Source: an uncultured Planctomycetales bacterium
GTDB taxonomy: Bacteria; Planctomycetota; Planctomycetia; Isosphaerales; Isosphaeraceae
DNA: 64,000 nucleotides
Direction of reading: 5' to 3'
NCBI GenBank assembly: GCA_903926465.1
Contig: CAIYJE010000131.1
Coordinates: 1-64,000 of the forward strand
Shown: positions 1 through 64,000 of the stretch, piece after piece
How the letters are laid out: the number at the start of each line of letters is the position of its first letter
Numbering within the stretch: position 1 is the stretch's first letter
Position numbers and translations under genes: made by a program
Notes under the pieces: generated by a model
Database searches by the model: none
What the model was told of the DNA's origin: nothing
The model's input: the letters and a program-made list of their open reading frames with translations, nothing else

Positions 1-507
1 GAGTTGAAGACGGTAGACAAATACGGCCGTGCCGGTCCGCACTGGCCGGCGTTCGCCAAGAAGTTGCGTCGATTGTTGGGAGACGCGATCCGACTCAAAA
101 AGCGTGAGGACGTCCCCATGGAAGAGTACCGATCGCGGCGTGTGCGATTAACCGCCCGCCTGGACGAGTTGATTGCCACGGCATGGGAAGACAAGGATGC
201 CAAGCGTTTGATCAAACGATTGCGGCGACATCGCGATGACCTCCTGACCTTCCTGGATGAGCAGGATGTGCCATTTGACAACAATCACGCCGTGCGTGCG
301 ATTCGGCCTGCGGTCATGATTCGCAAGAATAGTTTTGGCAATCGTAGTGATCGTGGTGCGGACACACAGGCGGTGCTGATGAGTGTATACCGGACTCTTC
401 AGCAAAGAGGTCACGCACCGCTAAATGCGGTGGTGGATGCGCTGACTACCTACATCGCGACGGGGAAACTACCTCCATTACCGGCCAAAGCCCCTGCAGT
501 CGGCTAA
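1..507 (+). CDS. IS66-family transposase, C-terminal part (cut by window edge)
   Basis: The frame is open from base 1, so only the last ~168 residues are in the window. The segment around residues 95-115 (FDNNHAVRAIRPAVMIRKN) matches the end of the DDE domain of IS66 transposases, where P-x-D-N-N-x-A-x-R-A-I-R-P is conserved, followed by the basic tail. IS66 enzymes are normally ~500 residues, so about two thirds lies to the left. The frame ends in a normal TAA. No accessory IS66 orf (TnpB) lies downstream; a tandem repeat follows instead. Whether the copy is intact cannot be judged from this window. Confidence 0.85.
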   Translation, partial: ELKTVDKYGRAGPHWPAFAKKLRRLLGDAIRLKKREDVPMEEYRSRRVRLTARLDELIATAWEDKDAKRLIKRLRRHRDDLLTFLDEQDVPFDNNHAVRAIRPAVMIRKNSFGNRSDRGADTQAVLMSVYRTLQQRGHAPLNAVVDALTTYIATGKLPPLPAKAPAVG

Positions 508-608
508 AGTCTTACGAACAATAAAAACACGAATCTTACGAATTGCACGAATCAGGAACGGAAAATACCGCAGGAATGATTGGGAAGGAGTTCAGGGCTC
601 CTTTCTTC

Positions 609-760
609 ATTCGTGTGATTCGTTCGATTCGTGGTTGATAATCTCTTCGTCCAGATTCCCTTCGTGGTCTTCCAGTCTTTCTTGATTCGTGTGATTCGTT
701 CGATTCGTGGTTGATAATCTCTTCGTCCAGATTTCCTTCGTGGTCGTTCTGGATTCGTGG
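609..760. repeat. 76-bp tandem repeat, two copies
   Basis: Two nearly identical 76-bp units start at 609 and 685. Each contains GATTCGTGTGATTCGTTCG, then GTTGATAATCTCTTCG and a TTCGTGGTC end; a third partial start appears at about 753. The repeat lies between the IS66 fragment and the end of the inositol oxygenase gene. No open frame uses it convincingly. Confidence 0.9.
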
Positions 761-764
761 TGGC

Positions 765-1601
765 TCACCAGTTGATGGTGGTGGGAAAGAACTCGGCGAT
801 CAGCTCTTTGTAATAAGGCGCCAGCGCTTCCACATTGGGCGGCGCCTCGCCCTTGGAGTACAGGTCATAGGGGTTAAACTTGCGCACCCAGTCCATCAGG
901 TACCGGTCATGCTCATTGAGCAGGTACGCATATTCCCCTTCCCGGTGGATCGGGTAGCACGAGTGGTAGCGGATCATCGCCAGCCCTTCTTCGGGCAGGT
1001 ACGGCTTGAGCACGTGGTACAGGTACTCGTCGTGCCCCCAGGAAAGGTCCACACTGTCCAGGCCGATCCCTTCACGGTAGATCCCCAGCTTGGTGGAGTA
1101 TGCGGGGTTGGCCTGGTCGGGATTCTCGCTGAAGAATTCTGAGAACACGATCTTCGGGGAAAACGCACAACCGACCGGGAAGGTATCACCCACCACGGCC
1201 CACTGCGGCTCATTCCACAGGCACAAGATCTTCCCCAGGTCATGCAGCAGGCCGGTCAAGATAAACCAGCGGGGATGCCCATCGGCGCGAATCGCTTCCG
1301 AGGTTTGCATCAGGTGCTGGATCTGCGAAAGTTCGGTGTCGGGGTCGCTCTCATCCACCAGCGTGTTCAGGAACTCCATCGCCTCCCAGATGCCCATCTG
1401 GCGACGCTTGAGCGGCAAGAACTCGGCCTTCTTTGTACGCACAAAGTCGAGCGTCTGGTGTTTGTGGTTCTGATGGTAGAAGTTCCGCACCCGGTCCGGC
1501 ACACCGTCTCCGTAGTTGCGGAACTCCTCCTTGGATTTGGCCGTGTGTGCCAGCTCCCACTCGTCCAGATCGGCCAGGGGGTTGTTATTCGGAATGCTCA
1601 T
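765..1601 (-). CDS. Inositol oxygenase (MIOX-like)
   Basis: The 278-residue product resembles myo-inositol oxygenase, the cytosolic di-iron enzyme that cleaves myo-inositol with O2 to D-glucuronate. All expected iron ligands of the variant HD fold can be seen: H109 (DGHPRWF), H120-D121 (LLHDLGK), H190 (SWGHDEY), H213 (IRYHSCYP) and D246 (FNPYDLYS). The stretch WAVVGDTFPVGC (134-145) is a family hallmark. I chose ATG 1601 because it gives the N-terminal length of the family; an in-frame start 39 bases upstream is possible. No other inositol or glucuronate gene is nearby, so the gene appears to be a stand-alone unit. Function assignment is strong; the physiological role here is inferred. Confidence 0.93.
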   Translation of the reverse strand: MSIPNNNPLADLDEWELAHTAKSKEEFRNYGDGVPDRVRNFYHQNHKHQTLDFVRTKKAEFLPLKRRQMGIWEAMEFLNTLVDESDPDTELSQIQHLMQTSEAIRADGHPRWFILTGLLHDLGKILCLWNEPQWAVVGDTFPVGCAFSPKIVFSEFFSENPDQANPAYSTKLGIYREGIGLDSVDLSWGHDEYLYHVLKPYLPEEGLAMIRYHSCYPIHREGEYAYLLNEHDRYLMDWVRKFNPYDLYSKGEAPPNVEALAPYYKELIAEFFPTTINW

Positions 1602-1667
1602 GGGGAATGTCCCGAAATGGACGAAATGGACCAGAGGCAACCTGCGCCCCTGACCTGGGTTAGTTTC

Positions 1668-2135
1668 TCAGGCCGCGGCAACCTGGGCCTTCGCCCGGCG
1701 CAACGCCATCAGGCCAGTCGCACCCGCCGCTAGAATGGCCATCGCCATCGAGCCAGGCTCGGGCACGGCGGCCGGCGCCGTCATCTGGCCGGCCGCGATC
1801 CCGCCCGCCGTGTTGTAGGCCAGGTCGATGATTTGTAACAACGAAGGGAACCCGCCGCTGTTACTCAGGTTCAGGCGAATCCAGCCCTTTCCGCCGCCAT
1901 TCGTCTTGAAACCGACAAACCTCGTTCCGCTTCCAATACTGAAAGACTGGTTCGTTTTTCGGCCCAGCCCGGCGGACCGGCGCTGGTGCGACCCGCCGAT
2001 CCCGGACCCGCTCGCGAATGTTTTGGCCAGCGAATTGCTCACGTTCGCAGCGTAGAACTTCAGCGAGCCATGCCCGCCAAAGGCTGTATCGCCAGTAAGC
2101 GAGGCCGCCCCCTGGGCTGGGATGTTTGTAAGCGT
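1668..2135 (-). pseudogene. PEP-CTERM protein fragment, 5' end lost
   Basis: The C-terminus has a PEP-CTERM sorting tail: the motif VPEPGS, a hydrophobic stretch (MAMAILAAGATGLMAL) and a basic end (RRAKAQ). Such tails anchor secreted proteins for processing by an exosortase. Upstream is a glycine- and serine-rich body containing GWIRLNLSN and VIDLAY-like strands, typical of these proteins. A GTG at 2042 gives 124 residues, but the same frame stays open with sensible sequence (LTGDTAFGGHGSLKFYAAN) to a TGA at 2136-2138, and no signal peptide is present. That stop lies inside the inverted repeat of a small element (2124-2244), suggesting the 5' part was removed by insertion or rearrangement. 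A short intact protein from the GTG cannot be excluded. Confidence 0.65.
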
Positions 2136-2244
2136 TCAGCCGAATGCAGTGAATACCGTGGGAACTGGTCGCCTGGAGCCCTTGCAGGGCTCAGGAATAT
2201 TGACCTTGAAGGTTTTTACGGCATTTGGCTGAAACGATACAAAC
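2124..2244. repeat. 121-bp MITE-like element with 24-bp imperfect inverted ends
   Basis: The left end (2124-2147, GTTTGTAAGCGTTCAGCCG...) and the reverse complement of the right end (2221-2244) match at about 20 of 24 positions. There is no coding capacity inside. Related half-sites with TTCAGCCGAATACCGTAAAA appear near 42264, and in the opposite sense near 51255 (TTTTTACGGAATTCGGCTGA). The element coincides with the truncated 5' end of the PEP-CTERM gene. Confidence 0.7.
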
Positions 2245-3002
2245 GGCCTTACATGGTAAAGGCTTCTTGGCTGTTAACGGAGTAGTAATAAGCGCAATTG
2301 TTCGGCTCGACGGTCATTAAAGATGTGGAGAAGGAAATGGGGACATTCCTAATTCTCCCGGCAGGATAGGCAGGAGGGCCGATCCGCCTGCGCGTCCTTC
2401 ATACCAGCGTCTAGAAGCCACCCGCCATTATCCATTCAGGGGTACTGGCAGGGTGGCCTTGCTAGGGCCTTTGCCTGAAAGCAAAGAGGCATGAGTACCA
2501 GGGCGCTCGCGCTCGCGGGAAAAGGGCTGTATGCACCTCTTTTACGAGCGCGGCTGAATCGCCCAGACGCGGACGAGAAGCGGAAATGGGGGACAGTCAC
2601 CTCTGAAGACTCGGATCCAGTCCCCCATTCCGCGAGTATCAGGCTTGAAACAATTGATATCGGATCACGACTTTTTGGGACTCGGCATATTCTGAGGGCC
2701 TTCAGAGCTTCAGACCCTGAAGCGAAGGCTTTTCAATTCTACCTGTCGAGCACAACCGGGGAACCGCAAGGGAATTCCGGTATCCCAGCGACAGTCTGTA
2801 CAAATAACGCAGTAGAAGGCGGCTTCCATCACCGAGTCCAGCTATCTCACCCAGTGGGATGGCTCAGGGTTGGTGTTGCGGCCAGGTCACGTTGAGGTTA
2901 ACCCGGCCAGGCAAGCAGGCTGCGAACAGGGGCTTGGCTTGGCTGGGCGAACTCCACCCCGACGAATTCTGTCCGGTCGAGTATGATAGTTGTGGTCGCA
3001 GC
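2245..3002. other. Non-coding stretch with a GGGGGAC inverted repeat
   Basis: No convincing gene was seen in this stretch. A perfect inverted repeat AATGGGGGAC / GTCCCCCATT lies at 2585-2594 and 2620-2629 and could form a hairpin with a 25-base loop. A good -10-like TATGAT lies at 2982-2987 pointing toward the EamA gene, without a recognisable -35. The rest looks like degenerate intergenic sequence. Confidence 0.5.
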
Positions 3003-3030
3003 AAGGGGGCCGGTGAGAACCGGCCCCCTT
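3003..3030. terminator. Perfect 12-bp stem hairpin upstream of the EamA gene
   Basis: AAGGGGGCCGGT pairs perfectly with ACCGGCCCCCTT around a GAGA loop. It is followed by GGCATTTTC, so it could end transcripts entering from the left. Because it lies ~38 bases before the EamA start and just downstream of a TATGAT box, it could equally be a 5' leader hairpin. The structure is certain; its role is not. Confidence 0.6.
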
Positions 3031-3067
3031 GGCATTTTCAGGGTGTATTCCGGTGAGCCAGTTTGTC

Positions 3068-4099
3068 ATGAAGCCAGCCAACTCAGTTCCCGCAGAGGGG
3101 TCTGGTTCCGTCTCGCCCGTGCACCCGCCAGAAGGGCACCAGGGCCGCTGGAGTACGCTGTTGATTCTGGTGGCGATGGTGCTGATTGGCTCAAGTACCG
3201 CGACCGCGGCCAAGTTTGCGGTGTCGGATTTGCCAATTCCGCTGCTTCCGGTCGTCCGGTTTGGTGTGGCCGGCCTGGCGTTGCTTCCTTGGCTGGGCGG
3301 CCTGGCGGTTATCCGGTCGATGCTCAGGCGAGACATCGTACTGCTGGCCCTGGCCGCGTTTCTGGCGGTTCCGGTCAACCAGGCGTTTTTTTTGAATGCC
3401 ACCCGGTTGGCACCCACCACCCATGTGGGATTGATTTACGCAAGCTGTCCGCTGGTGGTGCTGGGGCTGGCGTTGTGGCTTCGCCATGAGCAACTCGATT
3501 CCGCCCGCCTGATCGGGATTGTGGCGTCCGTGGCGGGGGCGGCCGTGATTGCGCTCGGGAGCCTTTTACAGCGTGAACCGGGTGCGGCGGGCACGGCCAC
3601 GCTTTGGGGTGATCTTCTTTTGGTAGGAGCGGTGACTTCGTGGGGAGGCTACCTCACGGTCAACAAGCGGTTGCTTGGCCGCTATCCCGCCATCGCCGTG
3701 CTGGGCATGACATTTTTGCTGGGTTCAGCCATGTGTTTGCCCCTGGCGATCTGGACATCGCCCGGGTGGCTGCCGATGCTGTCTAGCACACGCCCGCAGG
3801 CCTGGGCGGGCCTGATTTACCTCACCCTGGTTGCGTCGGTGTTAGGATTGGCTTGTCAGAATATGGCCCTACGCCGGCTAGAGGCCAGCCATGTGGCGGC
3901 GGTGGGTAATCTCTCGCCGGTGCTGACCGTGCTCTGGGGGGTGTGGCTGCTGGGCGAGGGACTGAACCTGAGTTTGGTTTTGGGGGGAACCCTGACGCTG
4001 GCCGGGGTGGCCATGGCCAGCCATGCTGCCATGCGGAAAGCCGCTCGTCGGGTGTCTGCAGATGTGGCCGAGGCCGCCTCGGTGGTCCAAACTGCCTGA
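3068..4099 (+). CDS. EamA/DMT-family transporter
   Basis: This ~343-residue inner-membrane protein has about ten hydrophobic helices in two related halves, the pattern of EamA (drug/metabolite transporter) proteins. Recognisable pieces are the first helix (LLILVAMVLIGSSTATAAKF), the PVVRFGVAGLALLPW segment and the late YLTLVASVLGLACQNMALRRLEA..VGNLSPVLTVLWGVWLLGE segment, which matches the second EamA repeat. The substrate cannot be inferred. I chose ATG 3068 because the ~13 upstream residues from 3029 overlap the leader hairpin; a GTG at 3053 is an alternative. It is followed after 99 bases by the glycosyltransferase gene on the same strand. Confidence 0.88.
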   Translation: MKPANSVPAEGSGSVSPVHPPEGHQGRWSTLLILVAMVLIGSSTATAAKFAVSDLPIPLLPVVRFGVAGLALLPWLGGLAVIRSMLRRDIVLLALAAFLAVPVNQAFFLNATRLAPTTHVGLIYASCPLVVLGLALWLRHEQLDSARLIGIVASVAGAAVIALGSLLQREPGAAGTATLWGDLLLVGAVTSWGGYLTVNKRLLGRYPAIAVLGMTFLLGSAMCLPLAIWTSPGWLPMLSSTRPQAWAGLIYLTLVASVLGLACQNMALRRLEASHVAAVGNLSPVLTVLWGVWLLGEGLNLSLVLGGTLTLAGVAMASHAAMRKAARRVSADVAEAASVVQTA

Positions 4100-4198
4100 G
4101 GTTGGGCGCTTGTCCCTGGTGTCTGGCTCTGGCTATGCTCCCTTCCCAGGGCGTAAGACAACGCCTTTGTGATGGATCAACGGTAGAGGGTGGCGCAG

Positions 4199-5326
4199 AT
4201 GGATCATCGGGGAGGGCTTGCGGTCTACGTGACCAGCCACGGATTCGGGCATCTGAATCGGGTGGTGGCGGTGCTGAACCGCATCCCGGCCGAAATCCCG
4301 ATGGTGGTTCGCTGTGGCGCGGATCTTTTTGACCACTGGCGTGAACGGCTCGATCGTCCTGCCCGGTTTGAGCATCAGCTCTGGGATGTTGGGGCGGTGA
4401 ACCCTCTCGGAGCCAGTTCCGTAACCGACGGCCGCGCCACGATTGAGCGAGCGATGGCCAACCATGCCGCCCTGCTGCCCCGGATTGATGAAGAAGCCAG
4501 CCGACTGCGGGCCGAGGGAACGGCCGTGGTGCTTTGCGATGTTCCGCCAATGCCCCTGGCCGCGGCGGCCAGGGCCGGGGTGCCCGGCTTTGCGCTGGCC
4601 AATTTTACCTGGTCGGAAATTTATGCCGAGCACGCGGCCGGGATGGGTGCCGAGGCCCGGGCAATGGTCCACGAGATCGAATCGTTTTATGGACAAGCCA
4701 CGGCCGTCTTCCGCGCAGAGCCTGCGTTGCCAATGCGTGAGTTTCGGAACCAGATTCCGGTCGGGCTGGTGGTCTCGAAGGGCCGTGAGCGGCGGGCTGA
4801 ACTGCGGGCTCGGCTGGGGCTGGGGGATGAGCAGAAGCTCGTGTATTTCTATGTCGGACGCTACGGGCAAGAAGATCTGGCCTGGGACCGGCTGGCCGGC
4901 TTTTCCGGCATCCATTTTGTCGGGTTTCATGAGGCCTCCGTGGGTCCACTTCCAAACTTGCATGTGGTACCAGCGGCTGAGTGGCGGGGCGCGGACCTGA
5001 TGGCCTCATGCGATGCCGCCGTGGCCAAGGCCGGCTACGGCACCGTGACCGAGGCCATGGCCGCCGGCACACCCATGCTTTTCCCACCCCGAGAGAATTT
5101 TGCCGAACATGCGGCGCTGGAGTCTGCCTTGTTGAACTGGGGCGGTGGGTACCTGGTCGATGAGCATCGGTTCCGCGAATTCGATCTTTCGGAACCACTG
5201 GCTCGGGCGCTGGCTACTCGGCCTGGTCCTGCGCTGTATCCCACCGATGGTGCGGATCGGATTGCGGAATCTTTGGTCCTTGAAATCCGTTCACGGGTGG
5301 TGAGTGGCGGTCTGTCCCCGGCCTGA
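4199..5326 (+). CDS. MurG-like glycosyltransferase (GT-B fold)
   Basis: The ~375-residue protein starts with a GT-B N-terminal strand and glycine-rich loop (VYVTSHGFGHLNR), as in MurG, UDP-glycosyltransferases and the nucleotide-sugar part of bacterial L-arabinokinase-like proteins. The C-terminal half contains the donor-binding region: DAAVAKAGYGTVTEAMAAGTPMLFPPRENFAEHAA, very like family 1/28 glycosyltransferases. No transmembrane helix is evident, so it is probably cytosolic or peripheral. ATG 4199 was preferred over the GTG at 4190 because a GAGGG box sits 8 bases before it. The donor sugar and acceptor are unknown. It stands alone, 67 bases before the dehydrogenase gene, which may share its transcript. 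Confidence 0.8.
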   Translation: MDHRGGLAVYVTSHGFGHLNRVVAVLNRIPAEIPMVVRCGADLFDHWRERLDRPARFEHQLWDVGAVNPLGASSVTDGRATIERAMANHAALLPRIDEEASRLRAEGTAVVLCDVPPMPLAAAARAGVPGFALANFTWSEIYAEHAAGMGAEARAMVHEIESFYGQATAVFRAEPALPMREFRNQIPVGLVVSKGRERRAELRARLGLGDEQKLVYFYVGRYGQEDLAWDRLAGFSGIHFVGFHEASVGPLPNLHVVPAAEWRGADLMASCDAAVAKAGYGTVTEAMAAGTPMLFPPRENFAEHAALESALLNWGGGYLVDEHRFREFDLSEPLARALATRPGPALYPTDGADRIAESLVLEIRSRVVSGGLSPA

Positions 5327-5393
5327 CTCGGTTTGTTTGCTCACGAATTTATGGCATGAGACCGGCCAGCAACGCATAGACCAGGACCGCCCC

Positions 5394-6401
5394 ATGAAGA
5401 TTGTGATTTATCCTGCCGTCGAGGCCGACCGGCTGGCTCGTTTGCAAGTGGAAGCGCCCCGGGCAACCTGGGTGAACGCCGCAACCGAGGCTGAGGCGCA
5501 GATCGAGATTGTCGGGGCCGATGCCCTGCTGGGAAAGATCACGCCCGAGCTGCTGGCTGGTGCAGATCGGCTTCGGTGGGTGCAGGCGTTCACGGCGAGC
5601 CTGGAGCATTACGTATTCCAGGAGCTGGCGGATCACCCGTGTGTTCTCACGAACATGCGGGGTTTGTTTGGGGATGTGATTGCCGATCAGGTCATGGGTT
5701 ACATCTTGTGCTTTGCGCGCAATCTGCATGTGTACATCCGCAATCAGGTCCACCGGGAGTGGCGGCCCTGCGGTGGCGAGGCGGCACGCGTGAACTTTGC
5801 GGCCGGCCCAGGGGTGGTCAACGCCATGGATCGAGCCACGCGATACCTGCCGGGGTCGGTGCTGGGTGTGGTGGGGTTTGGCGGCATTGGTGCCGAAGTC
5901 GCTCGCCGGGCCTTGGGGTTTGGGATGCGGGTGCGTGGGGTGGATAAGCATCCCGATCAGGTGGTGGTCCCCGAGGGAGTGGAGTCCGTGGAGGGCCTGG
6001 ATTCGCTTCCGGCGTTACTGAGCGCAAGCGATTATGTGGTGATTGCCGCCCCTCACACGCCTGAAACCGAGGGTCTGTTCAACTCGGCCATGCTGGCGAA
6101 ATTGAAGCCCTCGTGCATTCTCATCAACATCGGTCGGGGGGCGCTTGTGGTTCTGGACGACCTGGTTGAGGCGTTACGCGCGGGCCAACTGGCCGGGGCC
6201 GCACTTGACGTTTTGGAAATTGAGCCGCTTCCCGGCGATCATCCCCTTTGGGGCATGGAACAGGTAATCCTTACGCCGCACACGGCCGGCTATTCGCAGG
6301 TGATTGCCGCCCGGCATCTGGACGTACTTTGTGAGAACGTGGGCCGGTTCGGCCGGGGCGAGCCGCTGCGGAACCTGGTCGATAAGCGGCTCTGGTTTTA
6401 G
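5394..6401 (+). CDS. D-2-hydroxyacid dehydrogenase (NAD(P)-dependent)
   Basis: The 335-residue product belongs to the D-isomer-specific 2-hydroxyacid dehydrogenases (glyoxylate/hydroxypyruvate reductase, phosphoglycerate dehydrogenase group). It shows the dinucleotide-binding GFGGIGAEVARRA after VLGVV, and the catalytic triad residues: Arg in NIGRGALV, Glu in LDVLEIEPLP and His in LTPHTAGYS. The N-terminal catalytic domain has the expected WVQAFTASLEHY and GLFGDVIADQVMGYIL segments. The ATG at 5394 gives a standard length; the frame is open ~90 bases further upstream. Substrate specificity cannot be read from the sequence. It may be co-transcribed with the glycosyltransferase gene upstream, but no shared pathway is evident. 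Confidence 0.92.
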   Translation: MKIVIYPAVEADRLARLQVEAPRATWVNAATEAEAQIEIVGADALLGKITPELLAGADRLRWVQAFTASLEHYVFQELADHPCVLTNMRGLFGDVIADQVMGYILCFARNLHVYIRNQVHREWRPCGGEAARVNFAAGPGVVNAMDRATRYLPGSVLGVVGFGGIGAEVARRALGFGMRVRGVDKHPDQVVVPEGVESVEGLDSLPALLSASDYVVIAAPHTPETEGLFNSAMLAKLKPSCILINIGRGALVVLDDLVEALRAGQLAGAALDVLEIEPLPGDHPLWGMEQVILTPHTAGYSQVIAARHLDVLCENVGRFGRGEPLRNLVDKRLWF

Positions 6402-6752
6402 GTTTTGGAGTTGGTCCCCAAACCAGGGTCGGCCCGCGTGCCGGCCGGTAACCAGTCCCGGTCTTGAAACGGCCTGGAGGCTTGCAAACCAGCCACCCCC
6501 CCCAGCACGCGAAACGCAAGCTCAAGATCCTCGCCAATTCTGGCACCGATGGTTCCGGTTGCCGGCACGATGGGGGCTGCCGCGCGGCCTGCGGAAATAA
6601 CTGAAAGGGGCTGAACCCGGAAGCGTGTTGTTTTTTTTCCCACAATTTTTGGCGACTTACCATTTCCTTTGTAGCTAAATTTCTACACGGTTTGTAAATT
6701 GTTCAATCTCGGATTCATGGATCGGGCGGTTGGCTAATGTTCGTTTCTGAAA
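6402..6752. other. Intergenic region without recognised features
   Basis: About 350 bases separate the dehydrogenase and acyltransferase genes. A minus-strand open frame of 81 codons exists here but has no recognisable family. The last ~100 bases before the acyltransferase are AT-richer (TGTTTTTTTTCCCAC and TAGCTAAATTTCTACAC near 6630-6690) and probably hold its promoter, but no clear -35/-10 pair was found. Confidence 0.4.
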
Positions 6753-7895
6753 ATGCACACGACTCTCCTGAAAACCGTAGCTTCTAAGCAGCAAGTGTCT
6801 GCGATTGCTGAGAAATCTCAACAATCGGTTCGCTTTGCCGTGCTTGATGGTTGGAGAGCGGTCAGTATTTTGACGGTGCTGGCGTGCCATATGTTTCCGC
6901 TGGGGCCGGACGCCTGGCAACTGAATGAAGCGGCGGCTCCGCTGGGGATGTCGTTGTTCTTTACCCTTTCGGGGTTTTTGATCACGTCGAACCTGTGGAA
7001 GAATCTCTGCCTTCCTTCGTTTTTGATTCGTCGTCTGGCCCGCATTCTGCCACTGGCCTACTTGGCCACCATCATTTACCTGACGCTCCAGCACAAGTCG
7101 CTGGAGTACTACGTCACTCATCTCCTGTTTTCCCTCAACTATCGCACGGAATATGGCACGCCGCTCACGTCTCCATTCTGGAGCTTGTGTGTGGAGATTC
7201 ATTTCTACCTGGTCATCACCTACCTGGTCGGTTTTTATGGGCGACGTGGGATTTTGGCCCTGCCGCTGATTGGGTTAGCGATTACGGCCTGGCGAGTTCA
7301 CACGGGCGTGTATGTGGGCAATGCCACTCACGAGCGGGGGGATGAGATTCTGGCCGGTGTCACTCTGGCCTTGATCTATCTGGATCAGCTTGGGCCGGTT
7401 GGCCGCACGATGCGGAGGTGGTTGGCAACCGTGCCCCTGGCCGTTTTTCTGGTGGCGTTCCTGGTGACATGCCATCCGGCGTCGGGCTGGTTGCAGTATT
7501 TCCGGCCTTATCTGGGAGCTGCGGTGGTGGGCCATACGCTTTTCGCAACCGGGAAGCGGTTCACTTTGCTGACCTCGCAACCGATGCGTTATATTGCCGA
7601 GATTTCTTACGCCTTGTACGTGATTCACCCCCTGTGTCGTTTTGGTTGGTTTGGGTCTGGAACGGTGGTTGCAAAGTATCTGAAACGGCCGCTCACGCTC
7701 CTGCTGATCTTTGGACTTGCGCATCTCTCCACGTTTTATTATGAGCGGCACTGGATTGCCCTGGGCAAACTCTGGAGCGATCGCTGGTCGGCCGATTACG
7801 CCAGGGGATCAAGGTTAGGGACCACCCTGGCCAGCGCACCTCGACCATCGTTGGCCAGACCTGGCAGTTCCGTCGGCGATCGGATTTCGATTTAG
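6753..7895 (+). CDS. Acyltransferase family 3 (OafA/YrhL-type) membrane protein
   Basis: The 380-residue protein is a polytopic acyltransferase-3 family member; such proteins transfer acetyl or other acyl groups onto surface sugars, peptidoglycan or secondary metabolites. Diagnostic pieces are LDGWRAVSILTVLACHMFP (conserved R and H of the first helix), GMSLFFTLSGFLIT, the basic RRLARILPLAY segment, and SPFWSLCVEIHFYLV. About ten membrane helices follow one another to the end. The C-terminal ~45 residues after the last helix are serine- and proline-rich. A surface-polysaccharide role is the usual guess but nothing nearby proves it. It is flanked by unrelated genes. Confidence 0.9.
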   Translation: MHTTLLKTVASKQQVSAIAEKSQQSVRFAVLDGWRAVSILTVLACHMFPLGPDAWQLNEAAAPLGMSLFFTLSGFLITSNLWKNLCLPSFLIRRLARILPLAYLATIIYLTLQHKSLEYYVTHLLFSLNYRTEYGTPLTSPFWSLCVEIHFYLVITYLVGFYGRRGILALPLIGLAITAWRVHTGVYVGNATHERGDEILAGVTLALIYLDQLGPVGRTMRRWLATVPLAVFLVAFLVTCHPASGWLQYFRPYLGAAVVGHTLFATGKRFTLLTSQPMRYIAEISYALYVIHPLCRFGWFGSGTVVAKYLKRPLTLLLIFGLAHLSTFYYERHWIALGKLWSDRWSADYARGSRLGTTLASAPRPSLARPGSSVGDRISI

Positions 7896-8007
7896 CGTGA
7901 TTCGCCACGCGTGGACCTGGGTTAAGATCAGAGCGTCTTGACGGATCCAGATCCGATCGGCTGGGTCGCGTCCTGATCCTGGGTTTTATGTGGGGAGGCA
8001 ACCGGCA

Positions 8008-8919
8008 ATGTCTCAGGGTTCGTCGATTGCGGTTGGTCTGATTTTGGTTGGCTTCGCCGTGGCGGGAGTTATTCCTGCTCATGCGCAGGCTCCGGCCGAT
8101 GCGGGAAAAGCGGCTGCGGTTGCCACGGCCCATGATCTGGTCTATACCCGTGTGGCCGACCAAGACCTGAAGCTGGATCTGGCCTGGCCAGAAGCGGGAA
8201 CCGGTCCGTTTCCGGCCATTTTTGTGATTCACGGTGGGGCCTGGCGGGCCGGTGACAAGGCTCAGCATCGAGACTTGCTGGATCGGTTTGCCCGCCGTGG
8301 TTATGTGGCGATATCGCCTCAGTACCGCTTTTGTCCCAAGGATGTTTTTCCGGCGCAGGTCTACGATGTGAAGGCGGCCGTTCGCTGGCTGAAAGCGCAC
8401 GCGGCCGAGTACCGGGTCGATCCCGATCGCATTGGGGCCATGGGATTTTCGGCCGGCGGCCACCTGGCGCTGATGCTTGGCCTGACCGATTCCGACGATG
8501 GGTTTGATAAAGACACCCCGGCCGGTGAGGCCAGCACTCAGGTTCAGGCGGTGGTCAATTATTTCGGTCCCACCGATCTGACCGCCAAGGATATTCCCAT
8601 CATCTCGCGGCCGCTGCTTCGAGATTTTCTTGGCGGCTCTGCCGAGGAGAAGCCGGAACTGGCGCTCCAGGCCTCGCCCTTGAATTATGTGAGTTCCGAT
8701 GACCCCCCGGTGCTAACCTTTCAGGGCACCCGAGATCCGCTCGTTCCCTTCAGCCAGGCCTTGAAGCTGGCCGAGGCCATCACGGTCGCGCGTGGCAAGG
8801 GCCGGGTAGAGCTGTTGCTGGGGGGCGGTCATGGTAATGACTGGGGAACGCCTGAAATTGAACGAACCTTTGAACAGACCCTGGCCTTTTTTGATTCGAT
8901 CTTGAAACGGCCAGGCTGA
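8008..8919 (+). CDS. Secreted alpha/beta hydrolase (esterase/lipase-like)
   Basis: The ~303-residue product begins with a signal peptide (hydrophobic core ILVGFAVAGVIPAHA), so it is probably exported. The alpha/beta-hydrolase core is complete: oxyanion-hole HGGAW, nucleophile elbow GFSAGG with the active serine, acid in GTRDPLVP and histidine in GGGHGNDWG. The layout matches the BD-FAE/Aes type of carbohydrate-ester or carboxyl-ester hydrolases common in planctomycetes. ATG 8008 is preferred over the GTG at 7990 because GGGGAGG sits 9 bases upstream of it. The natural ester is unknown. Next on the strand, after ~290 bases, is another exported protein gene. Confidence 0.9.
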   Translation: MSQGSSIAVGLILVGFAVAGVIPAHAQAPADAGKAAAVATAHDLVYTRVADQDLKLDLAWPEAGTGPFPAIFVIHGGAWRAGDKAQHRDLLDRFARRGYVAISPQYRFCPKDVFPAQVYDVKAAVRWLKAHAAEYRVDPDRIGAMGFSAGGHLALMLGLTDSDDGFDKDTPAGEASTQVQAVVNYFGPTDLTAKDIPIISRPLLRDFLGGSAEEKPELALQASPLNYVSSDDPPVLTFQGTRDPLVPFSQALKLAEAITVARGKGRVELLLGGGHGNDWGTPEIERTFEQTLAFFDSILKRPG

Positions 8920-9210
8920 TTCAAGGCCCTGACGTTTTGGCTGGCCCCTGGTCTGGGGTTCCAAAGGCCTTTGCGGGCCCAGAACCCCAGCGGTCTCAGC
9001 AGGGGGTGGGATCTCGCCGCGGTCAGGGATCCCAATGCGATGCTCCCTGGCGTAGTCGTCTTGGCTGCCGTGTACCAACACCGTGGCGGACTCCCCTGGG
9101 ATCACAGAGGTATTCGTGTCAGAATATCGTATGGTAGGCGGGTTGCACATCCGCCCCCCCCGTCTGCGGGTGCCCAGTTTACTCACGACCTCGAAACAGC
9201 GAGACGCCCG

Positions 9211-10314
9211 ATGAACAGTGGCCTGCGCCCTGGGAATCTTCTGCTCAAATTTGGAAGCGGTTTCCTTGCCCTGACCAGCTTCGCCGGCCATTCCTGGGCC
9301 CAGGCCACTCCGGCTGTTGCCCAGGTGAGCGTGAGCCAGGGGGAAACGATCGACGCGATCAACGCCGACTACCTCAAATCCCTGGACGCCCTTGAAGTCC
9401 AGCGCATGGGTCGGCTTGCCAAGCTGGCCGAGAACGCGCAGGGAGAGGTTTCTGAGAAGGCGTACATTGCGCTCTTTCAAGCAGCCCTGAGCAGTGGGCA
9501 TTATCAGGCAGCCGAGCCGTCTGCCGAGCGATTGATCAAGACCGGCCACTCCTCCAGCACCATCCGATACCTTGCCGAGGTAACCAATATCCTCTCCGAG
9601 TGTGATCGGGGAGCTTATGATGACTCCCTGACCAGCATCACCCGGGCCATCAAGGCGGCCCAGCAAATTGATCCCAACGAGAAGCAGGCCAGCAGCCTGG
9701 TCTTGCCGCGGAACACGCGGTTGTCAATTCTGGAAACCTATTACCAGAAGCTGGTTCAGGCGGGGCAGTTCGAGGTTGCGCGCAAGGCATTTCAGGCGGT
9801 GTCTGAAGGGTCGCCCGATCCGGCAATTCGCGAATACGCCGCCGGCCGGTTCGATCGCATGGGACGGATTGGCAAACCTGCGCCTGAGATGGTGGGGACC
9901 GATCTCGACAACAAGCCGTTCCGGCTGGCCGACCTGAAGGGGAAGGCTGTACTGATCGTCTTCTGGGCAAGCTGGTGTGTTCCCAGTGGTCCTGAGGCAG
10001 AAATGCTCTTCCAGCTCAACAAGAGCTACAAAGATCAGGGGCTCCAGATTGTTGGGGTGAACCTGGATTCGCTCTCCGACGGCGGTGGCGATCCTGCTGC
10101 CGTGCTCAGCGATATCAAGCGGTTTCTGGTGGAACACAACGTGCCGTTTCCGAACCTGGTGAATGGTGAAGGGGCCGCCGATTACGCCAAGGCGTTTGGC
10201 GTGAGTGATATCCCTGCCAACTTCCTGGTGGGCCGCGATGGCACCATTCAAAACGTTGATATGACGCCAGCCAATATCGACGGTGCCATTCGCAACGCTC
10301 TCAACGTGAAGTGA
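9211..10314 (+). CDS. TlpA-like thioredoxin-fold protein with single active-site cysteine
   Basis: The 367-residue protein has an N-terminal signal sequence (LLLKFGSGFLALTSFAGHSWAQA), a helical region rich in tetratricopeptide-like helices (about 50-215), then a TlpA/AhpC-type thioredoxin domain (about 225-360). The domain shows GKPAPEMVGTDLDNKPFRLADLKGKAVLIVFWASWC, and the cis-proline segment SDIPANFLV. The usual CxxC is CVPS: C256 is present but the second cysteine is Ser259. Family members with CxxC reduce periplasmic disulfides, so this copy is either monothiol or has a different job. The ATG at 9211 directly precedes the signal sequence; the frame is open further upstream without plausible protein. 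Confidence 0.88.
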   Translation: MNSGLRPGNLLLKFGSGFLALTSFAGHSWAQATPAVAQVSVSQGETIDAINADYLKSLDALEVQRMGRLAKLAENAQGEVSEKAYIALFQAALSSGHYQAAEPSAERLIKTGHSSSTIRYLAEVTNILSECDRGAYDDSLTSITRAIKAAQQIDPNEKQASSLVLPRNTRLSILETYYQKLVQAGQFEVARKAFQAVSEGSPDPAIREYAAGRFDRMGRIGKPAPEMVGTDLDNKPFRLADLKGKAVLIVFWASWCVPSGPEAEMLFQLNKSYKDQGLQIVGVNLDSLSDGGGDPAAVLSDIKRFLVEHNVPFPNLVNGEGAADYAKAFGVSDIPANFLVGRDGTIQNVDMTPANIDGAIRNALNVK

Positions 10315-10352
10315 ACAATTCCAAGCGGCTCATAATTGGGTTGCAGATGGGG

Positions 10353-10372
10353 GACAGCCGCCGTCGGCTGTC
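10353..10372. repeat. REP-like 20-bp palindrome, perfect copy
   Basis: Perfect 8-bp arms GACAGCCG and CGGCTGTC around a 4-base loop. Further copies are at 23202-23217, 23246-23265 and 46189-46208, with degenerate ones at 51363-51382 and 61150-61169. Confidence 0.85.
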
Positions 10373-10497
10373 TCTGCTTGGACTGGTACTGACGTGCAAT
10401 CCCATCATGAGCCATCGTAGATGCTTGCGCGTTAAGGGGCTGAGCGAGGCTTGAGCCTCGCCAGCACTGGCTGGTCTGACTCTGGTGGCTGATCAAT

Positions 10498-10548
10498 CGA
10501 ATTGCCCGTCCAACGACCCCGCCATGGGGCTGTCGGGCGGGCAATTCG
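10498..10548. terminator. Hairpin between convergent genes
   Basis: Fourteen-base arms match at 13 positions, with a nested CCCC/GGGG stem. The position between two convergent genes suggests a bidirectional terminator; no long T-run follows, so this is an inference. Confidence 0.45.
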
Positions 10549-10773
10549 CATTTCTCTGCCTGAGACGTTCGCCAGCATTCCGGAATCGGCTTGAGACGGA
10601 CCGGCCTTATCAACCTCACGCGTGAGTTTTGAAGTGGTGCTTTTGAGCCCCGAGTCCGCAAAATCGCGGCGGGCGCGGTTGCCCACTGGAAACCGAATCG
10701 CCCTTGCGGCCTTCCTGGGTGGAGAGGCGGCAAGGGCGACAGGTGGATCTCGAAAATCGACCGGGGTTGAGCG

Positions 10774-11556
10774 TTAGCGTGCGGCTGGTTTGGCGGCGGT
10801 TGCGGTGCCGGCGGCTCCCAGGGAGTCATACAGAGAGAGCAAGAAGCGATGGAATGCGTCGACCACGGCCGGCGTGGTGTGTTGCGAGAGGTATTCCAGG
10901 GCCGGGGTGCCGTAGTCAACCAGCTTGGTTCGGGCCTCGGCCACCTGTCCAACGGGCGCGAAGCCTTGCGTCTTGTACTGCTGGAGGACGGAGGTGAGAG
11001 AGGCCTCGGCCACGGCCTTTTTGTCGCCCAGGTTTCCGTCTACGGGTGGGTCGCTGGGCCAAACCAGTACACCGGCCGCGCTGAAGAAATTGGTGAGTGG
11101 AGTGACGGTGGCCTGGGTTTTGGGGGGCTTGGCGGTATTGGGAACACCCACGCTGGTCAGGCCGGCTTCGGGTCTTCGGGAGACTTCGCTTTCGATGTTA
11201 CGGCGGGTTGAGGGATCAAACCGCTGGTAGAACGAGGTATCCCGGACATTGTTGAGATAGGAGTTGGGATTGCTGGCGGCGTTGGCCGTTCCGGGCATGT
11301 GTTGTCGGATGGAGTAGGCGTAGCTGGCGGCTGCTGAAGACCGGGCATTGATGTTGGACTGTTCCATGTAGCTGCCCATTCCTCCACCGCCCATACCCAT
11401 TCCCCAGCCGAACCCCCATTGGGCCTGGGCTGCCCCGGTTGGTAGCAACAGGACCATGGCAGGTGCCAGGACCCAGAAAGCCGTGCGAACGAGCTTGGGT
11501 AGACTTTCCATGCGGCTGCGAACGAAGGGTTGGGAACGGCGGTTCGGATCGCGCAT
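10774..11556 (-). CDS. Secreted protein of unknown function, Gly/Met-rich N-terminus
   Basis: The 260-residue product has an Arg-rich n-region, a hydrophobic core (AFWVLAPAMVLLLPTGAAQAQ) and a likely signal-peptidase site after AQA. The mature start is a glycine/methionine/tryptophan run (WGFGWGMGMGGGGMG). The C-terminal half, with repeated helices (TSVLQQYKTQGFAPVGQVAEARTKLVDYGTPALEYL), has no recognised domain. I do not recognise the family; similar exported hypotheticals are common in planctomycetes. ATG 11511 (MESLPK) is an equally plausible start. The gene faces the TlpA-like gene across a hairpin-bearing spacer and lies 142 bases downstream of the M48 gene on the same strand. Confidence 0.75.
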   Translation of the reverse strand: MRDPNRRSQPFVRSRMESLPKLVRTAFWVLAPAMVLLLPTGAAQAQWGFGWGMGMGGGGMGSYMEQSNINARSSAAASYAYSIRQHMPGTANAASNPNSYLNNVRDTSFYQRFDPSTRRNIESEVSRRPEAGLTSVGVPNTAKPPKTQATVTPLTNFFSAAGVLVWPSDPPVDGNLGDKKAVAEASLTSVLQQYKTQGFAPVGQVAEARTKLVDYGTPALEYLSQHTTPAVVDAFHRFLLSLYDSLGAAGTATAAKPAAR

Positions 11557-11698
11557 GAGAGAAGTCCCGGCAGAGAAGGGAACAACGGGAGCCCGGTTAG
11601 GTTCCTTGGCGGTTAGCTATTCAATTATAGCTGGGATCTGGCCCAGTACTCAAACGGAAGCCGGATTGGTTGTCGATTTCCGTTCAGACTCACCCGGT

Positions 11699-12862
11699 TC
11701 ACGATCCTGCGCGGTGGAAAATGCTGGGCTCCGGCCGATCGAGCTTGAAGAGTCGGACGTGGAGTTGGGCTTCCAGGGCGGCCACATCGCCCAGCGTCCG
11801 CACGGCAGACTCGGTCTGCGTGCCTGATGCCCGCGTGGGGTAAGCCTGGACGGCCGCAATTCGATCCATCAGGTCGGGATGGGCCGGATCGGTCGGTCCG
11901 TTGTTGCTGGAGAGAATCTGGTGTCTCATGGCGGTGAGCAGCGATTCTGGAAGGTGTCCCCAGAACTGTCTGAACAACGCGTATAGGTTTGGCAGCGCGT
12001 CTGATTTCATCTCATAGGAGCACAAAACCTCACGGAACAGCGGCTGCACCATGGCGGTTTTCACCAGCGCAGAGGCCACGGCGTCTCCGCCGACGATCGA
12101 GGCCGCCAGCCGATCCGCGCGAGATTCTTGGCCGCGAACCACCGGTCCCAGGCATGCGTGACCGATGGCGAGCGAAAGCCTGGACCAGATCCAGAGCGGA
12201 CTGAGTTGCTCCCAGAAGCCGGGAGCCTCGGTTCTTGGCTCCAGCTCCAGATCCAAAGTCTCTACAAACCGGATGGCCCAGGCGGTGCGGGCCGTATCGC
12301 GCCGGGCCAGATGGGCCAGTTCATGCACCAGCACCGCACGCAGTTCCGGCAAGGTGAGCACGTCGATGAGCGGGAGTCCGAGCATCAGTCCCGGTTGGTT
12401 GTTTGAATACCCCTGATCCACCACGCCACAACAGGGAAGATAGGTGAGGTAGATCCGTTTTGGAGGCCGCGTGCCGAGCTTTTTGGATAAAGTCGTGATC
12501 TCGTCGAAGAGCCGAGGTGCCTGGCCGCGTGTGAGGGGCATGCCCAGGTCTTCGGTCGCTTGGTGAACGCGTGTTGGGATCCAAAATCCGCCCAGGGTTC
12601 GGACCACGTCGCGCAGGTTTCGGACATCAATCTCATCCCGAAGCCAGCGAGCCAGCACGGGAAAGATGCCTCCCAGCAGCAGCATCACGCCTGTGAGCAG
12701 TGCGGTGATAACCGGGTAGAGATAGCGCAAGCCATCAAGCACAACGGAACGAGTGGTCAGGCCCAGGCCGGTTGCCTCCAGAGGCGCACTGGTTGGTCTG
12801 TCGCCAAGTTGGGCCGCGTTCCCCGTTTGTTGGTTCGTCCGCACCGATTCCTCAGCCGTCAC
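11699..12862 (-). CDS. M48-family (BlaR1/HtpX-like) membrane metallopeptidase
   Basis: The ~388-residue protein has a membrane helix near residues 50-72 and a zinc metallopeptidase domain with HELAH (180-184) and the third-ligand segment QESRAD (E246, D250), the signature of M48/M56-type gluzincins. A BlaI-family repressor is transcribed divergently 176 bases away, an arrangement typical of BlaR1/MecR1-type sensor proteases that inactivate BlaI. There is no visible penicillin-binding sensor domain; the C-terminus (~300-388) is unassigned. I chose GTG 12862 because the frame's first ~31 codons (to 12955) cross a promoter and palindrome. It probably acts at the inner membrane; the ligand is unknown. 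Confidence 0.85.
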   Translation of the reverse strand: MTAEESVRTNQQTGNAAQLGDRPTSAPLEATGLGLTTRSVVLDGLRYLYPVITALLTGVMLLLGGIFPVLARWLRDEIDVRNLRDVVRTLGGFWIPTRVHQATEDLGMPLTRGQAPRLFDEITTLSKKLGTRPPKRIYLTYLPCCGVVDQGYSNNQPGLMLGLPLIDVLTLPELRAVLVHELAHLARRDTARTAWAIRFVETLDLELEPRTEAPGFWEQLSPLWIWSRLSLAIGHACLGPVVRGQESRADRLAASIVGGDAVASALVKTAMVQPLFREVLCSYEMKSDALPNLYALFRQFWGHLPESLLTAMRHQILSSNNGPTDPAHPDLMDRIAAVQAYPTRASGTQTESAVRTLGDVAALEAQLHVRLFKLDRPEPSIFHRAGS

Positions 12863-12889
12863 TGCGCCGACAGATGTAAAACCTGGGGG

Positions 12890-12918
12890 TTGATATACCC
12901 AGACAATTGTCTTAGGAT
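12890..12918 (+). promoter_or_regulatory. blaI promoter with palindromic operator in its spacer
   Basis: TTGATA (12890-12895) and TAGGAT (12913-12918) are separated by exactly 17 bases. The 3' part of that spacer is the perfect 12-bp palindrome AGACAATTGTCT (12901-12912). A repressor bound there would block RNA polymerase. It sits between the divergent BlaI-type repressor and M48 protease genes, so it is a natural candidate BlaI operator controlling both. The promoter and palindrome are read directly; the regulator match is inferred. Confidence 0.7.
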
Positions 12919-13038
12919 AAAGTATTGTTGAACCTGAGTCGACCCACAGGCTCAAAATGCAGTAGCGATTTTTTTGAGACGGTTGTCCCGGTTTCAGAGC
13001 GTTCGATTCGCGATTTTTTTCCGTTTGTTCGACGAGAC

Positions 13039-13470
13039 ATGGTCATGGCCAAGCGAGCCCCATCGATACCCGATTCCGAGCTCGAGGTTCTCAAGGTTCT
13101 TTGGGACCGAGGGCAGGGGACTGTCCGTGAGGTTCTGGAGACGCTTCGGGAAGCCGGTCGAGACTGGTCTTACGCCACGGTTGCCACCTTGCTAGACCGG
13201 TTGCAGGCGAAAGAGATGGTTGAGAGCGATCGCCGCGACCTGGCGTTTGTGTATCGGCCCAAGATCTCTGAGGGCAAGGTGCGGAACGACCGGGTGAACA
13301 GCTTGCTGACCAAGCTTTATGACGGCCAGCCAGGACTGCTGGTTTTGCATTTGCTCAAATCTCATCCGCTGGAGCCTGGGCAAGCGGATCAGGTCCGGAC
13401 GATTCTTGAAAAGATGGTCCAGGGGAGTTCAGACCCGGAGAGTGAGCCAGACGTCAAGCCGGCCCGTTGA
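13039..13470 (+). CDS. BlaI/MecI-family transcriptional repressor
   Basis: The 143-residue protein has a winged-helix domain: IPDSELEVLKVLWDRGQGTVREVLETL then WSYATVATLLDRLQAKEMVESDRRDLAFVYRP, which matches the DNA-binding half of BlaI/MecI/CopY repressors. The C-terminal half (LTKLYDGQPGLLVLHLLKSHPLEPGQADQV) is the dimerisation region. Members repress target genes and are inactivated by cleavage, usually through a partner membrane metalloprotease; here the divergent M48 gene fits that role. ATG 13039 or 13045 (MAKRAP) are both possible. A sigma70-type promoter containing a palindrome lies ~120 bases upstream, suggesting autoregulation. The signal sensed is not evident, and no beta-lactamase gene is nearby. 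Confidence 0.92.
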   Translation: MVMAKRAPSIPDSELEVLKVLWDRGQGTVREVLETLREAGRDWSYATVATLLDRLQAKEMVESDRRDLAFVYRPKISEGKVRNDRVNSLLTKLYDGQPGLLVLHLLKSHPLEPGQADQVRTILEKMVQGSSDPESEPDVKPAR

Positions 13471-13552
13471 ACCTGAAGCCAATCCGGGTTCTCCGGCATG
13501 CGTGACCACTCATCGTTCGCGGTTTTGAATGCGCCACGCGGAGGTCTTTGTC

Positions 13553-14953
13553 ATGTCGATACCCCATGAACCTTCAGAACCCCAGCTCCTTTGCCGCTGT
13601 GGCGAAAGTTTGAGCCTGGCCGGTGCAACCCCTGGCCGGGTTGGCCGCTGTCCCTCTTGTGGTCGCCGATTTCAGGTGGAAAGTGATCCGTTTCCGGACC
13701 ATGAGCCTGGCCCGGTTGAGGATCAGGAACGTGTTAAGCCTGGCTCAACCTTCTCTCCGGCTGATCCCACCACCGCTCAGAACGATTCCGGCGATTCGCA
13801 GATCCGTTCCGATGCGGGGTATGACCTGGGCCCCGAGCTCGAAGTTCAGCGCACCAAGCCATCGGCCCATAAGAGCTTTCCGACCAGTCCCGAGCCGGAG
13901 CGTGAGGCCCGTTCCCCAGCGTCTGGCACCCATGAGAAGCCAAAGCGCGACCGGGACGCCTGGCGATCGGACGCACCCAGAAAAAAGCCAACGGCTGCGG
14001 TGGAAACCGAGGCGGTGGCCAGTGGCGCAGTGGGGCGCGGTGGTATTCTGCCGTTACCCAGGGAGCGGGAATCCACGCTGCTTGGATCTCTTCGCTATCC
14101 CCTTTGGGACATGCTGGGAATTGCCTGCCCGCTTTTGATTGCTCCGATCATGTCGGTGCTCTCGCTGATTGTGCTGGGTGCCATGCCCATGGTGAACCGT
14201 GGGGGCGAGATGCTGGTGATTGGGCCGATCACGTTCGGATTTGCGATCATCTTTGCCCTGGGGCTTGGCTTTGTGCTCCAGATTTTTGAAGCGGTAATTG
14301 TGGCGTCGGCGCAGGGGGAGGTTCATCATCCCCGCTGGCCCGATCTTGAACTGGCTGCGGCCCTCAGAACCCTGGTGCGCTGGGGGCTTGCCTGGGGACC
14401 GCCGCTGGCGCTGATCTGGTACGGCTTGAAGGCCTTGAATGTGGGTGGTGCGGAAAGTTTGATGGGTCAGCTCTTTCTGGCAGGAATTTATGCCTTGTCT
14501 GGAGCGTTCGCTCTGGTGAGCCTGCTGGCGATGGTCATGCACGAAGACATTGGCGCGGCCTTGCCTCAGACGGTCTTGCCAGCCATGTTTCGGCTGGGCA
14601 CCGGCCTGCTGGGGCCGTTGGGCTTGCTGGTGCTTACGGTGGTGCTAAGCGTGTTGGGCTATGCCATGCTTTTCAGGATGGGCCTGACCCTGGGCCTTGT
14701 GCCCTTACTGCTGGCAACCTGGCTGGCGTGGGTGCTTTTGCTGTTTGCGAGCCTGGTGGTGATGCGGGCCCTGGGCAACGCCTATCAGAGCCGGATCCAG
14801 CAAGTTGGCTGGTTCTACCGGGAACCGAAGCGGGAAACGGTGGCCACCGAGCCACCGCCGCCGATTGAGGCTTCTTCGACGGTGCCGGTTGTGCCACGTG
14901 GTCCTGCGTCGGAGCCAATTCCCGTGGAAGACGATGGCATGGGCGACTGGTGA
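13553..14953 (+). CDS. Zinc-ribbon multi-pass membrane protein of unknown function
   Basis: The 466-residue product starts with a zinc ribbon: two CxC/CxxC-type knuckles (LCRCGESLSL and RCPSCGRRF) within the first ~45 residues. A polar, charged linker follows to about residue 180, then about six membrane helices (for example LLIAPIMSVLSLIVLGAMPM, FAIIFALGLGFVLQIFEAVIV, GLLGPLGLLVLTVVLSVLGYAML). The C-terminus is proline-rich and soluble. This resembles planctomycete DUF4013-like/zinc-ribbon membrane proteins, but I do not recognise a function. ATG 13553 has GGAGG 8 bases upstream, which decides the start over ATG 13529. It follows the BlaI gene by 82 bases and may be co-transcribed with it. 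Confidence 0.8.
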   Translation: MSIPHEPSEPQLLCRCGESLSLAGATPGRVGRCPSCGRRFQVESDPFPDHEPGPVEDQERVKPGSTFSPADPTTAQNDSGDSQIRSDAGYDLGPELEVQRTKPSAHKSFPTSPEPEREARSPASGTHEKPKRDRDAWRSDAPRKKPTAAVETEAVASGAVGRGGILPLPRERESTLLGSLRYPLWDMLGIACPLLIAPIMSVLSLIVLGAMPMVNRGGEMLVIGPITFGFAIIFALGLGFVLQIFEAVIVASAQGEVHHPRWPDLELAAALRTLVRWGLAWGPPLALIWYGLKALNVGGAESLMGQLFLAGIYALSGAFALVSLLAMVMHEDIGAALPQTVLPAMFRLGTGLLGPLGLLVLTVVLSVLGYAMLFRMGLTLGLVPLLLATWLAWVLLLFASLVVMRALGNAYQSRIQQVGWFYREPKRETVATEPPPPIEASSTVPVVPRGPASEPIPVEDDGMGDW

Positions 14954-15086
14954 CGGTTGGCCTGGTTCGCGTTTGCGATCAATAACGCATTGTGGCCCAG
15001 TCGGGTGAACCGCGATCGGTGCCTGCGTCCGTTTTGTGGGCCGATGATCCGGGGTCCAGCCGACCTGGGAACGGTTGCACCGGTCT

Positions 15087-15737
15087 TTATTTTCTGAGCG
15101 CCAGCGGTTCAATGAGCGGAAATTCGGACCAAAGTTGTTCAAGAGACCATGCGTGGATTGGTTGGAAGTGCTGGGCTGCCAGCCTGGCTGAGCCCATGGC
15201 GCATTCTTTCTCAAAGACGTAGTAGCGGTTGTATTGCTCGATGGCGACGTTCAGGGGTTTGAGGTCGATGATGGGCAGAAACTGAGCCCAACGGCGGTTG
15301 AACCGATCTAGGCTGGCCACCAGGTCACGCGCCACGCCGCGCCGCCGCCAGGTGCTGGTTGCCACCGGAGCCCAGCGAAGCGTGGGAGATTCGCAGTCGA
15401 TACAGAGTTTGCCAAGGCTCTGGGTCAGGCAATCCAGGCCGTCATCGGGGCCGGTTGCCAGCCGAGCCCACTGTCGCAACCGCATCTGAACCGGCTCCAG
15501 CAAAATCAATCGCTGACGGCGGCAGTGGGCCCGAACGCTCGCCATCCGATGCTCCAGTTCCTGTCCCCGGCGCGCGTAGGCAGGGGTATCAAACACCCCC
15601 AAGAGCTGACGGATTTCGGGGTCGGTCGCCGTGCTCAGTTCGGGGCCGTCATCGGCCGCTTCGTCACCCATGGGTCTAAGATCCGTGGCCTCGATGCTGT
15701 CGAATGGCCTGCCACGATCGTTGATCGGTGGGGCCAC
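15087..15737 (-). CDS. Conserved-looking hypothetical protein
   Basis: This 216-residue soluble protein has no signal peptide or membrane helix. It is Arg- and Trp-rich in its second half (FNRRWAQFLPIIDLKPLNVAIEQYNRYYVFEKECAMGSARLA) and has a predicted helical body. I do not recognise the family. Its start lies only 16 bases downstream of the stop of the solute-binding lipoprotein gene on the same strand, so the two are very likely one transcript. That linkage hints at a shared role but says nothing about mechanism. Confidence 0.72.
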   Translation of the reverse strand: MAPPINDRGRPFDSIEATDLRPMGDEAADDGPELSTATDPEIRQLLGVFDTPAYARRGQELEHRMASVRAHCRRQRLILLEPVQMRLRQWARLATGPDDGLDCLTQSLGKLCIDCESPTLRWAPVATSTWRRRGVARDLVASLDRFNRRWAQFLPIIDLKPLNVAIEQYNRYYVFEKECAMGSARLAAQHFQPIHAWSLEQLWSEFPLIEPLALRK

Positions 15738-15753
15738 GTCTCAGATCGGAACA

Positions 15754-17406
15754 TTACCTGGCGGCAGGCGGCGGTGGTGGTTGGGCGGTGGTCGAGAGCT
15801 TGTTCAGGCTGCGGCGATAATGCCAGAGCTGCCGATCTTTGCCCAGCGATACCGACCGGTTCCGCCAGCTTTCGGCGGCATTTTTGAGCGCTGGTTCGGC
15901 GGGCTCTCCGTGAATGACCGCCAGTCTGGCTTTTTCGAGATCGGTCATATAGGCATAGGAGTCTGGGATCCGGAGCCCGATCACCGTGCGGGGCGCGCTA
16001 TAGGTATCGAGAACGGCCTGCCCCCAGCCCCTGGAATCGACCCCCACGGCGGCACGAGGATCTGGTAATCCCAGCGCCAGGTTGGAGGTTCTGACGGGTG
16101 CCATGGGGAATGCCGGGTCAGATACAATTTCTTGAGCAATTTCAGGGCTAGCAAGCTGGATGAGCAGGGCTAGCGCGGCATCGGCCTTGCGGGCGCTGGA
16201 GCGAGCATTGATGCCCCCCAACCAGCCACCACCCCGGCGCAGGAAGCCGAGCCGGTTTGGCACGCGTGGGGTGATCCAGGTTTTGCGACTGGGGTCATAG
16301 ACGCGGGTTGAGGCAGGCAGCGGCGAGACGGCCACATCCACCGGCTTCTGGGGGTCGGTCCAGAACTGGGCCCGTTCGGGCCGGTCGATCAGGAGCGCGG
16401 TCCGTCCCTCACGAAATGCGGCCCGGGCAGCATCGGCGTTGAAATCTGCCATCTCTGGTGGTCCCAGTTCCTTCCACCGGGCCATCGCTTCGAGTGCCTC
16501 AACGAAGGGTGGTGAAGCGATGCGCGGTTCCAGGGTTTCTGGGTCGAAGAGCAGGGCGTATTGGTCTGGGGGTTGGCCCAAGGTTGCGGCCCGCGCCAGG
16601 AAGGTATCGGTTCCCAGTCGATCGGCGTCGGTTCCAAGCGCCAGGGCGATGCCGTGGTCGGGCTGGCCGTCTCCATTCCAGTCTCGGCCCTGGAAAAATT
16701 TGGCCAGGGCATCGAGTTGTTCCCAGGTTGTCGGGGCTTCAAGCTCCAGGTTGGCCTCTTTGGCGGCCTGCTGGTTCGCTTCGGCCCGGAAGGCATCTCG
16801 GCGATAAGCCAGAACCAGGGTGGAACCACCCAGTGGCAAGGCCATGCGCTCATCTCCGTATTTGGTCACCTGCTCCCGAAACGGCAGAACGACGTCAGAA
16901 AAGTCGAGCGGATCACGTTTGGCAGTGCCCTCGGAGTCGTCTGGGTTTCGTTCCTTGGTCGGGTTCTCGGTTTGGGCCGTGCTATTGAAGATCGTCGTGG
17001 GGCGGATTGCAGATTCGGAGATCCGTGTGAGCAGGCCGGCATCCACCAGTGTGCCCAGTTGCTCGCCGGGAAACAGAATCAGGTCTGCGGTTGCGGCGCC
17101 GGCCAGATCGACGGCATCGGTGCGAATGTTCAGCCGGGCGCCGGTCTCTCGTTCCCATTCACCGGTTTGAACCCGAATGGCTTCCAGCAATGCGGGATCA
17201 CCCATGGCCGCCACTTCAAGTTCGACCCCTTCAAACGGCGGGGGAACCGTTGCTGGTGGAGCTTGGCCGCAGCCGGTGACAAGGGCGAGGATCAGGAGAC
17301 AAGCGGCCCCTGGGATCAGGCTGCGCAAGCCAACCTGGGTTCGGCACGTGCGAAGATTCCTGAGGGGCATTGATGGTGCCTGGTCGATGGACTCACCGGG
17401 TTTCAT
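15754..17406 (-). CDS. Extracellular solute-binding lipoprotein (ABC family 1 type)
   Basis: The ~550-residue protein has a lipoprotein signal (hydrophobic ACLLILALVTGCG, cysteine to be lipidated) and the two-lobe pattern of family 1 solute-binding proteins: ADLILFPGEQLGTLVDAGLL early, PTTWEQLDALAKFF and LLIDRPERAQFW in the middle, and a C-terminal region with ALALLIQLASPEIAQEIVSD. A DxNxDGxxD-like segment (RDWNGDGQPDHG) could bind calcium. Family members deliver sugars or oligosaccharides to an ABC importer, but no permease or ATPase gene is adjacent. ATG 17406 and ATG 17370 are both reasonable starts. It appears to lead a two-gene unit with the hypothetical gene at 15087-15737. Confidence 0.85.
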   Translation of the reverse strand: MKPGESIDQAPSMPLRNLRTCRTQVGLRSLIPGAACLLILALVTGCGQAPPATVPPPFEGVELEVAAMGDPALLEAIRVQTGEWERETGARLNIRTDAVDLAGAATADLILFPGEQLGTLVDAGLLTRISESAIRPTTIFNSTAQTENPTKERNPDDSEGTAKRDPLDFSDVVLPFREQVTKYGDERMALPLGGSTLVLAYRRDAFRAEANQQAAKEANLELEAPTTWEQLDALAKFFQGRDWNGDGQPDHGIALALGTDADRLGTDTFLARAATLGQPPDQYALLFDPETLEPRIASPPFVEALEAMARWKELGPPEMADFNADAARAAFREGRTALLIDRPERAQFWTDPQKPVDVAVSPLPASTRVYDPSRKTWITPRVPNRLGFLRRGGGWLGGINARSSARKADAALALLIQLASPEIAQEIVSDPAFPMAPVRTSNLALGLPDPRAAVGVDSRGWGQAVLDTYSAPRTVIGLRIPDSYAYMTDLEKARLAVIHGEPAEPALKNAAESWRNRSVSLGKDRQLWHYRRSLNKLSTTAQPPPPPAAR

Positions 17407-17794
17407 TGTGGGTCTCTTCACGGCCCCTGGAATTCCTGGAAGGCCCTGCTTCAAACCGAGACTGGCTGCCAGTCTGAATGTGGCCGGTACCGGTCTGGAA
17501 CGGTGGAATGAGCATGGACCGAACCTGGCCGATTGGCATCAGCTTGGGTTGGGTTTGGTTCCTGAAATCCTACGGCACGCAGTTGCCGTGGGTCAAACGC
17601 ATCAACCTCGTTATCAAGGCTCAGGGTTGCGGTTCGCAGCCGTGTTGGACACAAGCCCGAAGCGCGAGAAAGTGGATCTGTTTGGGCTTCGTCTTGGCCT
17701 GGTGGTGTGCCATACCAAGGTGAACCTCTTGATAAACACCAAGAGCCTTCCAGATGGAAGGCCCTTGGTGAGAGGAGGTTATGAGAACGCGAGA
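17407..17794. other. Intergenic region with a terminator-like hairpin
   Basis: Nothing coding was recognised. At 17739-17768 CCAAGAGCCTTCC pairs with GGAAGGCCCTTGG around AGAT. Near 17650 there is a copy of the AAGCCCGAAGCGCGAG motif that also occurs at 61838. Confidence 0.5.
17739..17768 (-). terminator. Hairpin downstream of the gene at 17795-18478
   Basis: A 13-base stem with one mismatch and a 4-base loop lies 26 bases past the minus-strand stop codon. Read on that strand it is followed by TGTTTATC. It is a good candidate terminator for the gene to its right. Confidence 0.6.
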
Positions 17795-18478
17795 TCAGAC
17801 ATCAATGCCGAGCCGGTACCGCAATTCCTCGAACTGATCCTTGTAGACATCGTCGGTCGAGTGCAGGTGCTCGGCCTCGGAAATGAACTTCAAGGTATCG
17901 TCTCGGCGCAGACCGTGACTCCTCAGGATCTCTTCAAAGGGTTCGAGGTCGTGGGCATAAACGAACAACAATTTGTGTTCGTCGAATTGCACTTCCATCG
18001 GACCACCGGGATTCAAGGCCGCCAGCCCTGTACAACCGTCGTTCAACAGCAGATCTTCGTAATCATAAAGAGTGCTTTTGAAAATAACGGTATCCATATG
18101 CTCGCGGTACATGTCCTGATGAGCGCCTGGTTCGCTTTCATGGCTCGACTCCATGACAACATCGACTTCTTCACCAAGCGGTTCAAGCAGGTCCATGAAA
18201 ACTTCAAACAATTGATTGGACGAAACGCTTGCCGCGAGCACCGGCATACTGCTCCCAGACTCCGGGTCGCGATAAACATCACGCCTGTAGCCCTGTCGTG
18301 GCACGATTTCGAGGCTAATCGAAGGACGTACCGCGTCAGTCAAAGAGAACTCGCCATACCGGCCGATCTTCAGGTGGGCGTCCAGTTCGTCCTGGGTCAG
18401 ATCATCGAAACTGGTTCTCGGCATATTCGTTGCACTGGTGCGCAAGACACGCTCAAGGAACCGCTGAAGGAAGCTCAT
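17795..18478 (-). CDS. Hypothetical acidic cytosolic protein
   Basis: From ATG 18478 the product is 227 residues, rich in Asp and Glu, with no signal or membrane segment. Segments such as MEVQFDEHKLLFVYAHDLEPFEEILRSHG and LKFISEAEHLHSTDDVYKDQFEELRYRLGI suggest an alpha/beta protein. I do not recognise the family, though similar proteins of this size are found in planctomycetes. The frame stays open upstream to 18802 and alternative starts exist at 18574 and 18670, so the N-terminus is uncertain. A terminator-like hairpin follows the stop. Confidence 0.72.
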   Translation of the reverse strand: MSFLQRFLERVLRTSATNMPRTSFDDLTQDELDAHLKIGRYGEFSLTDAVRPSISLEIVPRQGYRRDVYRDPESGSSMPVLAASVSSNQLFEVFMDLLEPLGEEVDVVMESSHESEPGAHQDMYREHMDTVIFKSTLYDYEDLLLNDGCTGLAALNPGGPMEVQFDEHKLLFVYAHDLEPFEEILRSHGLRRDDTLKFISEAEHLHSTDDVYKDQFEELRYRLGIDV

Positions 18479-19108
18479 CGGAAGGGTGCCCTTCGTCCCG
18501 CGACTCAAGGTCAAGTGGTCGGAACTGACTCCTCGGACCGCGTCGGACGGTTCGGAGTTGCCGAACGAGGCCATCCCGGGCCCAAGTCCGTCGCCGCGCC
18601 CAAGGCGGAATGAACCCACCCCGGGTCGGTTGCCCATCCCTCGGCACCGATCGAATCCCATTTCGAACATCGTTCCCCTATATATACCATGCAAAAGAAA
18701 GGCAGCCCTGCCGGATTGAAAAAAGAAACTGAAGCCCCGTCTGGGTTCCATCCGATGGAGTTCAGTTTCTACCTCCGCCCCTTCAACCTGGTGTCTCGTC
18801 AAACTACGCTAGACCCTCTCAAGCAACCGCCGTGCCACATCGGGTCTGTCGTGTTTCTGGGTGCCGTTCGTCACTTGCATTATGGGACTTGAGTCAATTC
18901 CCCCAGAAAGTTTTTTTATAACGGCCCAGATGTTTGGCTTGGAATTATTGCAACGGGTAACAAACGTACAAAAACGACCAGGCTTCCCGGTTGCTGGCCC
19001 CTGGGATTTCCGGTCACAATGAATAAAGTGTTTGCGGTGGAATTTTGGGATGAAAAGGCTTGTGACGTCAGGTCTACCGGGCCTCACAAGGGAGCAAAGT
19101 CAAGCGTT
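18479..19108. other. Divergent intergenic region
   Basis: This 630-base stretch separates the hypothetical gene (minus) from the M20 peptidase gene (plus). It contains an inverted repeat, AGAAACTGAA (18724-18733) and TTCAGTTTCT (18761-18770), with a nested TCCATC/GATGGA stem. An AT-rich TATATATACC near 18681 could be a -10 region for the minus-strand gene. AT-rich sequence at 18900-18980 probably holds the peptidase promoter; no clear -35/-10 pair was assigned. Confidence 0.45.
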
Positions 19109-20494
19109 ATGGCGAACAAAATCCTGGCCGTGGATCACTATCTTGAGTCGCATCGCAACGCCTTTGAAGCACAGCTTTTGAAGCTGCTCCGCATCCCGAG
19201 TGTGAGTGCCCAGCCCGAACATGCGGCCGATACCCGACGCGCGGCCGAATTTGTGCGTGATGACCTGATTGCCATGGGGGTGCCGGCCGAATTGATCGAA
19301 TTCAAGAGCGGCCATCCCATTGTTTATGGCGAGCGGCTGGATGCACCCGGGAAACCGACCCTGCTGGTGTACGGTCATTATGATGTGCAGCCGGCCGACA
19401 AGGTCCGCGACGGCTGGCGAACGGAACCGTTTGAGCCGGTGGTGGAACATGGCAACGTTTACGCCCGAGGCGCCACCGACGACAAGGGGCAAATGCTCAC
19501 GCATCTGAAGGCGGCCGAAGCCTGGCTCAAGACGGCCGGCAAACTTCCGGTGAACGTCAAGTTCCTGATCGAGGGGGAAGAAGAGGTCGGCGGTGCCAAC
19601 CTGGAAGCGTTCGTGGCGGCGAACACCGCCAAGCTGGCCTGTGACTACGCGGTGATCTCTGACACCAGTCAATTTGCACCCGGCATGCCAGCCATCTGTT
19701 ATGGCTTGAAGGGGCTGGCCTACTTCGAACTGAGGGTCCGGGGCGCGAACCGCGACCTGCACTCAGGCACCTACGGTGGTGCGGTGCAGAACCCGCTCAA
19801 CGCTTTGTGCAGTATCTTGAACAGCATCAAGGGGCCGGATGGGCGGGTCCGGATTGCCGGCTTCTATGACAAGGTGAAGGATCTGGAGGCCTGGGAGCGG
19901 GCCGAGTTTGCCAAGCTGCCATTCTCTGAAGGGGAATTTGCCACCGAACTGGGTGGCGACGTACTGGCCGGCGAGCAGGGGTACACCACCCTGGAGCGCA
20001 AGGGGGGCCGGCCCACCTTTGATATCCACGGACTCTGGGGCGGTTATTCGGGCCCTGGGCCCAAGACCGTGCTCCCTTGCCAGGCCGGGGCCAAGTTCAG
20101 CTTCCGGCTGGTGCCTGATCAGGATCACAAGGAGATCGGCCGCTTGGTGCGCCAGCATATTGAGGCCAACTGCCCACCCGGCGTGAGCTGGGAGCTTGAC
20201 GAGATGCATGGCGCACCGGCGGTGCTGGTGACCGTGAAGGGTTCACCCGGTGTGGATGCTGCCGTCCAGGCGATCACCACCTCGTTCGGCACGCCGCCGC
20301 TGTTCATCCGCGAGGGGGGCTCGATCCCGGTGGTCGGCCTGATCAAGTCTCACCTGAAGGTGGATACCCTGCTGCTGGGCTGGGGCCAGAACGACGACAA
20401 CTTGCACGGCCCCAATGAGAAGTTCAGCCTGGCCGACTTCCACCGCGGTATCCGGGCCAGTGCCCACCTGCTGGCCGAGCTGGGCAAAGACTGA
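19109..20494 (+). CDS. M20-family dipeptidase/carboxypeptidase
   Basis: The ~462-residue zinc hydrolase has every M20 landmark: HYDVQP (first zinc His and Asp), ATDDKGQ (bridging Asp), EGEEEVGG (general base and ligand Glu), VISDT (zinc Asp) and the C-terminal GQNDDNLHGPNE with the last His. The lid domain contains RGANRDLHSGTYGGAVQNP, typical of the carnosinase/dipeptidase branch. It lacks a signal peptide and is probably cytosolic, cleaving dipeptides or related amide bonds. ATG 19109 precedes the conserved start; the frame upstream lacks family similarity. It faces the molybdenum hydroxylase operon, separated by an inverted repeat. Confidence 0.93.
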   Translation: MANKILAVDHYLESHRNAFEAQLLKLLRIPSVSAQPEHAADTRRAAEFVRDDLIAMGVPAELIEFKSGHPIVYGERLDAPGKPTLLVYGHYDVQPADKVRDGWRTEPFEPVVEHGNVYARGATDDKGQMLTHLKAAEAWLKTAGKLPVNVKFLIEGEEEVGGANLEAFVAANTAKLACDYAVISDTSQFAPGMPAICYGLKGLAYFELRVRGANRDLHSGTYGGAVQNPLNALCSILNSIKGPDGRVRIAGFYDKVKDLEAWERAEFAKLPFSEGEFATELGGDVLAGEQGYTTLERKGGRPTFDIHGLWGGYSGPGPKTVLPCQAGAKFSFRLVPDQDHKEIGRLVRQHIEANCPPGVSWELDEMHGAPAVLVTVKGSPGVDAAVQAITTSFGTPPLFIREGGSIPVVGLIKSHLKVDTLLLGWGQNDDNLHGPNEKFSLADFHRGIRASAHLLAELGKD

Positions 20495-20499
20495 GCTGA

Positions 20500-20554
20500 A
20501 GAATGGACGGGATGGGCCTTGGCTAGCTGTGTCCGGGTCCATACCGTCCATTCT
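20500..20554. terminator. Inverted repeat between convergent genes (GAATGGACGG type)
   Basis: AGAATGGACGGGATGGG (20500-20516) pairs with GGTCCATACCGTCCATTCT (20536-20554). It fills the space between the stop codons of the M20 gene and the MoaD-like gene. A related repeat occupies the spacer of another convergent pair at 56746-56815, which suggests use as a bidirectional terminator. Confidence 0.6.
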
Positions 20555-20560
20555 ATTGCT

Positions 20561-20824
20561 TCACCCACCGCCAATCGGCGGCAAGAAATGAACCTCGCTC
20601 TGCGGGGCCAGACGGGCGTTCAGACCGCGTCTGGTCATGGTGTCATCAATGCAAACCTGAAGTCCGGGCACCAGCGCATCGCCCCGGCAAAGGCGGTCTT
20701 TGATGCCAGGGTACCGGCGGTCAAGGGCGTCGATCACGTCGCGGACGAATTCGCCCTCAACCGTGACCGTTGCCTCGCCACCCGTCAGATCACGCATCGG
20801 CGTGGGAATGAACACAACAGGCAT
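20561..20824 (-). CDS. MoaD/ThiS-family sulfur-carrier-like protein
   Basis: The 87-residue product has a beta-grasp pattern (VVFIPTPMRDLTGGEATVTVEG, then VIDALDRRYPGIKDRL) and ends in LPPIGGG. MoaD and ThiS proteins end in Gly-Gly, which becomes a thiocarboxylate and donates sulfur, for MoaD during molybdopterin synthesis. Here a third glycine follows. The gene starts 5 bases after the stop of the molybdopterin-binding subunit gene, so it is the last gene of that operon, fitting a role in cofactor supply. ATG 20824 is preferred over 20896, which would overlap the previous gene. MoaE and MoeB partners are not in the window. Confidence 0.83.
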   Translation of the reverse strand: MPVVFIPTPMRDLTGGEATVTVEGEFVRDVIDALDRRYPGIKDRLCRGDALVPGLQVCIDDTMTRRGLNARLAPQSEVHFLPPIGGG

Positions 20825-20829
20825 CGGGA

Positions 20830-23106
20830 TCAGGCCTTGGTAGAGATTGCCTTCCAGAGCACCGGCGGCGAGATTGGCAGGCTCGTCATGCGGCATCCGG
20901 TGGCGGCGTGAACGGCGTTGGCAATGGTTGCCGGTGGTGCCACAATTGGCGTTTCACCCACTCCGCGCACGCCGTAAGGGTGCGTGGGGTTCGGAACCTC
21001 TACGATGATCGTTTCAATCATCGGCACATCCAGGCAGGTTGGCATCCGATAATCCAGAAAGCTCGCGTTCCTCATCTGGTTCTTATCGTCATAGAAATAC
21101 TCTTCGTTCAATGCCCAGCCAATCCCTTGCACTGCGCCCCCTTGCAACTGCCCTTCCACGTAGCTGGGGTGGATCGCCTTGCCGGCATCTTGAACCGACG
21201 TGTATCGCAGCACGGTGACCTTGCCGGTCTCGGGATCGACCTCAACGTCGGCAATGTGGACCCCGAACGCGTTGGTGGAACCCTCGGGGGCCACCGACGC
21301 CCGACCAACCACAGGGGGCAGGCCGTTCTCAGCCACCTTCGCTGCCAGTTGCTTGAAGCTTAGCGTGTGACCGTTGTGGCTGTAGTTGCCGTTCTCAACC
21401 TTGATGGTGTCGGCTCCGCAGCCCCAGATCTCGGCCGCGCGTTGCTTCATTTGACCCTGGAGGTCGAGGCCCAGTTGGTAGGCGGCCAATCCGGTGGCAA
21501 AGGTCACGCGGCTGCCACCCGTGAGGAAGGTGTAGCCGACCGAGTCGGTATCGGCCACCTGCGGCTGAACGTCGTGCGCTCCAATGCCAAGCGTTTCCGC
21601 CAGTTGCATGGCGATACTGGTCCGGGAGCCGCCGATGTCGGTCGAGCCTTCGACCAGGGTCACGCGGCCGTCATCATTGACGCTGGCCGAGCAACTGGAG
21701 GCGCAGCCGATGTTGAACCAGAACCCGGCGGCAATGCCGCGGCCCCGATTTTTGCCGGTCAGCGGGGTCTTCCAGTGGGGGCTATTTTTGGCGGCTTCCA
21801 GGCATTCAATAAAGCCCACGCGGGGATAGACTGGCCCATCCACACGCCTGGTTCCTTCTTTGGCGGCGTTCTTGAGCCGGAACTCGATCGGGTCGATGTT
21901 CAGCTTGGCCGCCAGTTCGTCAATCACCTGTTCACATGCGAATGCCGCCTGGGTGGCGCCCGGTGCGCGATAGGCCTGGGTGTGCGGCTTGTTGTTGAGC
22001 ACGTCGAACCCATCAACCTTGGCGTTGGGGAATTCGTAGCAACTGAACACGCACATGCAGCCGGGGCCAATTACGCCGCCGGGGAATCCGCCGCAGTCAT
22101 AGGCCAGCCAGGCTTCGCCGGCAACCAGGGTGCCATCTTTCTTGGCCCCGATCTTCACCCGCATGAACGAGCCGGGAGTTGGTCCGGTCCCTTCAAAGAC
22201 CTCGTTGCGTTGCATGCTCATCTTGACCGGTCGGCCGCACTTGCGGCTCAGGAGCGCGGCTACGGGCTCCAGGTAGACGGCAATTTTGCCGCCGAACCCG
22301 CCGCCGATCTCGCAGGGGACGACCACGCACTGCGAGACTGCAATGCCCAGCAGTTCCGCCACCTGCTGGCGGCAGACGAAGGAGCCCTGGGTGCTGGTCC
22401 AGATTTTGAGGCGGCTGTCTTCGTTCCAAAGCGCCACGGTGACGTGCGGTTCAATGTATCCCTGGTGCACGCTGGCCGTCTTGAATTCTCGTTCCACAAT
22501 CACGTCGGCCGACTGGAAACCCTCGGCGATATTTCCTTTTTCGAACTGCAGGTGCAGGGCAACGTTCGTGGGCTTGTCTTCTTTTTTGCCCATGAAGTCG
22601 GTGCGAAGGTTCTCGTGCAAGATCGGGGCGGTGGGGGCCATGGCGTCCAGGACCCAGGTCACGCTGGGAAGCACCTCGTACTCGACCTTGATTTTGAGGA
22701 CGGCTTCCTCAGCCACGTGGGTACTGGCAGCGGCCACGGCGGCTACGGCGTGGCCCTTGTAAAGGACCTTGCCTTTGGCCAGACAGTTGGCACCCAGTTC
22801 CAGCAGGTTCACCATGCCGGCTTCGCCCAGGTTGGCCACCTTGTTTTCCAGGTCTGGAAAATCGTCGTGGGTAACAACGGCAAAAACGCCGGGCACCTGA
22901 AGGGCCTCGCTCACGTCAATCGACTTGATGCGGGCGTGTGCGTGCGGGCTGCGGAGGATCTTGCCGTGCGCCAGGTTGGGCAGGTGCAGATCGGAGGTGT
23001 AAACGGCCTTGCCGGTCACCTTGTCCGCGCCATCATGGCGAATGGGACGCGTGCCAATGACGTTGTAGGACTTCTTGCCGAGATAAAGCTCTTCAGTGTG
23101 AGCCAT
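20830..23106 (-). CDS. Xanthine dehydrogenase-family protein, molybdopterin-binding subunit
   Basis: The 758-residue protein is the large catalytic subunit of a molybdenum hydroxylase. It shows the N-terminal hammerhead domain (HDGADKVTGKAVYTSDLHLP; LRSPHAHARI), the cofactor-binding GGGFGGK, AYRAPGATQ and the C-terminal GVGETP, whose E718 matches the catalytic glutamate. Proteins of this group hydroxylate purines, aldehydes, aromatic CoA esters or oxidise CO. The active-site loop AYRAPG is not the CO-dehydrogenase AYRCSFR, so a CO role is unlikely. The exact substrate is unknown. It is the third gene of a minus-strand operon: FAD subunit, 2Fe-2S subunit, this gene, MoaD-like. Confidence 0.93.
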   Translation of the reverse strand: MAHTEELYLGKKSYNVIGTRPIRHDGADKVTGKAVYTSDLHLPNLAHGKILRSPHAHARIKSIDVSEALQVPGVFAVVTHDDFPDLENKVANLGEAGMVNLLELGANCLAKGKVLYKGHAVAAVAAASTHVAEEAVLKIKVEYEVLPSVTWVLDAMAPTAPILHENLRTDFMGKKEDKPTNVALHLQFEKGNIAEGFQSADVIVEREFKTASVHQGYIEPHVTVALWNEDSRLKIWTSTQGSFVCRQQVAELLGIAVSQCVVVPCEIGGGFGGKIAVYLEPVAALLSRKCGRPVKMSMQRNEVFEGTGPTPGSFMRVKIGAKKDGTLVAGEAWLAYDCGGFPGGVIGPGCMCVFSCYEFPNAKVDGFDVLNNKPHTQAYRAPGATQAAFACEQVIDELAAKLNIDPIEFRLKNAAKEGTRRVDGPVYPRVGFIECLEAAKNSPHWKTPLTGKNRGRGIAAGFWFNIGCASSCSASVNDDGRVTLVEGSTDIGGSRTSIAMQLAETLGIGAHDVQPQVADTDSVGYTFLTGGSRVTFATGLAAYQLGLDLQGQMKQRAAEIWGCGADTIKVENGNYSHNGHTLSFKQLAAKVAENGLPPVVGRASVAPEGSTNAFGVHIADVEVDPETGKVTVLRYTSVQDAGKAIHPSYVEGQLQGGAVQGIGWALNEEYFYDDKNQMRNASFLDYRMPTCLDVPMIETIIVEVPNPTHPYGVRGVGETPIVAPPATIANAVHAATGCRMTSLPISPPVLWKAISTKA

Positions 23107-23198
23107 TGTGTCTTCCCTTCACGAATCGCTTGAGTCGGTGAAATCTTTGGAACAGCCGGGCGTGAACGACAGCGGTTAACGATGGGATGCCGCGTGTC

Positions 23199-23266
23199 GG
23201 CCAGCCGCCCTCGGCTGTCTCTGGAGTCTAGAGCCCGAAGAAGACGACAGCCGAGGGCGGCTGTCT
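23199..23266. repeat. Paired REP-like palindromes forming a larger inverted repeat
   Basis: CAGCCG-CCCT-CGGCTG (23202-23217) is followed by GACAGCCG-AGGG-CGGCTGTC (23246-23265) in opposite orientation, so the two units can also pair with each other. The pair lies in the 235-base gap between the 2Fe-2S and molybdenum subunit genes, inside the presumed operon. It could attenuate or stabilise the mRNA. Confidence 0.8.
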
Positions 23267-23341
23267 TACATCAAGAACGCGTGCGAGCCGTGAAGCACGG
23301 CTTGGCCTGGCGTGCTACAAGAACGCCAAGGGTGCCAGAGA

Positions 23342-23827
23342 TCAGGGGGCGGCCTTCTGGAGTTCCAGGGCGGCGGCCTGGACGGCTTTCACAATTTTGT
23401 CATAGCCGGTGCAACGGCACAGGTTATTGGCCAGCTTGAAGCGGATCTCGTGTTCGCTGGGGTTGGGGTTCTGCTCAAGCAGCGCCTTGGCGGCAATGAG
23501 GAAGCCGGGGGTGCAAATACCGCACTGGAGCGCGGCCCCTTCCAGGAAGCATTGCTGAATGGGATGCAGGTGGGCGTGGCTGGCAATCCCTTCCACGGTT
23601 TCCAGGGTTGCTCCCTCGGCTTCAACGCCTAGCACAAGACAGCTGTTAACCGGTCGGCCGTTGAGCATCACCGTGCAGGCACCACAGTTGCCGTTGTTGC
23701 AACCTTCCTTGGCGCCGGTCATCTGCAGGGTATCGCGAAGCACTTCCAGTAAACTATGGCGGGGCTCACACAGAAACTCCACCGTTTCACCGTTCAGGGT
23801 TGCCGTCACATGCGTTTTTTTAGACAC
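23342..23827 (-). CDS. (2Fe-2S)-binding small subunit of molybdenum hydroxylase
   Basis: The 161-residue protein carries both iron-sulfur clusters of the family: a plant-ferredoxin-type cluster with C43, C48, C51 and C63 (EGCNNGNCGACTV), and an all-helical cluster with C102, C105, C137 and C139 (QCGICTPGF; NLCRCTGY). It passes electrons from the molybdenum centre to the FAD subunit. Length and motif spacing are normal. It sits between the FAD subunit gene, 91 bases upstream, and the molybdenum subunit gene, 235 bases downstream across a repeat pair. Confidence 0.95.
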   Translation of the reverse strand: MSKKTHVTATLNGETVEFLCEPRHSLLEVLRDTLQMTGAKEGCNNGNCGACTVMLNGRPVNSCLVLGVEAEGATLETVEGIASHAHLHPIQQCFLEGAALQCGICTPGFLIAAKALLEQNPNPSEHEIRFKLANNLCRCTGYDKIVKAVQAAALELQKAAP

Positions 23828-23918
23828 GGCCGTGAGTTCCTTCTGGGGGTCTTGCAGGCGGGCTGTACCGGAGATGGTCGGGTTGGGTTCAAGGGGCGTG
23901 CAGTGTTTTGAGGCAGGC

Positions 23919-24791
23919 TTAACCGCAGGCCCGTTCCACGGCCTTGGCCAGGGTTCGCTTGGTCAGCACACCCACCAGGTGAGTCCGGTACTCGGCCGTT
24001 CCGCGCATGTCGCTGATGGGGGACGCCACCTTCTTGGCCAGCTCTCCGGCATGGGCAAACGTCTCTGCGGTGGCCGGTTTGCCGACCAGCCACTGGCTGG
24101 CCTCGCTGGCGAACCGGGGCGTGGGGGCAACCGCGGCCAGGGCCACCCTGGCCTCGGCAATCGTCTTTCCGGCGGCATCAAGCCGGACCCAAGACGAGAC
24201 ACCGGCCACGGCAATATCCATCTCGTTGCGGGGGATGAACCGCTCGTAGGCAGAACCGCTCTTCTGGCCAGGTCCAGGGAATACGATGGCGACCAGAATC
24301 TCTCCCTTCTGGAGCAGATTTTTACCAGGAGCGGTGCAAAACTCCTGGGCTGGTACCTCGCGGTTGCCGTGCGGGCCGGCGATCACGCAGTGGGCTCCCA
24401 GGGCGATAAGCGTGGTGATGGTGTCACCGGCCGGTGAAGAGGTGCACAGGTTGCCGCCGATGCTGGCCCTGCTCTGAATTTGCCAGCCACCCACGATGTG
24501 GGCGGCGTCAATAAGTGCCGGATAGGTGGCGACCAGGTCTGGATTTTCATAGATGCGGTAGCATGGAACCGAAGCCCCCAGCCGTAACCCCATACCTGGG
24601 CTGTAGTTCAGCTCCATGAGTTCGGGGATGTGCTTGACGTCTACCACCAAGTCGGCGTCTCGAAGCCGCTCTCTTAACTGGACCACGAGATCGGTGCCGC
24701 CGGCCAGGACGCGTGCGGTGCCTTTGGCGCTGGCGAGCAGGGCCGTGGCCTCCGCGAGTGAGCTTGGGGCCTCGTATTCAAAACTCCTCAC
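23919..24791 (-). CDS. FAD-binding subunit of molybdenum hydroxylase
   Basis: This ~290-residue protein is the medium subunit of xanthine-dehydrogenase-type enzymes. The FAD-binding segments ARVLAGGTDLVVQLRERL (pyrophosphate loop) and SRASIGGNLCTSSPAGDTIT are clear, and the C-terminal domain has the usual ISDMRGTAEYRTHL near its end. I placed the start at GTG 24791 (VRSFEYEAPSS), because family members begin there and a GAGAGG box lies 7 bases before it; the open frame reaches 24857. It is the promoter-proximal gene of the four-gene operon. Electrons pass from the 2Fe-2S subunit to FAD and then to NAD or another acceptor. Confidence 0.93.
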   Translation of the reverse strand: MRSFEYEAPSSLAEATALLASAKGTARVLAGGTDLVVQLRERLRDADLVVDVKHIPELMELNYSPGMGLRLGASVPCYRIYENPDLVATYPALIDAAHIVGGWQIQSRASIGGNLCTSSPAGDTITTLIALGAHCVIAGPHGNREVPAQEFCTAPGKNLLQKGEILVAIVFPGPGQKSGSAYERFIPRNEMDIAVAGVSSWVRLDAAGKTIAEARVALAAVAPTPRFASEASQWLVGKPATAETFAHAGELAKKVASPISDMRGTAEYRTHLVGVLTKRTLAKAVERACG

Positions 24792-25125
24792 GTTGTGTCC
24801 TCTCGTGAAAGACCAAGACCATCGCCCGTACTCTGACCACCGCTCAAAGTTTAACACTTAACTTCAACCGGTTCGATGAGGTAAAGAGAGTAGATGCCGG
24901 AAATGGTGCCAGCTTGTGCGTTTGGGTTACCGTTTTCAGTCGCCCCGGTGATATCCAAAATCGTCGGTCGGATTGCCTTTGGGGCTGTTTGCGCTAGGAT
25001 ACCCAGGTACACGCGGGTGGTTCGCCATTGGAGCCCGTGGGGGGTCGGTTGTCGCTGGACAACCCGGTAACCCTGAATCGCACTCCCAGAATTGCGACCT
25101 CAAGTATTTCATTCCTGGTGCTTTC
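24792..25125. other. Divergent intergenic region
   Basis: This region lies between the FAD subunit gene (minus) and the DIP1984-type gene (plus) and must hold both promoters. No clear -35/-10 pair or palindrome was found. Confidence 0.4.
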
Positions 25126-25581
25126 ATGAAGCTGGCTGAAGCCTTGATTTTACGCGCCGACTGCCAGAAGCGGCTGGAGCAACTCCGGGCCCGCATCTTG
25201 CTCTGCGTCAAGGTGCAAGAGGGGGACGTCCCGCCCGAAGATCCCGCTGCGCTGCTGGCCGAGGCCGCCCGCACGGCCGATCAGTTTGAGCGGCTAATCC
25301 AGCAGGTTAATCGGACCAACTCCGTGACCAGGCTGGAGGGGTCCTCACTTTCAGACCTGCTGGCCAGACGCGATGTGCTCAGCCAGCGGCGAACCTTGCT
25401 GACGGCTGTGGCCGAGGCGGCCGTGGTGCAGCAGAACGCGTACAGCAAGTCCGAGGTCCGGTTCCGGAGCACGGTCGACATTGCGGCCCTGCGAAAGCAA
25501 GCCGATGAACTGGCCAAGGAACACCGCGAACTGGATGCACGCATCCAGGAGGCGAACTGGAAAACCGATCTGGTCCCCTGA
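25126..25581 (+). CDS. DIP1984-family protein
   Basis: The 151-residue product is helical and matches the DIP1984 family (named after a Corynebacterium diphtheriae protein): MKLAEALILRADCQKRLEQLRARI at the start, INRTNS-like QVNRTNSVTRLEGSSLSDLLARRD in the middle, SKSEVRF and VDIAALRKQADELAKEHRELDARIQEANW at the end. Coiled-coil propensity is high. The biochemical role of the family is unclear; it is often found in addiction or DNA-repair neighbourhoods but none is evident here. ATG 25126 matches the family start. The downstream 230 bases run into a strong terminator at 25816. Confidence 0.88.
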   Translation: MKLAEALILRADCQKRLEQLRARILLCVKVQEGDVPPEDPAALLAEAARTADQFERLIQQVNRTNSVTRLEGSSLSDLLARRDVLSQRRTLLTAVAEAAVVQQNAYSKSEVRFRSTVDIAALRKQADELAKEHRELDARIQEANWKTDLVP

Positions 25582-25599
25582 CCTGGGCCTGATCATTGG

Positions 25600-25857
25600 A
25601 TTGGATGTTTGAGGTGTAGCCGTGGGTGCTGGGGCGAGCACAAACCCCGCCCAGCAGGGGGTCATCTGCTGGGTACTGGCGCGAGGGGCCGCGTCTGCGG
25701 TAAACCCGCTTATCATCAGCCCAGCAACGTCACATCACGACAGCGCACGCTTCACACTTTTCACCGCGTGCTGACCAGCCCAACGGCGAGGGTGGGACAG
25801 GGGTGCAACACACAAGCGGCCTCGCTCCTACTTTCAGGGGCGAGGCCGCATTTTTTG
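25600..25857 (+). ncRNA. Possible small RNA or structured 3' UTR
   Basis: This non-coding stretch ends in a textbook terminator and has internal complementarity: TGCTGGG occurs at about 25627 and 25668, while CCCAGCA occurs at about 25651 and 25720, allowing alternative stems. No family such as SRP RNA, RNase P, tmRNA or 6S could be recognised. It could be the 3' UTR of the DIP1984-type gene or a separate RNA. The exact 5' end is not defined. Confidence 0.3.
25816..25855 (+). terminator. Strong rho-independent terminator
   Basis: GCGGCCTCGC (25816-25825) pairs perfectly with GCGAGGCCGC (25840-25849), followed by ATTTTTT. It is read on the plus strand and lies 235 bases beyond the nearest plus-strand stop codon. 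Confidence 0.85.
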
Positions 25858-25917
25858 ATCGCATGCTCAGGTGGTTATGTTCTCAAGTTCGATTCATTTT
25901 TTCATCTGAGCAAACTC

Positions 25918-28900
25918 TCACGCCTTCCAGAGCTTGACCTGGTCCACCACGCTGAGGATTTCGGTCCGCTTCTTCTCAAACACGGCGAACAGGGCCAGAA
26001 TCAAGATTCCAGCCATGATTCCGCAGGCCCACCAGATCCAGGTTTGGTGCAGGTCAACGGCGGCGTACCAGATGATCGAGAACACGGCCAGGGTCAAGAA
26101 CCCCATTCCCAGGAGCAGGAAGTTGCGAATCTGGAGCAAAATCCCCAGAAAGATTCCGGCTATTGACAGCAAGGCCAGTACCAGTGGCAGCCAGGGAGAC
26201 TGCGCAACTCCCGTCAGAATGATGTCGGCCGTTGATGAGAGATAGATCGCCAGCGCGGCCCCCTGACGCAGGATTGCCGTTTGCAATTCACTGAGCCGCT
26301 CACGGTTCAGGTAGGTGGCCACCAGCACGCAGAGGGCGGGCGGAATGACCCAGAGTTGTGGGTGTTGAGCCAGGCCAAACCCCTCAAGTCGACCGAGCTG
26401 GCTCCAGAGCGCGGCGTTGAAGGCCAGGGTTGAGAGCATGGCAAAGCCAGGGGAAGAACGGAGCAACGAGAAGGTGGCGTAAAGGCCACCACACAGCACC
26501 AGAAACACCAGGTCTTCGCCCGGTTTGGGGATGGTCCAGAAGGCCGACAGCAGCGGGAGCAGGGGCAACAACGCGCCCGTGTTGGCCACGGGATCGGCCA
26601 GCACGGTCTGGCCTTTGCGCCGGAAGAACTCGCTGAGCCCCGCGCCCAGAAACGCCAAGCCCACTACGATCAACGGCCAGTACTGGGCAAAGATCCCGGT
26701 GAACAGCCAGGGAAGTGTCATTCCCAGGTGTAAGAGCAAGGCGGCCAGCAGCCCTTCGCAGGCGTAAACGTAGGCCGTACGGCCACGCTCAGACAGTCCA
26801 AACGGGTCGCGGCCCGGCACAACCGCAGCCAGAATAGCCGCCACCGCCGCGCCCAGTATGGCCAGGGCCATCGCCACAATCGAGGGGGCCGAAATGGGCA
26901 CAATCGACCGGTTCCAGCGTGCCTGCACTTCCACGGTAAAGATCACGGCCAGTGTTAACGCCGCCAGTGCCAGCAAACTGGGCACCAGCTTGCGGGCGGC
27001 CACCGCCCAATCGGTGAGCATGGGGAAGAGCTTGGAAAGTCCCAGGCCGTAAAGTGAGCTGGTGCCAATCAGGGCGACCAGTACGACGACGAACCGATCC
27101 AGCGTGGCAAAGTTGGCCGTGGGGGGAATCGACGCCCAGCCCCAGGCCACCGCGCCGATCACACCCACCCCCAGCGCCACCCCTTGTAACCACCACCGAC
27201 GCGCACCTTGAGCCAGCAAGCCAATGGCCAGCACCTCGGCAACCGCCGCCTGGGCTGTAGCCGAACGAAACACCAGTTCGGGCTCGGTCAAGATCGAACC
27301 GAACGCCAGGGTAATCACACCAGCCGCCAGCAGCAGATTGGCCGGCACCAGCCAGGTCAGATCGGCCTCCGGATGATTCAATTCCAGCTGCGGAATCCCC
27401 AGCCGGTTCGCCAGGTTGCGGAACTTCAGGCGTTGATTCCAGAGATAGCTGGCCAGCACCGAGTACGCCGAAAGAACCATCGTGGCGGTCCAGGTTAACC
27501 AGCGGGCGGAAACCTGAAGCTGGTCCAGACCCAATCCACAGGCGCATAGCCCCAGCAAATACAGCCCGGCCAGTGCGGCCTTTTCTCGGCCGTCCCAGAG
27601 CGCAGAGATAAAGGCGGCGGCCACCGCGGCGATCGCCAGCCAGCTCAGAGATGGGTGAATCGAAGTGTGATATGACGCATACAAGTTGAAATCCACGCTC
27701 AATGCCACCACCAATGCCAGGATCACCAGCGACATCCACGAGGCAATGCGAGGGAATGGTAGAGTGGCGAGCCTGAGGAAACGGTGACCGGTTCCAGGCC
27801 AAGGTTCCCCTCCCTTGCTGCGGGCAGGCTGTAAGAAGCGTCGGTCGAGCCAGTGCCAGATTGCAACCGGCGCGGCTAGAGCCACAATGTTCACATTCAA
27901 CAGGTTGACGAGCGCCGACCACGGATCAAGGGGCCCACCAGCCCAGGCCCAGGATGTATTCTGCCACCAGATCGTTGCTGCGATGTTCCCCAGAATTCCA
28001 GTCACGGTGATGTACCGCGGCCGTGTTGACCAGGCAGCCAGCAGCGCTGAGAGAACGACCATAGACAGCAGCGGTCCCACGCTCCACCAGCTTGAAAATC
28101 TGCTCGATCCCAGACTCCCCAGCCCAAACAGGGTTCCCAGCGCCAGGCAAATGGTTCCCCAGCGTACGACGGCCAAACGTGCGGTTGCCGGAACATTGCT
28201 CAGCTTCAGGCCGGCGTTGTGCCAGGCGAACAAGGGCAGCGCAAAACCAACCAAAATCCAGCCCACCAGCAGACCGCGATAGGCCAGCCAGTTTCCGGTG
28301 TCGCGAGTGACCAAGCCGGTTGCCAGCCAGATCACAAGGTTCAGCAGCCAGAGCCCCAACCAGTCTGACGAATTCGCCATGATCTTCAGGCGAACGAGAA
28401 TCAGGAACCCACCCAGGGCCAGACCCAGCGAAAGCAGGCCCCCGGGGCCGGCAATCGCCTGGTGCACTGGGCCTGGTACTGGGTTCAGGAACAGCATGGT
28501 TGCCCCACCGGCAAGCAACAAGGTATTGAGTGCAATGCTCAGCAGTACCAAAGTGGTCTGAAGTCTGCGGGCGTCCACCCATTCCGCCAGGTAGTATCTT
28601 CTGAGCCAGCCCCGAACGGTACCAATCCAGGCCAGTGCATAAATGGCTGCAACGCTTGCGTTCAACTGGGCGAGCTGGACCCAGAACATCGCATCCATGC
28701 CCCGTCCTGCCTCGGCAGCAGGAACGATGTACCCCACCGTGGCTGCCAGGTTGATCATGAGTCCGGCCGCGAACGCGAACCGGGCCGACCGGTCTCGGAT
28801 TGCATATCCCAGTAGCGTGATTGCCAGTACCACCAGGGGAATGAGCGACCAGACCGATTGGCCCAGCCGGGCGAAGGTCGAACCTGGCTCCGGGCCGACC

Positions 28901-31900
28901 ATAGGGTCTTGATCCAGGATCGAAACCAGGATAAAGGCACTTATCGCAAAGCAGGGAAAAATTCCCAACAAGAGTACAAGCCAAGCTGCTGGGCGAATCC
29001 ACCGCTGCCCTCCCTTCTCCACCTTTGGTTCCGTGTCGAAACCAGATCTGCTCCAGGCTTGAAGGAACGCCGCAACCGCACCCAAGACAAGAAGTGATAA
29101 TATACTTGAACCCCAGGCCCATTCCATGTTCGCTGGAGGCCGATGATGGACTAACGCGGCATTTGTAACATGGCCAAAGATTATTGCCAGCGGACCCACC
29201 ACCGCTAGAAACAAGGCACAAGTTGCGTTTCGCGTCAGATTCTTGACCTGGAAGGGGTCGATCTTCCAGCCCAGCCGGGTGCCTAGGAGCGCCAGGCGCT
29301 GGCGGTTCCAGATCAAGATCGAGAGGCCGAGTAAAACCACGGTACTGACCCAGAAAAACGCGGTTGCCGCCGCCACCTCCACTTCCCATCGCCCTGCCCA
29401 TAGCAGGGCCGCCAGAGAGGCCGTGGCCAGTGCCAACAGCGTGTCGAACTGGCGGAACCGCTCCCAGTTGCCTGCCAGCAACACCAGGATGGCCATTCCC
29501 AGCACCCCCCATGAACCAATACCAAGAGCGTGGCGATGAGGGATTTGGGCGATTTCAAACAGGGTGGCTGGTGCCACCACGCGGGCTGCACCCAGTGGGG
29601 AGCCGCCCACCAGTTGGGTGGAAAGGCTGCGCTGGGAGACTTCCTGGAGGATGCCTGGGGCCGCTCCATAAACGGCCAGCATTACCGCGACCAGTGCCAG
29701 TGCGGCTCGTAGTGTCCGGTCGAAGGCGGGCCAGGGTGGGTTGAGCAGTGTCGAGAGTTTGGAGATCAGCGGTGATCTCTCGGGATTGCTTTCAAGCGAT
29801 TTCTGGACCCAAACGCGGACGGCAATCCAGCCCAGGCAAACCAGGCCCAGAGTCAGGGCAACGGCCTGGATTGTCCAGGGGTCGAGCCAGGGTCGAGCCG
29901 ATTCCGCGAACCAGGCTTGATGACGCAGGCTGGCCCCCACGTCGAACGTGATTGATGCCGCGAGTGCAGCCTGGAAAACGCCAAATTGTACTGGGTGGCT
30001 TTGGTGCCAGGCCAGGGCCAGCCAAAGTCCGGCCAGCCAGAGCAAGCGTGCGGCCAGCAAGGCCGAGCCAGCCACGGGTAGAGCCGCAACCAGCACGATG
30101 GTGGATGCGAGTGTGCTGAGTCGCGCGGACTGTTCCAGAATTTCGAGCATGCGGGCTCTGGTTAGCTCGGCGCTGGGGGGGAGGATTCTGAGCAAGCCGG
30201 CTCCCAGGGCGCAGAGTGTGGCGTGGGCCAGCAGGGCGAAGGTCCAGGGTAGAGAGAGCGAGTGGGTGCCACTGAGTGCGCTTTGTAACAAGGTGGCCAG
30301 CAACAGGCCGGACCCGAGCCAGGTCAGAACGGTGAGTTCTTGGAAGCCTGATCCACCGGCCAGCAGGGGATTGCGCCCAAACCAGGCCGCGCTCGCCAAG
30401 GCCAGCAGGGCGTAGGTACCCAAAACCCAGGTGGTTTCCCAGTGGTTCCCAGCCAAGCCAATTCCCAGCCAGTCGATCAGGCCCAGACTGATAAGCCCAG
30501 CCAAACTTGCAACCATGGCCAGAGCCCGGGCGTCGGGCCGCCGGCCGTGGCAAACTCCCAGCCCGGTCAGGAACGTGGTCAGCAACACGAACGGAACCAG
30601 CGCGGAGCCACTCTGGCCAGAGAGCAATGCCTTGGTGGTTTGCGCGGGCGTGACCCCGGTCCAGCCCAGATCTCCGGCCGCCACGTGCCAGGCCAGCAGG
30701 TAGGCCAGCATCAGGCTGAATCCTGCAAGAATGTGGATTGCCGGCACCTGGAATACCAGGGCGACAGCCGCCAGCACGGCACAGCTTAGCAGGAGACCGG
30801 GCATCATCTTCGCCGGCTGCGGCCAGCCTAGCGCGGCCCCTGCCAGCATCAGCAGAATGGCCGCGGTGGCAATGGCGGTTCCGGCGGTTCGGTAGCTAAC
30901 GAGTTCTCTGGCCCTCATCCGTTGCCAGAGGAACAGACCGGTTGCCAGCACCGGCGCGCTCACCAGTGGCGCCAATGGAGAAAGCCGGTGCAGTGTGGCC
31001 AGCACGGGCCCCTCGCGGGCGATCAGCAGCCCGAGCGCAATCGTGGCCGCAAAGCACGTAAGCCCCAGTAACCGTAGCAGTTGATGAGCCAGCGATTCGT
31101 CGGATTCGGTCGTGCGGCTTGATCGTGCCAGAAAGCCGCCAATCGCGGCTCCCTGCCCCAGGTAGGGAAGGGCGGCCATCGCCAGCAGTCCCTGGCTCCC
31201 CAGACTGGTGCCAAAGCCAACACGGCCCAGCAGCATGGCAAGGGATGGAACCAAAACGCCCAAGGTGAGCGCAGCGGGCATGCGCGGCACCAGCGATTGT
31301 CCTGCCCGGAAGGTGAGCCAGCCGGAAAGACCGATCGCCGCCAGGTCACCTAGAATCGTGGCCAGCCAGCCGGGATCTGACCCTCTTGAGAACGCCGCGA
31401 TGGCCAGAAAGTTCAGGGGAACCAGCAAGGTGCCAATCACAAACAGCCCGCGTGCCGTGTTGGGTAAGGCCCAACGCTTCTCAGCGCGAATTCCCACCAG
31501 ATAGAGCAGGGCCGTTACACCATTGAAGAGTCCGAATTTCAGCAGCGGCTGTTCGGCGATACTCGACCAGAAGCTGATCACCAGCGCCAGCGAACAGCCA
31601 ACAATGAGCAAGCCACCGACAACTTCACCCCAGCGGATGTTGGACGCTTCCAGGAACCGAGAGAACAGGCCGAGCCACGGCTGGGTGCGCTCGGCCGCTG
31701 GGGCCGCGCTCCGTTCAGGCTGAGCCTGTTCAATTGTGGTATTTTGAGCAGCAGCCAGAAGGGGCGGGCGGTTTGGCGCGGGCGGCTGCGTAACCGGCTT
31801 TGGAACGGGTTGCTGGCGGGATTGCTCGGGTGGCACCGTCTGAGTGTGCACAGTGAGTGGCCGGGTTGTCTGGAGCACCGGCTGAGGGCGAATCTTCTCC

Positions 31901-32250
31901 CCAACGATGTGCGGGATCATCTGGGCGCATTCGTCGGCAGTGATCAGGCCCGCCTTGGTGTAACGCAACGCTCGAGCTCGTAGAACAGCCAGCACATGAT
32001 CGGGGTTTGGGCTGGCTTTGGTGATTGGCCCAGATTTTGACCATGTGCACATCGGGCAAGCGTTCAGTCCCGCGTCTTTCTTCCAGGCCTCGCCGCACAC
32101 GGGACACATCTCGGCCAGAATTGGCTCGCGTTGTTCGGGGCCCCACATCCGCGCCAAGCCCTGAAATAAACCGAGGATCGCAAGCCAGAGAACATGGCCG
32201 GCCATTGCAAACAGGGCGGTGCCGATCAAAAAAGAGAAAATCAATTCCAT
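25918..32250 (-). CDS. Giant polytopic membrane protein with N-terminal zinc ribbon
   Basis: A single 2110-residue frame. A first membrane helix (about 3-30) is followed by a zinc ribbon with C49, C52, C65 and C68, a short helical segment (82-115, AKAGLITADECAQMI-like), a Pro/Gln-rich linker (about 120-190), and then an almost continuous series of several dozen hydrophobic helices to the C-terminus. GGLLIVGCSLALVISFW near 215 and repeated LLxxA and GWxxA patterns suggest internal duplication, reminiscent of the DUF2157/DUF2339 class of poly-helix proteins, but I cannot assign it. ATG 32250 is preceded by GAGG. There are no frameshifts over 6.3 kb, so it is under selection. Function is unknown; a divergent sigma-54 activator starts 289 bases away. 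Confidence 0.85.
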   Translation of the reverse strand: MELIFSFLIGTALFAMAGHVLWLAILGLFQGLARMWGPEQREPILAEMCPVCGEAWKKDAGLNACPMCTWSKSGPITKASPNPDHVLAVLRARALRYTKAGLITADECAQMIPHIVGEKIRPQPVLQTTRPLTVHTQTVPPEQSRQQPVPKPVTQPPAPNRPPLLAAAQNTTIEQAQPERSAAPAAERTQPWLGLFSRFLEASNIRWGEVVGGLLIVGCSLALVISFWSSIAEQPLLKFGLFNGVTALLYLVGIRAEKRWALPNTARGLFVIGTLLVPLNFLAIAAFSRGSDPGWLATILGDLAAIGLSGWLTFRAGQSLVPRMPAALTLGVLVPSLAMLLGRVGFGTSLGSQGLLAMAALPYLGQGAAIGGFLARSSRTTESDESLAHQLLRLLGLTCFAATIALGLLIAREGPVLATLHRLSPLAPLVSAPVLATGLFLWQRMRARELVSYRTAGTAIATAAILLMLAGAALGWPQPAKMMPGLLLSCAVLAAVALVFQVPAIHILAGFSLMLAYLLAWHVAAGDLGWTGVTPAQTTKALLSGQSGSALVPFVLLTTFLTGLGVCHGRRPDARALAMVASLAGLISLGLIDWLGIGLAGNHWETTWVLGTYALLALASAAWFGRNPLLAGGSGFQELTVLTWLGSGLLLATLLQSALSGTHSLSLPWTFALLAHATLCALGAGLLRILPPSAELTRARMLEILEQSARLSTLASTIVLVAALPVAGSALLAARLLWLAGLWLALAWHQSHPVQFGVFQAALAASITFDVGASLRHQAWFAESARPWLDPWTIQAVALTLGLVCLGWIAVRVWVQKSLESNPERSPLISKLSTLLNPPWPAFDRTLRAALALVAVMLAVYGAAPGILQEVSQRSLSTQLVGGSPLGAARVVAPATLFEIAQIPHRHALGIGSWGVLGMAILVLLAGNWERFRQFDTLLALATASLAALLWAGRWEVEVAAATAFFWVSTVVLLGLSILIWNRQRLALLGTRLGWKIDPFQVKNLTRNATCALFLAVVGPLAIIFGHVTNAALVHHRPPANMEWAWGSSILSLLVLGAVAAFLQAWSRSGFDTEPKVEKGGQRWIRPAAWLVLLLGIFPCFAISAFILVSILDQDPMVGPEPGSTFARLGQSVWSLIPLVVLAITLLGYAIRDRSARFAFAAGLMINLAATVGYIVPAAEAGRGMDAMFWVQLAQLNASVAAIYALAWIGTVRGWLRRYYLAEWVDARRLQTTLVLLSIALNTLLLAGGATMLFLNPVPGPVHQAIAGPGGLLSLGLALGGFLILVRLKIMANSSDWLGLWLLNLVIWLATGLVTRDTGNWLAYRGLLVGWILVGFALPLFAWHNAGLKLSNVPATARLAVVRWGTICLALGTLFGLGSLGSSRFSSWWSVGPLLSMVVLSALLAAWSTRPRYITVTGILGNIAATIWWQNTSWAWAGGPLDPWSALVNLLNVNIVALAAPVAIWHWLDRRFLQPARSKGGEPWPGTGHRFLRLATLPFPRIASWMSLVILALVVALSVDFNLYASYHTSIHPSLSWLAIAAVAAAFISALWDGREKAALAGLYLLGLCACGLGLDQLQVSARWLTWTATMVLSAYSVLASYLWNQRLKFRNLANRLGIPQLELNHPEADLTWLVPANLLLAAGVITLAFGSILTEPELVFRSATAQAAVAEVLAIGLLAQGARRWWLQGVALGVGVIGAVAWGWASIPPTANFATLDRFVVVLVALIGTSSLYGLGLSKLFPMLTDWAVAARKLVPSLLALAALTLAVIFTVEVQARWNRSIVPISAPSIVAMALAILGAAVAAILAAVVPGRDPFGLSERGRTAYVYACEGLLAALLLHLGMTLPWLFTGIFAQYWPLIVVGLAFLGAGLSEFFRRKGQTVLADPVANTGALLPLLPLLSAFWTIPKPGEDLVFLVLCGGLYATFSLLRSSPGFAMLSTLAFNAALWSQLGRLEGFGLAQHPQLWVIPPALCVLVATYLNRERLSELQTAILRQGAALAIYLSSTADIILTGVAQSPWLPLVLALLSIAGIFLGILLQIRNFLLLGMGFLTLAVFSIIWYAAVDLHQTWIWWACGIMAGILILALFAVFEKKRTEILSVVDQVKLWKA

Positions 32251-32539
32251 CGCCGTACCTCGGTTCGCAAATCAAGCCTGAGCAAACGAGTGCACCGGGT
32301 GACAAGATTCCTGGCTCACCGGCACCAGCCAAGCTCTTCACGCGGTCCATGCTCCAAGCCCGCTTTTAAACACATTTCGTGCCAAACCTGGAAAGAGTGC
32401 GGACATGGCTTTGATTCACGGGAAAGTGTGGCTGATTGCTGGCTGGGTGGTTTTACGATAAGGTAGCCTGGCCCAACATTTCATGCTGGGTGCGTGTGCG
32501 TGAAATGTCTGGCTGTGGATTTTGGTGAGGGCGGTCGAG

Positions 32540-34096
32540 ATGGCATTGTTTTCATCGACCGAGCGGCGGTTTGCCCAGGCAATTTCCGACCTGGCGCACT
32601 GCAACCCATTTGCGCCAGAACGAATGGCGTTTGAAAGAGCGGCGCTCGGGGACGAGTTTGATCCGCACCAGGCCGACTGGAACGTGCGGATCTGGAACCG
32701 GCCTGAAGACTGGCCAACCATCTCGCCCAACGTGCGGCGGTTGATCGAACGGAATGATGCGCTTCTGGACCGAGTGCAGTCCAAGCTTGCCCGAGATCCT
32801 GCCGCCAGCGGAGCAGAGGTGCGGCTCTACCAAGATCTGGTTCTGTTTGCGCTTTATTACCACCACTATGTGCTGTTTGAGCGAAAAATCCAGGACGACC
32901 AGGCAGGCAAGCCGACGGGCAAGGTAAAGCTGGTTGATCCTTTGATCCAGCACGCCAGCCGCTACTTGCGGTTTGCCGATCGCGACCTGGCGATGTGGGA
33001 TGAATTGCCCCACCTGATTGCCTGCCTTTACCAGGTGCGGCGCGCGTTTCATAACATTTATCACTACATTCTCGGTAAGTCGGAACCGGCCGTCAGGCTC
33101 CGGGCCGTGGTCTGGGAATCAATCTTCACGCATGACTTGAGGCGTTACCGCCGGGTCTTGTATGACCAGATGGCCAACTTCACCACGTTGATCACCGGCC
33201 CGTCGGGGACCGGTAAAGAACTGGTGGCCCGAGCGATTGGCCTTTCCCGTTATATTCCGTTTGAGGCTTCAACTGGCCGGTTCGCCGACAAGCGGGCCGA
33301 TTCGTTTTTTGCCTTGAATCTTTCGGCGCTCAGCCCGACGCTGATCGAGAGCGAGTTGTTCGGTCATAAACGGGGTAGCTTCACGGGCGCGATTGAAGAT
33401 CGCGTGGGCTGGCTTGAGGTCTGCCCAGCGTATGGCACGGTGTTTCTGGACGAGATTGGCGAGCTTGACCCGGCCATTCAGGTCAAGCTGCTGCGGGTGT
33501 TGCAGGATCGAAGCTTCAGCCGGCTGGGCGAAACGCAGGTCCGGCGGTTCCAGGGGAAGCTGATCGCCGCCACCAATCGCGACCTGGCGAGTCAGATGCG
33601 CCAGGGTGAGTTCCGGGAAGATCTTTATTATCGGCTCTGTTCCGATGTGGTGGTTGTGCCTGGGTTGCGGGAACGGATGCTTGATGATCCAACCGAACTC
33701 CCTGACCTGGTGAACCATATTGCCCAGCGCCTGGTGGGGGACGAAGCACCGGCGGTGGCAGAGGAGGTGATGGTGTCCATAGCCACCCACCTGGGAGTGA
33801 ACTACGCCTGGCCCGGCAATATTCGAGAGCTGGAACAGTGCGTACGGAACGTGCTGGTGCGAAAAGAATACCGCCCGGCCGCTCAGGCGCGACCCGAGGG
33901 ATCCGACCCGATGAAGGCGTTGTGGGCGGCGTTCACAGCCGGCGAGTTGACGGCCGATGCGGTGTTGCGGGCCTATTGCACGATCGTCTATGCCCGGACT
34001 GGTAGTTACGACGCCACGGCCCGCCAGATTGCGCTCGACCGCCGCACGGTCAAAGCCAAGGTGGATGAAGCCTTTCTGGCCGAACTCGGGGGCTGA
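32540..34096 (+). CDS. Sigma-54-dependent transcriptional activator with unusual N-terminal domain
   Basis: The 518-residue protein has a complete AAA+ sigma-54 interaction domain: Walker A GPSGTGK (220-226), the loop GSFTGA (279-284), Walker B VFLDE (301-305) and the arginine-finger region FREDLYYRL (358-366). A C-terminal helix-turn-helix lies at about 489-512 (DATARQIALDRRTVKAKVDE). The N-terminal ~210 residues are helical and match no receiver, PAS or GAF pattern that I recognise, so the signal is unknown. The loop has Ser where GAFTGA has Ala; Phe and Thr, needed for sigma-54 contact, are kept. ATG 32540 follows a TGAGGG box by 8 bases. It is divergent from the giant membrane protein gene. 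Confidence 0.9.
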   Translation: MALFSSTERRFAQAISDLAHCNPFAPERMAFERAALGDEFDPHQADWNVRIWNRPEDWPTISPNVRRLIERNDALLDRVQSKLARDPAASGAEVRLYQDLVLFALYYHHYVLFERKIQDDQAGKPTGKVKLVDPLIQHASRYLRFADRDLAMWDELPHLIACLYQVRRAFHNIYHYILGKSEPAVRLRAVVWESIFTHDLRRYRRVLYDQMANFTTLITGPSGTGKELVARAIGLSRYIPFEASTGRFADKRADSFFALNLSALSPTLIESELFGHKRGSFTGAIEDRVGWLEVCPAYGTVFLDEIGELDPAIQVKLLRVLQDRSFSRLGETQVRRFQGKLIAATNRDLASQMRQGEFREDLYYRLCSDVVVVPGLRERMLDDPTELPDLVNHIAQRLVGDEAPAVAEEVMVSIATHLGVNYAWPGNIRELEQCVRNVLVRKEYRPAAQARPEGSDPMKALWAAFTAGELTADAVLRAYCTIVYARTGSYDATARQIALDRRTVKAKVDEAFLAELGG

Positions 34097-34299
34097 TGGC
34101 TCATGAATTCGCCGATTCTTTTGTGGTAAATCTGGCTGCTGCACGTTGCGTGGAAGGAAACCTTTGGCCGAGTTCTGGCGAGTTAATCTTGCCCGTAAGC
34201 GGCCAGTCCCGCACAATCCAGGCTTGGAATGTGAACAAGTGCTGGGCCCTGGTGGAATGACCGACCGGCCCGCGTGACCGGCTCGAAGGATTTTTCGAC

Positions 34300-35598
34300 A
34301 TGCTCGACCCGAAGTACGTTGTGGCCCATGCCGAAGCCGTGAAGCAGAACTGCGTGAACCGGAACGTCGGTGCCGACGTGGTGGCCGATGTCGACGCTAT
34401 CGTGGCGCTCGACAGTGATCGCAAGGCGATCCAGACCCAGGTCGAAGAAATTCGCCGCCGCCAGAATGAAGTGGCCCAGGCCACCGGCAAGGAAAAAGAT
34501 CCAGGCAAACGGTCCGAACTGGTGGCCGAAGGAAAACGCCTGAAGGAAGAGGTGGTGGCCGTGGACGAACGGCTTCGCACGCTGGAAGTGGAGATGAAGC
34601 AGCGGCTCTCGCAGTTGCCCAACCTGACCCACCCCGATGCCCCCACCGGCCAGACCGAAGACGCCAACAAGGTGATCAAAACCTGGGGCACCCCCCGGGT
34701 GTTCGACTTCCCGACCAAGGATCATGTGGAGCTTGGCAAGGCGCTCGACATCATCGACTTTGAAGGGGGCGGCAAGGTTAGCGGCCAAGGCTTCTACTTC
34801 CTCAAGAACGATGGCGCCCTGCTCGACCTGGCGCTCCAGCAATACGCCATTCACCGGCTAGTCAAAGAGGGGTTCCGGCCGGTGATTACCCCAGACCTGG
34901 CCCGCAACAGCATTCTGGAAGGAATTGGCTTTCAGCCCCGTGGGCCAGAAACCCAGGTCTACTCCGTGGAGAATACCGACCTGAGCCTGATCGGGACCGC
35001 CGAGATTACCCTGGGCGGCCTGCACGCCGACGAGGTGCTGGAGGCCGAGCAACTTCCGCTGAAGTACGCGGGGCTCTCTCACTGCTTCCGGACCGAGGCC
35101 GGAGCCGGAGGCCGGGCGAGCAAGGGGCTCTATCGTGTTCATCAGTTCACAAAGGTCGAGATGTTCGCTTACACCGAGGGGACCCTGGAAGCCTCTGGGG
35201 CCATGCACCAAGATTTGCTTCGGATTGAGGAAGAGATTTTCCAGGGGCTTGGGTTGCCGTACCAGGTGCTCGATATCTGCTCGGGCGATCTTGGCGGCCC
35301 CGCCTATCGCAAGTTTGACATTGAGGCCTGGATGCCGGGTCGTGGTGAGGCTGGCGAGTACGGTGAGGTGACCAGCACTTCGGACTGCACAGACTTTCAG
35401 GCTCGACGGCTCAATATCCGGTACAAGCCGGCCGGCCAGAAGGGGACCAAGTTTGTGCACACGCTCAATGGCACGGCGGTGGCACTCAGTCGGGCCTTAC
35501 TGGCCGTGCTAGAAAACTACCAAGAGGCCGATGGCACGGTGCTCGTTCCTGAAGTGCTTCGCCCGTTCATGGGCAAGGACCGGATTACCCGGATCTGA
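34300..35598 (+). CDS. serS: Seryl-tRNA synthetase
   Basis: The 432-residue product is a class II aminoacyl-tRNA synthetase that charges tRNA-Ser (and tRNA-Sec). The N-terminal coiled-coil arm spans about 30-105 (QTQVEEIRRRQNEV..). The core has FRTEAGAGGRASKGLYRVHQF (motif 2 with its arginine) and the motif 3 segment LNGTAVALSRALLAVLENYQ. SVENTDLSLIGTAEI is the serine-binding TxE loop. Length and motif order are standard. ATG 34300 is the family start. A hairpin with T-run follows at 35645. It has no functional neighbours here. Confidence 0.97.
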   Translation: MLDPKYVVAHAEAVKQNCVNRNVGADVVADVDAIVALDSDRKAIQTQVEEIRRRQNEVAQATGKEKDPGKRSELVAEGKRLKEEVVAVDERLRTLEVEMKQRLSQLPNLTHPDAPTGQTEDANKVIKTWGTPRVFDFPTKDHVELGKALDIIDFEGGGKVSGQGFYFLKNDGALLDLALQQYAIHRLVKEGFRPVITPDLARNSILEGIGFQPRGPETQVYSVENTDLSLIGTAEITLGGLHADEVLEAEQLPLKYAGLSHCFRTEAGAGGRASKGLYRVHQFTKVEMFAYTEGTLEASGAMHQDLLRIEEEIFQGLGLPYQVLDICSGDLGGPAYRKFDIEAWMPGRGEAGEYGEVTSTSDCTDFQARRLNIRYKPAGQKGTKFVHTLNGTAVALSRALLAVLENYQEADGTVLVPEVLRPFMGKDRITRI

Positions 35599-35644
35599 GC
35601 TGGTTCCGGTTGGCGAGCGGCCCAAGAAGCACGCACAAAATGGA

Positions 35645-35686
35645 AGGGACTGGCGCCTCGGGTTTGTGGCGGCGGTCCCTCTTTTT
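35645..35686 (+). terminator. Terminator downstream of serS
   Basis: AGGGAC (35645-35650) pairs with GTCCCT (35675-35680), extended by GC-rich imperfect pairs inside, and is followed by CTTTTTG. It lies ~47 bases past the serS stop. Confidence 0.65.
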
Positions 35687-35953
35687 GTGGTTCTTGGGAA
35701 TTGTCTGGCCCCCGGCGGCGGTCCCTCCAGGCAAGATCGTAGCTTCCGAGGGTTGGCCGGTTGGCGTTTCGGCTGTACCATGGGGCAGATCCGATGATCG
35801 GGTGTTCCCCTCGTTTGCTCTGATGCGCGATCCGACACGCCGGCCTTCCATTTCCCCTCTCACGTCATTCGCATTGTGCGTTGCGTGTTGATTCGTTCTG
35901 AGTCCTCCTGAACCGGTGATTGCCCGAGTCCCATTCACCAGGGATCGTTCGTC
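35687..35953. other. Leader region of mgtE
   Basis: These bases precede the magnesium transporter gene. A magnesium-sensing leader would be plausible, but I could not recognise an M-box structure or a clear promoter. Confidence 0.35.
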
Positions 35954-37345
35954 ATGCCGCCAGGCCAGCTCCGCAATCCGTTGGTTGTTCCGTTCCTGCG
36001 CGAGTTGATCGAGGCAGGAGAGCAGGAGGCGGTGCGCGAGTTCCTCGACGATCATCACCCCGCGCAGGTGGCTGAGATTGTTGAGGACCTGGAGCCGAGC
36101 GAGGGAGACGCCCTGCTCAAGCTGCTTGAGCCTCGTTCACGTGCGGAAGTGATGGGTTACCTGGAAGACGAGACCCAGGAACGGATCATCTCGGCCATCA
36201 ATCCGTCAGATGCGGCCGCGCTGCTCCAGCTCATGTCGCACGACGAGCGAGCCAACCTGGTGAACCGGCTCGACGACGATATCGTCGATGAGATCTTGCG
36301 CCGGCTGGCCCACGCCGAACGGGAAGATATTCGCCGGCTGGCCAGCTATGAGCCGGGCACGGCCGGGGCGGTCATGACCACCGACTACGCGACCCTGCCG
36401 CCCGCCATCACCGTGCGCGAAGCCATTGACCGCCTGAGGCAGGAAGCGCCTGACCGGGAAACGATTTACTACAGTTACATTGTGGATAGTGACCGCAAGC
36501 TGCTGGGCCTGGTTTCGCTCAAAAAACTGCTGCTGTCTCGGCCTCGGGCCCGCATCGAAGATGTGATGAAGACCGACATGATCGTCGCCCGGCTGGACGA
36601 AGATCAAGAATCGGTGGCCAAGAAGATTGAAGAGTATGACCTGATCGCAATCCCGGTGGTCGATTCCGACGACCGGCTGCTGGGCATTGTGACCCACGAC
36701 GATGCCGCCGACATTCTGCGACAGGCGCAAGCCGAAGACCTGCTCCAATTCGGTGGCGTTTCGCCGGATCCCGAGGTGGATGAAGCGCCTTACTGGCAGC
36801 AGTCGGTGTACTCCGCCTTCCGCCGGCGGATCAAGTGGCTGGTCATGCTTTTCATGGCCGAAAATCTCACGTATCCGGTCATGCACAACTTCAAGTGGGT
36901 GACCGACGACAACCACTTTCCAGCCCTTGAACTCTTTTTGCCGCTTTTGATTGGCACCGGCGGTAATGCCGGTAGCCAGACGGTGGGCACGGTCATTCGT
37001 GGCCTGGCACTGGGTGAGATTGAGAAAGAGCACACCTTTCGGGTCCTCTTTCGCGAGTTCCTGACCGGTCTGTTGCTTGGGCTTTGCCTGGGCACGCTCG
37101 GGTTTTTCTATGCCCATTTCTGGCGATCTCAGCCGTGGGGCCTTTCGGCCGTAGTGGGCCTGACCCTGCTGGGAATCTGCATGTGGGCCAACACCATCGG
37201 CTCGCTGGTGCCCTTGATGGCGCGCCGGTTTGGTATTGATCCGGCCGTGATCTCGGCCCCATTTATCTCTACCTTGGTTGATGCCACCGGACTGGTCATC
37301 TACTTCACAATTGCCATCCTCTTGCTGGTGCACTGGCAAAGGTAA
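35954..37345 (+). CDS. mgtE: Magnesium transporter MgtE
   Basis: The 463-residue protein has the MgtE layout: a helical N-domain (about 20-130, with HPAQVAEIVEDLEP and DDIVDEILRRL), two CBS domains (about 135-265; VMTTDYATLPP, IPVVDSDDRLLGIVTHDDA) and a C-terminal membrane domain with five helices containing LPLLIGTGGNAGSQTVGTVIRGLALGE, the ion-path segment of the family. The cytosolic N and CBS domains sense Mg2+ and gate the channel. ATG 35954 starts a standard-length protein. The creatininase-family gene begins 15 bases after the stop and is probably co-transcribed. Confidence 0.95.
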   Translation: MPPGQLRNPLVVPFLRELIEAGEQEAVREFLDDHHPAQVAEIVEDLEPSEGDALLKLLEPRSRAEVMGYLEDETQERIISAINPSDAAALLQLMSHDERANLVNRLDDDIVDEILRRLAHAEREDIRRLASYEPGTAGAVMTTDYATLPPAITVREAIDRLRQEAPDRETIYYSYIVDSDRKLLGLVSLKKLLLSRPRARIEDVMKTDMIVARLDEDQESVAKKIEEYDLIAIPVVDSDDRLLGIVTHDDAADILRQAQAEDLLQFGGVSPDPEVDEAPYWQQSVYSAFRRRIKWLVMLFMAENLTYPVMHNFKWVTDDNHFPALELFLPLLIGTGGNAGSQTVGTVIRGLALGEIEKEHTFRVLFREFLTGLLLGLCLGTLGFFYAHFWRSQPWGLSAVVGLTLLGICMWANTIGSLVPLMARRFGIDPAVISAPFISTLVDATGLVIYFTIAILLLVHWQR

Positions 37346-37360
37346 AAGGGATTCGTTTTC

Positions 37361-38110
37361 ATGAAATTCGCAGAACTCACGGCCCCCCAGATTCGGCGGA
37401 TTCATCGGGACCGCACCCTGGTGTTGGCACCGATTGCCGCATGTGAGCAACATAGCGATCATTTGCCGGTGATTACCGACACGCTGCTTTGTGGCGCCGT
37501 GGCCGACGGTGTTGAGGCCCGGTTGCCAGAGCGCGTGTTAACGCTGCCGGTGCTCTGGCTGGGGGCCAGTGATCATCACCTTCCGTTTGGTGGCACGCTC
37601 ACGGCCTCTTTGCCAACTTATGAGGCCATGCTTATCGATTTGCTGCGACCGCTGCTGGTGCAAGGGTTCACGCGGATCCTGCTGCTCAACGGCCACGGTG
37701 GCAATATTGACCCGTTACGGGTGGCCTTGCGCCGGCTGGACAACGAGTTTCCCAAGGCCCTGCTCACCGGCGCAGCCTACTGGGAACTGGCCGCATCGAA
37801 CCTGGCGGCACTCTGCCGAGGCCCACGCAAAGACGTGGGGCACGCCTGCGAGATAGAGACCTCGATGATGATGGCGATCCGACCTGATCTGGTGCGTACC
37901 GACCTGATCCAGGACGATCCCTGTCCCTCGCCCGCAGCCCTTGAAGGGCTTTTCTGGGCCCGAGACTTCCAGCGCAGAACGGACCACGGTGCGGTCGGAT
38001 TTCCCGAGCACGCATCGCCCGAATCCGGCCGGCAAATGCTAGAGGCCGTGGTCACGCGGGTGAGTGACGTGGCGAAATCGCTCCTGGAACTGCCTTATGA
38101 GCGGGGCTGA
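37361..38110 (+). CDS. Creatininase-family amidohydrolase
   Basis: The 249-residue product matches the creatininase/MftE family, which hydrolyses cyclic amides (creatinine) or modifies peptides. Metal-binding motifs are present: ACEQHSDHLPVITDT, SDHHLPFGGT, NGHGGN and GHACEIETSMM. It has no signal peptide and is likely cytosolic and hexameric, as family members are. ATG 37361 has AAAAGGG upstream and lies just after mgtE, suggesting a transcript shared with the transporter. There is no mycofactocin gene set here, so the substrate is open. Confidence 0.9.
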   Translation: MKFAELTAPQIRRIHRDRTLVLAPIAACEQHSDHLPVITDTLLCGAVADGVEARLPERVLTLPVLWLGASDHHLPFGGTLTASLPTYEAMLIDLLRPLLVQGFTRILLLNGHGGNIDPLRVALRRLDNEFPKALLTGAAYWELAASNLAALCRGPRKDVGHACEIETSMMMAIRPDLVRTDLIQDDPCPSPAALEGLFWARDFQRRTDHGAVGFPEHASPESGRQMLEAVVTRVSDVAKSLLELPYERG

Positions 38111-38222
38111 TCAATTCCGGAGTGCTGGCTTGTGGGCCAGGGCTGGCGTATCCTGACCGTGGGGAAAAGCAGATCGGCTGGCGCCGGTACCACCGCTGAT
38201 CCCCGGACCGCGAGCCTTTTCC

Positions 38223-39119
38223 ATGCCGGTACTCGACCGTGAGGAATCGATCGAGCAAGCGTATTTCTTTCGAGCGTTCCGTGAGCGAATTCTTGAGGGG
38301 ATGCCGACCCAGGAAATCCTTGCGCGCATCGGTGAAGAACTGCTCTCCACCACCCGGCTGCCCATGGCCATCAGCTTCATCAATACCGAGATGAAGCTGA
38401 CCGGCTTGATGGCACCCGCCATGGCCCGGCTGGGTCATTACTTCACGCCGTTCCAGACGTTTGTCGTGGCCCGGTCGGAAGAAGAAAAAGGTCGGTTCAC
38501 CATCGACCTGGCCCTGCTGATTCTGGAGCGTGAGGCACGCTATCGTGCCGAGCAAGTGACGGTGCCAGGGCTCTTTGTGTATCAGTTTGAAACGCTGGCC
38601 AGGAACCGGCTAGGGTACAACCAAGGGCTAACGGCCATGGCCGGCGACCCCTTCTATGATGAAGACTGGCAAGAGTTCATCGGTACCCTGCAGGCCCGAC
38701 TGGGCGACGTGGATTTTGCGGACCTGCTGTTCGTGCGGTCGGCTTACTTCCTGAGCGAGCAGCGCCGCCGGTTGCGAGACCCCGACCATCGGCCCAAATT
38801 TCCGGTCCTGTTTGGCGAGAAGGAAGGGAAAATTGCACGCGCTCACCGAGGCCGCGACCCGATGTACCTGTTCTCTGCACTCCAGCGCCAGCTTGGTTAC
38901 CCGGAGGTGCCGCGTACCAAACGGCCCGACGAAGTCGAAGCCCGCATCATCGCGCTGGAGATCCGGGTCAAGGAACTTGAGAACCGGTTGAAGATTACCG
39001 AAGGGGAGCGGCACGGCCACTTCGACCTGGCCGAACTGGTTGTGAAGCCCGAAGACACGGCAGGGGTTCCCAGTGGCTGGGGGCTCAAGGCCACAGATTC
39101 TGGAGAGTCCGTACCATGA
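38223..39119 (+). CDS. Hypothetical protein with C-terminal coiled coil
   Basis: The 298-residue soluble protein has a helical body and a coiled coil near 240-265 (EARIIALEIRVKELENRLKI). It has no signal peptide and I do not recognise its family. Its stop overlaps the next start in ATGA (39116-39119), so translation of the FG-GAP protein is probably coupled to it. That coupling is the main hint to its function. The segment ITFINTEMKLTGLMAPAMARLG-like around 50-75 is well formed and the codon use matches the neighbours. Confidence 0.75.
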   Translation: MPVLDREESIEQAYFFRAFRERILEGMPTQEILARIGEELLSTTRLPMAISFINTEMKLTGLMAPAMARLGHYFTPFQTFVVARSEEEKGRFTIDLALLILEREARYRAEQVTVPGLFVYQFETLARNRLGYNQGLTAMAGDPFYDEDWQEFIGTLQARLGDVDFADLLFVRSAYFLSEQRRRLRDPDHRPKFPVLFGEKEGKIARAHRGRDPMYLFSALQRQLGYPEVPRTKRPDEVEARIIALEIRVKELENRLKITEGERHGHFDLAELVVKPEDTAGVPSGWGLKATDSGESVP

Positions 39120-40318
39120 ACCGATTCTGGTCCCAGCCGGCATGCTGGCTTTTGGCAATGGCACTCACCGGCCCGGGCCTGGCGTGTGCGAACGACGATC
39201 CTGCTGGTGAGTTGAAGTTCGAGCGGGTGGTGATCGACGAGGACTTTTCAGGTGCCTACCAGGTGGAAGTGGCCGATGTGAATGGCGACGGCAAGCCGGA
39301 CATTGTGGCCGTGGGGGGCGGCATCTGCGCCTGGTATGAGAACCCTGGCTGGAAGAAGCGGGTGATCACCGGGCCCGATCGCACGGCCGATATCATCACC
39401 AGCGTGACCGCCGACCTGGAAGGGAAGGGGAAGCCGATCGTGGCCATTGGCCATGACTTCGCCATGGAGAATCCCAAGCGTGGCAAATTGCTTTGGGCCG
39501 CCGCCAGCGCGGGGGGCATGGGTACCTGGTTGACCTCGCCCCTGGGTAAGATTCCCAGCATCCATCGTCTGCGAGCCGGTGACTTCGACGGCGACGGCCG
39601 CCAGGAACTGGTGGTGGCACCCATCTTTGGGGCCGCTTGCCATCCGCCCACCGAAACCGCCGACCCGGCCGAGGTTGTCCTCAGGCGCGCACCTCGGGGA
39701 CTGGTTGGGCCCTGGACCGGGGAAGCCGTGGGCCGTGATCAGGTTTTGCATGCCATTGACGTGCTGGACCTGGACGGTGACGGGCGTGACGACCTGCTGA
39801 CAGCCGGCAATTCCGGGGTGATCTGGCACAAACGGGAAGCCTCTGGGACATGGTCTAGCAAGGTTCTGGTCACGGGGATCGCCGGCACGGCACCCAACCG
39901 GGGGGCCAGTGAAGTGCATGTGGGCAAACGCGCGGCCGGGGGCCGGTTCCTGGCCACCATCGAGCCCTGGCATGGGTCCAAGGTGGTGGTGTATCCCGGT
40001 CTTGAAGGTGGAGCCCCTACTCAGTTCAAGACGCCCATTGTGCTCGATGACACGCTTGACGTTGGGCACGCCCTGTGGGTGGCCGACGTCGATGGCGACG
40101 GTACGGACGAGGTTTTTGCCGGCCATCGTGGCAAAGATGCGCGAGTGTCGGTCTATCGCTTCAACGGTTCCGACTGGACCCGAACCGTAATCGACCGTGA
40201 AATCACCGCCCAGGACCTGCGCGGTGGCGACCTCAACGGCGACGGCACCCCGGACATTGTGGCTGTGGGGGGCGCATCGCACAACGTGGTCTGGTACCGG
40301 CCGATTCGTGGTCATTGA
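39116..40318 (+). CDS. Secreted FG-GAP/VCBS-repeat beta-propeller protein
   Basis: The 400-residue product begins with a signal peptide (CWLLAMALTGPGLACA). It carries at least five FG-GAP-type repeats, each with a calcium-binding DxDxDG-like loop: DVNGDGKPDIVAVGGG, DFDGDGRQELVV, DLDGDGRDDLLTAG, DVDGDGTDEVFAG and DLNGDGTPDIVAVGG. Together these make an exported beta-propeller. Such proteins are abundant in planctomycetes and their partners are mostly unknown. The start codon overlaps the stop of the preceding hypothetical gene, so the two are one operon. Confidence 0.9.
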   Translation: MNRFWSQPACWLLAMALTGPGLACANDDPAGELKFERVVIDEDFSGAYQVEVADVNGDGKPDIVAVGGGICAWYENPGWKKRVITGPDRTADIITSVTADLEGKGKPIVAIGHDFAMENPKRGKLLWAAASAGGMGTWLTSPLGKIPSIHRLRAGDFDGDGRQELVVAPIFGAACHPPTETADPAEVVLRRAPRGLVGPWTGEAVGRDQVLHAIDVLDLDGDGRDDLLTAGNSGVIWHKREASGTWSSKVLVTGIAGTAPNRGASEVHVGKRAAGGRFLATIEPWHGSKVVVYPGLEGGAPTQFKTPIVLDDTLDVGHALWVADVDGDGTDEVFAGHRGKDARVSVYRFNGSDWTRTVIDREITAQDLRGGDLNGDGTPDIVAVGGASHNVVWYRPIRGH

Positions 40319-40479
40319 TCTGAAACCGGCAGACGTGGAGTTGGGTATCTTCCTGATTGGGGATACCATGCCTGAGTTGAATGCGTGTTCAAGAGTTCGG
40401 GGTGATACACAAGTTGCATCCTGCGGCCAGGCTGCCAGTTTTCCTGGTTGCCGGCCCTATTGATTCAGGGAGACATGGA

Positions 40480-42171
40480 ATGCGTAAAAGGTTGCCGTGG
40501 GCCGCGCTACTGCTGGCGGTTCCACTTTTTCTGAGCCATTCACGGCCTGCCCAGGCGCAGGTGGTGGTGGTCACGGCTCGGTCAGTCGACACGCTGGTGG
40601 GTGACCTTGAGTACCTGGTCAGCGCCGCGGCTCCCGATGAAGAGATGAAGCAGGGGGCTCAGCAGGGGTTAGATCTTCTCAAAGACCCAACCTTGCTGCC
40701 GGGCATTGACCGAACCAAGCCGTTTGGTGCCTGGGTGACGATGCCCGCCGAACCGGGTGCCGCCGATCCACCCACCGTGGTTGTGGCCGTGCCGGTGACA
40801 GATCTCAAAGCTCTGCTGGACACGCTCCAGAACTTTGGTGTGGAGGTTGATAACCAGCCAGGTGTTGCCGGCTTCAGTTATCGGGTTGGGATCCCGGGTT
40901 CGGGCCTGTCGCTGTACGCGGTCGAGGCCAAGGGGTACGCCTACCTGACCATGGTGCCCCAGGGGGCCGAGAAACTGGCCGCACTGACCCCGGCCAACTG
41001 GATGCCCATTCGCGAAGGGGTGGGTGACCTGAGCGCCAGCGTTCGGATGGATCAGGTTCCCCAGCCGTTCAAGGATATGCTGCTGGAGCAGGTTGAGCAG
41101 CGGATGGTTCTGGAACGGAACAAGATGCCCGGCGAAGACGAGGCCGCCTTTCAGGGTCGGCTTGCGGGGATGAAGTTCAGCCAAGAGGTATTCGAGCGGT
41201 TCGTTCGCGAATCTCGAGACCTGAACCTGGACCTGATCGTGGACAAGGCCAAGGAAGAGCTTTCGCTTGACCTCGGCTTCGCCGCGCTCAAGGATACCTC
41301 GATGGCCAAGAGCCTGGCCGGGTTCTCAAGCCGCACCAGCAGCTTCCAGGCGTTTGCCGACCCCAATTCCGCCATGGCCGGCTGGGCATCTCTGCCCATT
41401 TCTCCTGAACTGCAAAAGACGCTGGGGAAGTCGATCGGCGAGGGGTTTACCAAGGCGCTGGCAGCCGAGAAAAACCCGGCCGACAAGGCACTTCTTGAGC
41501 GAGCCCAGGCCATTGTCAAGGAACTGGTGGATTCTGGTTCGTTTGACACCGGGATGTCGATTCGCGAGGTCGCAACGCCAACCAGCGGTGGAACCTCGGT
41601 GCTGGTCGCCGGCGCCAGGGTGCCAGACGCCAAGAAACTGGAAGACCTGGTGCGTGATGCCATCAAGGCCCATCCGCCGGGTGCGACCGAGGCCGAGGTC
41701 ACGCTGGATGCGGGTAAGGCCCCCGATGGTACAAGCTTGCACCGGATCAAGCCGGTTCTGAAGCCCGAGGATGCAGCCGGAATGCAGGGTCTGGGTGAAC
41801 CGATCATCTACCTGGCGTTCCGGAAGGATCAGGTGCTGCTGGCCGTGGGGGCTTCGGCGGAAGCTGCAATTGTGAAGGCGCTGGGTGAGACGGCTGGAAC
41901 CGTTCCTGCAACGGCAGTTGGGAATCCCTTGGCCTTGCGCTTGGCCGTGGACAAGCTTGCGATGCTGGCCGATACACCGGCCGATGTGAAAGCCAGTCTG
42001 GCGAACTTCTTCACAGGCAAGAAGGCCGGCAAGAACCAGGTGGACCTCTCGGTGGGCCGTGGCCCTGCAGACTCGTTGCGGGTCCGGCTTCGGCTGGATC
42101 TGCCGGCCTTGGCGTTCCTGGCCAAGCTGGGAGCCATCCAGCAGCAGGGTGCGCTCCAGCCAGTTCGATAA
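40480..42171 (+). CDS. Secreted hypothetical protein (DUF3352-like)
   Basis: The 563-residue protein has a clean signal peptide (MRKRLPWAALLLAVPLFLSHSRPAQAQ). The mature part is alpha/beta with repeated motifs such as KAYAYLTMVP.., SVRMDQVPQPFKDMLLEQ and LVDPAKAKEELSLDLG-like strands, resembling DUF3352-type planctomycete proteins that read as large periplasmic polypeptides of unknown role. ATG 40480 has GGGAGA 7 bases upstream. It lies 161 bases after the FG-GAP gene on the same strand. No catalytic motif is evident. Confidence 0.8.
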   Translation: MRKRLPWAALLLAVPLFLSHSRPAQAQVVVVTARSVDTLVGDLEYLVSAAAPDEEMKQGAQQGLDLLKDPTLLPGIDRTKPFGAWVTMPAEPGAADPPTVVVAVPVTDLKALLDTLQNFGVEVDNQPGVAGFSYRVGIPGSGLSLYAVEAKGYAYLTMVPQGAEKLAALTPANWMPIREGVGDLSASVRMDQVPQPFKDMLLEQVEQRMVLERNKMPGEDEAAFQGRLAGMKFSQEVFERFVRESRDLNLDLIVDKAKEELSLDLGFAALKDTSMAKSLAGFSSRTSSFQAFADPNSAMAGWASLPISPELQKTLGKSIGEGFTKALAAEKNPADKALLERAQAIVKELVDSGSFDTGMSIREVATPTSGGTSVLVAGARVPDAKKLEDLVRDAIKAHPPGATEAEVTLDAGKAPDGTSLHRIKPVLKPEDAAGMQGLGEPIIYLAFRKDQVLLAVGASAEAAIVKALGETAGTVPATAVGNPLALRLAVDKLAMLADTPADVKASLANFFTGKKAGKNQVDLSVGRGPADSLRVRLRLDLPALAFLAKLGAIQQQGALQPVR

Positions 42172-42393
42172 ACCCAGGTTTGGCGGAATTGTTAGCACTC
42201 TGGCCGGCAGCCTCATGGCTGTCGGCCAGTTTCATGGATGGAGGGTGGTTGCTCGCGCAGTAACCATTCAGCCGAATACCGTAAAACCCGCAGGAAAGAG
42301 AAACAAGAGGCACACTTGGTTGCGCTTCGGGCTTGTATTGGAAGCCGCGTGCGCCAGCCAGAGTGGAACCACTTCTAGCGAAAGGCTTGCGCC
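42172..42393. repeat. Intergenic region with one half-site of the TTCAGCCGAAT repeat
   Basis: Near 42266-42285 the sequence TTCAGCCGAATACCGTAAAA matches an end of the 121-bp element at 2124-2244 but no second end is near. The rest holds nothing recognisable. Confidence 0.45.
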
Positions 42394-42666
42394 ATGAATG
42401 ATGCAGAATCCAAGAAATCCCAGGAACAGCCGGCTGTGCCTGACGACGGTCACAGCCCCTACGTTCCCAAATTCGAGAGCGAGTGGGAGCGAACAAAGTT
42501 TCGCAATAGCTTGCTGGAAGACCTGGCCTCTTACATGGCCCAAACCAATCCGGAGGCCTTCCTGCGGGCGCGTTTGGAAGCGCTTGAAGAGGAGCGAAAG
42601 CGGCATCCAACTCCCTATTTTCCCGGTTTCTGGGATGGGCTCAAACGACCCAGGGAAACCGAATAA
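42394..42666 (+). CDS. Small hypothetical protein
   Basis: A 90-residue acidic and basic mixed, soluble protein. It has a strongly helical middle (EWERTKFRNSLLEDLASYMAQTNPEAFLRARLEALEEERKRH) and a proline-aromatic end (TPYFPGFWDGLKRP). It begins at ATG 42394 with a GCGCC-rich leader and no strong SD. I do not recognise it. It is placed between two secreted-protein genes on the same strand. Confidence 0.6.
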   Translation: MNDAESKKSQEQPAVPDDGHSPYVPKFESEWERTKFRNSLLEDLASYMAQTNPEAFLRARLEALEEERKRHPTPYFPGFWDGLKRPRETE

Positions 42667-42768
42667 AGCGAGCGAAGTTTGCGTGAAGCGGCCGTTCGCG
42701 GCTAGCGAAACCGGTGTCCCGCTCGCTAGTCTGTCTGAAGTCATCAGCACCCCGAGAGCATAGCCACC

Positions 42769-45417
<2,649 letters not shown>

Positions 45418-45497
45418 GGTCGATTGTCTACAATTCTCAATCCGCATCCCGAATGATTCACGTTTGGAGTGTGGGTGCTTTTCCGATCGGACCAGAT

Positions 45498-45587
45498 CCG
45501 ATACAAGCCTGCAGCGTCAGCGAGTGGATCTCTTGTTTCTTACCGATACGAGCCTGAAGTGCCGGCGAGTGGATCTCTTGTTTTCTT
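45498..45587. repeat. 45-bp tandem repeat, two copies
   Basis: Units start at 45498 and 45543; each contains CCGATAC[A/G]AGCCTG and GCGAGTGGATCTCTTGTTTT. Related AGCCCGAAGCGCGAG sequences occur near 17655 and 61838, indicating a dispersed family. Confidence 0.75.
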
Positions 45588-45702
45588 CAAGCGGTTCACG
45601 GTTGTCTGGCACACGGTTTGTCTTGAGGCTCAATGGCCCATTTCAAGGCAGCCCAGGCTGCAACCCTGGGTTCACAACTGCCCAACTGGATGAATCTGTT
45701 CC

Positions 45703-46116
45703 ATGAGTGCGAATGCTTCCCGCGATCCATTGACGGCGATCTTGCTTATTGCCCATGGCAGCCGGCGTGCCGAGGCCAACCAAGAGCTACATGAACTGGC
45801 CGAGCGGATCACCGCTACCGGTGAGTATGCCATTGTGGAATCGGCATTTCTAGAACTGGCCGAGCCTGATATTGCGACGGGCGGCGAGCGCTGTGTGGGC
45901 AGGGGGGCCTCACGGGTTTTGTTGATCCCGTTCTTCCTCTCGATGGGTGTTCACCTGACGCGAGACCTGGCGGCGGCCCGAGATGAGCTGTCGGAACGTC
46001 ATGCTGGGGTGCAGTTTGAACTTGGCCCACCACTTGGGCCGCATGCGTTGCTAGACCGTCTGGTGCTAACGCGGATTACCGAAGCGCTGGGGGAGGCGCC
46101 AGTTCCGCACCTGTAG
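45703..46116 (+). CDS. CbiX-type sirohydrochlorin cobalto/ferrochelatase (short form)
   Basis: This 137-residue protein matches the short CbiX/SirB chelatases, which insert Co2+ (or Fe2+) into sirohydrochlorin in cobalamin or siroheme synthesis and form homodimers. The metal/tetrapyrrole His is in LLIAHGSRR at residues ~16-24. The second His is in GPPLGPH (~108-114). VLLIPFFLSMGVHLTRDL is a strongly conserved stretch. The lack of other cobalamin genes nearby leaves its pathway open. ATG 45703 is the family start. Confidence 0.9.
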   Translation: MSANASRDPLTAILLIAHGSRRAEANQELHELAERITATGEYAIVESAFLELAEPDIATGGERCVGRGASRVLLIPFFLSMGVHLTRDLAAARDELSERHAGVQFELGPPLGPHALLDRLVLTRITEALGEAPVPHL

Positions 46117-46188
46117 ACTTTGCCATAGGCAAATTCCTGGAGGGCTATCACTCTTGGCTAGTGCTTATGTCTTGAACCTGAAGAGAAT

Positions 46189-46208
46189 GACAGCCGGTGG
46201 CGGCTGTC
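46189..46208. repeat. REP-like 20-bp palindrome, perfect copy
   Basis: GACAGCCG-GTGG-CGGCTGTC, lying in the spacer between the CbiX-type gene and the next gene. Confidence 0.85.
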
Positions 46209-46275
46209 CTTCAATTCCAGAAACTCGGCTCGAATTTTCCACTGTCTCTCAATCTACTTACCTGGAAGCTCACCC

Positions 46276-46638
46276 GTGACTCAACCTGAACGTGATATTG
46301 CCGAGATGGTCGTCGAGTTTGCGGCGGAATTCATTGTTCTAGGTGAGAGTGTGGAAGAGCAGGAGAACCGTCTGGCTGCCGCCTGTAGCGCCTGGAATAT
46401 TGCGTGTGAGACTGCCGAGATTCGGCCGATGTTGCTGGACGCCTGGATCAAGGCGATCGAGGAATCCGACACCGAACAACCGCAGGAATACCTCGCAGAT
46501 CTTCGTACCGATATGGAAGCACTGATCCACCTGAAGCTGGAACTGTTCCCAGACGCCCGCTATGACATCAGGCACGCTAGCCTCACGGCGTTGGACGGAA
46601 AGACACGGATCGAGATCGACGCCGACCCGATGGACTGA
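46276..46638 (+). CDS. Hypothetical protein
   Basis: A 120-residue soluble, acidic protein starting at GTG 46276. It has two helical segments (MVVEFAAEFIVLGESVEEQENRLAAACSAWN and ETAEIRPMLLDAWIKAIEESD) and a short beta end (RHASLTALDGKTRIEIDAD). I do not recognise the family. It ends 39 bases before the 3' end of the convergent PDDEXK pseudogene. Confidence 0.65.
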   Translation: MTQPERDIAEMVVEFAAEFIVLGESVEEQENRLAAACSAWNIACETAEIRPMLLDAWIKAIEESDTEQPQEYLADLRTDMEALIHLKLELFPDARYDIRHASLTALDGKTRIEIDADPMD

Positions 46639-46677
46639 ACGCAGGGGAGCATGCCCACCCCCAAGCACCTCCCGAGC

Positions 46678-47812
46678 TCATGACGTGGATTCTGTACCGA
46701 ACTCGGCTTCAAGCTCTTCAATGCTCGGCAGGCTTCCTTTCAGTGGCTCAGGCAGCGACTGAACCCGCTTGGCCTGCCACTCGGCCACGCCAATCGGTTT
46801 GGCAATGTCGCGCAAGGCGTACTCCGCCGTAATCCGGTCGCGCTTCTTGCATAAAATCAAACCAATGGTCGGCGCGTCGCTCGCATGCTTCATCCGTGAA
46901 TCCACGGCCGACAGGTAGAAGTTCATTTTCCCGGCATCTTCGGGCGTGAACGTCTTCATTTTCAGGTCGATTACCACAAAGCAGCGCAGCTTGAGATGAT
47001 AAAATAGAAGGTCGAGGTAAAAGTCATCCTCGCCCACCGAAAGATGCACCTGCCGACCCACGAAGGCGAACCCAGCCCCCAGTTCCAGCAGAAACTTCTG
47101 GATGTGCGTGACCAACCCGGTCTCCAGATCACGCTCCACGGCCTCTTCCTGCAGGGTCAGGAAATCGAACAGATACGGATCTTTGAGCGCCTGCTGCGCC
47201 AGGTCCGATTGAGGGCGCGGCATCTGGGTGGCGAAGTTGGTGACCGCCTGGCCCTGACGGCCGAACAGGCCACTTTCGATCTGCACGGTCAGCACCGCCC
47301 GACTCCAGCCGTGTTCGATTGTTTTTTCGGCATACCAGAGCCGCTCTTGCCGCGTGGAAACTTTGAAGAGCAAAACCACATTATGCCCCCAGGGAATGCC
47401 ATGCACGGCAGCAGGCGGAACTTCGTCGGCTAGTTTCGGCACAGGCTGTGCCAGTTTCTTGCCTTTCAATTTCGGCACAGGCTGTGCCGAATTCTCGACG
47501 TCCCGATAAGCTCGATAAAAAGCCCGCATCCGCGAGACGTTACTGGCAGAAAAACCGCCCATTCCAGGAAATGCTTTTTGCAAGTCTCCGGCCAGGCGGT
47601 CCACAACGCTTTTGCCCCAGCCTTCTCGCTCCTGGCGCAGCACAATCTCTCGGCCTATCTCCCAGTAAAGCTCGATCAGCTTCTAGTTCACTCACAGCAT
47701 GGCCCCGGGTCTGGGCCTGATGCACACGAGCTTTCAACGCTTCCAGAAACTCGGTATAGCCAGTTGGTAGGCCGGGGATTGCGGAGATTTCCGCTGGTTG
47801 CTTGCGGGCCAT
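46678..47812 (-). pseudogene. PDDEXK nuclease (DUF1016/YhcG-type), frameshifted with two stops
   Basis: The C-terminal part (to 47643) reads as a full DUF1016 nuclease: RLWYAEKTIEHGWSRAVLTVQIES, VTNFATQMPRPQSDLAQQALKDPYLFDFLTL, then DDFYLDLLFYHLKLRCFVVIDLK with the nuclease Asp-ExK region. The N-terminal part lies in a second frame from ATG 47812 (GYTEFLEALKARVHQAQTR). Joining them needs a one-base frameshift near 47702-47709. In the joined frame there are also TGA (47692-47694) and TAG (47683-47685) between RAML and KLIELYWEIGREIV. So three lesions lie within 30 bases. The internal AQPVPKL sequence occurs twice, 12 residues apart. Such proteins are often linked to defence or mobile DNA; this copy is probably dead. 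Confidence 0.9.
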
Positions 47813-48148
47813 CAATCGCCTCCGGATCTTGCACGGTTCGCCGGGTCGTGTTTTGGACCCCAAAACATCATATTCCATCCCTGCTAGACGAGGCAGAACC
47901 GGGCGTCTGGCTTGCCCCCAGGCTGTTCTACGGCCAATTGGCCAACCTACTTCAGGGAAAGCCATAAAAGGCGGTTTCGATACTCGCAAATGCCTGTGCA
48001 ATCGGCATAATTGGTAGGTCTTGCGTTTCTGGCCGCACTTGACGCTTTCCGGGTCAAGGATTACGGTGCGGTGTCCGATCAGATTCCCCAAGGACGGTGG
48101 AATCGACAACCCCTGTTCCGGGGTTGCGGCGTCAAGGGAGTGACACGC
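47813..48148. other. Intergenic region between the pseudogene and the DegT gene
   Basis: No gene or clear regulatory site was recognised. It contains the shared upstream region of the two divergent units. Confidence 0.4.
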
Positions 48149-49372
48149 GTGAGTGCCGACACTGAGCTTAGGCCTGTTCCCGCGCTCGACCTCAAGGCGC
48201 AGTACCAGACCATCAAAGCTGAAATCGACGAAGTGATCCGTAACGTCGTCGAGAATCAGATGTTCGTGATGGGACCGGAAGTTAGCGGCCTGGAGGCCGA
48301 AATTGCCCGGTATTGCCAGGTTTCCCATGCCGTAGGTTGCGCATCGGGTTCCGATGCCATTGTGCTGCCGCTGATGGGCTGGGATATCGGGCCTGGTGAT
48401 GAAGTGATCACCACCCCTTACACGTTTTTTGCCACCGCCGGGGCCGTATGGCGCCTGGGGGCCAAGCCGGTTTTCGTGGATATTGATCCGGTTACCTTCA
48501 ATATCCGGCCAGACGCCATCGAGGCGGCCATCACCTCGCGCACCAAGGCGATCATTCCGGTCCATCTGTACGGCCAGGCGGCCGATATGGACCCCATTCT
48601 GGAGATTGGCCGCCGGCATGGCCTCAAGGTTCTTGAGGACGCCGCCCAGGCCATTGGGGCCGGTTACCATGGCCGCTCGGTTGGCTCGATCGGTGATGCG
48701 GCTTCGCTGAGCTTCTACCCGTCCAAGAATCTTGGCGGGTTTGGTGATGGCGGCATGATCACCTCGGGCGACGAAGCCTTTGCCAAGCGGGTTGCCCGGC
48801 TGCGTGTGCACGGGATGGAACCCCGATACCATCACCATGAGGTTGGCTTCAACTCCCGGTTAGATGCCCTTCAGGCGGCCGTGCTGCGGGTCAAACTTCG
48901 GCATCTGGATGACTGGACCGGCGCCCGGCGGATGATTGCCGCTCGGTACGACGGCCTGATTCGCGAGTTCGGCCTGACCGACCTTGTGACCACCCCCACC
49001 GAGCAATCAGGCTCGTTCCACGTCTTCAACCAGTACGTGGTCCGAGTTCCCGAAGCCGAACGAGACAACCTGCGCAAGGATCTGGCGGATCGGAAGATTG
49101 GGACCGAGATCTATTACCCCATTCCGCTCCACTTGCAGGTCTGTTTTGCCTCGCTTGGGCACCAGGTGGGAGACTTCCCCGAATCTGAGCGGGCAGCCAA
49201 CCAGACCCTGGCCTTGCCAATCTATCCGGAACTGAGCGAAGATTCTCAGGTCACAGTTGTCGAAGCGATGGCCGCTTACTTCGGCCGCGCAGCCCGTGAA
49301 CAAAGCCGAGGGATCCCTCGCCCGCACATCTTCAGGATCCCCGAAGGCACGCCCATCATCCGCCGAGACTGA
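48149..49372 (+). CDS. DegT/DnrJ/EryC1/StrS-family aminotransferase
   Basis: The 407-residue PLP enzyme belongs to the sugar aminotransferases that make amino-sugar nucleotides for surface polysaccharides. Landmarks are CASGSDAIVLPLMGWDIGPGDEVI, TTPYTFFATAGAVWRLGAKPVFVDID, the Schiff-base region LSFYPSKNLGGFGDGG (Lys in PSKN) and HVFNQYVVRVPE with PIPLHLQ near the C-terminus. GTG 48149 is the start because the family sequence begins at VPALDLKAQYQTI a few residues later. The product sugar is unknown. A hairpin terminator follows the stop by 35 bases. Confidence 0.92.
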   Translation: MSADTELRPVPALDLKAQYQTIKAEIDEVIRNVVENQMFVMGPEVSGLEAEIARYCQVSHAVGCASGSDAIVLPLMGWDIGPGDEVITTPYTFFATAGAVWRLGAKPVFVDIDPVTFNIRPDAIEAAITSRTKAIIPVHLYGQAADMDPILEIGRRHGLKVLEDAAQAIGAGYHGRSVGSIGDAASLSFYPSKNLGGFGDGGMITSGDEAFAKRVARLRVHGMEPRYHHHEVGFNSRLDALQAAVLRVKLRHLDDWTGARRMIAARYDGLIREFGLTDLVTTPTEQSGSFHVFNQYVVRVPEAERDNLRKDLADRKIGTEIYYPIPLHLQVCFASLGHQVGDFPESERAANQTLALPIYPELSEDSQVTVVEAMAAYFGRAAREQSRGIPRPHIFRIPEGTPIIRRD

Positions 49373-49407
49373 CCCTCTTGTCGGGACCTGAGAATCTGCC
49401 AACAACT

Positions 49408-49446
49408 CAAAAGCTCCACGTTGACTTGCTCAGCGTGGAGCTTTTG
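49408..49446 (+). terminator. Terminator downstream of the DegT-family gene
   Basis: CAAAAGCTCCACG (49408-49420) pairs perfectly with CGTGGAGCTTTTG (49434-49446) around a 13-base loop. The A/T ends supply the T-run on both strands, so it could also act for transcripts from the right. Confidence 0.8.
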
Positions 49447-49516
49447 TAGGATGCAAGGGCGGCGTTCCAGATCTCAGCCACGGAATTGCCTGTACCCACT
49501 CAGCAGGAACCGGGCG

Positions 49517-50767
49517 ATGGCACGAAAGCGGAGCGTTTCCCCAACCAAGGCCGGCCCCCAGGCTACCAGCGGCGCCCAGGCCCTCGCGCTGGATGCCAAC
49601 CCCGCCTGGCTGAATGCAATTCGTAAGAATCTGGTGAGCTGGTACCAGAACCATCAGCGAGACTTGCCCTGGCGTGCAGATCATGATCCTTACCGGATCC
49701 TGGTCTCTGAGATGATGCTGGTTCAAACAACCGTGGCCGCCGTCATTCCGTATTTTGCCCGCTTTATGGCCCGGTTTCCTACGGTCCAGGACCTGGCCTC
49801 GGCCCCTGCCGCCGATGTCCTCAAGGCCTGGGAAGGGCTTGGCTATTACCGCCGGGCTCGGTTGCTGCACGCCGCCGCCCAGGCGGTGGTTGAGCGGCAC
49901 GGCGGCCAGTTTCCTCGCTCGCGGGCCGAGCTGGAAGCGTTGCCCGGGATCGGCCGATACATTGCCGGCGCGGTGGCCTCGTTCGCATTTGATCTGCCCG
50001 AAGCCATTCTTGAAGCCAACACCCAGCGCCTGCTGGCCAGGCTGATCGCCTGGCCGGGCGAACTCGGTAAAACGCCCACCCAAAAACGGCTCTGGAGCGT
50101 GGCGGAAGCCCTGGTGCCAGACAAACAACCGGGAGACTTTAACCAGGCACTCATGGATCTGGGGGCCACCATCTGCCTGCCCAGGAATCCGCTGTGCCTG
50201 CTCTGCCCGCTGGCCGAACAGTGCGAGGCACGCCAACAGGGGCTTCAGCAAACGTTGCCCCTGAAGGCCGCTCGGCAGGCCCCCTTGGTTTCTCGTGAGG
50301 TGGGGGTGCTGGCCGTACGTCAGAACCAGTTGCTGCTGGCCAGGCGTTCCCCCGGCCAGCTCTGGGAAGAGTTCTGGGAAATCCCGACCATGCATGAATC
50401 TGGGGCGGATCCCGCTGGCCGGGTCCGGCTTGATGGTTCGGAGGGTGACCTGATTCAGGCGGTCCGGCTGGCAACCGGCCTGACGATCACGCCTGGGAAT
50501 GCGCTCAGGGAGTTCAAGTACAGCGTGACTCGCCATGCGGTTACGCTTCAGGTGGTGAGCGGGGCGGTGGTGAAGGGAGTGGTTGAGCCGGGCCCAGGCT
50601 ATGCCGAGTTGCGCTGGGTGAATCTGGATGACGTGGTCACGTTCACTCTTTCGGCGGTGAACCGGCAGGTGCTGGCCTGGTTGCAAAAGGATGAGGCTTG
50701 GCGGAATTTGCCGCCAGGCGAAGAGCCGCAGGCCCGCCCCAAGTCTCGAAAAAAAACCAGCTCCTGA
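49517..50767 (+). CDS. mutY: A/G-specific adenine glycosylase (MutY)
   Basis: The 416-residue product excises adenine mispaired with 8-oxoguanine. The catalytic glutamate is in VSEMMLVQTTV, the helix-hairpin-helix and aspartate in LPGIGRYIAGAVASFAFDLPEAILEANT, and the 4Fe-4S cluster in CLPRNPLCLLCPLAEQC (CX6CX2CX5C). The C-terminal half is the NUDIX-like 8-oxoG recognition domain (GVLAVRQNQLLLARRSPGQLWEEFWEIPT). ATG 49517 gives ~30 residues before the core; the frame is open further upstream across the terminator. It stands alone. Confidence 0.95.
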   Translation: MARKRSVSPTKAGPQATSGAQALALDANPAWLNAIRKNLVSWYQNHQRDLPWRADHDPYRILVSEMMLVQTTVAAVIPYFARFMARFPTVQDLASAPAADVLKAWEGLGYYRRARLLHAAAQAVVERHGGQFPRSRAELEALPGIGRYIAGAVASFAFDLPEAILEANTQRLLARLIAWPGELGKTPTQKRLWSVAEALVPDKQPGDFNQALMDLGATICLPRNPLCLLCPLAEQCEARQQGLQQTLPLKAARQAPLVSREVGVLAVRQNQLLLARRSPGQLWEEFWEIPTMHESGADPAGRVRLDGSEGDLIQAVRLATGLTITPGNALREFKYSVTRHAVTLQVVSGAVVKGVVEPGPGYAELRWVNLDDVVTFTLSAVNRQVLAWLQKDEAWRNLPPGEEPQARPKSRKKTSS

Positions 50768-51433
50768 GCATCATCAGGATTTGGGTGATTGAGGAGCTTT
50801 GTGTGACCTGATTTCCGCTGAAGCGCAACGGTAATATTGAGTGCCAATCGGTTTCCGAAACCATTCAGCTAGATTCGGTGAATCAAGGAAAAGGTCTCGG
50901 TTTTGAGGGCTGAAGGCCCGATTCAAGTTAGCCCAGCCCAACGGGCTGGGTAAGCTGATCCCCCAAAAAAACTCTTGGGCTCCATGGGCGATCCAATTCC
51001 ATGGGATCGCCCATGGAGCTAAAAACACCTAAGAATAAGAGGACTACAGGGGCTCATGGTTTCCCCAGGGCGTTGCCCTGGGCTCTCATGAATCGCTCCT
51101 ACAGAGCTCCGGATCCGCGTCACACTCTCCGCGAGGTAGGCGAGATTCGATCTGCCTCATCAACCCCGGTCCAGCTCAGGACTTGTGTAGAACAGCGAGA
51201 GCTGCGCCCTGGACTCTCTTGAAACGCCCTTCAGGGCTTCAGACTATTAGCCCCAACGGTTTTTACGGAATTCGGCTGAGCGCCAATCGATTTCTCAAGG
51301 TCTTGCAGTCATGGATACTATAATGAAGAGGGTTCAGGTTGGCCCACGCTCCAAAGATGTCTGACAGCCGCCCCCGGCCGACATTCTGTAACGGCTCACG
51401 ATTGGCACTTTTCCCCTCCGGTGAATCACGGTC
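50768..51433. repeat. Palindrome-rich intergenic cluster
   Basis: This 666-base spacer has no convincing gene but several perfect stems: CCCAGCCC/GGGCTGGG (50932-50950), a 16-bp stem with arms starting GCTCCATGGGC and ending GCCCATGGAGC (50979-51019), CCCAGGGC/GCCCTGGG (51064-51082) and a degenerate GACAGCCG palindrome (51363-51382). Near-direct copies of TGAG[T/C]GCCAATCG[G/A]TTTC occur at about 50838 and 51278. The ends resemble half-sites of the TTCAGCCGAAT family. The pattern suggests stacked palindromic repeats. Confidence 0.75.
50979..51019. repeat. Perfect 16-bp stem hairpin
   Basis: Arms 50979-50994 and 51004-51019 are exact reverse complements around a 9-base loop, followed by TAAAAAC. 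It is part of the palindromic cluster. Confidence 0.85.
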
Positions 51434-51889
51434 ATGCTGGATACGCACCAGGTTGGTTCATTGGCACGTGGGCAAGGTCCTGAACCGGGCCCGCGGTTGG
51501 CTGGCCCGGTGATCTTTTATGACGGTGAGTGTGGGCTTTGTGATCGTTTTGTTCAGTTTGTATTGCGGCATGATCGTTTGCAGGAATTCCGGTTTGCGCC
51601 GCTTCAGGGAGAGACCTTCCAGCCGTATCGCGCCCAGCTTGGTCGCCGGGGTGAAAATACCGTGGTGCTGGCGGATGAGGCTGGTCTGCATCTTCGGTCG
51701 GATGCGGCGTTGCGGGTGCTGGGTCGGCTGGGGTTCCCCTGGTCGGTGGTGGGGCGAGCCGGGCGGTTGGTGCCCCGATGGGCGCGTGATCTTGGGTATC
51801 GGCTGGTGGCCCGGGTGCGGCTCCGGCTTTTTGGGCAGGTGAACGCCTGTCTGCTTCCTGGTTCGGCTCCCGGCCGTTTTCTTCCATGA
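51434..51889 (+). CDS. DCC-family thiol-disulfide oxidoreductase (DUF393)
   Basis: The 151-residue protein carries the DxxCxxC signature IFYDGECGLCDRFVQFVLRHD at about 26-46, from which the family takes its name; these are thioredoxin-like proteins of unclear physiological role. The following segments FRFAPLQGETFQPY and ENTVVLADEAGLHLRSDAALRVLGRLG are typical. The N-terminal ~25 residues from ATG 51434 (MLDTHQVGSLARGQG) are not conserved in the family, so a later start is possible. It precedes clpX by 360 bases. Confidence 0.85.
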   Translation: MLDTHQVGSLARGQGPEPGPRLAGPVIFYDGECGLCDRFVQFVLRHDRLQEFRFAPLQGETFQPYRAQLGRRGENTVVLADEAGLHLRSDAALRVLGRLGFPWSVVGRAGRLVPRWARDLGYRLVARVRLRLFGQVNACLLPGSAPGRFLP

Positions 51890-52004
51890 GGGGGTGTGAA
51901 AACCCCTGAAAATAGCGGCCCGAATCCGGTTTGGCTGGTTTTAGGGGTTGGGAGGCCTGGCGGAAGTGCGCCGGGTTTGCCGTGGGGTGAGGGTGTTTCG
52001 CGGC

Positions 52005-52096
52005 TTGCCTCGAACCAAAAAACAAACTAAGATGGTGTGCTTTTCGTTTGGAACGGAATGCAAATGGCCTGACTGAGCGTCACGGAGTGGCGTTTT
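52005..52096 (+). promoter_or_regulatory. Predicted clpX promoter followed by an early hairpin
   Basis: TTGCCT (52005-52010) and TAAGAT (52028-52033) are 17 bases apart, a good sigma70-type pair. About 40 bases after the expected start, CGTCAC-GGA-GTGGCG (52078-52092) forms a 6-bp stem with one G-U, followed by TTTTTG. The clpX start is a further ~150 bases on. This could be an attenuator or a very short RNA. The promoter call is stronger than the hairpin call. Confidence 0.5.
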
Positions 52097-52249
52097 TGAG
52101 TAATGTTTCATGAAGCGCCTGGTGAAATGAGGAGTTGTCCCGGACGGCCTCTGCTTGATTGAGGCTTGATGGGCTTGGGCCGGGCCCCAACGCACACTGA
52201 CGGATTGCCCCCGGGCTGTTCCCGGATCACACGGAAAGGTCAAGCGAAA

Positions 52250-53647
52250 ATGCCCACCGGCAAGGACAACGCGAGTGGTGGCCCGTCGGGAGGCGGTCGA
52301 CGTGGCTCATCTTCGGGTGGTAGCGGTCCCACGGGAGGCGGTTCTGGGGGCTCCAAGAAGAACGCCTTTTGCTCATTCTGCCGCAAGAGCTACCGCGATG
52401 TTGGTCCGCTGGTTGAGGGGCCGAGTGATGTTTACATCTGTGGTGAGTGTATTGAGCTTTGCGAGTCGATTCTGGACCAAGAGCGGCGGCGCCGGGGCAC
52501 CCCCAAGTCTCTGTTCAACGATATTCCTTCGCCCAGTTCGATCAAGGCCAAGCTTGATCAGTATGTGATTGGCCAAGACAAAGCCAAGAAGGTTTTGTCC
52601 GTTGCCGTTCATAACCATTACAAGCGGTTGGTTCACAGTGGCGACAATGATCGCGACGTGGAACTCGACAAGTCCAACATCTTGTTGATCGGTCCCACCG
52701 GCAGTGGCAAAACCCTGCTGGCGAAAACGATGGCCCGCATCCTCAACGTGCCGTTTGCCATTGGTGACGCCACCACGTTGACCGAAGCCGGCTACGTGGG
52801 TGAAGACGTCGAGAATATTTTGCTCAAGCTGCTCCACGCCGCCGATTTTGATGTGGAAGCTGCGCAGCGGGGTATCATTTATATTGACGAAGTGGACAAG
52901 ATTGGCAAAACCTACCACAACGTCTCGATTACCCGTGACGTCTCGGGCGAAGGGGTACAGCAGGCCCTGCTCAAGATGCTAGAGGGGACCGTGGCCAACG
53001 TTCCGCCGCAGGGTGGGCGGAAGCATCCAGAGCAGCAGTATATTCAGATTGATACCACGAATATTCTGTTTATCTGTGGTGGCACGTTTGTGGGTATTGA
53101 AGACATTATTGCCCGCCGGATCGGCCGCAAGACGATTGGTTTTGGCAGCCAGACCCACACCGAGCACTCCAGTGAGCTGGGGAACTTGCTGTCTCGCCTC
53201 ACCTCGGATGACATCCTCGAATTCGGCATGATCCCGGAATTCGTGGGTCGGTTGCCGGTGGTGACCCCGCTCATGCCGCTGGATGAAGAGGCCCTGATGT
53301 CGATTCTCACTGAGCCGCGCAATGCGCTCGTGCGGCAGTATCAGAAGTTCTTTGAACTGGAGGGGGCCGAGGTCGAGTTCTTACCCGACGCCTTGCGAGA
53401 GATTGCCCGCAAGGCCAAGGAGAAAGACACGGGAGCCCGTGGCCTGCGAGCGATCATTGAAGAGATCATGCTCGACATCATGTATGAACTGCCCGATCGG
53501 TCGGCCCGAGAAATGGGCAAGTGGATTGTTACGCCCGAGGTGGTGCGGAAAGAGAAGAATCTCTTTGATCAGACTCCGCTACCCTTGACCAAGCCGGTGG
53601 CTTTACCAGACCGGGATCGCGAACCGCGCAAGAAGGAAATTGCCTGA
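52250..53647 (+). CDS. clpX: ATP-dependent Clp protease ATP-binding subunit ClpX
   Basis: The 465-residue protein is a complete ClpX unfoldase, which delivers proteins to ClpP. A zinc-binding domain has C41, C44, C64 and C67 ([21 protein letters not shown]). The AAA+ domain has Walker [13 protein letters not shown], the pore loop GYVGEDVE, Walker [12 protein letters not shown] and [12 protein letters not shown] Gly/Ser-rich stretch of about 30 residues precedes the zinc domain, longer than usual. ATG 52250 has GGAAAGG 10 bases before it. No clpP or tig is adjacent, which is unlike many bacteria where clpP-clpX are an operon. Confidence 0.97.
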
Positions 53648-54015
53648 ACTGGAAAATACCGTTCAAGGGGAGGGGGGCGGACCGCTCTCCTCTTGAGCCG
53701 GATTTCTTGTCTTTGGGAAGAGTCAGAGAGCGGTTCAGAACCTGGCCGGTTGAGCCGCAAGATCACCGCGTGCTCAACTTGGTGTGTCTTCAGCCAGCGT
53801 GGTTTTATAAGCTCTTTAATGTCGCCTGTTTCAGGTGTGCGTGGACAAGCTCGCCCCAAACTAGTCCAGGGAATTCGTGGATTCGTCCCGGATCAAGGGT
53901 CTGGCCGGTTGGTGAAGCTAAACGTCATGGATGCTGCCAGTATGTTCCGTGTGCTGTTGCACCTTCACTTGCCTTCCTGGGCTCTTTCCCCTGAAAAAAG
54001 CTCAAGACGCGTTCC
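53648..54015. other. Intergenic region between clpX and the glycan cluster
   Basis: No gene was recognised. GC content drops toward the right end as the glycan cluster begins. A GC-rich run GGGGAGGGGGGCGGACC near 53670 has a possible partner CCGCTCTCCTCTT but no clear T-run. Confidence 0.4.
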
Positions 54016-54864
54016 ATGATCCTTCATACCTTGGAAACCCGATATTTTGGTAAGGATCAGGTTACAACCGAATTCGATGTCTACAAGAGTCTGAAACGGT
54101 CACCGCTTCAGACCGATGTGAATTACCTTGCTGTGCCTTGGGCTGTGCTCATCAATCAGAAGCGGTTGGCAGGGATTGCCGCACCACGATTGAACCACGG
54201 CTTTACAGTCTGTCAGCACATCCAGTACAGATTGATATTGCCTCTACTGGAAGAGCTCGGAGTCGATACTCTTTTTTCGCCTCATGTTGACCATGATGAA
54301 GACCGGATCCGAATTCTACCGCTGCCTCATCAGGCAGTTCACGGAATTGGCCCCGCACGGCAGAAGGATCTTCTGTACAGCTTTATCGGGTTTGACAGCA
54401 CCAGAAGGAGCCGTTCTGGGGTCCGGCGCCAGATCTTTGAGATGGCCCATCCGCAAGATTCGGTGGTGATTGAACGCAAACAGTGGCACTGGGCAAGTGG
54501 CAGAATGGCGCTCTGGAACCAGTTCCGTCAGAAACAGGAGTATCAGAAGATCTTATCGCGGTCGAGGTTTTCACTCTGCCCGCGTGGTACAGGTGTGAGC
54601 ACAATACGCTTCTGGGAGTCTTTGCAAGCGGGGGCCATTCCAGTGCTTTTCGCGGATGAGATGCGGCTTCCCGGCCAGTTCGCGTGGGATTCTTGCGTGA
54701 TCCGCGTTCCAGAGTGTGAGGCTCGCTTCTTCCCTGACTACCTGAAACCAATTCACGGGGATCTGGAAGAGACAATGCGTCAGCAATGCTATCTGGCGTA
54801 CCATGCTTACTGCGGAACGAATATCGCTCGATCCATCCGAGAGGCCTACGGTGAAACTTTATAG
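54016..54864 (+). CDS. Exostosin-like glycosyltransferase
   Basis: The 282-residue product resembles the exostosin GT47 domain. The best marker is the C-terminal segment FSLCPRGTGVSTIRFWESLQAGAIPVLFADEM (about 190-225), which is the nucleotide-sugar binding core of the family. Upstream ARQKDLLYSFIGFDSTRRSRSGVRRQI is also typical. It has no membrane helix. It is the first of three genes in a lower-GC cluster: the next gene's start overlaps its end. A role in surface or exported polysaccharide synthesis is inferred from the family and neighbours. Confidence 0.85.
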   Translation: MILHTLETRYFGKDQVTTEFDVYKSLKRSPLQTDVNYLAVPWAVLINQKRLAGIAAPRLNHGFTVCQHIQYRLILPLLEELGVDTLFSPHVDHDEDRIRILPLPHQAVHGIGPARQKDLLYSFIGFDSTRRSRSGVRRQIFEMAHPQDSVVIERKQWHWASGRMALWNQFRQKQEYQKILSRSRFSLCPRGTGVSTIRFWESLQAGAIPVLFADEMRLPGQFAWDSCVIRVPECEARFFPDYLKPIHGDLEETMRQQCYLAYHAYCGTNIARSIREAYGETL

Positions 54865-55624
54865 TTTTTATACCCCTTCCCATGACGTACTTCTCAAAGA
54901 GTTTTTTCTGCCCACGATACATGATGAATATGAACTGATTCTCGAGATGGCGGATCAAGAATGTGTGTCGGCGAGATTCATGGATGACGGCTGGCTGAAA
55001 ACCATGCTCAAGAAAGTCGACCTGATTCTGCGTGGTATCAAAGAAAACTGGGGTGAGCCATTCTTGCATTCCGATGTGGATGTGCTTTTCTTGCGGCCCA
55101 CGCGATTGGCAATCATGGACATTATGAATGGCATAGATATGGCGATCCACCGCAATAATCTCAACGGTGGCCTGTGTGCGGGTTTCATGGCCATCCAGGG
55201 TAACGATCGGACGCTTCGCCTCTGGCAATGGATTCGAGATCAGATGGTCTGCCAGGCTGAGAATACTGACGGTATTCCCATCAACGATCAAGCTTTACTT
55301 TGCCAATCACTCATCGTCAATGCCAGATTTCCCTGGTTGCCTCAGGCGTTGAAAACTTCTATGAGTCGGCGAGGCTGGAACCCTTGCCAAATCCGATGGG
55401 ACTATTTGCCTGATCGGTTTTTTGGGTATGGTCTTGTAAAACGAAAAATATGGAAGCGTGGCGAGCGTTTCGCAGTTCCCAAGGATATTGCGGTATTCCA
55501 TGCCAACTACGTCGTGGGGGTTGAAGACAAAAAAGCGATCCTTGACTATGTTCAAGACATGGTGAAGAGACAATGGCATCATGACGGTCGGTTACATCCC
55601 GTTTGCTCAGTCATTCAGCGATGA
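54851..55624 (+). CDS. Putative nucleotide-diphospho-sugar transferase
   Basis: This 257-residue protein starts at GTG 54851, inside the last codons of the exostosin-like gene, so the two are translationally linked. The motif FLHSDVDVLFLRP holds a DxD (D-V-D) typical of GT-A glycosyltransferases that bind a divalent metal and nucleotide sugar. IHRNNLNGGLCAGFMAIQGNDRTLRLWQWIRDQM and the INDQALL segment resemble the Nucleotid_trans/GT77-like family. It has no signal or membrane helix. Donor and acceptor are unknown. Confidence 0.8.
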   Translation: MKLYSFYTPSHDVLLKEFFLPTIHDEYELILEMADQECVSARFMDDGWLKTMLKKVDLILRGIKENWGEPFLHSDVDVLFLRPTRLAIMDIMNGIDMAIHRNNLNGGLCAGFMAIQGNDRTLRLWQWIRDQMVCQAENTDGIPINDQALLCQSLIVNARFPWLPQALKTSMSRRGWNPCQIRWDYLPDRFFGYGLVKRKIWKRGERFAVPKDIAVFHANYVVGVEDKKAILDYVQDMVKRQWHHDGRLHPVCSVIQR

Positions 55625-55808
55625 TGAAGAAATAACGGATGTATAACGCCCCTTGTAGGTCTGGCGCATCGACACGACTCGCTTCACCATTATCCCAAGA
55701 CCTATGTTCGCAACGGCATATTTGTAACCTGGATGATGTCCAGGCCTCTATCATAAAAGACATGGCATTATCAACGGTCGATTTTTCTGGGAAGTGTCAA
55801 GGTTCGTA

Positions 55809-56633
55809 ATGCGGATTTGGTCTATGAAACTTCGTTCCATGATTCGCAACGCCCTGGCCGCCAAGCCTTTTCGGCTGTTCTCGGATTTCAGGAATCGCAC
55901 TCTCGCGGGCCATTTTCGTGGAGGCAACGGAGATTTGTTGGAACGACTTGGAACCGCTTATGGCGGCAGGTATGTCCCGAGAGACATGAAACTCAATGCC
56001 AACAGTTTTATAATCTCGGCAGGCGTTGGTGAAGATATGTCGTTTGACTTGCTCTTGCAGGTTCGTTACGGTTGCGAAATTGTTCTCGTGGATCCAACGC
56101 CTCGCGCAATCACTCATTTCTCTGAGATTCAACAGTTTTATTCAGAGGAACGTCAGACGTTTTCTGGGGCTATTCAAAACGATTACCTGCACCAAATTCA
56201 AGCGATAAGACCCGATCTTGCGAAGTTCTTCTATGAGCCCAAGGCACTCTGGAATGCTTCCGATCTCACGATTCCCTTTTATAAACCGCGGAATCCTGCG
56301 CATGTCTCACACACCCTCGTTGCTGGTATGTATGCAGAAGAGTCTTCAAAAGTCCGTACGGTCAGTTTGAAACAGATCATGGAAACCCAAGGTCAGGGTC
56401 GGCCACTGGATCTGTTAAAAATGGACATCGAAGGTGCGGAATTGGTAGTGCTTGATCATATGCTTGCCCAAGAAATCTTCCCCAGGTATCTTTTGGTTGA
56501 ATTTGACCTCATGGACCAACCTCAAGACGCCAACAACAATACCGGGCGACTTATCCAGGCACTGAGAGTCTTTTATGATCTGGTCAAGCAAGACAAAAAG
56601 AATCTCACGTTTGTTTTGAAGCAAACCCCGTAA
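55809..56633 (+). CDS. FkbM-family methyltransferase
   Basis: The 274-residue product is an AdoMet-dependent methyltransferase of the FkbM type, often used to methylate sugars of surface glycans. The AdoMet-binding region is FIISAGVGEDMSFDLLLQVRYGCEIVLVDPTPRAI. The FkbM C-terminal signature is LLKMDIEGAELVVLDHML. The start at ATG 55809 has AAGG 6 bases before it; GTG 55794 is an alternative. It closes the lower-GC cluster of two glycosyltransferase-like genes and this methyltransferase. A gap of 184 bases separates it from the preceding gene. Confidence 0.88.
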   Translation: MRIWSMKLRSMIRNALAAKPFRLFSDFRNRTLAGHFRGGNGDLLERLGTAYGGRYVPRDMKLNANSFIISAGVGEDMSFDLLLQVRYGCEIVLVDPTPRAITHFSEIQQFYSEERQTFSGAIQNDYLHQIQAIRPDLAKFFYEPKALWNASDLTIPFYKPRNPAHVSHTLVAGMYAEESSKVRTVSLKQIMETQGQGRPLDLLKMDIEGAELVVLDHMLAQEIFPRYLLVEFDLMDQPQDANNNTGRLIQALRVFYDLVKQDKKNLTFVLKQTP

Positions 56634-56745
56634 ATACGTTGTGGCATCCCGTAGAAGCGGAGAATAAGCCCTGCGGCCGGCTTCAGCAGCTTGTCGCGAC
56701 GGATACGAATAAAAAGAAACCACACATCTTATGAACGTAAAGTGA

Positions 56746-56815
56746 AGAATGGACGGTATGGAGCCTGGCTGGCGTGGCCTGCAGGTCTGTCCATTCCGTC
56801 CATCGGGTCCATTCT
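56746..56815. terminator. Inverted repeat between convergent genes (GAATGGACGG type)
   Basis: AGAATGGACGGTATGG (56746-56761) pairs with TCCATTCCGTCCAT (56790-56803), with an extra GGGTCCATTCT copy on the right. It lies between the convergent FkbM and aminotransferase genes, just as the related repeat at 20500-20554 lies between another convergent pair. Confidence 0.6.
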
Positions 56816-56850
56816 TATTCTGAGAGTGTTGGACTCACTATGGGATATCT

Positions 56851-57978
56851 TCAGGCCTTCTTCGGCCCTGCCGCTAACTGTTTCAGCACATCCAGGCCTC
56901 GCTCCAGGGTGCGGTCATTCACGGCGTAAGAGATGCGGAAGTGGGTATCACGCTTGCTGAAGACGTTGCCGGGGATGATGAGCAAGTTGTGAGGAATGGC
57001 GGCGGCGGCAAATTCGGTGGCCGAGGCGTAGCCGGCTGGGACCTTGGGGAAGGCATAGAAGGCACCACCGGGGTGGCCCAGGTCATACAGCCCGGAAAGG
57101 GCCTGAACCACCTGGTCTCGTTTGGCCCGGTAGGCCGCCGCCTGGGCCGTGAGGTCCAGATTCATCGCGTCCACCACGCCCTTTTGCAGCGGCGCGGGGG
57201 CACACACGTAGCTAAATTGCTGGAGCTTGGCCATTTCCTGGATGAGCTGAGAGGGGCCATGCGCGTATCCCAGCCGCCAGCCGGTCATTCCGTAAGACTT
57301 GCTGAAGCCGTCTACCACCAGCACCTGATCATTGAATGAGGCGGGGGAAGCAAACGGGCCGTTATAGCAGAAGGTTTTGTACACCTCGTCGCTGATCAGC
57401 AGGATGTTCCGTTCCTGACAGAACCGGGCCAGTGCCGCAACCTCGTCAGCGCTGGCCACGGCCCCCGTTGGGTTGTTGGGGCTGTTCAGCAGAATGCACT
57501 TGGTACGCGGAGTCACCGCGGCTGCCACGCGGTCCAGGTGAATGCCGAAGTCGGGATAGGTATCAACCAGCACCGACTTGCCGCCCGCCAGGGCCACCAG
57601 GTTGTTGTACATGACAAAGTAGGGGTCGAACAAAATCACCTCGTCCCCTGGATTCACCGTGCAGCAAAGGGCCAGCAGCAGCCCTCCAGAGGTGCCGGCC
57701 GTCACAATCACGGGTCGGTCGGCGTGTCCGAATTCGGTGTCAACGTGCTGCTGGATGTGGGTTCTGAGTTCCGGCAGGCCCAGGGTCAGGGTGTAGGCAT
57801 TCTGGCCTTCACGAATGGCGCTGATGGCGGCCTCTTTGATGGAGTCTGGCACATCGAAGTCGGGCAACCCGATCGAGAGGTTGATCGGATCGACCATCTT
57901 CTTGGAGAGGTCGAAGGCTTTGCGGATGCCAGAGGCTTCAATGTGCCGCATGCGGTCGGCAATCCAGGCTTCGCTCAC
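56851..57978 (-). CDS. Pyridoxal-phosphate-dependent aminotransferase (class I/II)
   Basis: The 375-residue enzyme has the fold-type I landmarks: INLSIGLPDFDVP, AYTLTLGLPELR, VTAGTSGGLLLAL, the LLNSPNNPTGA stretch, SDEVYKTF, and the Schiff-base region VVDGFSKSYGMTGWRLGY with its lysine. The carboxylate-binding Arg is in HFRISYAV. It resembles the aspartate/other aminotransferases of the class I/II group; the substrate is not determined. GTG 57978 (MSEAWIADR) is the start. It is divergent from a small membrane protein gene and convergent with the FkbM gene. Confidence 0.93.
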   Translation of the reverse strand: MSEAWIADRMRHIEASGIRKAFDLSKKMVDPINLSIGLPDFDVPDSIKEAAISAIREGQNAYTLTLGLPELRTHIQQHVDTEFGHADRPVIVTAGTSGGLLLALCCTVNPGDEVILFDPYFVMYNNLVALAGGKSVLVDTYPDFGIHLDRVAAAVTPRTKCILLNSPNNPTGAVASADEVAALARFCQERNILLISDEVYKTFCYNGPFASPASFNDQVLVVDGFSKSYGMTGWRLGYAHGPSQLIQEMAKLQQFSYVCAPAPLQKGVVDAMNLDLTAQAAAYRAKRDQVVQALSGLYDLGHPGGAFYAFPKVPAGYASATEFAAAAIPHNLLIIPGNVFSKRDTHFRISYAVNDRTLERGLDVLKQLAAGPKKA

Positions 57979-58186
57979 AATTCGGCTCTTGTGGTTCGAG
58001 GAGTTGGCTGAGGTGCCCGGCCTTGGGGCGTCTGCAATGGCACCATGATATCCGGCCTGGCCGCACGAAGACGAGACCGCGGCCCACGCTTGCGTTGCGG
58101 AGGGTGCATGGTTTCCCTTAGTCTAGGGGTCCTTCCATTCCTTTGAGAGCCCCGCGTCGTGATCCGTCTTGCTTGAATTGAAGCGT

Positions 58187-58738
58187 ATGCAACCTTGTCC
58201 AGATGCACCGAAGTTCAACGTCCGGTTCGTGGTCCGTCTGGCCTGGGTTGCGCTGGTGCTTTTGGTGGGTTCCATTTTCCTGGGTGTTGTGGGGCGCACC
58301 AGTCACAGGATTGCTGTGCTGCATACAATGGTCGGGTTGCTGGCCATCCTCTTCGTTTTGGTGCTAGCCGTTGCGGTAGGGGACTGGCTGGCCTGGTCTC
58401 GATTGCGAGTGACCCGGGGGATTGAGCAAGAAGGCTGGCCCACCTGGCCGCTGGGCCAGTGTCTGCGAGACACGGGCCGGCTGGCTCCGTTGCTGGGCAT
58501 GTTCAACATGTTCATGGGCCTGGTGGTGGGAACGGGACTGGCCGGCTGGTTGGTCCCTGGCTGGTCTGGGCTGGCGCACCGCTGGTCGGCCGGGCTTGCC
58601 GCTGGATTTTTTGCGATGGCGTCTCCACTGATCGTGCTCTCGATTCCAGGAATTCTGAACCGGATCGAGGCCTTGAAACAGGTTCATGCTTTGCGGGGCC
58701 TTGATCTCTTGGCACCTGAAGCGGCCAAGGGCGACTGA
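58187..58738 (+). CDS. Small multi-pass membrane protein of unknown function
   Basis: The 183-residue protein has four hydrophobic helices (for example LAWVALVLLVGSIFLGVVG, MVGLLAILFVLVLAVAVGDWLAW, MFNMFMGLVVGTGLAGWLV and GFFAMASPLIVLSIPGIL). I do not recognise the family. A protein of similar size and architecture is encoded at 60400-60912, which may be a distant paralogue. ATG 58187 is preferred to 58169. It ends 10 bases before the MFS gene start and is likely co-transcribed with it. Confidence 0.7.
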   Translation: MQPCPDAPKFNVRFVVRLAWVALVLLVGSIFLGVVGRTSHRIAVLHTMVGLLAILFVLVLAVAVGDWLAWSRLRVTRGIEQEGWPTWPLGQCLRDTGRLAPLLGMFNMFMGLVVGTGLAGWLVPGWSGLAHRWSAGLAAGFFAMASPLIVLSIPGILNRIEALKQVHALRGLDLLAPEAAKGD

Positions 58739-58748
58739 AGGAACATTT

Positions 58749-59945
58749 ATGCGACCGCTGGTTTTGATCACGTTGATTGTGCTGGTAGATTTACTGGGCT
58801 TCACGCTGGTGATGCCGTTATTGCCACTGTACGCGCGTGAGTATGGGTTCTCGTCTTGGCAAATTGGCTTGCTGCTGGCGGCGTTTCCGTTATGTCAGCT
58901 TGTGGCGGGGCCAATTTTGGGTCGGCTGAGCGACCGCTATGGGCGTCGCCCGGTGCTGGCCGTGAGCCAGGCGGGGACCGCAATTTCATTCTTGATGCTT
59001 GCGTTTTCGTCGAGTTTTCTCTGGCTGCTGCTGGCCCGGATGCTGGACGGGGCCTCGGGCGGCAACTTCCTGGTTGCGCAGGCGTATGTGGCCGACGTCA
59101 CCAAGCCGGAAGAGCGGGCCCGGAGCCTGGGCCTGATTGGCGCGGCGTTTGGGGTGGGGTTTGTGCTTGGCCCGCTTTTGGGGGGCTTGCTGCTGCTGTT
59201 GCCGTTGCCCGCCGCGTGGCACTTGCGGCTGCCGTTTCTGGTGGCGGCCGGTTTTTCGACCCTGGCCTGGATTTTGGTACTGCGGTTCCTGCCAGAATCT
59301 CTCCCGGCCGATTCCGAGGCTCGCCAGGCGGCCCGAAGCCTGAGCTTGGAGGGGCTGAAGGCTTCGTTCCAGCAACCCAAGCTGAGGCTGCTCATTCTGG
59401 CCGGAGCGCTCAGTACGCTTGCCTTTGCCACCTTGGAGGGAACGTACAGCCTGTTCCTGAAAGATCGGCTGCACTGGAGCCCGGCTTCGGCCTCGCTCGG
59501 ATTCGCCTTCCTCGGTTTCGTCTCGGCCCTGGTGCAGGGGGGGATGATCCGGCCCTTGGTGAAACGCTTTGGCGAGTTGAAGCTGATCTTGCTGGGAACC
59601 GTGGTGCTGGCCATTGGCCTGGGGTTACTGGGACGAGTTACGGATGTTTACGGGCTGCTGCTGGCCGCCCCCTTGGTGGCGCTGGGATCTGGCCTGGCCA
59701 ATCCGGCAATCACAGGGTTGCTTTCACGCTCGGCTTCTGCAGCGGCGCAGGGGGCTGTGTTTGGAACGCTGAGCTCGGCCCAAACGCTGGCCAGGATGTT
59801 GAATTACTTCGTGGCCAATCAATTGCTTGGGCTGGTTAGCCCGGGTGCTCCTTACTACCTGGGGGCAGTTTGCGCGGCCCTGGCGTTTGTGGCTGCCATC
59901 GCCCTCTATCGAGATTCCAGTCGGCCGGCGGTAGAAAGCCTCTGA
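58749..59945 (+). CDS. MFS transporter (drug-efflux type)
   Basis: The 398-residue protein has about twelve helices in two halves, the MFS layout. Motif A is clear in loop 2-3 (LGRLSDRYGRRPVLAVSQ), and the fifth-helix motif C region is GAAFGVGFVLGPLLGG, characteristic of antiporters of the DHA1/Tet class. It probably exports a drug or metabolite with proton exchange. ATG 58749 follows GAAGGA, which overlaps the stop of the preceding small membrane protein gene, so the two genes are one unit. Confidence 0.92.
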   Translation: MRPLVLITLIVLVDLLGFTLVMPLLPLYAREYGFSSWQIGLLLAAFPLCQLVAGPILGRLSDRYGRRPVLAVSQAGTAISFLMLAFSSSFLWLLLARMLDGASGGNFLVAQAYVADVTKPEERARSLGLIGAAFGVGFVLGPLLGGLLLLLPLPAAWHLRLPFLVAAGFSTLAWILVLRFLPESLPADSEARQAARSLSLEGLKASFQQPKLRLLILAGALSTLAFATLEGTYSLFLKDRLHWSPASASLGFAFLGFVSALVQGGMIRPLVKRFGELKLILLGTVVLAIGLGLLGRVTDVYGLLLAAPLVALGSGLANPAITGLLSRSASAAAQGAVFGTLSSAQTLARMLNYFVANQLLGLVSPGAPYYLGAVCAALAFVAAIALYRDSSRPAVESL

Positions 59946-59985
59946 ATCCGGCAGTCTTTGGTCCAGGGACCGGGAAGGGTGTGGT

Positions 59986-60333
59986 GTGAGTGCCGGTTTT
60001 GATTTTCTCGGTGAGACATTCTGGGGCTCGAACGGTTCCATCGAATCGTATTTAGAAGCCTTGGAGAATCAGGCTGCCGCTCGGTTCGGAACTTCTGATC
60101 CGCTGACCGAATTCTTTCGAGAGGAACGAGAGGGCTGGTTCACGGGCAAGGTCGTCTTCCTCGACGTGATTCTGACGGATCGCGCCCGGTGCGAGGTTTT
60201 TGTACAACTTCTAGACGCGGCGACCAAGCAATTGCTTGCCGCTGATGCCTTTTCGGAGTTCGGTCAAACCTGGATCGAAGTGACTTTGGAACGAATGCGA
60301 CGGATGATCCTGGAGAAGGTGCGGGTGGGTTAA
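59986..60333 (+). CDS. Small hypothetical protein
   Basis: A 115-residue soluble, mixed alpha/beta protein from GTG 59986, with GGAAGG 7 bases before the start. Segments LTEFFREEREGWFTGKVVFLDVILTDRARCEVFVQLLDAATKQLL and TWIEVTLERMRRMILEKV show a beta hairpin followed by a helix. I do not recognise the family. It lies in a short plus-strand run after the MFS gene (38-base gap) and before a small membrane protein gene. Confidence 0.65.
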   Translation: MSAGFDFLGETFWGSNGSIESYLEALENQAAARFGTSDPLTEFFREEREGWFTGKVVFLDVILTDRARCEVFVQLLDAATKQLLAADAFSEFGQTWIEVTLERMRRMILEKVRVG

Positions 60334-60399
60334 ATCTCTGCATCGGGAATCGTGAACACCGTCCGGTTATCTGAGTGAACGCGCTGGGGCAGGATGGCC

Positions 60400-60912
60400 A
60401 TGAAGCAACTTGGCTGGCTTGCACGGTTGCCGCTCCCTGCTGAACCGATGGATGCCTGGCTATCGAAATGGGGCAGTATTGCAGGTGGTTTGCTAGTTTT
60501 GATGCTGACCGTGGCTGTTCTTGTTTCTCAGGTTGCAACCAAGGCCCAGCTATGGCTTGGCGTAGGCCTTGCGCTTCTCGCGTTTCTCACCCTGACCTGG
60601 TTTGGGGTTCTGTCTCACCGTGTGCATCTGGCGTGGCATTGTGGATTGGTCCCCTGGCGAATCCGGGTTGGTGAGTTGCTGGCTCTTGGGGCTGGGCTTG
60701 GAGGAATGGTGGCGGGGTTCTACGGCCTCGCGTGGCTTGGGCTCGCACCCGTCGATCTACTGATTGGAGCTTTGCTGGTTTTCACGTTGGCCATGGTCGT
60801 TATCTGCCTGGGCCTGCTGGGTACGCTGGCAAAAGTGGCCTGGAATCGGCAGATCCCGCGTCATATTTCCGCAGATCGGTTTGATCCAGCGGCCGATCAG
60901 GGCACTGGCTAA
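60400..60912 (+). CDS. Small multi-pass membrane protein of unknown function
   Basis: The 170-residue protein has four hydrophobic helices (IAGGLLVLMLTVAVLVSQVA, LWLGVGLALLAFLTLTWFGVL, LLALGAGLGGMVAGFYGLAWLGL and LLIGALLVFTLAMVVICLGLLG). Its size and helix spacing resemble the protein at 58187-58738. ATG 60400 is chosen because GGGGCAGG sits ~6 bases upstream; ATG 60394 is alternative. It ends 381 bases before the DUF2007-like gene. No function is recognised. Confidence 0.7.
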   Translation: MKQLGWLARLPLPAEPMDAWLSKWGSIAGGLLVLMLTVAVLVSQVATKAQLWLGVGLALLAFLTLTWFGVLSHRVHLAWHCGLVPWRIRVGELLALGAGLGGMVAGFYGLAWLGLAPVDLLIGALLVFTLAMVVICLGLLGTLAKVAWNRQIPRHISADRFDPAADQGTG

Positions 60913-61293
60913 TGGATCCAAGAACCGTGGCCAACCGCCGTTTTGAATTTCAGGGAACTTTCTCCTGGATGGGGCGAGATGATCCCTGGAGTTAACGGAC
61001 TCGTGGCTTGCACGCGGACATCCATCATCGGTTGGGCCGCTGAGGTGCTGGGTGATTCTAGATTACGGCTCAAGAACACCCTGAAGCGGAACGTGAATGC
61101 GAGCGCGGTTCCCTGGCTTCAGCGGTTCACGTTTGGGCTGCGCATCTGGGACAGCCGCTCACGGCCATCTCTTGGGGTAGTTTTTGTGCGTAGCCCCAAT
61201 GTGAGCCGCGATCATCACACCGGCGCGGCTGGTTGTGCTATCGTTAAGGCCGGTGCCTGGCGTGATCACCTGGAGTGTGAAAAGAGTAATCCA
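60913..61293. other. Intergenic region with a degenerate REP-like palindrome
   Basis: No gene was recognised. GACAGCCG-CTCA-CGGCCATC (61150-61169) is a degenerate member of the 20-bp palindrome family. The phrase AGCGGTTCACGTTT occurs here (about 61121) and again at about 61798, on the other side of the DUF2007-like gene. Confidence 0.5.
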
Positions 61294-61683
61294 ATGTCAG
61301 ACCGCCTAGTAACGCTTGCCACATACCGTTACGCCCAGAAGGCCGAGATGGCCTGCGCTTTTCTTGAACAGGAAGGCGTGTCTGCATTTGTTGCCGATGG
61401 CAACATGGTGACCACCGATTGGCTGTTGGGCAGTGCGGTCGGTTATGCCAAGCTCCAGGTTCCTGATTCTCAGGCAGAGAAAGCCTCGGAAATCCTTCGC
61501 AAGTATCCGAAGTTGCTGGATAACGCACAGCCGGTGGTTCCCGAGGGTGATGAGCTGGACAGGTGCTTGGCCTGTGATACGGTCATACCGGAAGATTCCG
61601 AGAACTGTCCGAGTTGTGGCTGGTCGTATCGTAACGATGCAACATCAACAAGCGATGATCCGTTAGAAACCGACAACTCGTAA
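61294..61683 (+). CDS. DUF2007-like protein with C-terminal zinc ribbon
   Basis: The 129-residue protein begins with LVTLATYRYAQKAEMACAFLEQEGVSAFVADGNMV, the pattern of the DUF2007 (putative signal-transducing) domain. A zinc ribbon follows near 90-110: RCLACDTVIPEDSENCPSCGW, with CxxC pairs. It is probably cytosolic, and its partners are unknown. ATG 61294 matches the domain start; the frame is open further upstream without sensible protein. The gene stands alone between repeat-bearing spacers. Confidence 0.8.
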   Translation: MSDRLVTLATYRYAQKAEMACAFLEQEGVSAFVADGNMVTTDWLLGSAVGYAKLQVPDSQAEKASEILRKYPKLLDNAQPVVPEGDELDRCLACDTVIPEDSENCPSCGWSYRNDATSTSDDPLETDNS

Positions 61684-62009
61684 TCCGATAGTGAGTGAAC
61701 TGTGGTTCGTTCGCAGGCAGACGACCGTTGAAGCGGTGAGGGTACTGCTGCCGCAATTGCGACAATCGACAACCGGGCGGATCTTGGTTCAGGCTACAGC
61801 GGTTCACGTTTACGTTGCATTCTGGAATTCCGATCCGAGCCCGAAGCGCGAGCTTTGAAGTTGCGCTTTTGGGCGATCCGAGCCCGTTTCACCGCCAAGG
61901 TGGCCTCATTCTTGCCCGCCGCGTCAGCAAAAGTTGACATGAAACGATTAAGGGCGGGATTGTATCCGGGTTGTCTTGAGCCCCAATCGGAGCGGTACGA
62001 TGTGAGCCT
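61684..62009. other. Intergenic region with dispersed-repeat copies
   Basis: No gene was recognised. It has CAGCGGTTCACGTTTACG (61797) and two GAGCCCGAAGCGCGAG-like stretches (61838; CCGAGCCCG at 61877), relatives of the repeats near 17655 and 45498. Confidence 0.45.
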
Positions 62010-62670
62010 AGGGTGAGACCCTCGTTGTAAATCACAAGTCTTGCCGAGGCTGCACACTTCTGGGAATCAGAAGACACGTGCGTGCTCTGGTGGCATGGAT
62101 GAGGCCGTCTGCGGGTCATCCGTGAAGTGTGACAAATGACAACGGCGTGCTCTGGTGGCATGAATGAGGCCGTCTGCGGGTCATCCGTGAAGTGTGACAA
62201 ATGACAACGGCGTGCTCTGGTGGCATGAATGAGGCCGTCTGCGGGTCATCGGTGAAGTGAAAGAAAGGGTGACTGCGTGCGGCAGGCCAAACGTTCACGC
62301 AAGCCGGACGATCATCGGTTGTCTGTCTGCCGCTATGAGAAAGAAATGTTTGGCGGTAACAGGCGTGTTGAACCTCGGTTTCCAATCCAGCTCAATCCTT
62401 CGAATGATTGGCTTGACCTTGATTGTCGAGGGTATCTGGCGCGATGAGTTTCATGGGCATCCATCAGAAAACGGTGCGGCGATACCGCGGACCTGGCGAT
62501 TGACACTGACATGCTCAACTGAGCAAAAAGCGAGTTCGACCGGAAAACGTAGAACACCAGAGCAGGCCCTCTCCCACGGATGACCCCGAAGACGGCGTCA
62601 TTCGTGCCACCAGAGCAGGCCTGTCCCCGAGGGCCTCAAGACACGTGATTGACAACGAGGGTTTCGCCCT
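62010..62670. repeat. 661-bp element with long inverted ends
   Basis: The left end (AGGGTGAGACCCTCGTTG, 62010 on) and the reverse complement of the right end (AGGGCGAAACCCTCGTTG, from 62670 leftward) match closely, as do their next ~80 bases, including the CTCTGGTGGCA and GACGGCxTCATTC-type stretches (inverted copy about 62574-62620). The inside holds three 65-bp tandem units and ~300 bases with no gene. It resembles a non-autonomous mobile element; no clear target-site duplication was seen. Confidence 0.65.
62080..62260. repeat. 65-bp tandem repeat, three copies
   Basis: Units start at 62080, 62145 and 62210; the first two are full and the third is cut after ~50 bases. Each has GCGTGCTCTGGTGGCAT, AGGCCGTCTGCGGGTCATC and GTGTGACAAATGACAAC. 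Identity between units is very high. The units are contiguous without spacers. Confidence 0.92.
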
Positions 62671-62672
62671 GA

Positions 62673-62908
62673 GGAAAAGAAAGGACATGCATTGCAAGAT
62701 CGATCCATTACTCGATGACCGCCGACTCAAATGGGTTGAGCCGGAGCATTTTGCACGGAATTATTAACCAGAAGCGTGTTGATTACGCTTGGAAAAGAAA
62801 GAACATGCATTGCAAGATCGATCCACTACTCGACGACCGACGACTCAAATGAGTTGAGCCGGAGCATTTTGCATGGAATTATTATCCAGAAGCGTGTTGA
62901 TTACGCTT
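62673..62908. repeat. 118-bp tandem duplication
   Basis: Copies start at 62673 and 62791 with few differences; both contain ACATGCATTGCAAGATCG and GTTGAGCCGGAGCATTTTGC. The first copy can encode a 40-residue peptide from GTG 62645, but the second copy has a TGA in the same place, so coding is unlikely now. Confidence 0.88.
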
Positions 62909-63023
62909 GGGCCAAACCCAAAAACGGTCCCGTTCGTGTTGCAGACGCATGTAGGAGTAAACGCTCGAACTCCTGAGAGCGAGTGCTACCCCTTCTGTTG
63001 CGTTGGTCCAGGCTGATCCCGGT

Positions 63024-64000
63024 TCAACTTGCCGTATAAGCTTGCAGATTCACGAGATGGCGCACACCCATCCGTTCGGCTGCGGCTCGTAACTTTTCGC
63101 GGCTGGCCGAGAAGAACCGGCCCAGCAGCCGACCGCCGCTCAGCCTGGTCATCCGCTCTTGCCACACCGTGCCGCTGCTTTGCAACCGCACGAAGATCAA
63201 TTCCACCTCGGCCGAGATCGTAGCCTTGCCGTCGCGTAGGAGCCGGCCCGTGAATACCACCAGTTGCAGATAATGACCCAGCGTCAGGCCTTCGACCATT
63301 CCTTCTCGCGGCAAACCATGACAACGACGATCTTCTACAGGGCAGAGCCAGTGTGATGCCTCAATATCTTCGCGTTTCGGTTGCGCCGGGCCAGTCATTG
63401 CAGCCTCAGTCTCCTTGATATTCCCCTCGACCATCAGATGTTCGACCCGTGTCTTGATCGAGGTGTGTGAACTCGCTTCAGGGACCTGGGCCAGCCCCGC
63501 CGCCACGGGGTTCAAATCAATATAAGCACAGGTGGCGAGCAAGGCTTCGTCATCGAGGATCGCGATGCTCTTGAATCGGCCTTCGAAAAAGGCCCCGCGT
63601 GCTTGCTCTTCGCGATTGGCCAGCCGGGAAAGTGGCTCTTTCAGGCACTTCATCAGCCAGCTCAGGCTTTGCAACCGCTCCCGCGTTTGCGTAACCCACT
63701 CCGGTTTCTGGAGCTGCTGCTTGACCCAATCTTCTGTTACTGGCAAGGCTTTCCGGCCCACGCCGCGGGGCGGAAAAAGCCTCCCCCACCGCCGAACCAC
63801 GTCTTCATCCGTCCATAGTTCCGCCGTAGCGGGGTCGAGCCGCACCAACACGTGAAGGTGGTTATCCATAACAGAAAACCCACCCACCGAGATCGAGAAG
63901 ATTCCCGCAAGCTCCTTGAGCCTATTCTTCGATCCATTGCTTACGGTCAAACCCACCTTCACCCAGCAGAAATGCACGACGCACACAGCGGGTAATGCAG
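63024..64000 (-). pseudogene. Y1/REP-type transposase, frameshifted, cut by window edge
   Basis: The main frame (63024 to about 63923) encodes a Y1_Tnp/REP-associated transposase-like protein: FSVMDNHLHVLVRLDP holds the HxH-type metal motif, and RGAFFEGRFKSIAILDDEALLATCAYIDLNPVAAGL is typical of the planctomycete and gammaproteobacterial group. The expected N-terminus continues in another frame, where CITRCVRRAFLL and FDRKQWIEE are read from 64000 down to ~63926. An extra base near 63924 separates the two, so the gene is disrupted or needs frameshifting. Its N-terminal end is beyond the window. Such enzymes mobilise REP palindromes. Confidence 0.85.

Follow-up and report, generated by a model that had tools for sequence, protein, structure and literature searches.

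A short dyad, GACANNTGTC, very likely forms an operator within the spacer of the blaI promoter described here, and GACAATTGTC, judged from its letters and its conservation, most probably serves as the operator for autoregulation by the BlaI-family repressor whose gene lies downstream. This gives a testable, sequence-level regulatory site in planctomycetes, plus a conserved promoter, TTGAC-N17-TAGGAT. We call the window the whole stretch of 64,000 nucleotides that was analysed; its relevant features are collected in Table 1. The sequence-only reading had described two promoter hexamers, TTGATA and TAGGAT, separated by a 17-base spacer (12896-12912 as read from the sequence) that contains a perfect palindrome, and these coordinates and letters proved exact. 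The flanking genes were also borne out, with a BlaI gene (PF03965) on the plus strand and a divergent M48 peptidase gene on the minus strand. The window contains 19 perfect 12-bp palindromes, compared with a mean of 19.8 (range 12-27) in 20 first-order Markov simulations. Palindromes of this length are therefore at chance level and comparative evidence was needed; the significance of this one comes only from its conservation. The exact 12-mer AGACAATTGTCT occurs a single time in the whole 6.9-Mb genome.

Table 1. Features of the blaI-M48 intergenic region and its flanking genes in the window
Feature	Positions	Strand	Remarks
Divergent membrane-type M48 metallopeptidase gene	11699-12844	-	PF01435, 40.7 bits; start uncertain
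Upstream box GACAGATGTA	12869-12878	.	Differs from GACANNTGTC at one position; 33 bp upstream of the main putative operator
-35 hexamer TTGATA, blaI promoter	12890-12895	+	TTGA kept in 30/30 orthologous loci
Perfect palindrome AGACAATTGTCT	12901-12912	.	Fills the downstream end of the spacer
Conserved core of the putative operator, GACANNTGTC	12902-12911	.	Arms invariant in 30/30 orthologous promoters
-10 hexamer TAGGAT, blaI promoter	12913-12918	+	Abuts the putative operator; TAGNAT in 30/30 orthologous loci
Possible third box GACGGTTGTC	12978-12987	.	One mismatch; on the downstream side of the blaI promoter
BlaI/MecI/CopY-family repressor gene, 141 aa	13045-13470	+	PF03965; start set by orthologs

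The dyad keeps its place in orthologous blaI promoters

We searched 59 related genomes with the protein and took the 30 top-ranked loci, the window included. The choice was made by protein score and DNA was not used; the encoded proteins share 63-100% identity with the window BlaI. GACA-NN-TGTC was found in all 30 of these top-ranked Isosphaeraceae loci, at one fixed offset from the -10 hexamer. Each of them carries [GT]ACANNTGTCT upstream and, when anchored on it, all 30 match ACANNTGTCTTAGNAT with no row dropped. The eight arm positions (GACA and TGTC) are invariant, and GACANNTGTC-TTAGNAT is present throughout with TTGA ahead of it at a spacing of 17 (25 loci) or 18 (5 loci). In the 18-base spacers the -35 shifts and the dyad stays beside the -10. 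TTGAC is found in 29 loci, the exception being the window itself (TTGATA). Most flanking columns hold 0.03-0.4 bits, which indicates that the loci are well diverged, and between 90 and 198 bases separate the -10 from the point where the protein match begins. The palindrome and its position are hence kept beside orthologous blaI genes, the check that had been proposed from the sequence, and it is this outcome that makes an operator inside the promoter spacer very likely. The perfect 12-mer fared only partly well as the unit: its GACA and TGTC arms are invariant, but the outer A is present in only 19 of the 30 loci (C in 8, G in 3) and the central pair varies (CT 9, GT 8, AT 5, AC 3, AG 3, TT 1 and TG 1). 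The conserved unit is the 10-mer GACANNTGTC.

Regarding the wider family, 34 of the 37 same-family genomes have a BlaI ortholog (E<=1e-30), and the site is present in 32 of these 34, namely the 30 loci plus L095 and L097; G032 and G022 are the two that lack it. A separate search in a named collection, whose loci are in part those of the 59 genomes and provide no independent evidence, gave 32 loci with the box in 28; they include Singulisphaera acidiphila, Paludisphaera soli, Aquisphaera insulae and Tautonia sociabilis. The occurrence of the site at every locus of a set chosen by score, amid near-random flanks, and in 32 of the 34 family genomes with an ortholog argues for autoregulation. Among the sequences examined, the titles of L146-L148 (Candidatus Kuenenia stuttgartiensis) look wrong, as the protein search places them in the window's family.

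One could argue that the palindrome is due to chance, or that it is a coding by-product of an N-terminally extended M48 frame. The palindrome count in the window would agree with this, and so would the M48 frame, for which GTG at 12844 or 12862 are start candidates and which stays open up to a TTG at 12955, crossing the palindrome. However, invariant arms between near-random flanks already refute this explanation, the site persists in 9 loci with an M48 gene at a distance above 550 bp, and the conserved part of M48 (with the HExxH motif kept in aligned relatives) begins around residue 62, which places the palindrome probably upstream of the true M48 start. We consider such an origin extremely improbable.

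Beyond the family, G048 (family f4, 47% identity) keeps TACATGTGTC in the corresponding position, flanked by TTGACA and TAGCAT, a further point in favor of the autoregulatory reading. Against it stand G044 (family f4, 46% identity), which has no box and a clearly related protein, and, within the family, G032, where two related copies (about 50% identity) are both devoid of the box, with a TTGACA/TAGAAT-like promoter still present in the sequence. Also within the family, G022 shows no box in the about 135 bases of upstream sequence present, and G039 (family f4, a weaker relative) has three-base-spacer boxes only.

Dyad spelling and repressor groups

The window BlaI belongs to the BlaI/MecI/CopY family, with PF03965 (Penicillinase_R) spanning the whole protein at 95.3 bits against a cut-off of 22.6 (residues 12-124 of 143). 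MecI and BlaI structures match it at E 5e-11 to 1.6e-10, among them MecI 1sd6 at E 5e-11 over residues 6-123. In all 17 aligned orthologs the recognition-helix segment reads YATVATLL.

Of 65 more distantly related BlaI loci in those 59 genomes, 63 were alignable, and we scanned 300 bases upstream of each (2 of the 63 had fewer than 300). GACANNTGTC was found upstream of just one, L097, with 49% identity and also counted among the orthologs. Other spellings were TACANNNTGTA in 8 loci, GACANNNTGTC in 7 and TACANNTGTA in 6. Proteins with a WAYTT..TLL.RL helix, in our own grouping of rows, showed TACANNNTGTA in 6/9 and GACANNTGTC in none. The promoter and its boxes are confined to this BlaI ortholog group, and across planctomycete BlaI groups the spelling of the dyad seems to track the recognition-helix sequence. 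If arm base and spacer length do follow the recognition helix, as suggested here, this could provide a predictive operator code for a large repressor family. Dyads of the other spellings can be seen at L102, L107-L110 and L112, and at L015, L220, L227, L235, L239 and L251.

The putative operator followed by the -10 (GACANNTGTCNTANNATA) was found at 28 places, spread over 26 of the 59 genomes, and 26 of the 28 are this blaI promoter. Together with the invariance of YATVATLL and the single hit among the less related loci, this argues for a site read by BlaI at its own gene. In the window's own genome we counted 38 GACANNTGTC sites and 39 for the reversed control, and none of the 37 sites outside the window's locus has a second box within 55 bp. 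With no excess over the control and no pairs, an own-genome regulon was rejected and we claim no wider one; this counts against the autoregulatory reading. Paired boxes were detected at 27 places in 17 genomes (1 place for the control), 12 of them being this promoter and 15 lying elsewhere; genes preceded by such other pairs code for a TlpA-like protein, a T2SSF protein, HlyD-like proteins and a BlaI. Some genera may thus have a small regulon. In two Singulisphaera-type genomes, paired GACANNTGTC boxes lie just before a T2SSF-domain gene (L174, 3321-3353; L175, 3012-3044), and in the related genomes L176, L177 and L178 they lie beside a HlyD/CusB-like gene (HlyD was found by Pfam in L176 and L178, the two that were scanned).

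The 15 of 27 paired places away from blaI would suit a different explanation, in which another protein uses the motif to control blaI and BlaI itself binds elsewhere. This seems unlikely, given that the site tracks this BlaI ortholog group and that the motif is tied to BlaI independently in two genomes of another family: at L179 and L180, both unalignable, a pair of GACATTTGTC boxes immediately precedes a BlaI gene, and in L180 an M56 peptidase gene comes after this BlaI gene.

ACA-NN-TGT dyads are the binding sites of BlaI-family dimers. Under autoregulation, a dimer of BlaI seated at 12902-12911 would cover the stretch that separates the -35 from the -10 hexamer, and bound BlaI would exclude RNA polymerase from the blaI promoter, giving negative autoregulation.

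A second box accompanies a directly divergent M48 gene

We scored M48 as directly divergent when the N-side of its match lay within 550 bases, as it does in 15 of the 30 loci. A second box lies 32-35 bp upstream of the putative operator in 14 of these 15 loci and in none of the 9 with M48 farther than 550 bp, where the main site persists, counts that are not independent because related genomes share history. The fifteenth locus, L089, has GAGAGCTGTC at 35 (row L037, same genome). The scan for a second box found none at the 6 loci without a detected M48, of which L033 has a two-mismatch GACGTCTGGC. The paired boxes look like a divergon with one operator per side and, at the level of sequence, there is more than one putative operator between the divergent genes, as in bla-type divergons. 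The third box GACGGTTGTC was reported in the window only, among the 30 loci scanned, and may be due to chance.

At loci with a directly divergent M48, another dimer, bound to the box about three helical turns upstream, would probably act on the M48 side or cooperate with the first; that the upstream box serves M48 is inferred. It is also quite possible that this box serves blaI alone as a further operator, through cooperative binding or looping, with M48 outside BlaI regulation. Such an explanation bears on the upstream box alone and can hold alongside autoregulation at the main site. We looked for the own box predicted for a relocated or displaced M48 within 700 bp upstream of its conserved region and found it in 0/10. 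M48 hence does not need the box, which counts against an obligatory BlaI-M48 regulation, and the paired operators reported at C. thermocellum BlaI targets (in the excerpt of PMC8457756 on operator sites) favor a further operator for blaI alone. A role for blaI alone would not, however, predict the contrast between adjacent and farther M48 loci.

Regarding gene content, M48 is present in 32/36 genomes with a BlaI ortholog vs 0/23 without, and within the family alone in 30/34 vs 0/3, although the absences are soft because some genomes are incomplete. In genus g6 a related BlaI is kept, M48 is absent and the operator is absent where readable (G032). This co-occurrence, and the joint lack of M48 and operator in g6, support a two-gene BlaI-M48 unit, in which the membrane M48 would act as BlaR1 does, proteolysing BlaI, and BlaI would repress both genes via the paired operators. 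We put this forward tentatively and regard it as rather doubtful, with M48 as a candidate partner protease of BlaI. The repressor/M48-peptidase gene pair exposed here may represent a BlaR1-free variant of BlaI signalling. A search for an M48 promoter, covering minus-strand -35/-10 hexamers near the upstream box in 16 loci, gave no convincing candidate.

Relation to known BlaI and CopY systems

We compared the site with published systems. Our searches of an open-licence library gave no paper on this operator site, on BlaI in Isosphaeraceae or on a BlaI-M48 pair. Published BlaI repressors act via operators between divergent genes, that of B. licheniformis having three operators in a divergon (as excerpted from PMC3305447), a precedent that favors autoregulation here. 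As far as that excerpt describes them, the bla and mec divergons of Staphylococcus and Bacillus licheniformis share with the system proposed here a BlaI-family dimer, a short ACA-NN-TGT dyad and more than one operator per intergenic region, between divergent genes (PMC3305447). Unlike them, the window has arms ending in G/C instead of T/A; its divergent partner is an M48 peptidase and not a beta-lactamase or PBP, and a scan of six window proteins, namely BlaI plus five neighbours, gave no match to an M56 BlaR1 sensor-protease. Besides, the cleavage site of BlaR1-controlled BlaI/MecI is Asn101-Phe102 (PMC9834060), while the aligned residues of the window BlaI are His-Leu, with H102 and L103 invariant in 17/17 orthologs. 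In Clostridium thermocellum, BlaI_0696 and BlaI_1845 show autoregulation, very small regulons and paired operator sites, according to the part of PMC8457756 that deals with them. The window resembles them in its putative autoregulation, an apparently very small regulon and its paired boxes, and differs in motif, theirs being GTCTAT/GACTAT repeats; the C. thermocellum blaI genes sit with BlaR1 (PMC8457756, same part).

The sequence-only reading, which set the site against operators of the TACA...TGTA type, had proposed a distinct operator, a claim that did not survive comparison with the CopY family. The CopR/CopY consensus RNYKACANNTGTMRNY, in the section of PMC7253601 that gives it, allows G first in the arm and C last, and GACANNTGTC fits it, differing by one base pair per arm from TACANNTGTA. 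The published CopY-family operator KACANNTGTM, an ACA-NN-TGT inverted repeat closed by G/T and A/C, covers, as given in such excerpts, the GACANNTGTC present in 30/30 loci, which does not define a distinct operator class. The pneumococcal cop box likewise starts with GACA, and its two copies lie 40 bp apart, as counted from the EMSA oligo given in PMC7253601. CopY copper repressors have a C-terminal Cys-X-Cys metal-binding motif, unlike the window BlaI, which has no cysteine in its sequence and hence no such motif; no copper exporter was found among the scanned window neighbours, and the CopY_TcrY model reached 71.6 bits, under its cut-off of 121.95. Judged by sequence, the putative operator varies a type of switch that is already known, here with an M48 gene as the neighbour where BlaR1 would otherwise be.

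In several orthologs (e.g. L028 and L034) an inverted repeat lies just after the -10; a leader hairpin was dropped as a candidate, as single-sequence folds gave no common stem across the 30 loci. Finally, positions 62106-62231 of the window contain a tandem repeat, in which a stretch of at least 60 bases recurs unchanged at a 65-base spacing (around 62131 and 62196).

Follow-up and report, generated by a model that had tools for sequence, protein, structure and literature searches.

A giant polytopic membrane protein of Planctomycetota and its shorter relatives encoded beside PspA

What does a bacterium do with a single polypeptide that appears to cross the membrane several dozen times? The question is raised by a locus in a 64,000-nucleotide stretch of DNA from an uncultured Planctomycetales bacterium, which is referred to here as the window. 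On its minus strand (positions 25918-32250) lies a frame of 2110 amino acids that starts with ATG, contains no break and is preceded by a Shine-Dalgarno-like GAGG read from the sequence (32258-32261, minus strand). The original prediction had described an undamaged 6.3-kb frame, with no mention of the strand, and had presumed strong selection, and both points were borne out. In a search of 59 related genomes, homologues from other genera could be aligned over residues 4-2110 at 43%, 43% and 36% identity with zero internal stops; more distant homologues exist besides. Three close homologue pairs gave dN/dS values of about 0.17, 0.39 and 0.18. Full-length, stop-free homologues in other genera and the low dN/dS show that the frame is a genuine gene rather than a product of chance. 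By the same sequence comparisons the gene is under purifying selection, as synonymous changes far exceed amino-acid changes in all three pairs. A genome search found it as a single copy in its own genome.

The number of membrane helices was estimated with a hydropathy scan. At a GES mean of at least 1.0 the giant protein has 55 hydrophobic helices (48-59 depending on the threshold), about 54 of which come after the single N-terminal one; several dozen had been predicted. The same scan returned 43-58 helices for homologues of the giant, and in the controls 4 helices for MgtE (5 known) and 0 for three soluble neighbours. For the hydrophobic core, 54 helices were counted in the real sequence compared with a mean of 39.5 in shuffled versions. 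The giant is probably an unusually large bacterial membrane protein with about 55 membrane crossings.

The N-terminal part is built from several small elements, all encoded on the minus strand like the rest of the gene. A first transmembrane helix (residues 3-21, 32188-32244), identified by hydropathy and alignment, is followed by a conserved GHxxW motif. Next come a four-cysteine zinc ribbon (C49, C52, C65 and C68, pattern CxxC-x12-CxxC; 32047-32106), a SHOCT-like two-helix hairpin with the motif ..YxxxGLIT..E.. (residues 83-116, 31903-32004) and a Pro/Gln-rich linker (residues 117-195, 31666-31902). First helix, ribbon and linker had all been anticipated correctly from the sequence. A low-confidence AlphaFold2 model places the two helices of the hairpin at residues 83-99 and 105-116. 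Lys and Arg residues are distributed 88 to 44 between the two sides of the membrane, and because of this positive-inside bias ribbon and hairpin are predicted to lie in the cytoplasm.

The ribbon, which had given the protein its label in the original prediction, is present in 11 full-length homologues and missing in 7 of 18, while the hairpin is kept in many homologues, including some of the ribbon-less ones. Because of these losses the ribbon, judged from the alignments, is an accessory and not a defining feature of the family. Two relatives (L032:6470-12256 and L033:6682-12279) carry TPR repeats in place of the N-terminal ribbon, and this replacement suggests that cytoplasmic adaptors may be interchangeable on one membrane body. 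A second zinc-ribbon membrane protein is encoded elsewhere in the window (13529-14953; 474 amino acids, C-x-C...CPxC ribbon, about 6 helices, no Pfam family). It had been taken as a sign of a lineage-specific protein style; the ribbon protein is real, but it has no detectable similarity to the giant and was rejected as a relative.

From about residue 209 to the C-terminus the giant consists of a dense helix array. Its first part is an N-terminal membrane block (residues 196-300, 31351-31665, with NIRWGE-VGGLLIVG...LLVPLN) that hhalign also recognizes in a clade of shorter relatives and that is weakly DUF2157-like. Hydropathy and windowed profiles define a membrane core of about 45 helices (26851-31626), and the protein ends in a conserved C-terminal domain (residues 1800-2110, 25921-26853), which also occurs in the short clade and in further distant relatives. 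Conservation is highest in these last 310 residues (60% mean column identity), which contain the near-universal residues P1896, PQ1964-1965, P1970, R1983, R1995, G2081, E2092 and R2095. An internal self-comparison, proposed at the outset as a check for repeats, was partly positive: windowed profiles scored up to 53 compared with 32 in reversed controls, but revealed no clean tandem repeat unit. Comparison of the whole profile with itself gave no match, and its reversed control reached 71; we therefore draw on the windowed profiles only, which suggest old internal duplications and degenerate repeats in the core. AlphaFold2 models of residues 1640-2110 and 1-520, computed from two-sequence input, reached pLDDT values of 42-44 and provided no usable fold.

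Searches of Pfam, NCBIfam and PDB returned no family match for the giant, in line with the original prediction, which had been unable to assign it to a known transporter or polysaccharide family. With respect to these libraries it represents an undescribed protein family of Planctomycetota. Eleven full-length members of 1746-2132 amino acids could be aligned end to end. Full-length homologues are 22-46% identical and spread across the phylum (one comes from the Planctomycetota MAG LB_PLM_3), and within the window's own family the majority of members lack the gene. A profile search with the C-terminal domain detected relatives in 34 of 392 genomes sampled across Planctomycetota; these belong to the full-length type, to a short type, or to longer, distant proteins of up to 2482 amino acids. 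The longest (L116:3759-11204) has about 73 hydrophobic helices by the hydropathy scan used above; its low-complexity stretch at about residues 147-320 weakly matches Sdr/Clf adhesin models, probably by composition. Members of the short clade have about 1225 amino acids and about 37 helices, and both their ends are common with the full-length clade: hhalign gave probabilities of 98.4% for the N-terminal block and 99.7% for the C-terminal domain, with far lower values for controls. On this profile evidence the two clades are homologous at both ends. When the C-terminal domains were placed in a tree, the two types came out as one group each (support 98/95 and 100/100), and one genome, G367, carries both types. 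Beyond Planctomycetota the search covered plasmids, which contained no relatives, and otherwise used a method that detects close relatives only. All searches fit a family confined to Planctomycetota, as had been expected, where the statement for other phyla refers to close relatives.

The short clade has a constant genomic neighbour. In 8 of 8 loci (L107-L113 and L133), from seven genera and four families, a PspA/IM30 gene lies immediately downstream; PF04012 E-values are 1e-38 to 1e-44 for those neighbours that were scanned. Seven of these loci were found first, and the eighth, from genome G116, was checked afterwards. Three of them (L109, L111 and L113) have a histidine kinase further along or nearby, two of these (L111 and L113) also an NtrC-type sigma-54 response regulator, and in the same two there are good -24/-12-like sites upstream of the short giant gene. 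Because the short-clade genes always adjoin PspA, a role of these proteins in membrane stress is suggested by analogy. Every fetched locus was scanned for pspA, and none was seen beside the window gene or in any of the 18 full-length loci. The window genome has one pspA, on another contig. The full-length clade has no conserved neighbourhood across its 18 loci, except for an activator gene in two loci. Downstream of the giant gene, the window contains a DUF6847 gene (PF20935) on the opposite strand (24973-25581), which is not conserved beside homologues.

The activator gene lies head-to-head with the giant gene in the window (32522-34096, plus strand) and encodes a sigma-54 activator with an AAA+ domain (PF00158, E 5.8e-48) and a C-terminal Fis-type HTH; relative to a PspF-like build it has an extra N-terminal region. 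In G367, which belongs to a distant family, an orthologue with 60% identity is found directly upstream of a full-length giant gene. Between the two lies a perfect -24/-12 promoter, CTGGCACG-GGTC-TTGCT, which is the only strict sigma-54 match within 19.7 kb. The corresponding candidate in the window, TTGGCACG-AAAT-GTGTT (32369-32385, minus strand), is located 135 bases before the start codon and has a perfect -24 and an imperfect -12 part. In 1 of 100 shuffles a site as good was found, and two-mismatch sigma-54 sites elsewhere in the window occur at chance level. Because of the imperfect -12 part, the window promoter is suggestive only.

In G415, G398 and G367 the activator's orthologue is transcribed divergently from a gene pair, one VIT-VWA and one rhomboid-like. 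The G367 activator is paired with both this gene pair and the giant gene, those of G415 and G398 with the pair instead of the giant. Such arrangements, in which the rhomboid-like gene is perhaps rhombosortase-like, were seen at L127:5941-10624, L128:9271-14928 and L130:7791-13628; beside the window activator no such pair was seen. The pair is possibly a separate envelope or surface-sorting system. Judged by gene order, the activator may belong mainly to the VIT-VWA/rhomboid-like system, and since its orthologues also pair with these genes, it may have several targets, among them the giant.

Neither the short clade beside PspA nor the neighbouring sigma-54 activator, the two features most informative about function, had figured in the original prediction. 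Several features of the family recall the phage-shock-protein (PSP) systems, in which PspA is paired with membrane proteins that detect or relay bilayer stress; the short clade, in operon with PspA, fits the position of a PSP membrane partner, though with far more helices. PspF, the regulator of the E. coli system, is a sigma-54 activator divergent from pspA, and the domains of PSP partners include DUF2157 (in LiaF) and SHOCT-like hairpins (PMC11237479). The B. subtilis pspA operon includes the gene for YdjG, a membrane-spanning protein that carries a zinc ribbon (PMC9239133). The proposed sigma-54-type control would resemble that by PspF, the ribbon of the giant resembles YdjG, and its hairpin resembles the SHOCT-like partners. 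However, the known membrane partners of PspA (PspB/PspC, LiaF/LiaI, YdjG) have a few helices compared with 37-55 here, and the full-length clade has no adjacent pspA. The likeness to DUF2157 was followed at the profile level. The window protein does not match PF09925, while the N-terminal block of short relatives matches the first DUF2157 helices over about 75 residues with E-values of 1e-5 to 5e-3 (17-25 bits compared with a cut-off of 32.4). A profile of the N-terminal block reached at best E 0.014 against real DUF2157 proteins. As only relatives match, and below the cut-off, we did not file the giant under DUF2157.

Our preferred reading, which we put forward tentatively and as possible rather than probable, is that the giant acts in the inner membrane as a scaffold or sensor for bilayer stress, a very large alternative to the small proteins that partner PspA in the membrane. 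A single chain of about 55 helices would form a large bilayer-embedded body that might react to perturbed lipid packing or buffer it. Two N-terminal elements predicted to be cytoplasmic, the ribbon and the two-helix hairpin, could link this body to partners in the cytoplasm. For the short clade this partner would be PspA, an ESCRT-III-like protein of membrane repair, and some loci would be under two-component, sigma-54-type control. In the lineage of the window the giant would act without a neighbouring pspA, and its gene may be activated by the sigma-54 activator next to it. The stress function, its transfer from the short clade to the full-length one and the mechanism in all its steps are inferences of ours; the gene-order and family facts we regard as solid. 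Against a stress scaffold or sensor speak the lack of a nearby pspA in all full-length loci, the pairing of activator orthologues with VIT-VWA and rhomboid-like genes, the imperfect -12 element of the window, the DUF2157 scores under the Pfam cut-off and the low pLDDT of the models.

The nearest functional analogue of the giant is Arc3A (DUF2339, PF10101; PA5114 of Pseudomonas aeruginosa). This protein has 35 predicted helices and prevents the build-up of lysophospholipids under phospholipase attack; DUF2339 proteins are bacterial, with at least 30 helices and large differences in helix number among members (PMC8926400). Protection against lipase effectors by Arc3A-type proteins was independently confirmed (PMC12663445). 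If the giant worked alike, its helices would absorb lysophospholipids or shield the membrane from phospholipases, a PspA-independent case of membrane protection. The build is indeed the same, with one N-terminal helix as anchor, a soluble linker and a dense array of many transmembrane segments in a single chain, about 55 in the giant; unlike Arc3A, the giant has a zinc ribbon and hairpin, and its sister clade has PspA. Profile comparison did not support relatedness. There was no PF10101 match above the cut-off. Strong hhalign scores obtained at first came from an alignment that included out-of-frame upstream sequence, and reversed and shuffled controls scored equally high. After trimming, the signal was near background (41 compared with 27 in controls) and not in register with the start of DUF2339. 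In addition, true DUF2339 genes occur separately in Planctomycetota, and no Arc3B-type gene (PF13163) was found among the ten window neighbours that were scanned. We consider a protector of the Arc3A kind unlikely.

A transporter, flippase or exporter of a lipid or envelope polymer, grown by internal duplication and regulated or docked through the ribbon, would agree with the degenerate repeats and with the polar residues that are near-universal in the C-terminal helices, both of which could belong to a route for transport. Neither curated models nor solved structures gave a transporter family match, though, no conserved transporter-type partner genes accompany the giant in 18 loci, and to our knowledge about 55 helices is far beyond known transporter folds, so that we hold this explanation to be improbable. 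PspA-family proteins, to which the neighbours of the short clade belong, shape membranes, and a purely structural support for the cytoplasmic membrane of planctomycetes, with its strong curvature or invaginations, would agree with a family found so far only in Planctomycetota; its patchy presence there, and its absence from most of the window's own family, make this very improbable, as a general membrane-shape protein would be expected to occur more regularly.

Returning to the bilayer-stress reading, single chains with about 55 membrane helices have rarely been described. Piezo channels, with 38 helices per subunit, belong to membrane-tension biology; they resemble the giant only in the high number of helices per chain, and no sequence similarity to it was seen in the searches made. 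Arc3A raised the question of what such helix arrays are for and left the mechanism aside. With one branch fixed beside PspA, the family provides a concrete partner for asking whether dense arrays of this kind act as sensors or buffers of the bilayer's state. In its broadest and more doubtful form, our proposal is a new class of giant bilayer stress sensors or buffers with 37 to more than 55 helices, which would replace the small partners of PspA in planctomycetes and whose full-length branch would be PspA-independent and run by its own sigma-54 activator. If true, this would extend the kinds of PSP membrane partners to Planctomycetota, a phylum that two PSP surveys do not mention in their main text.
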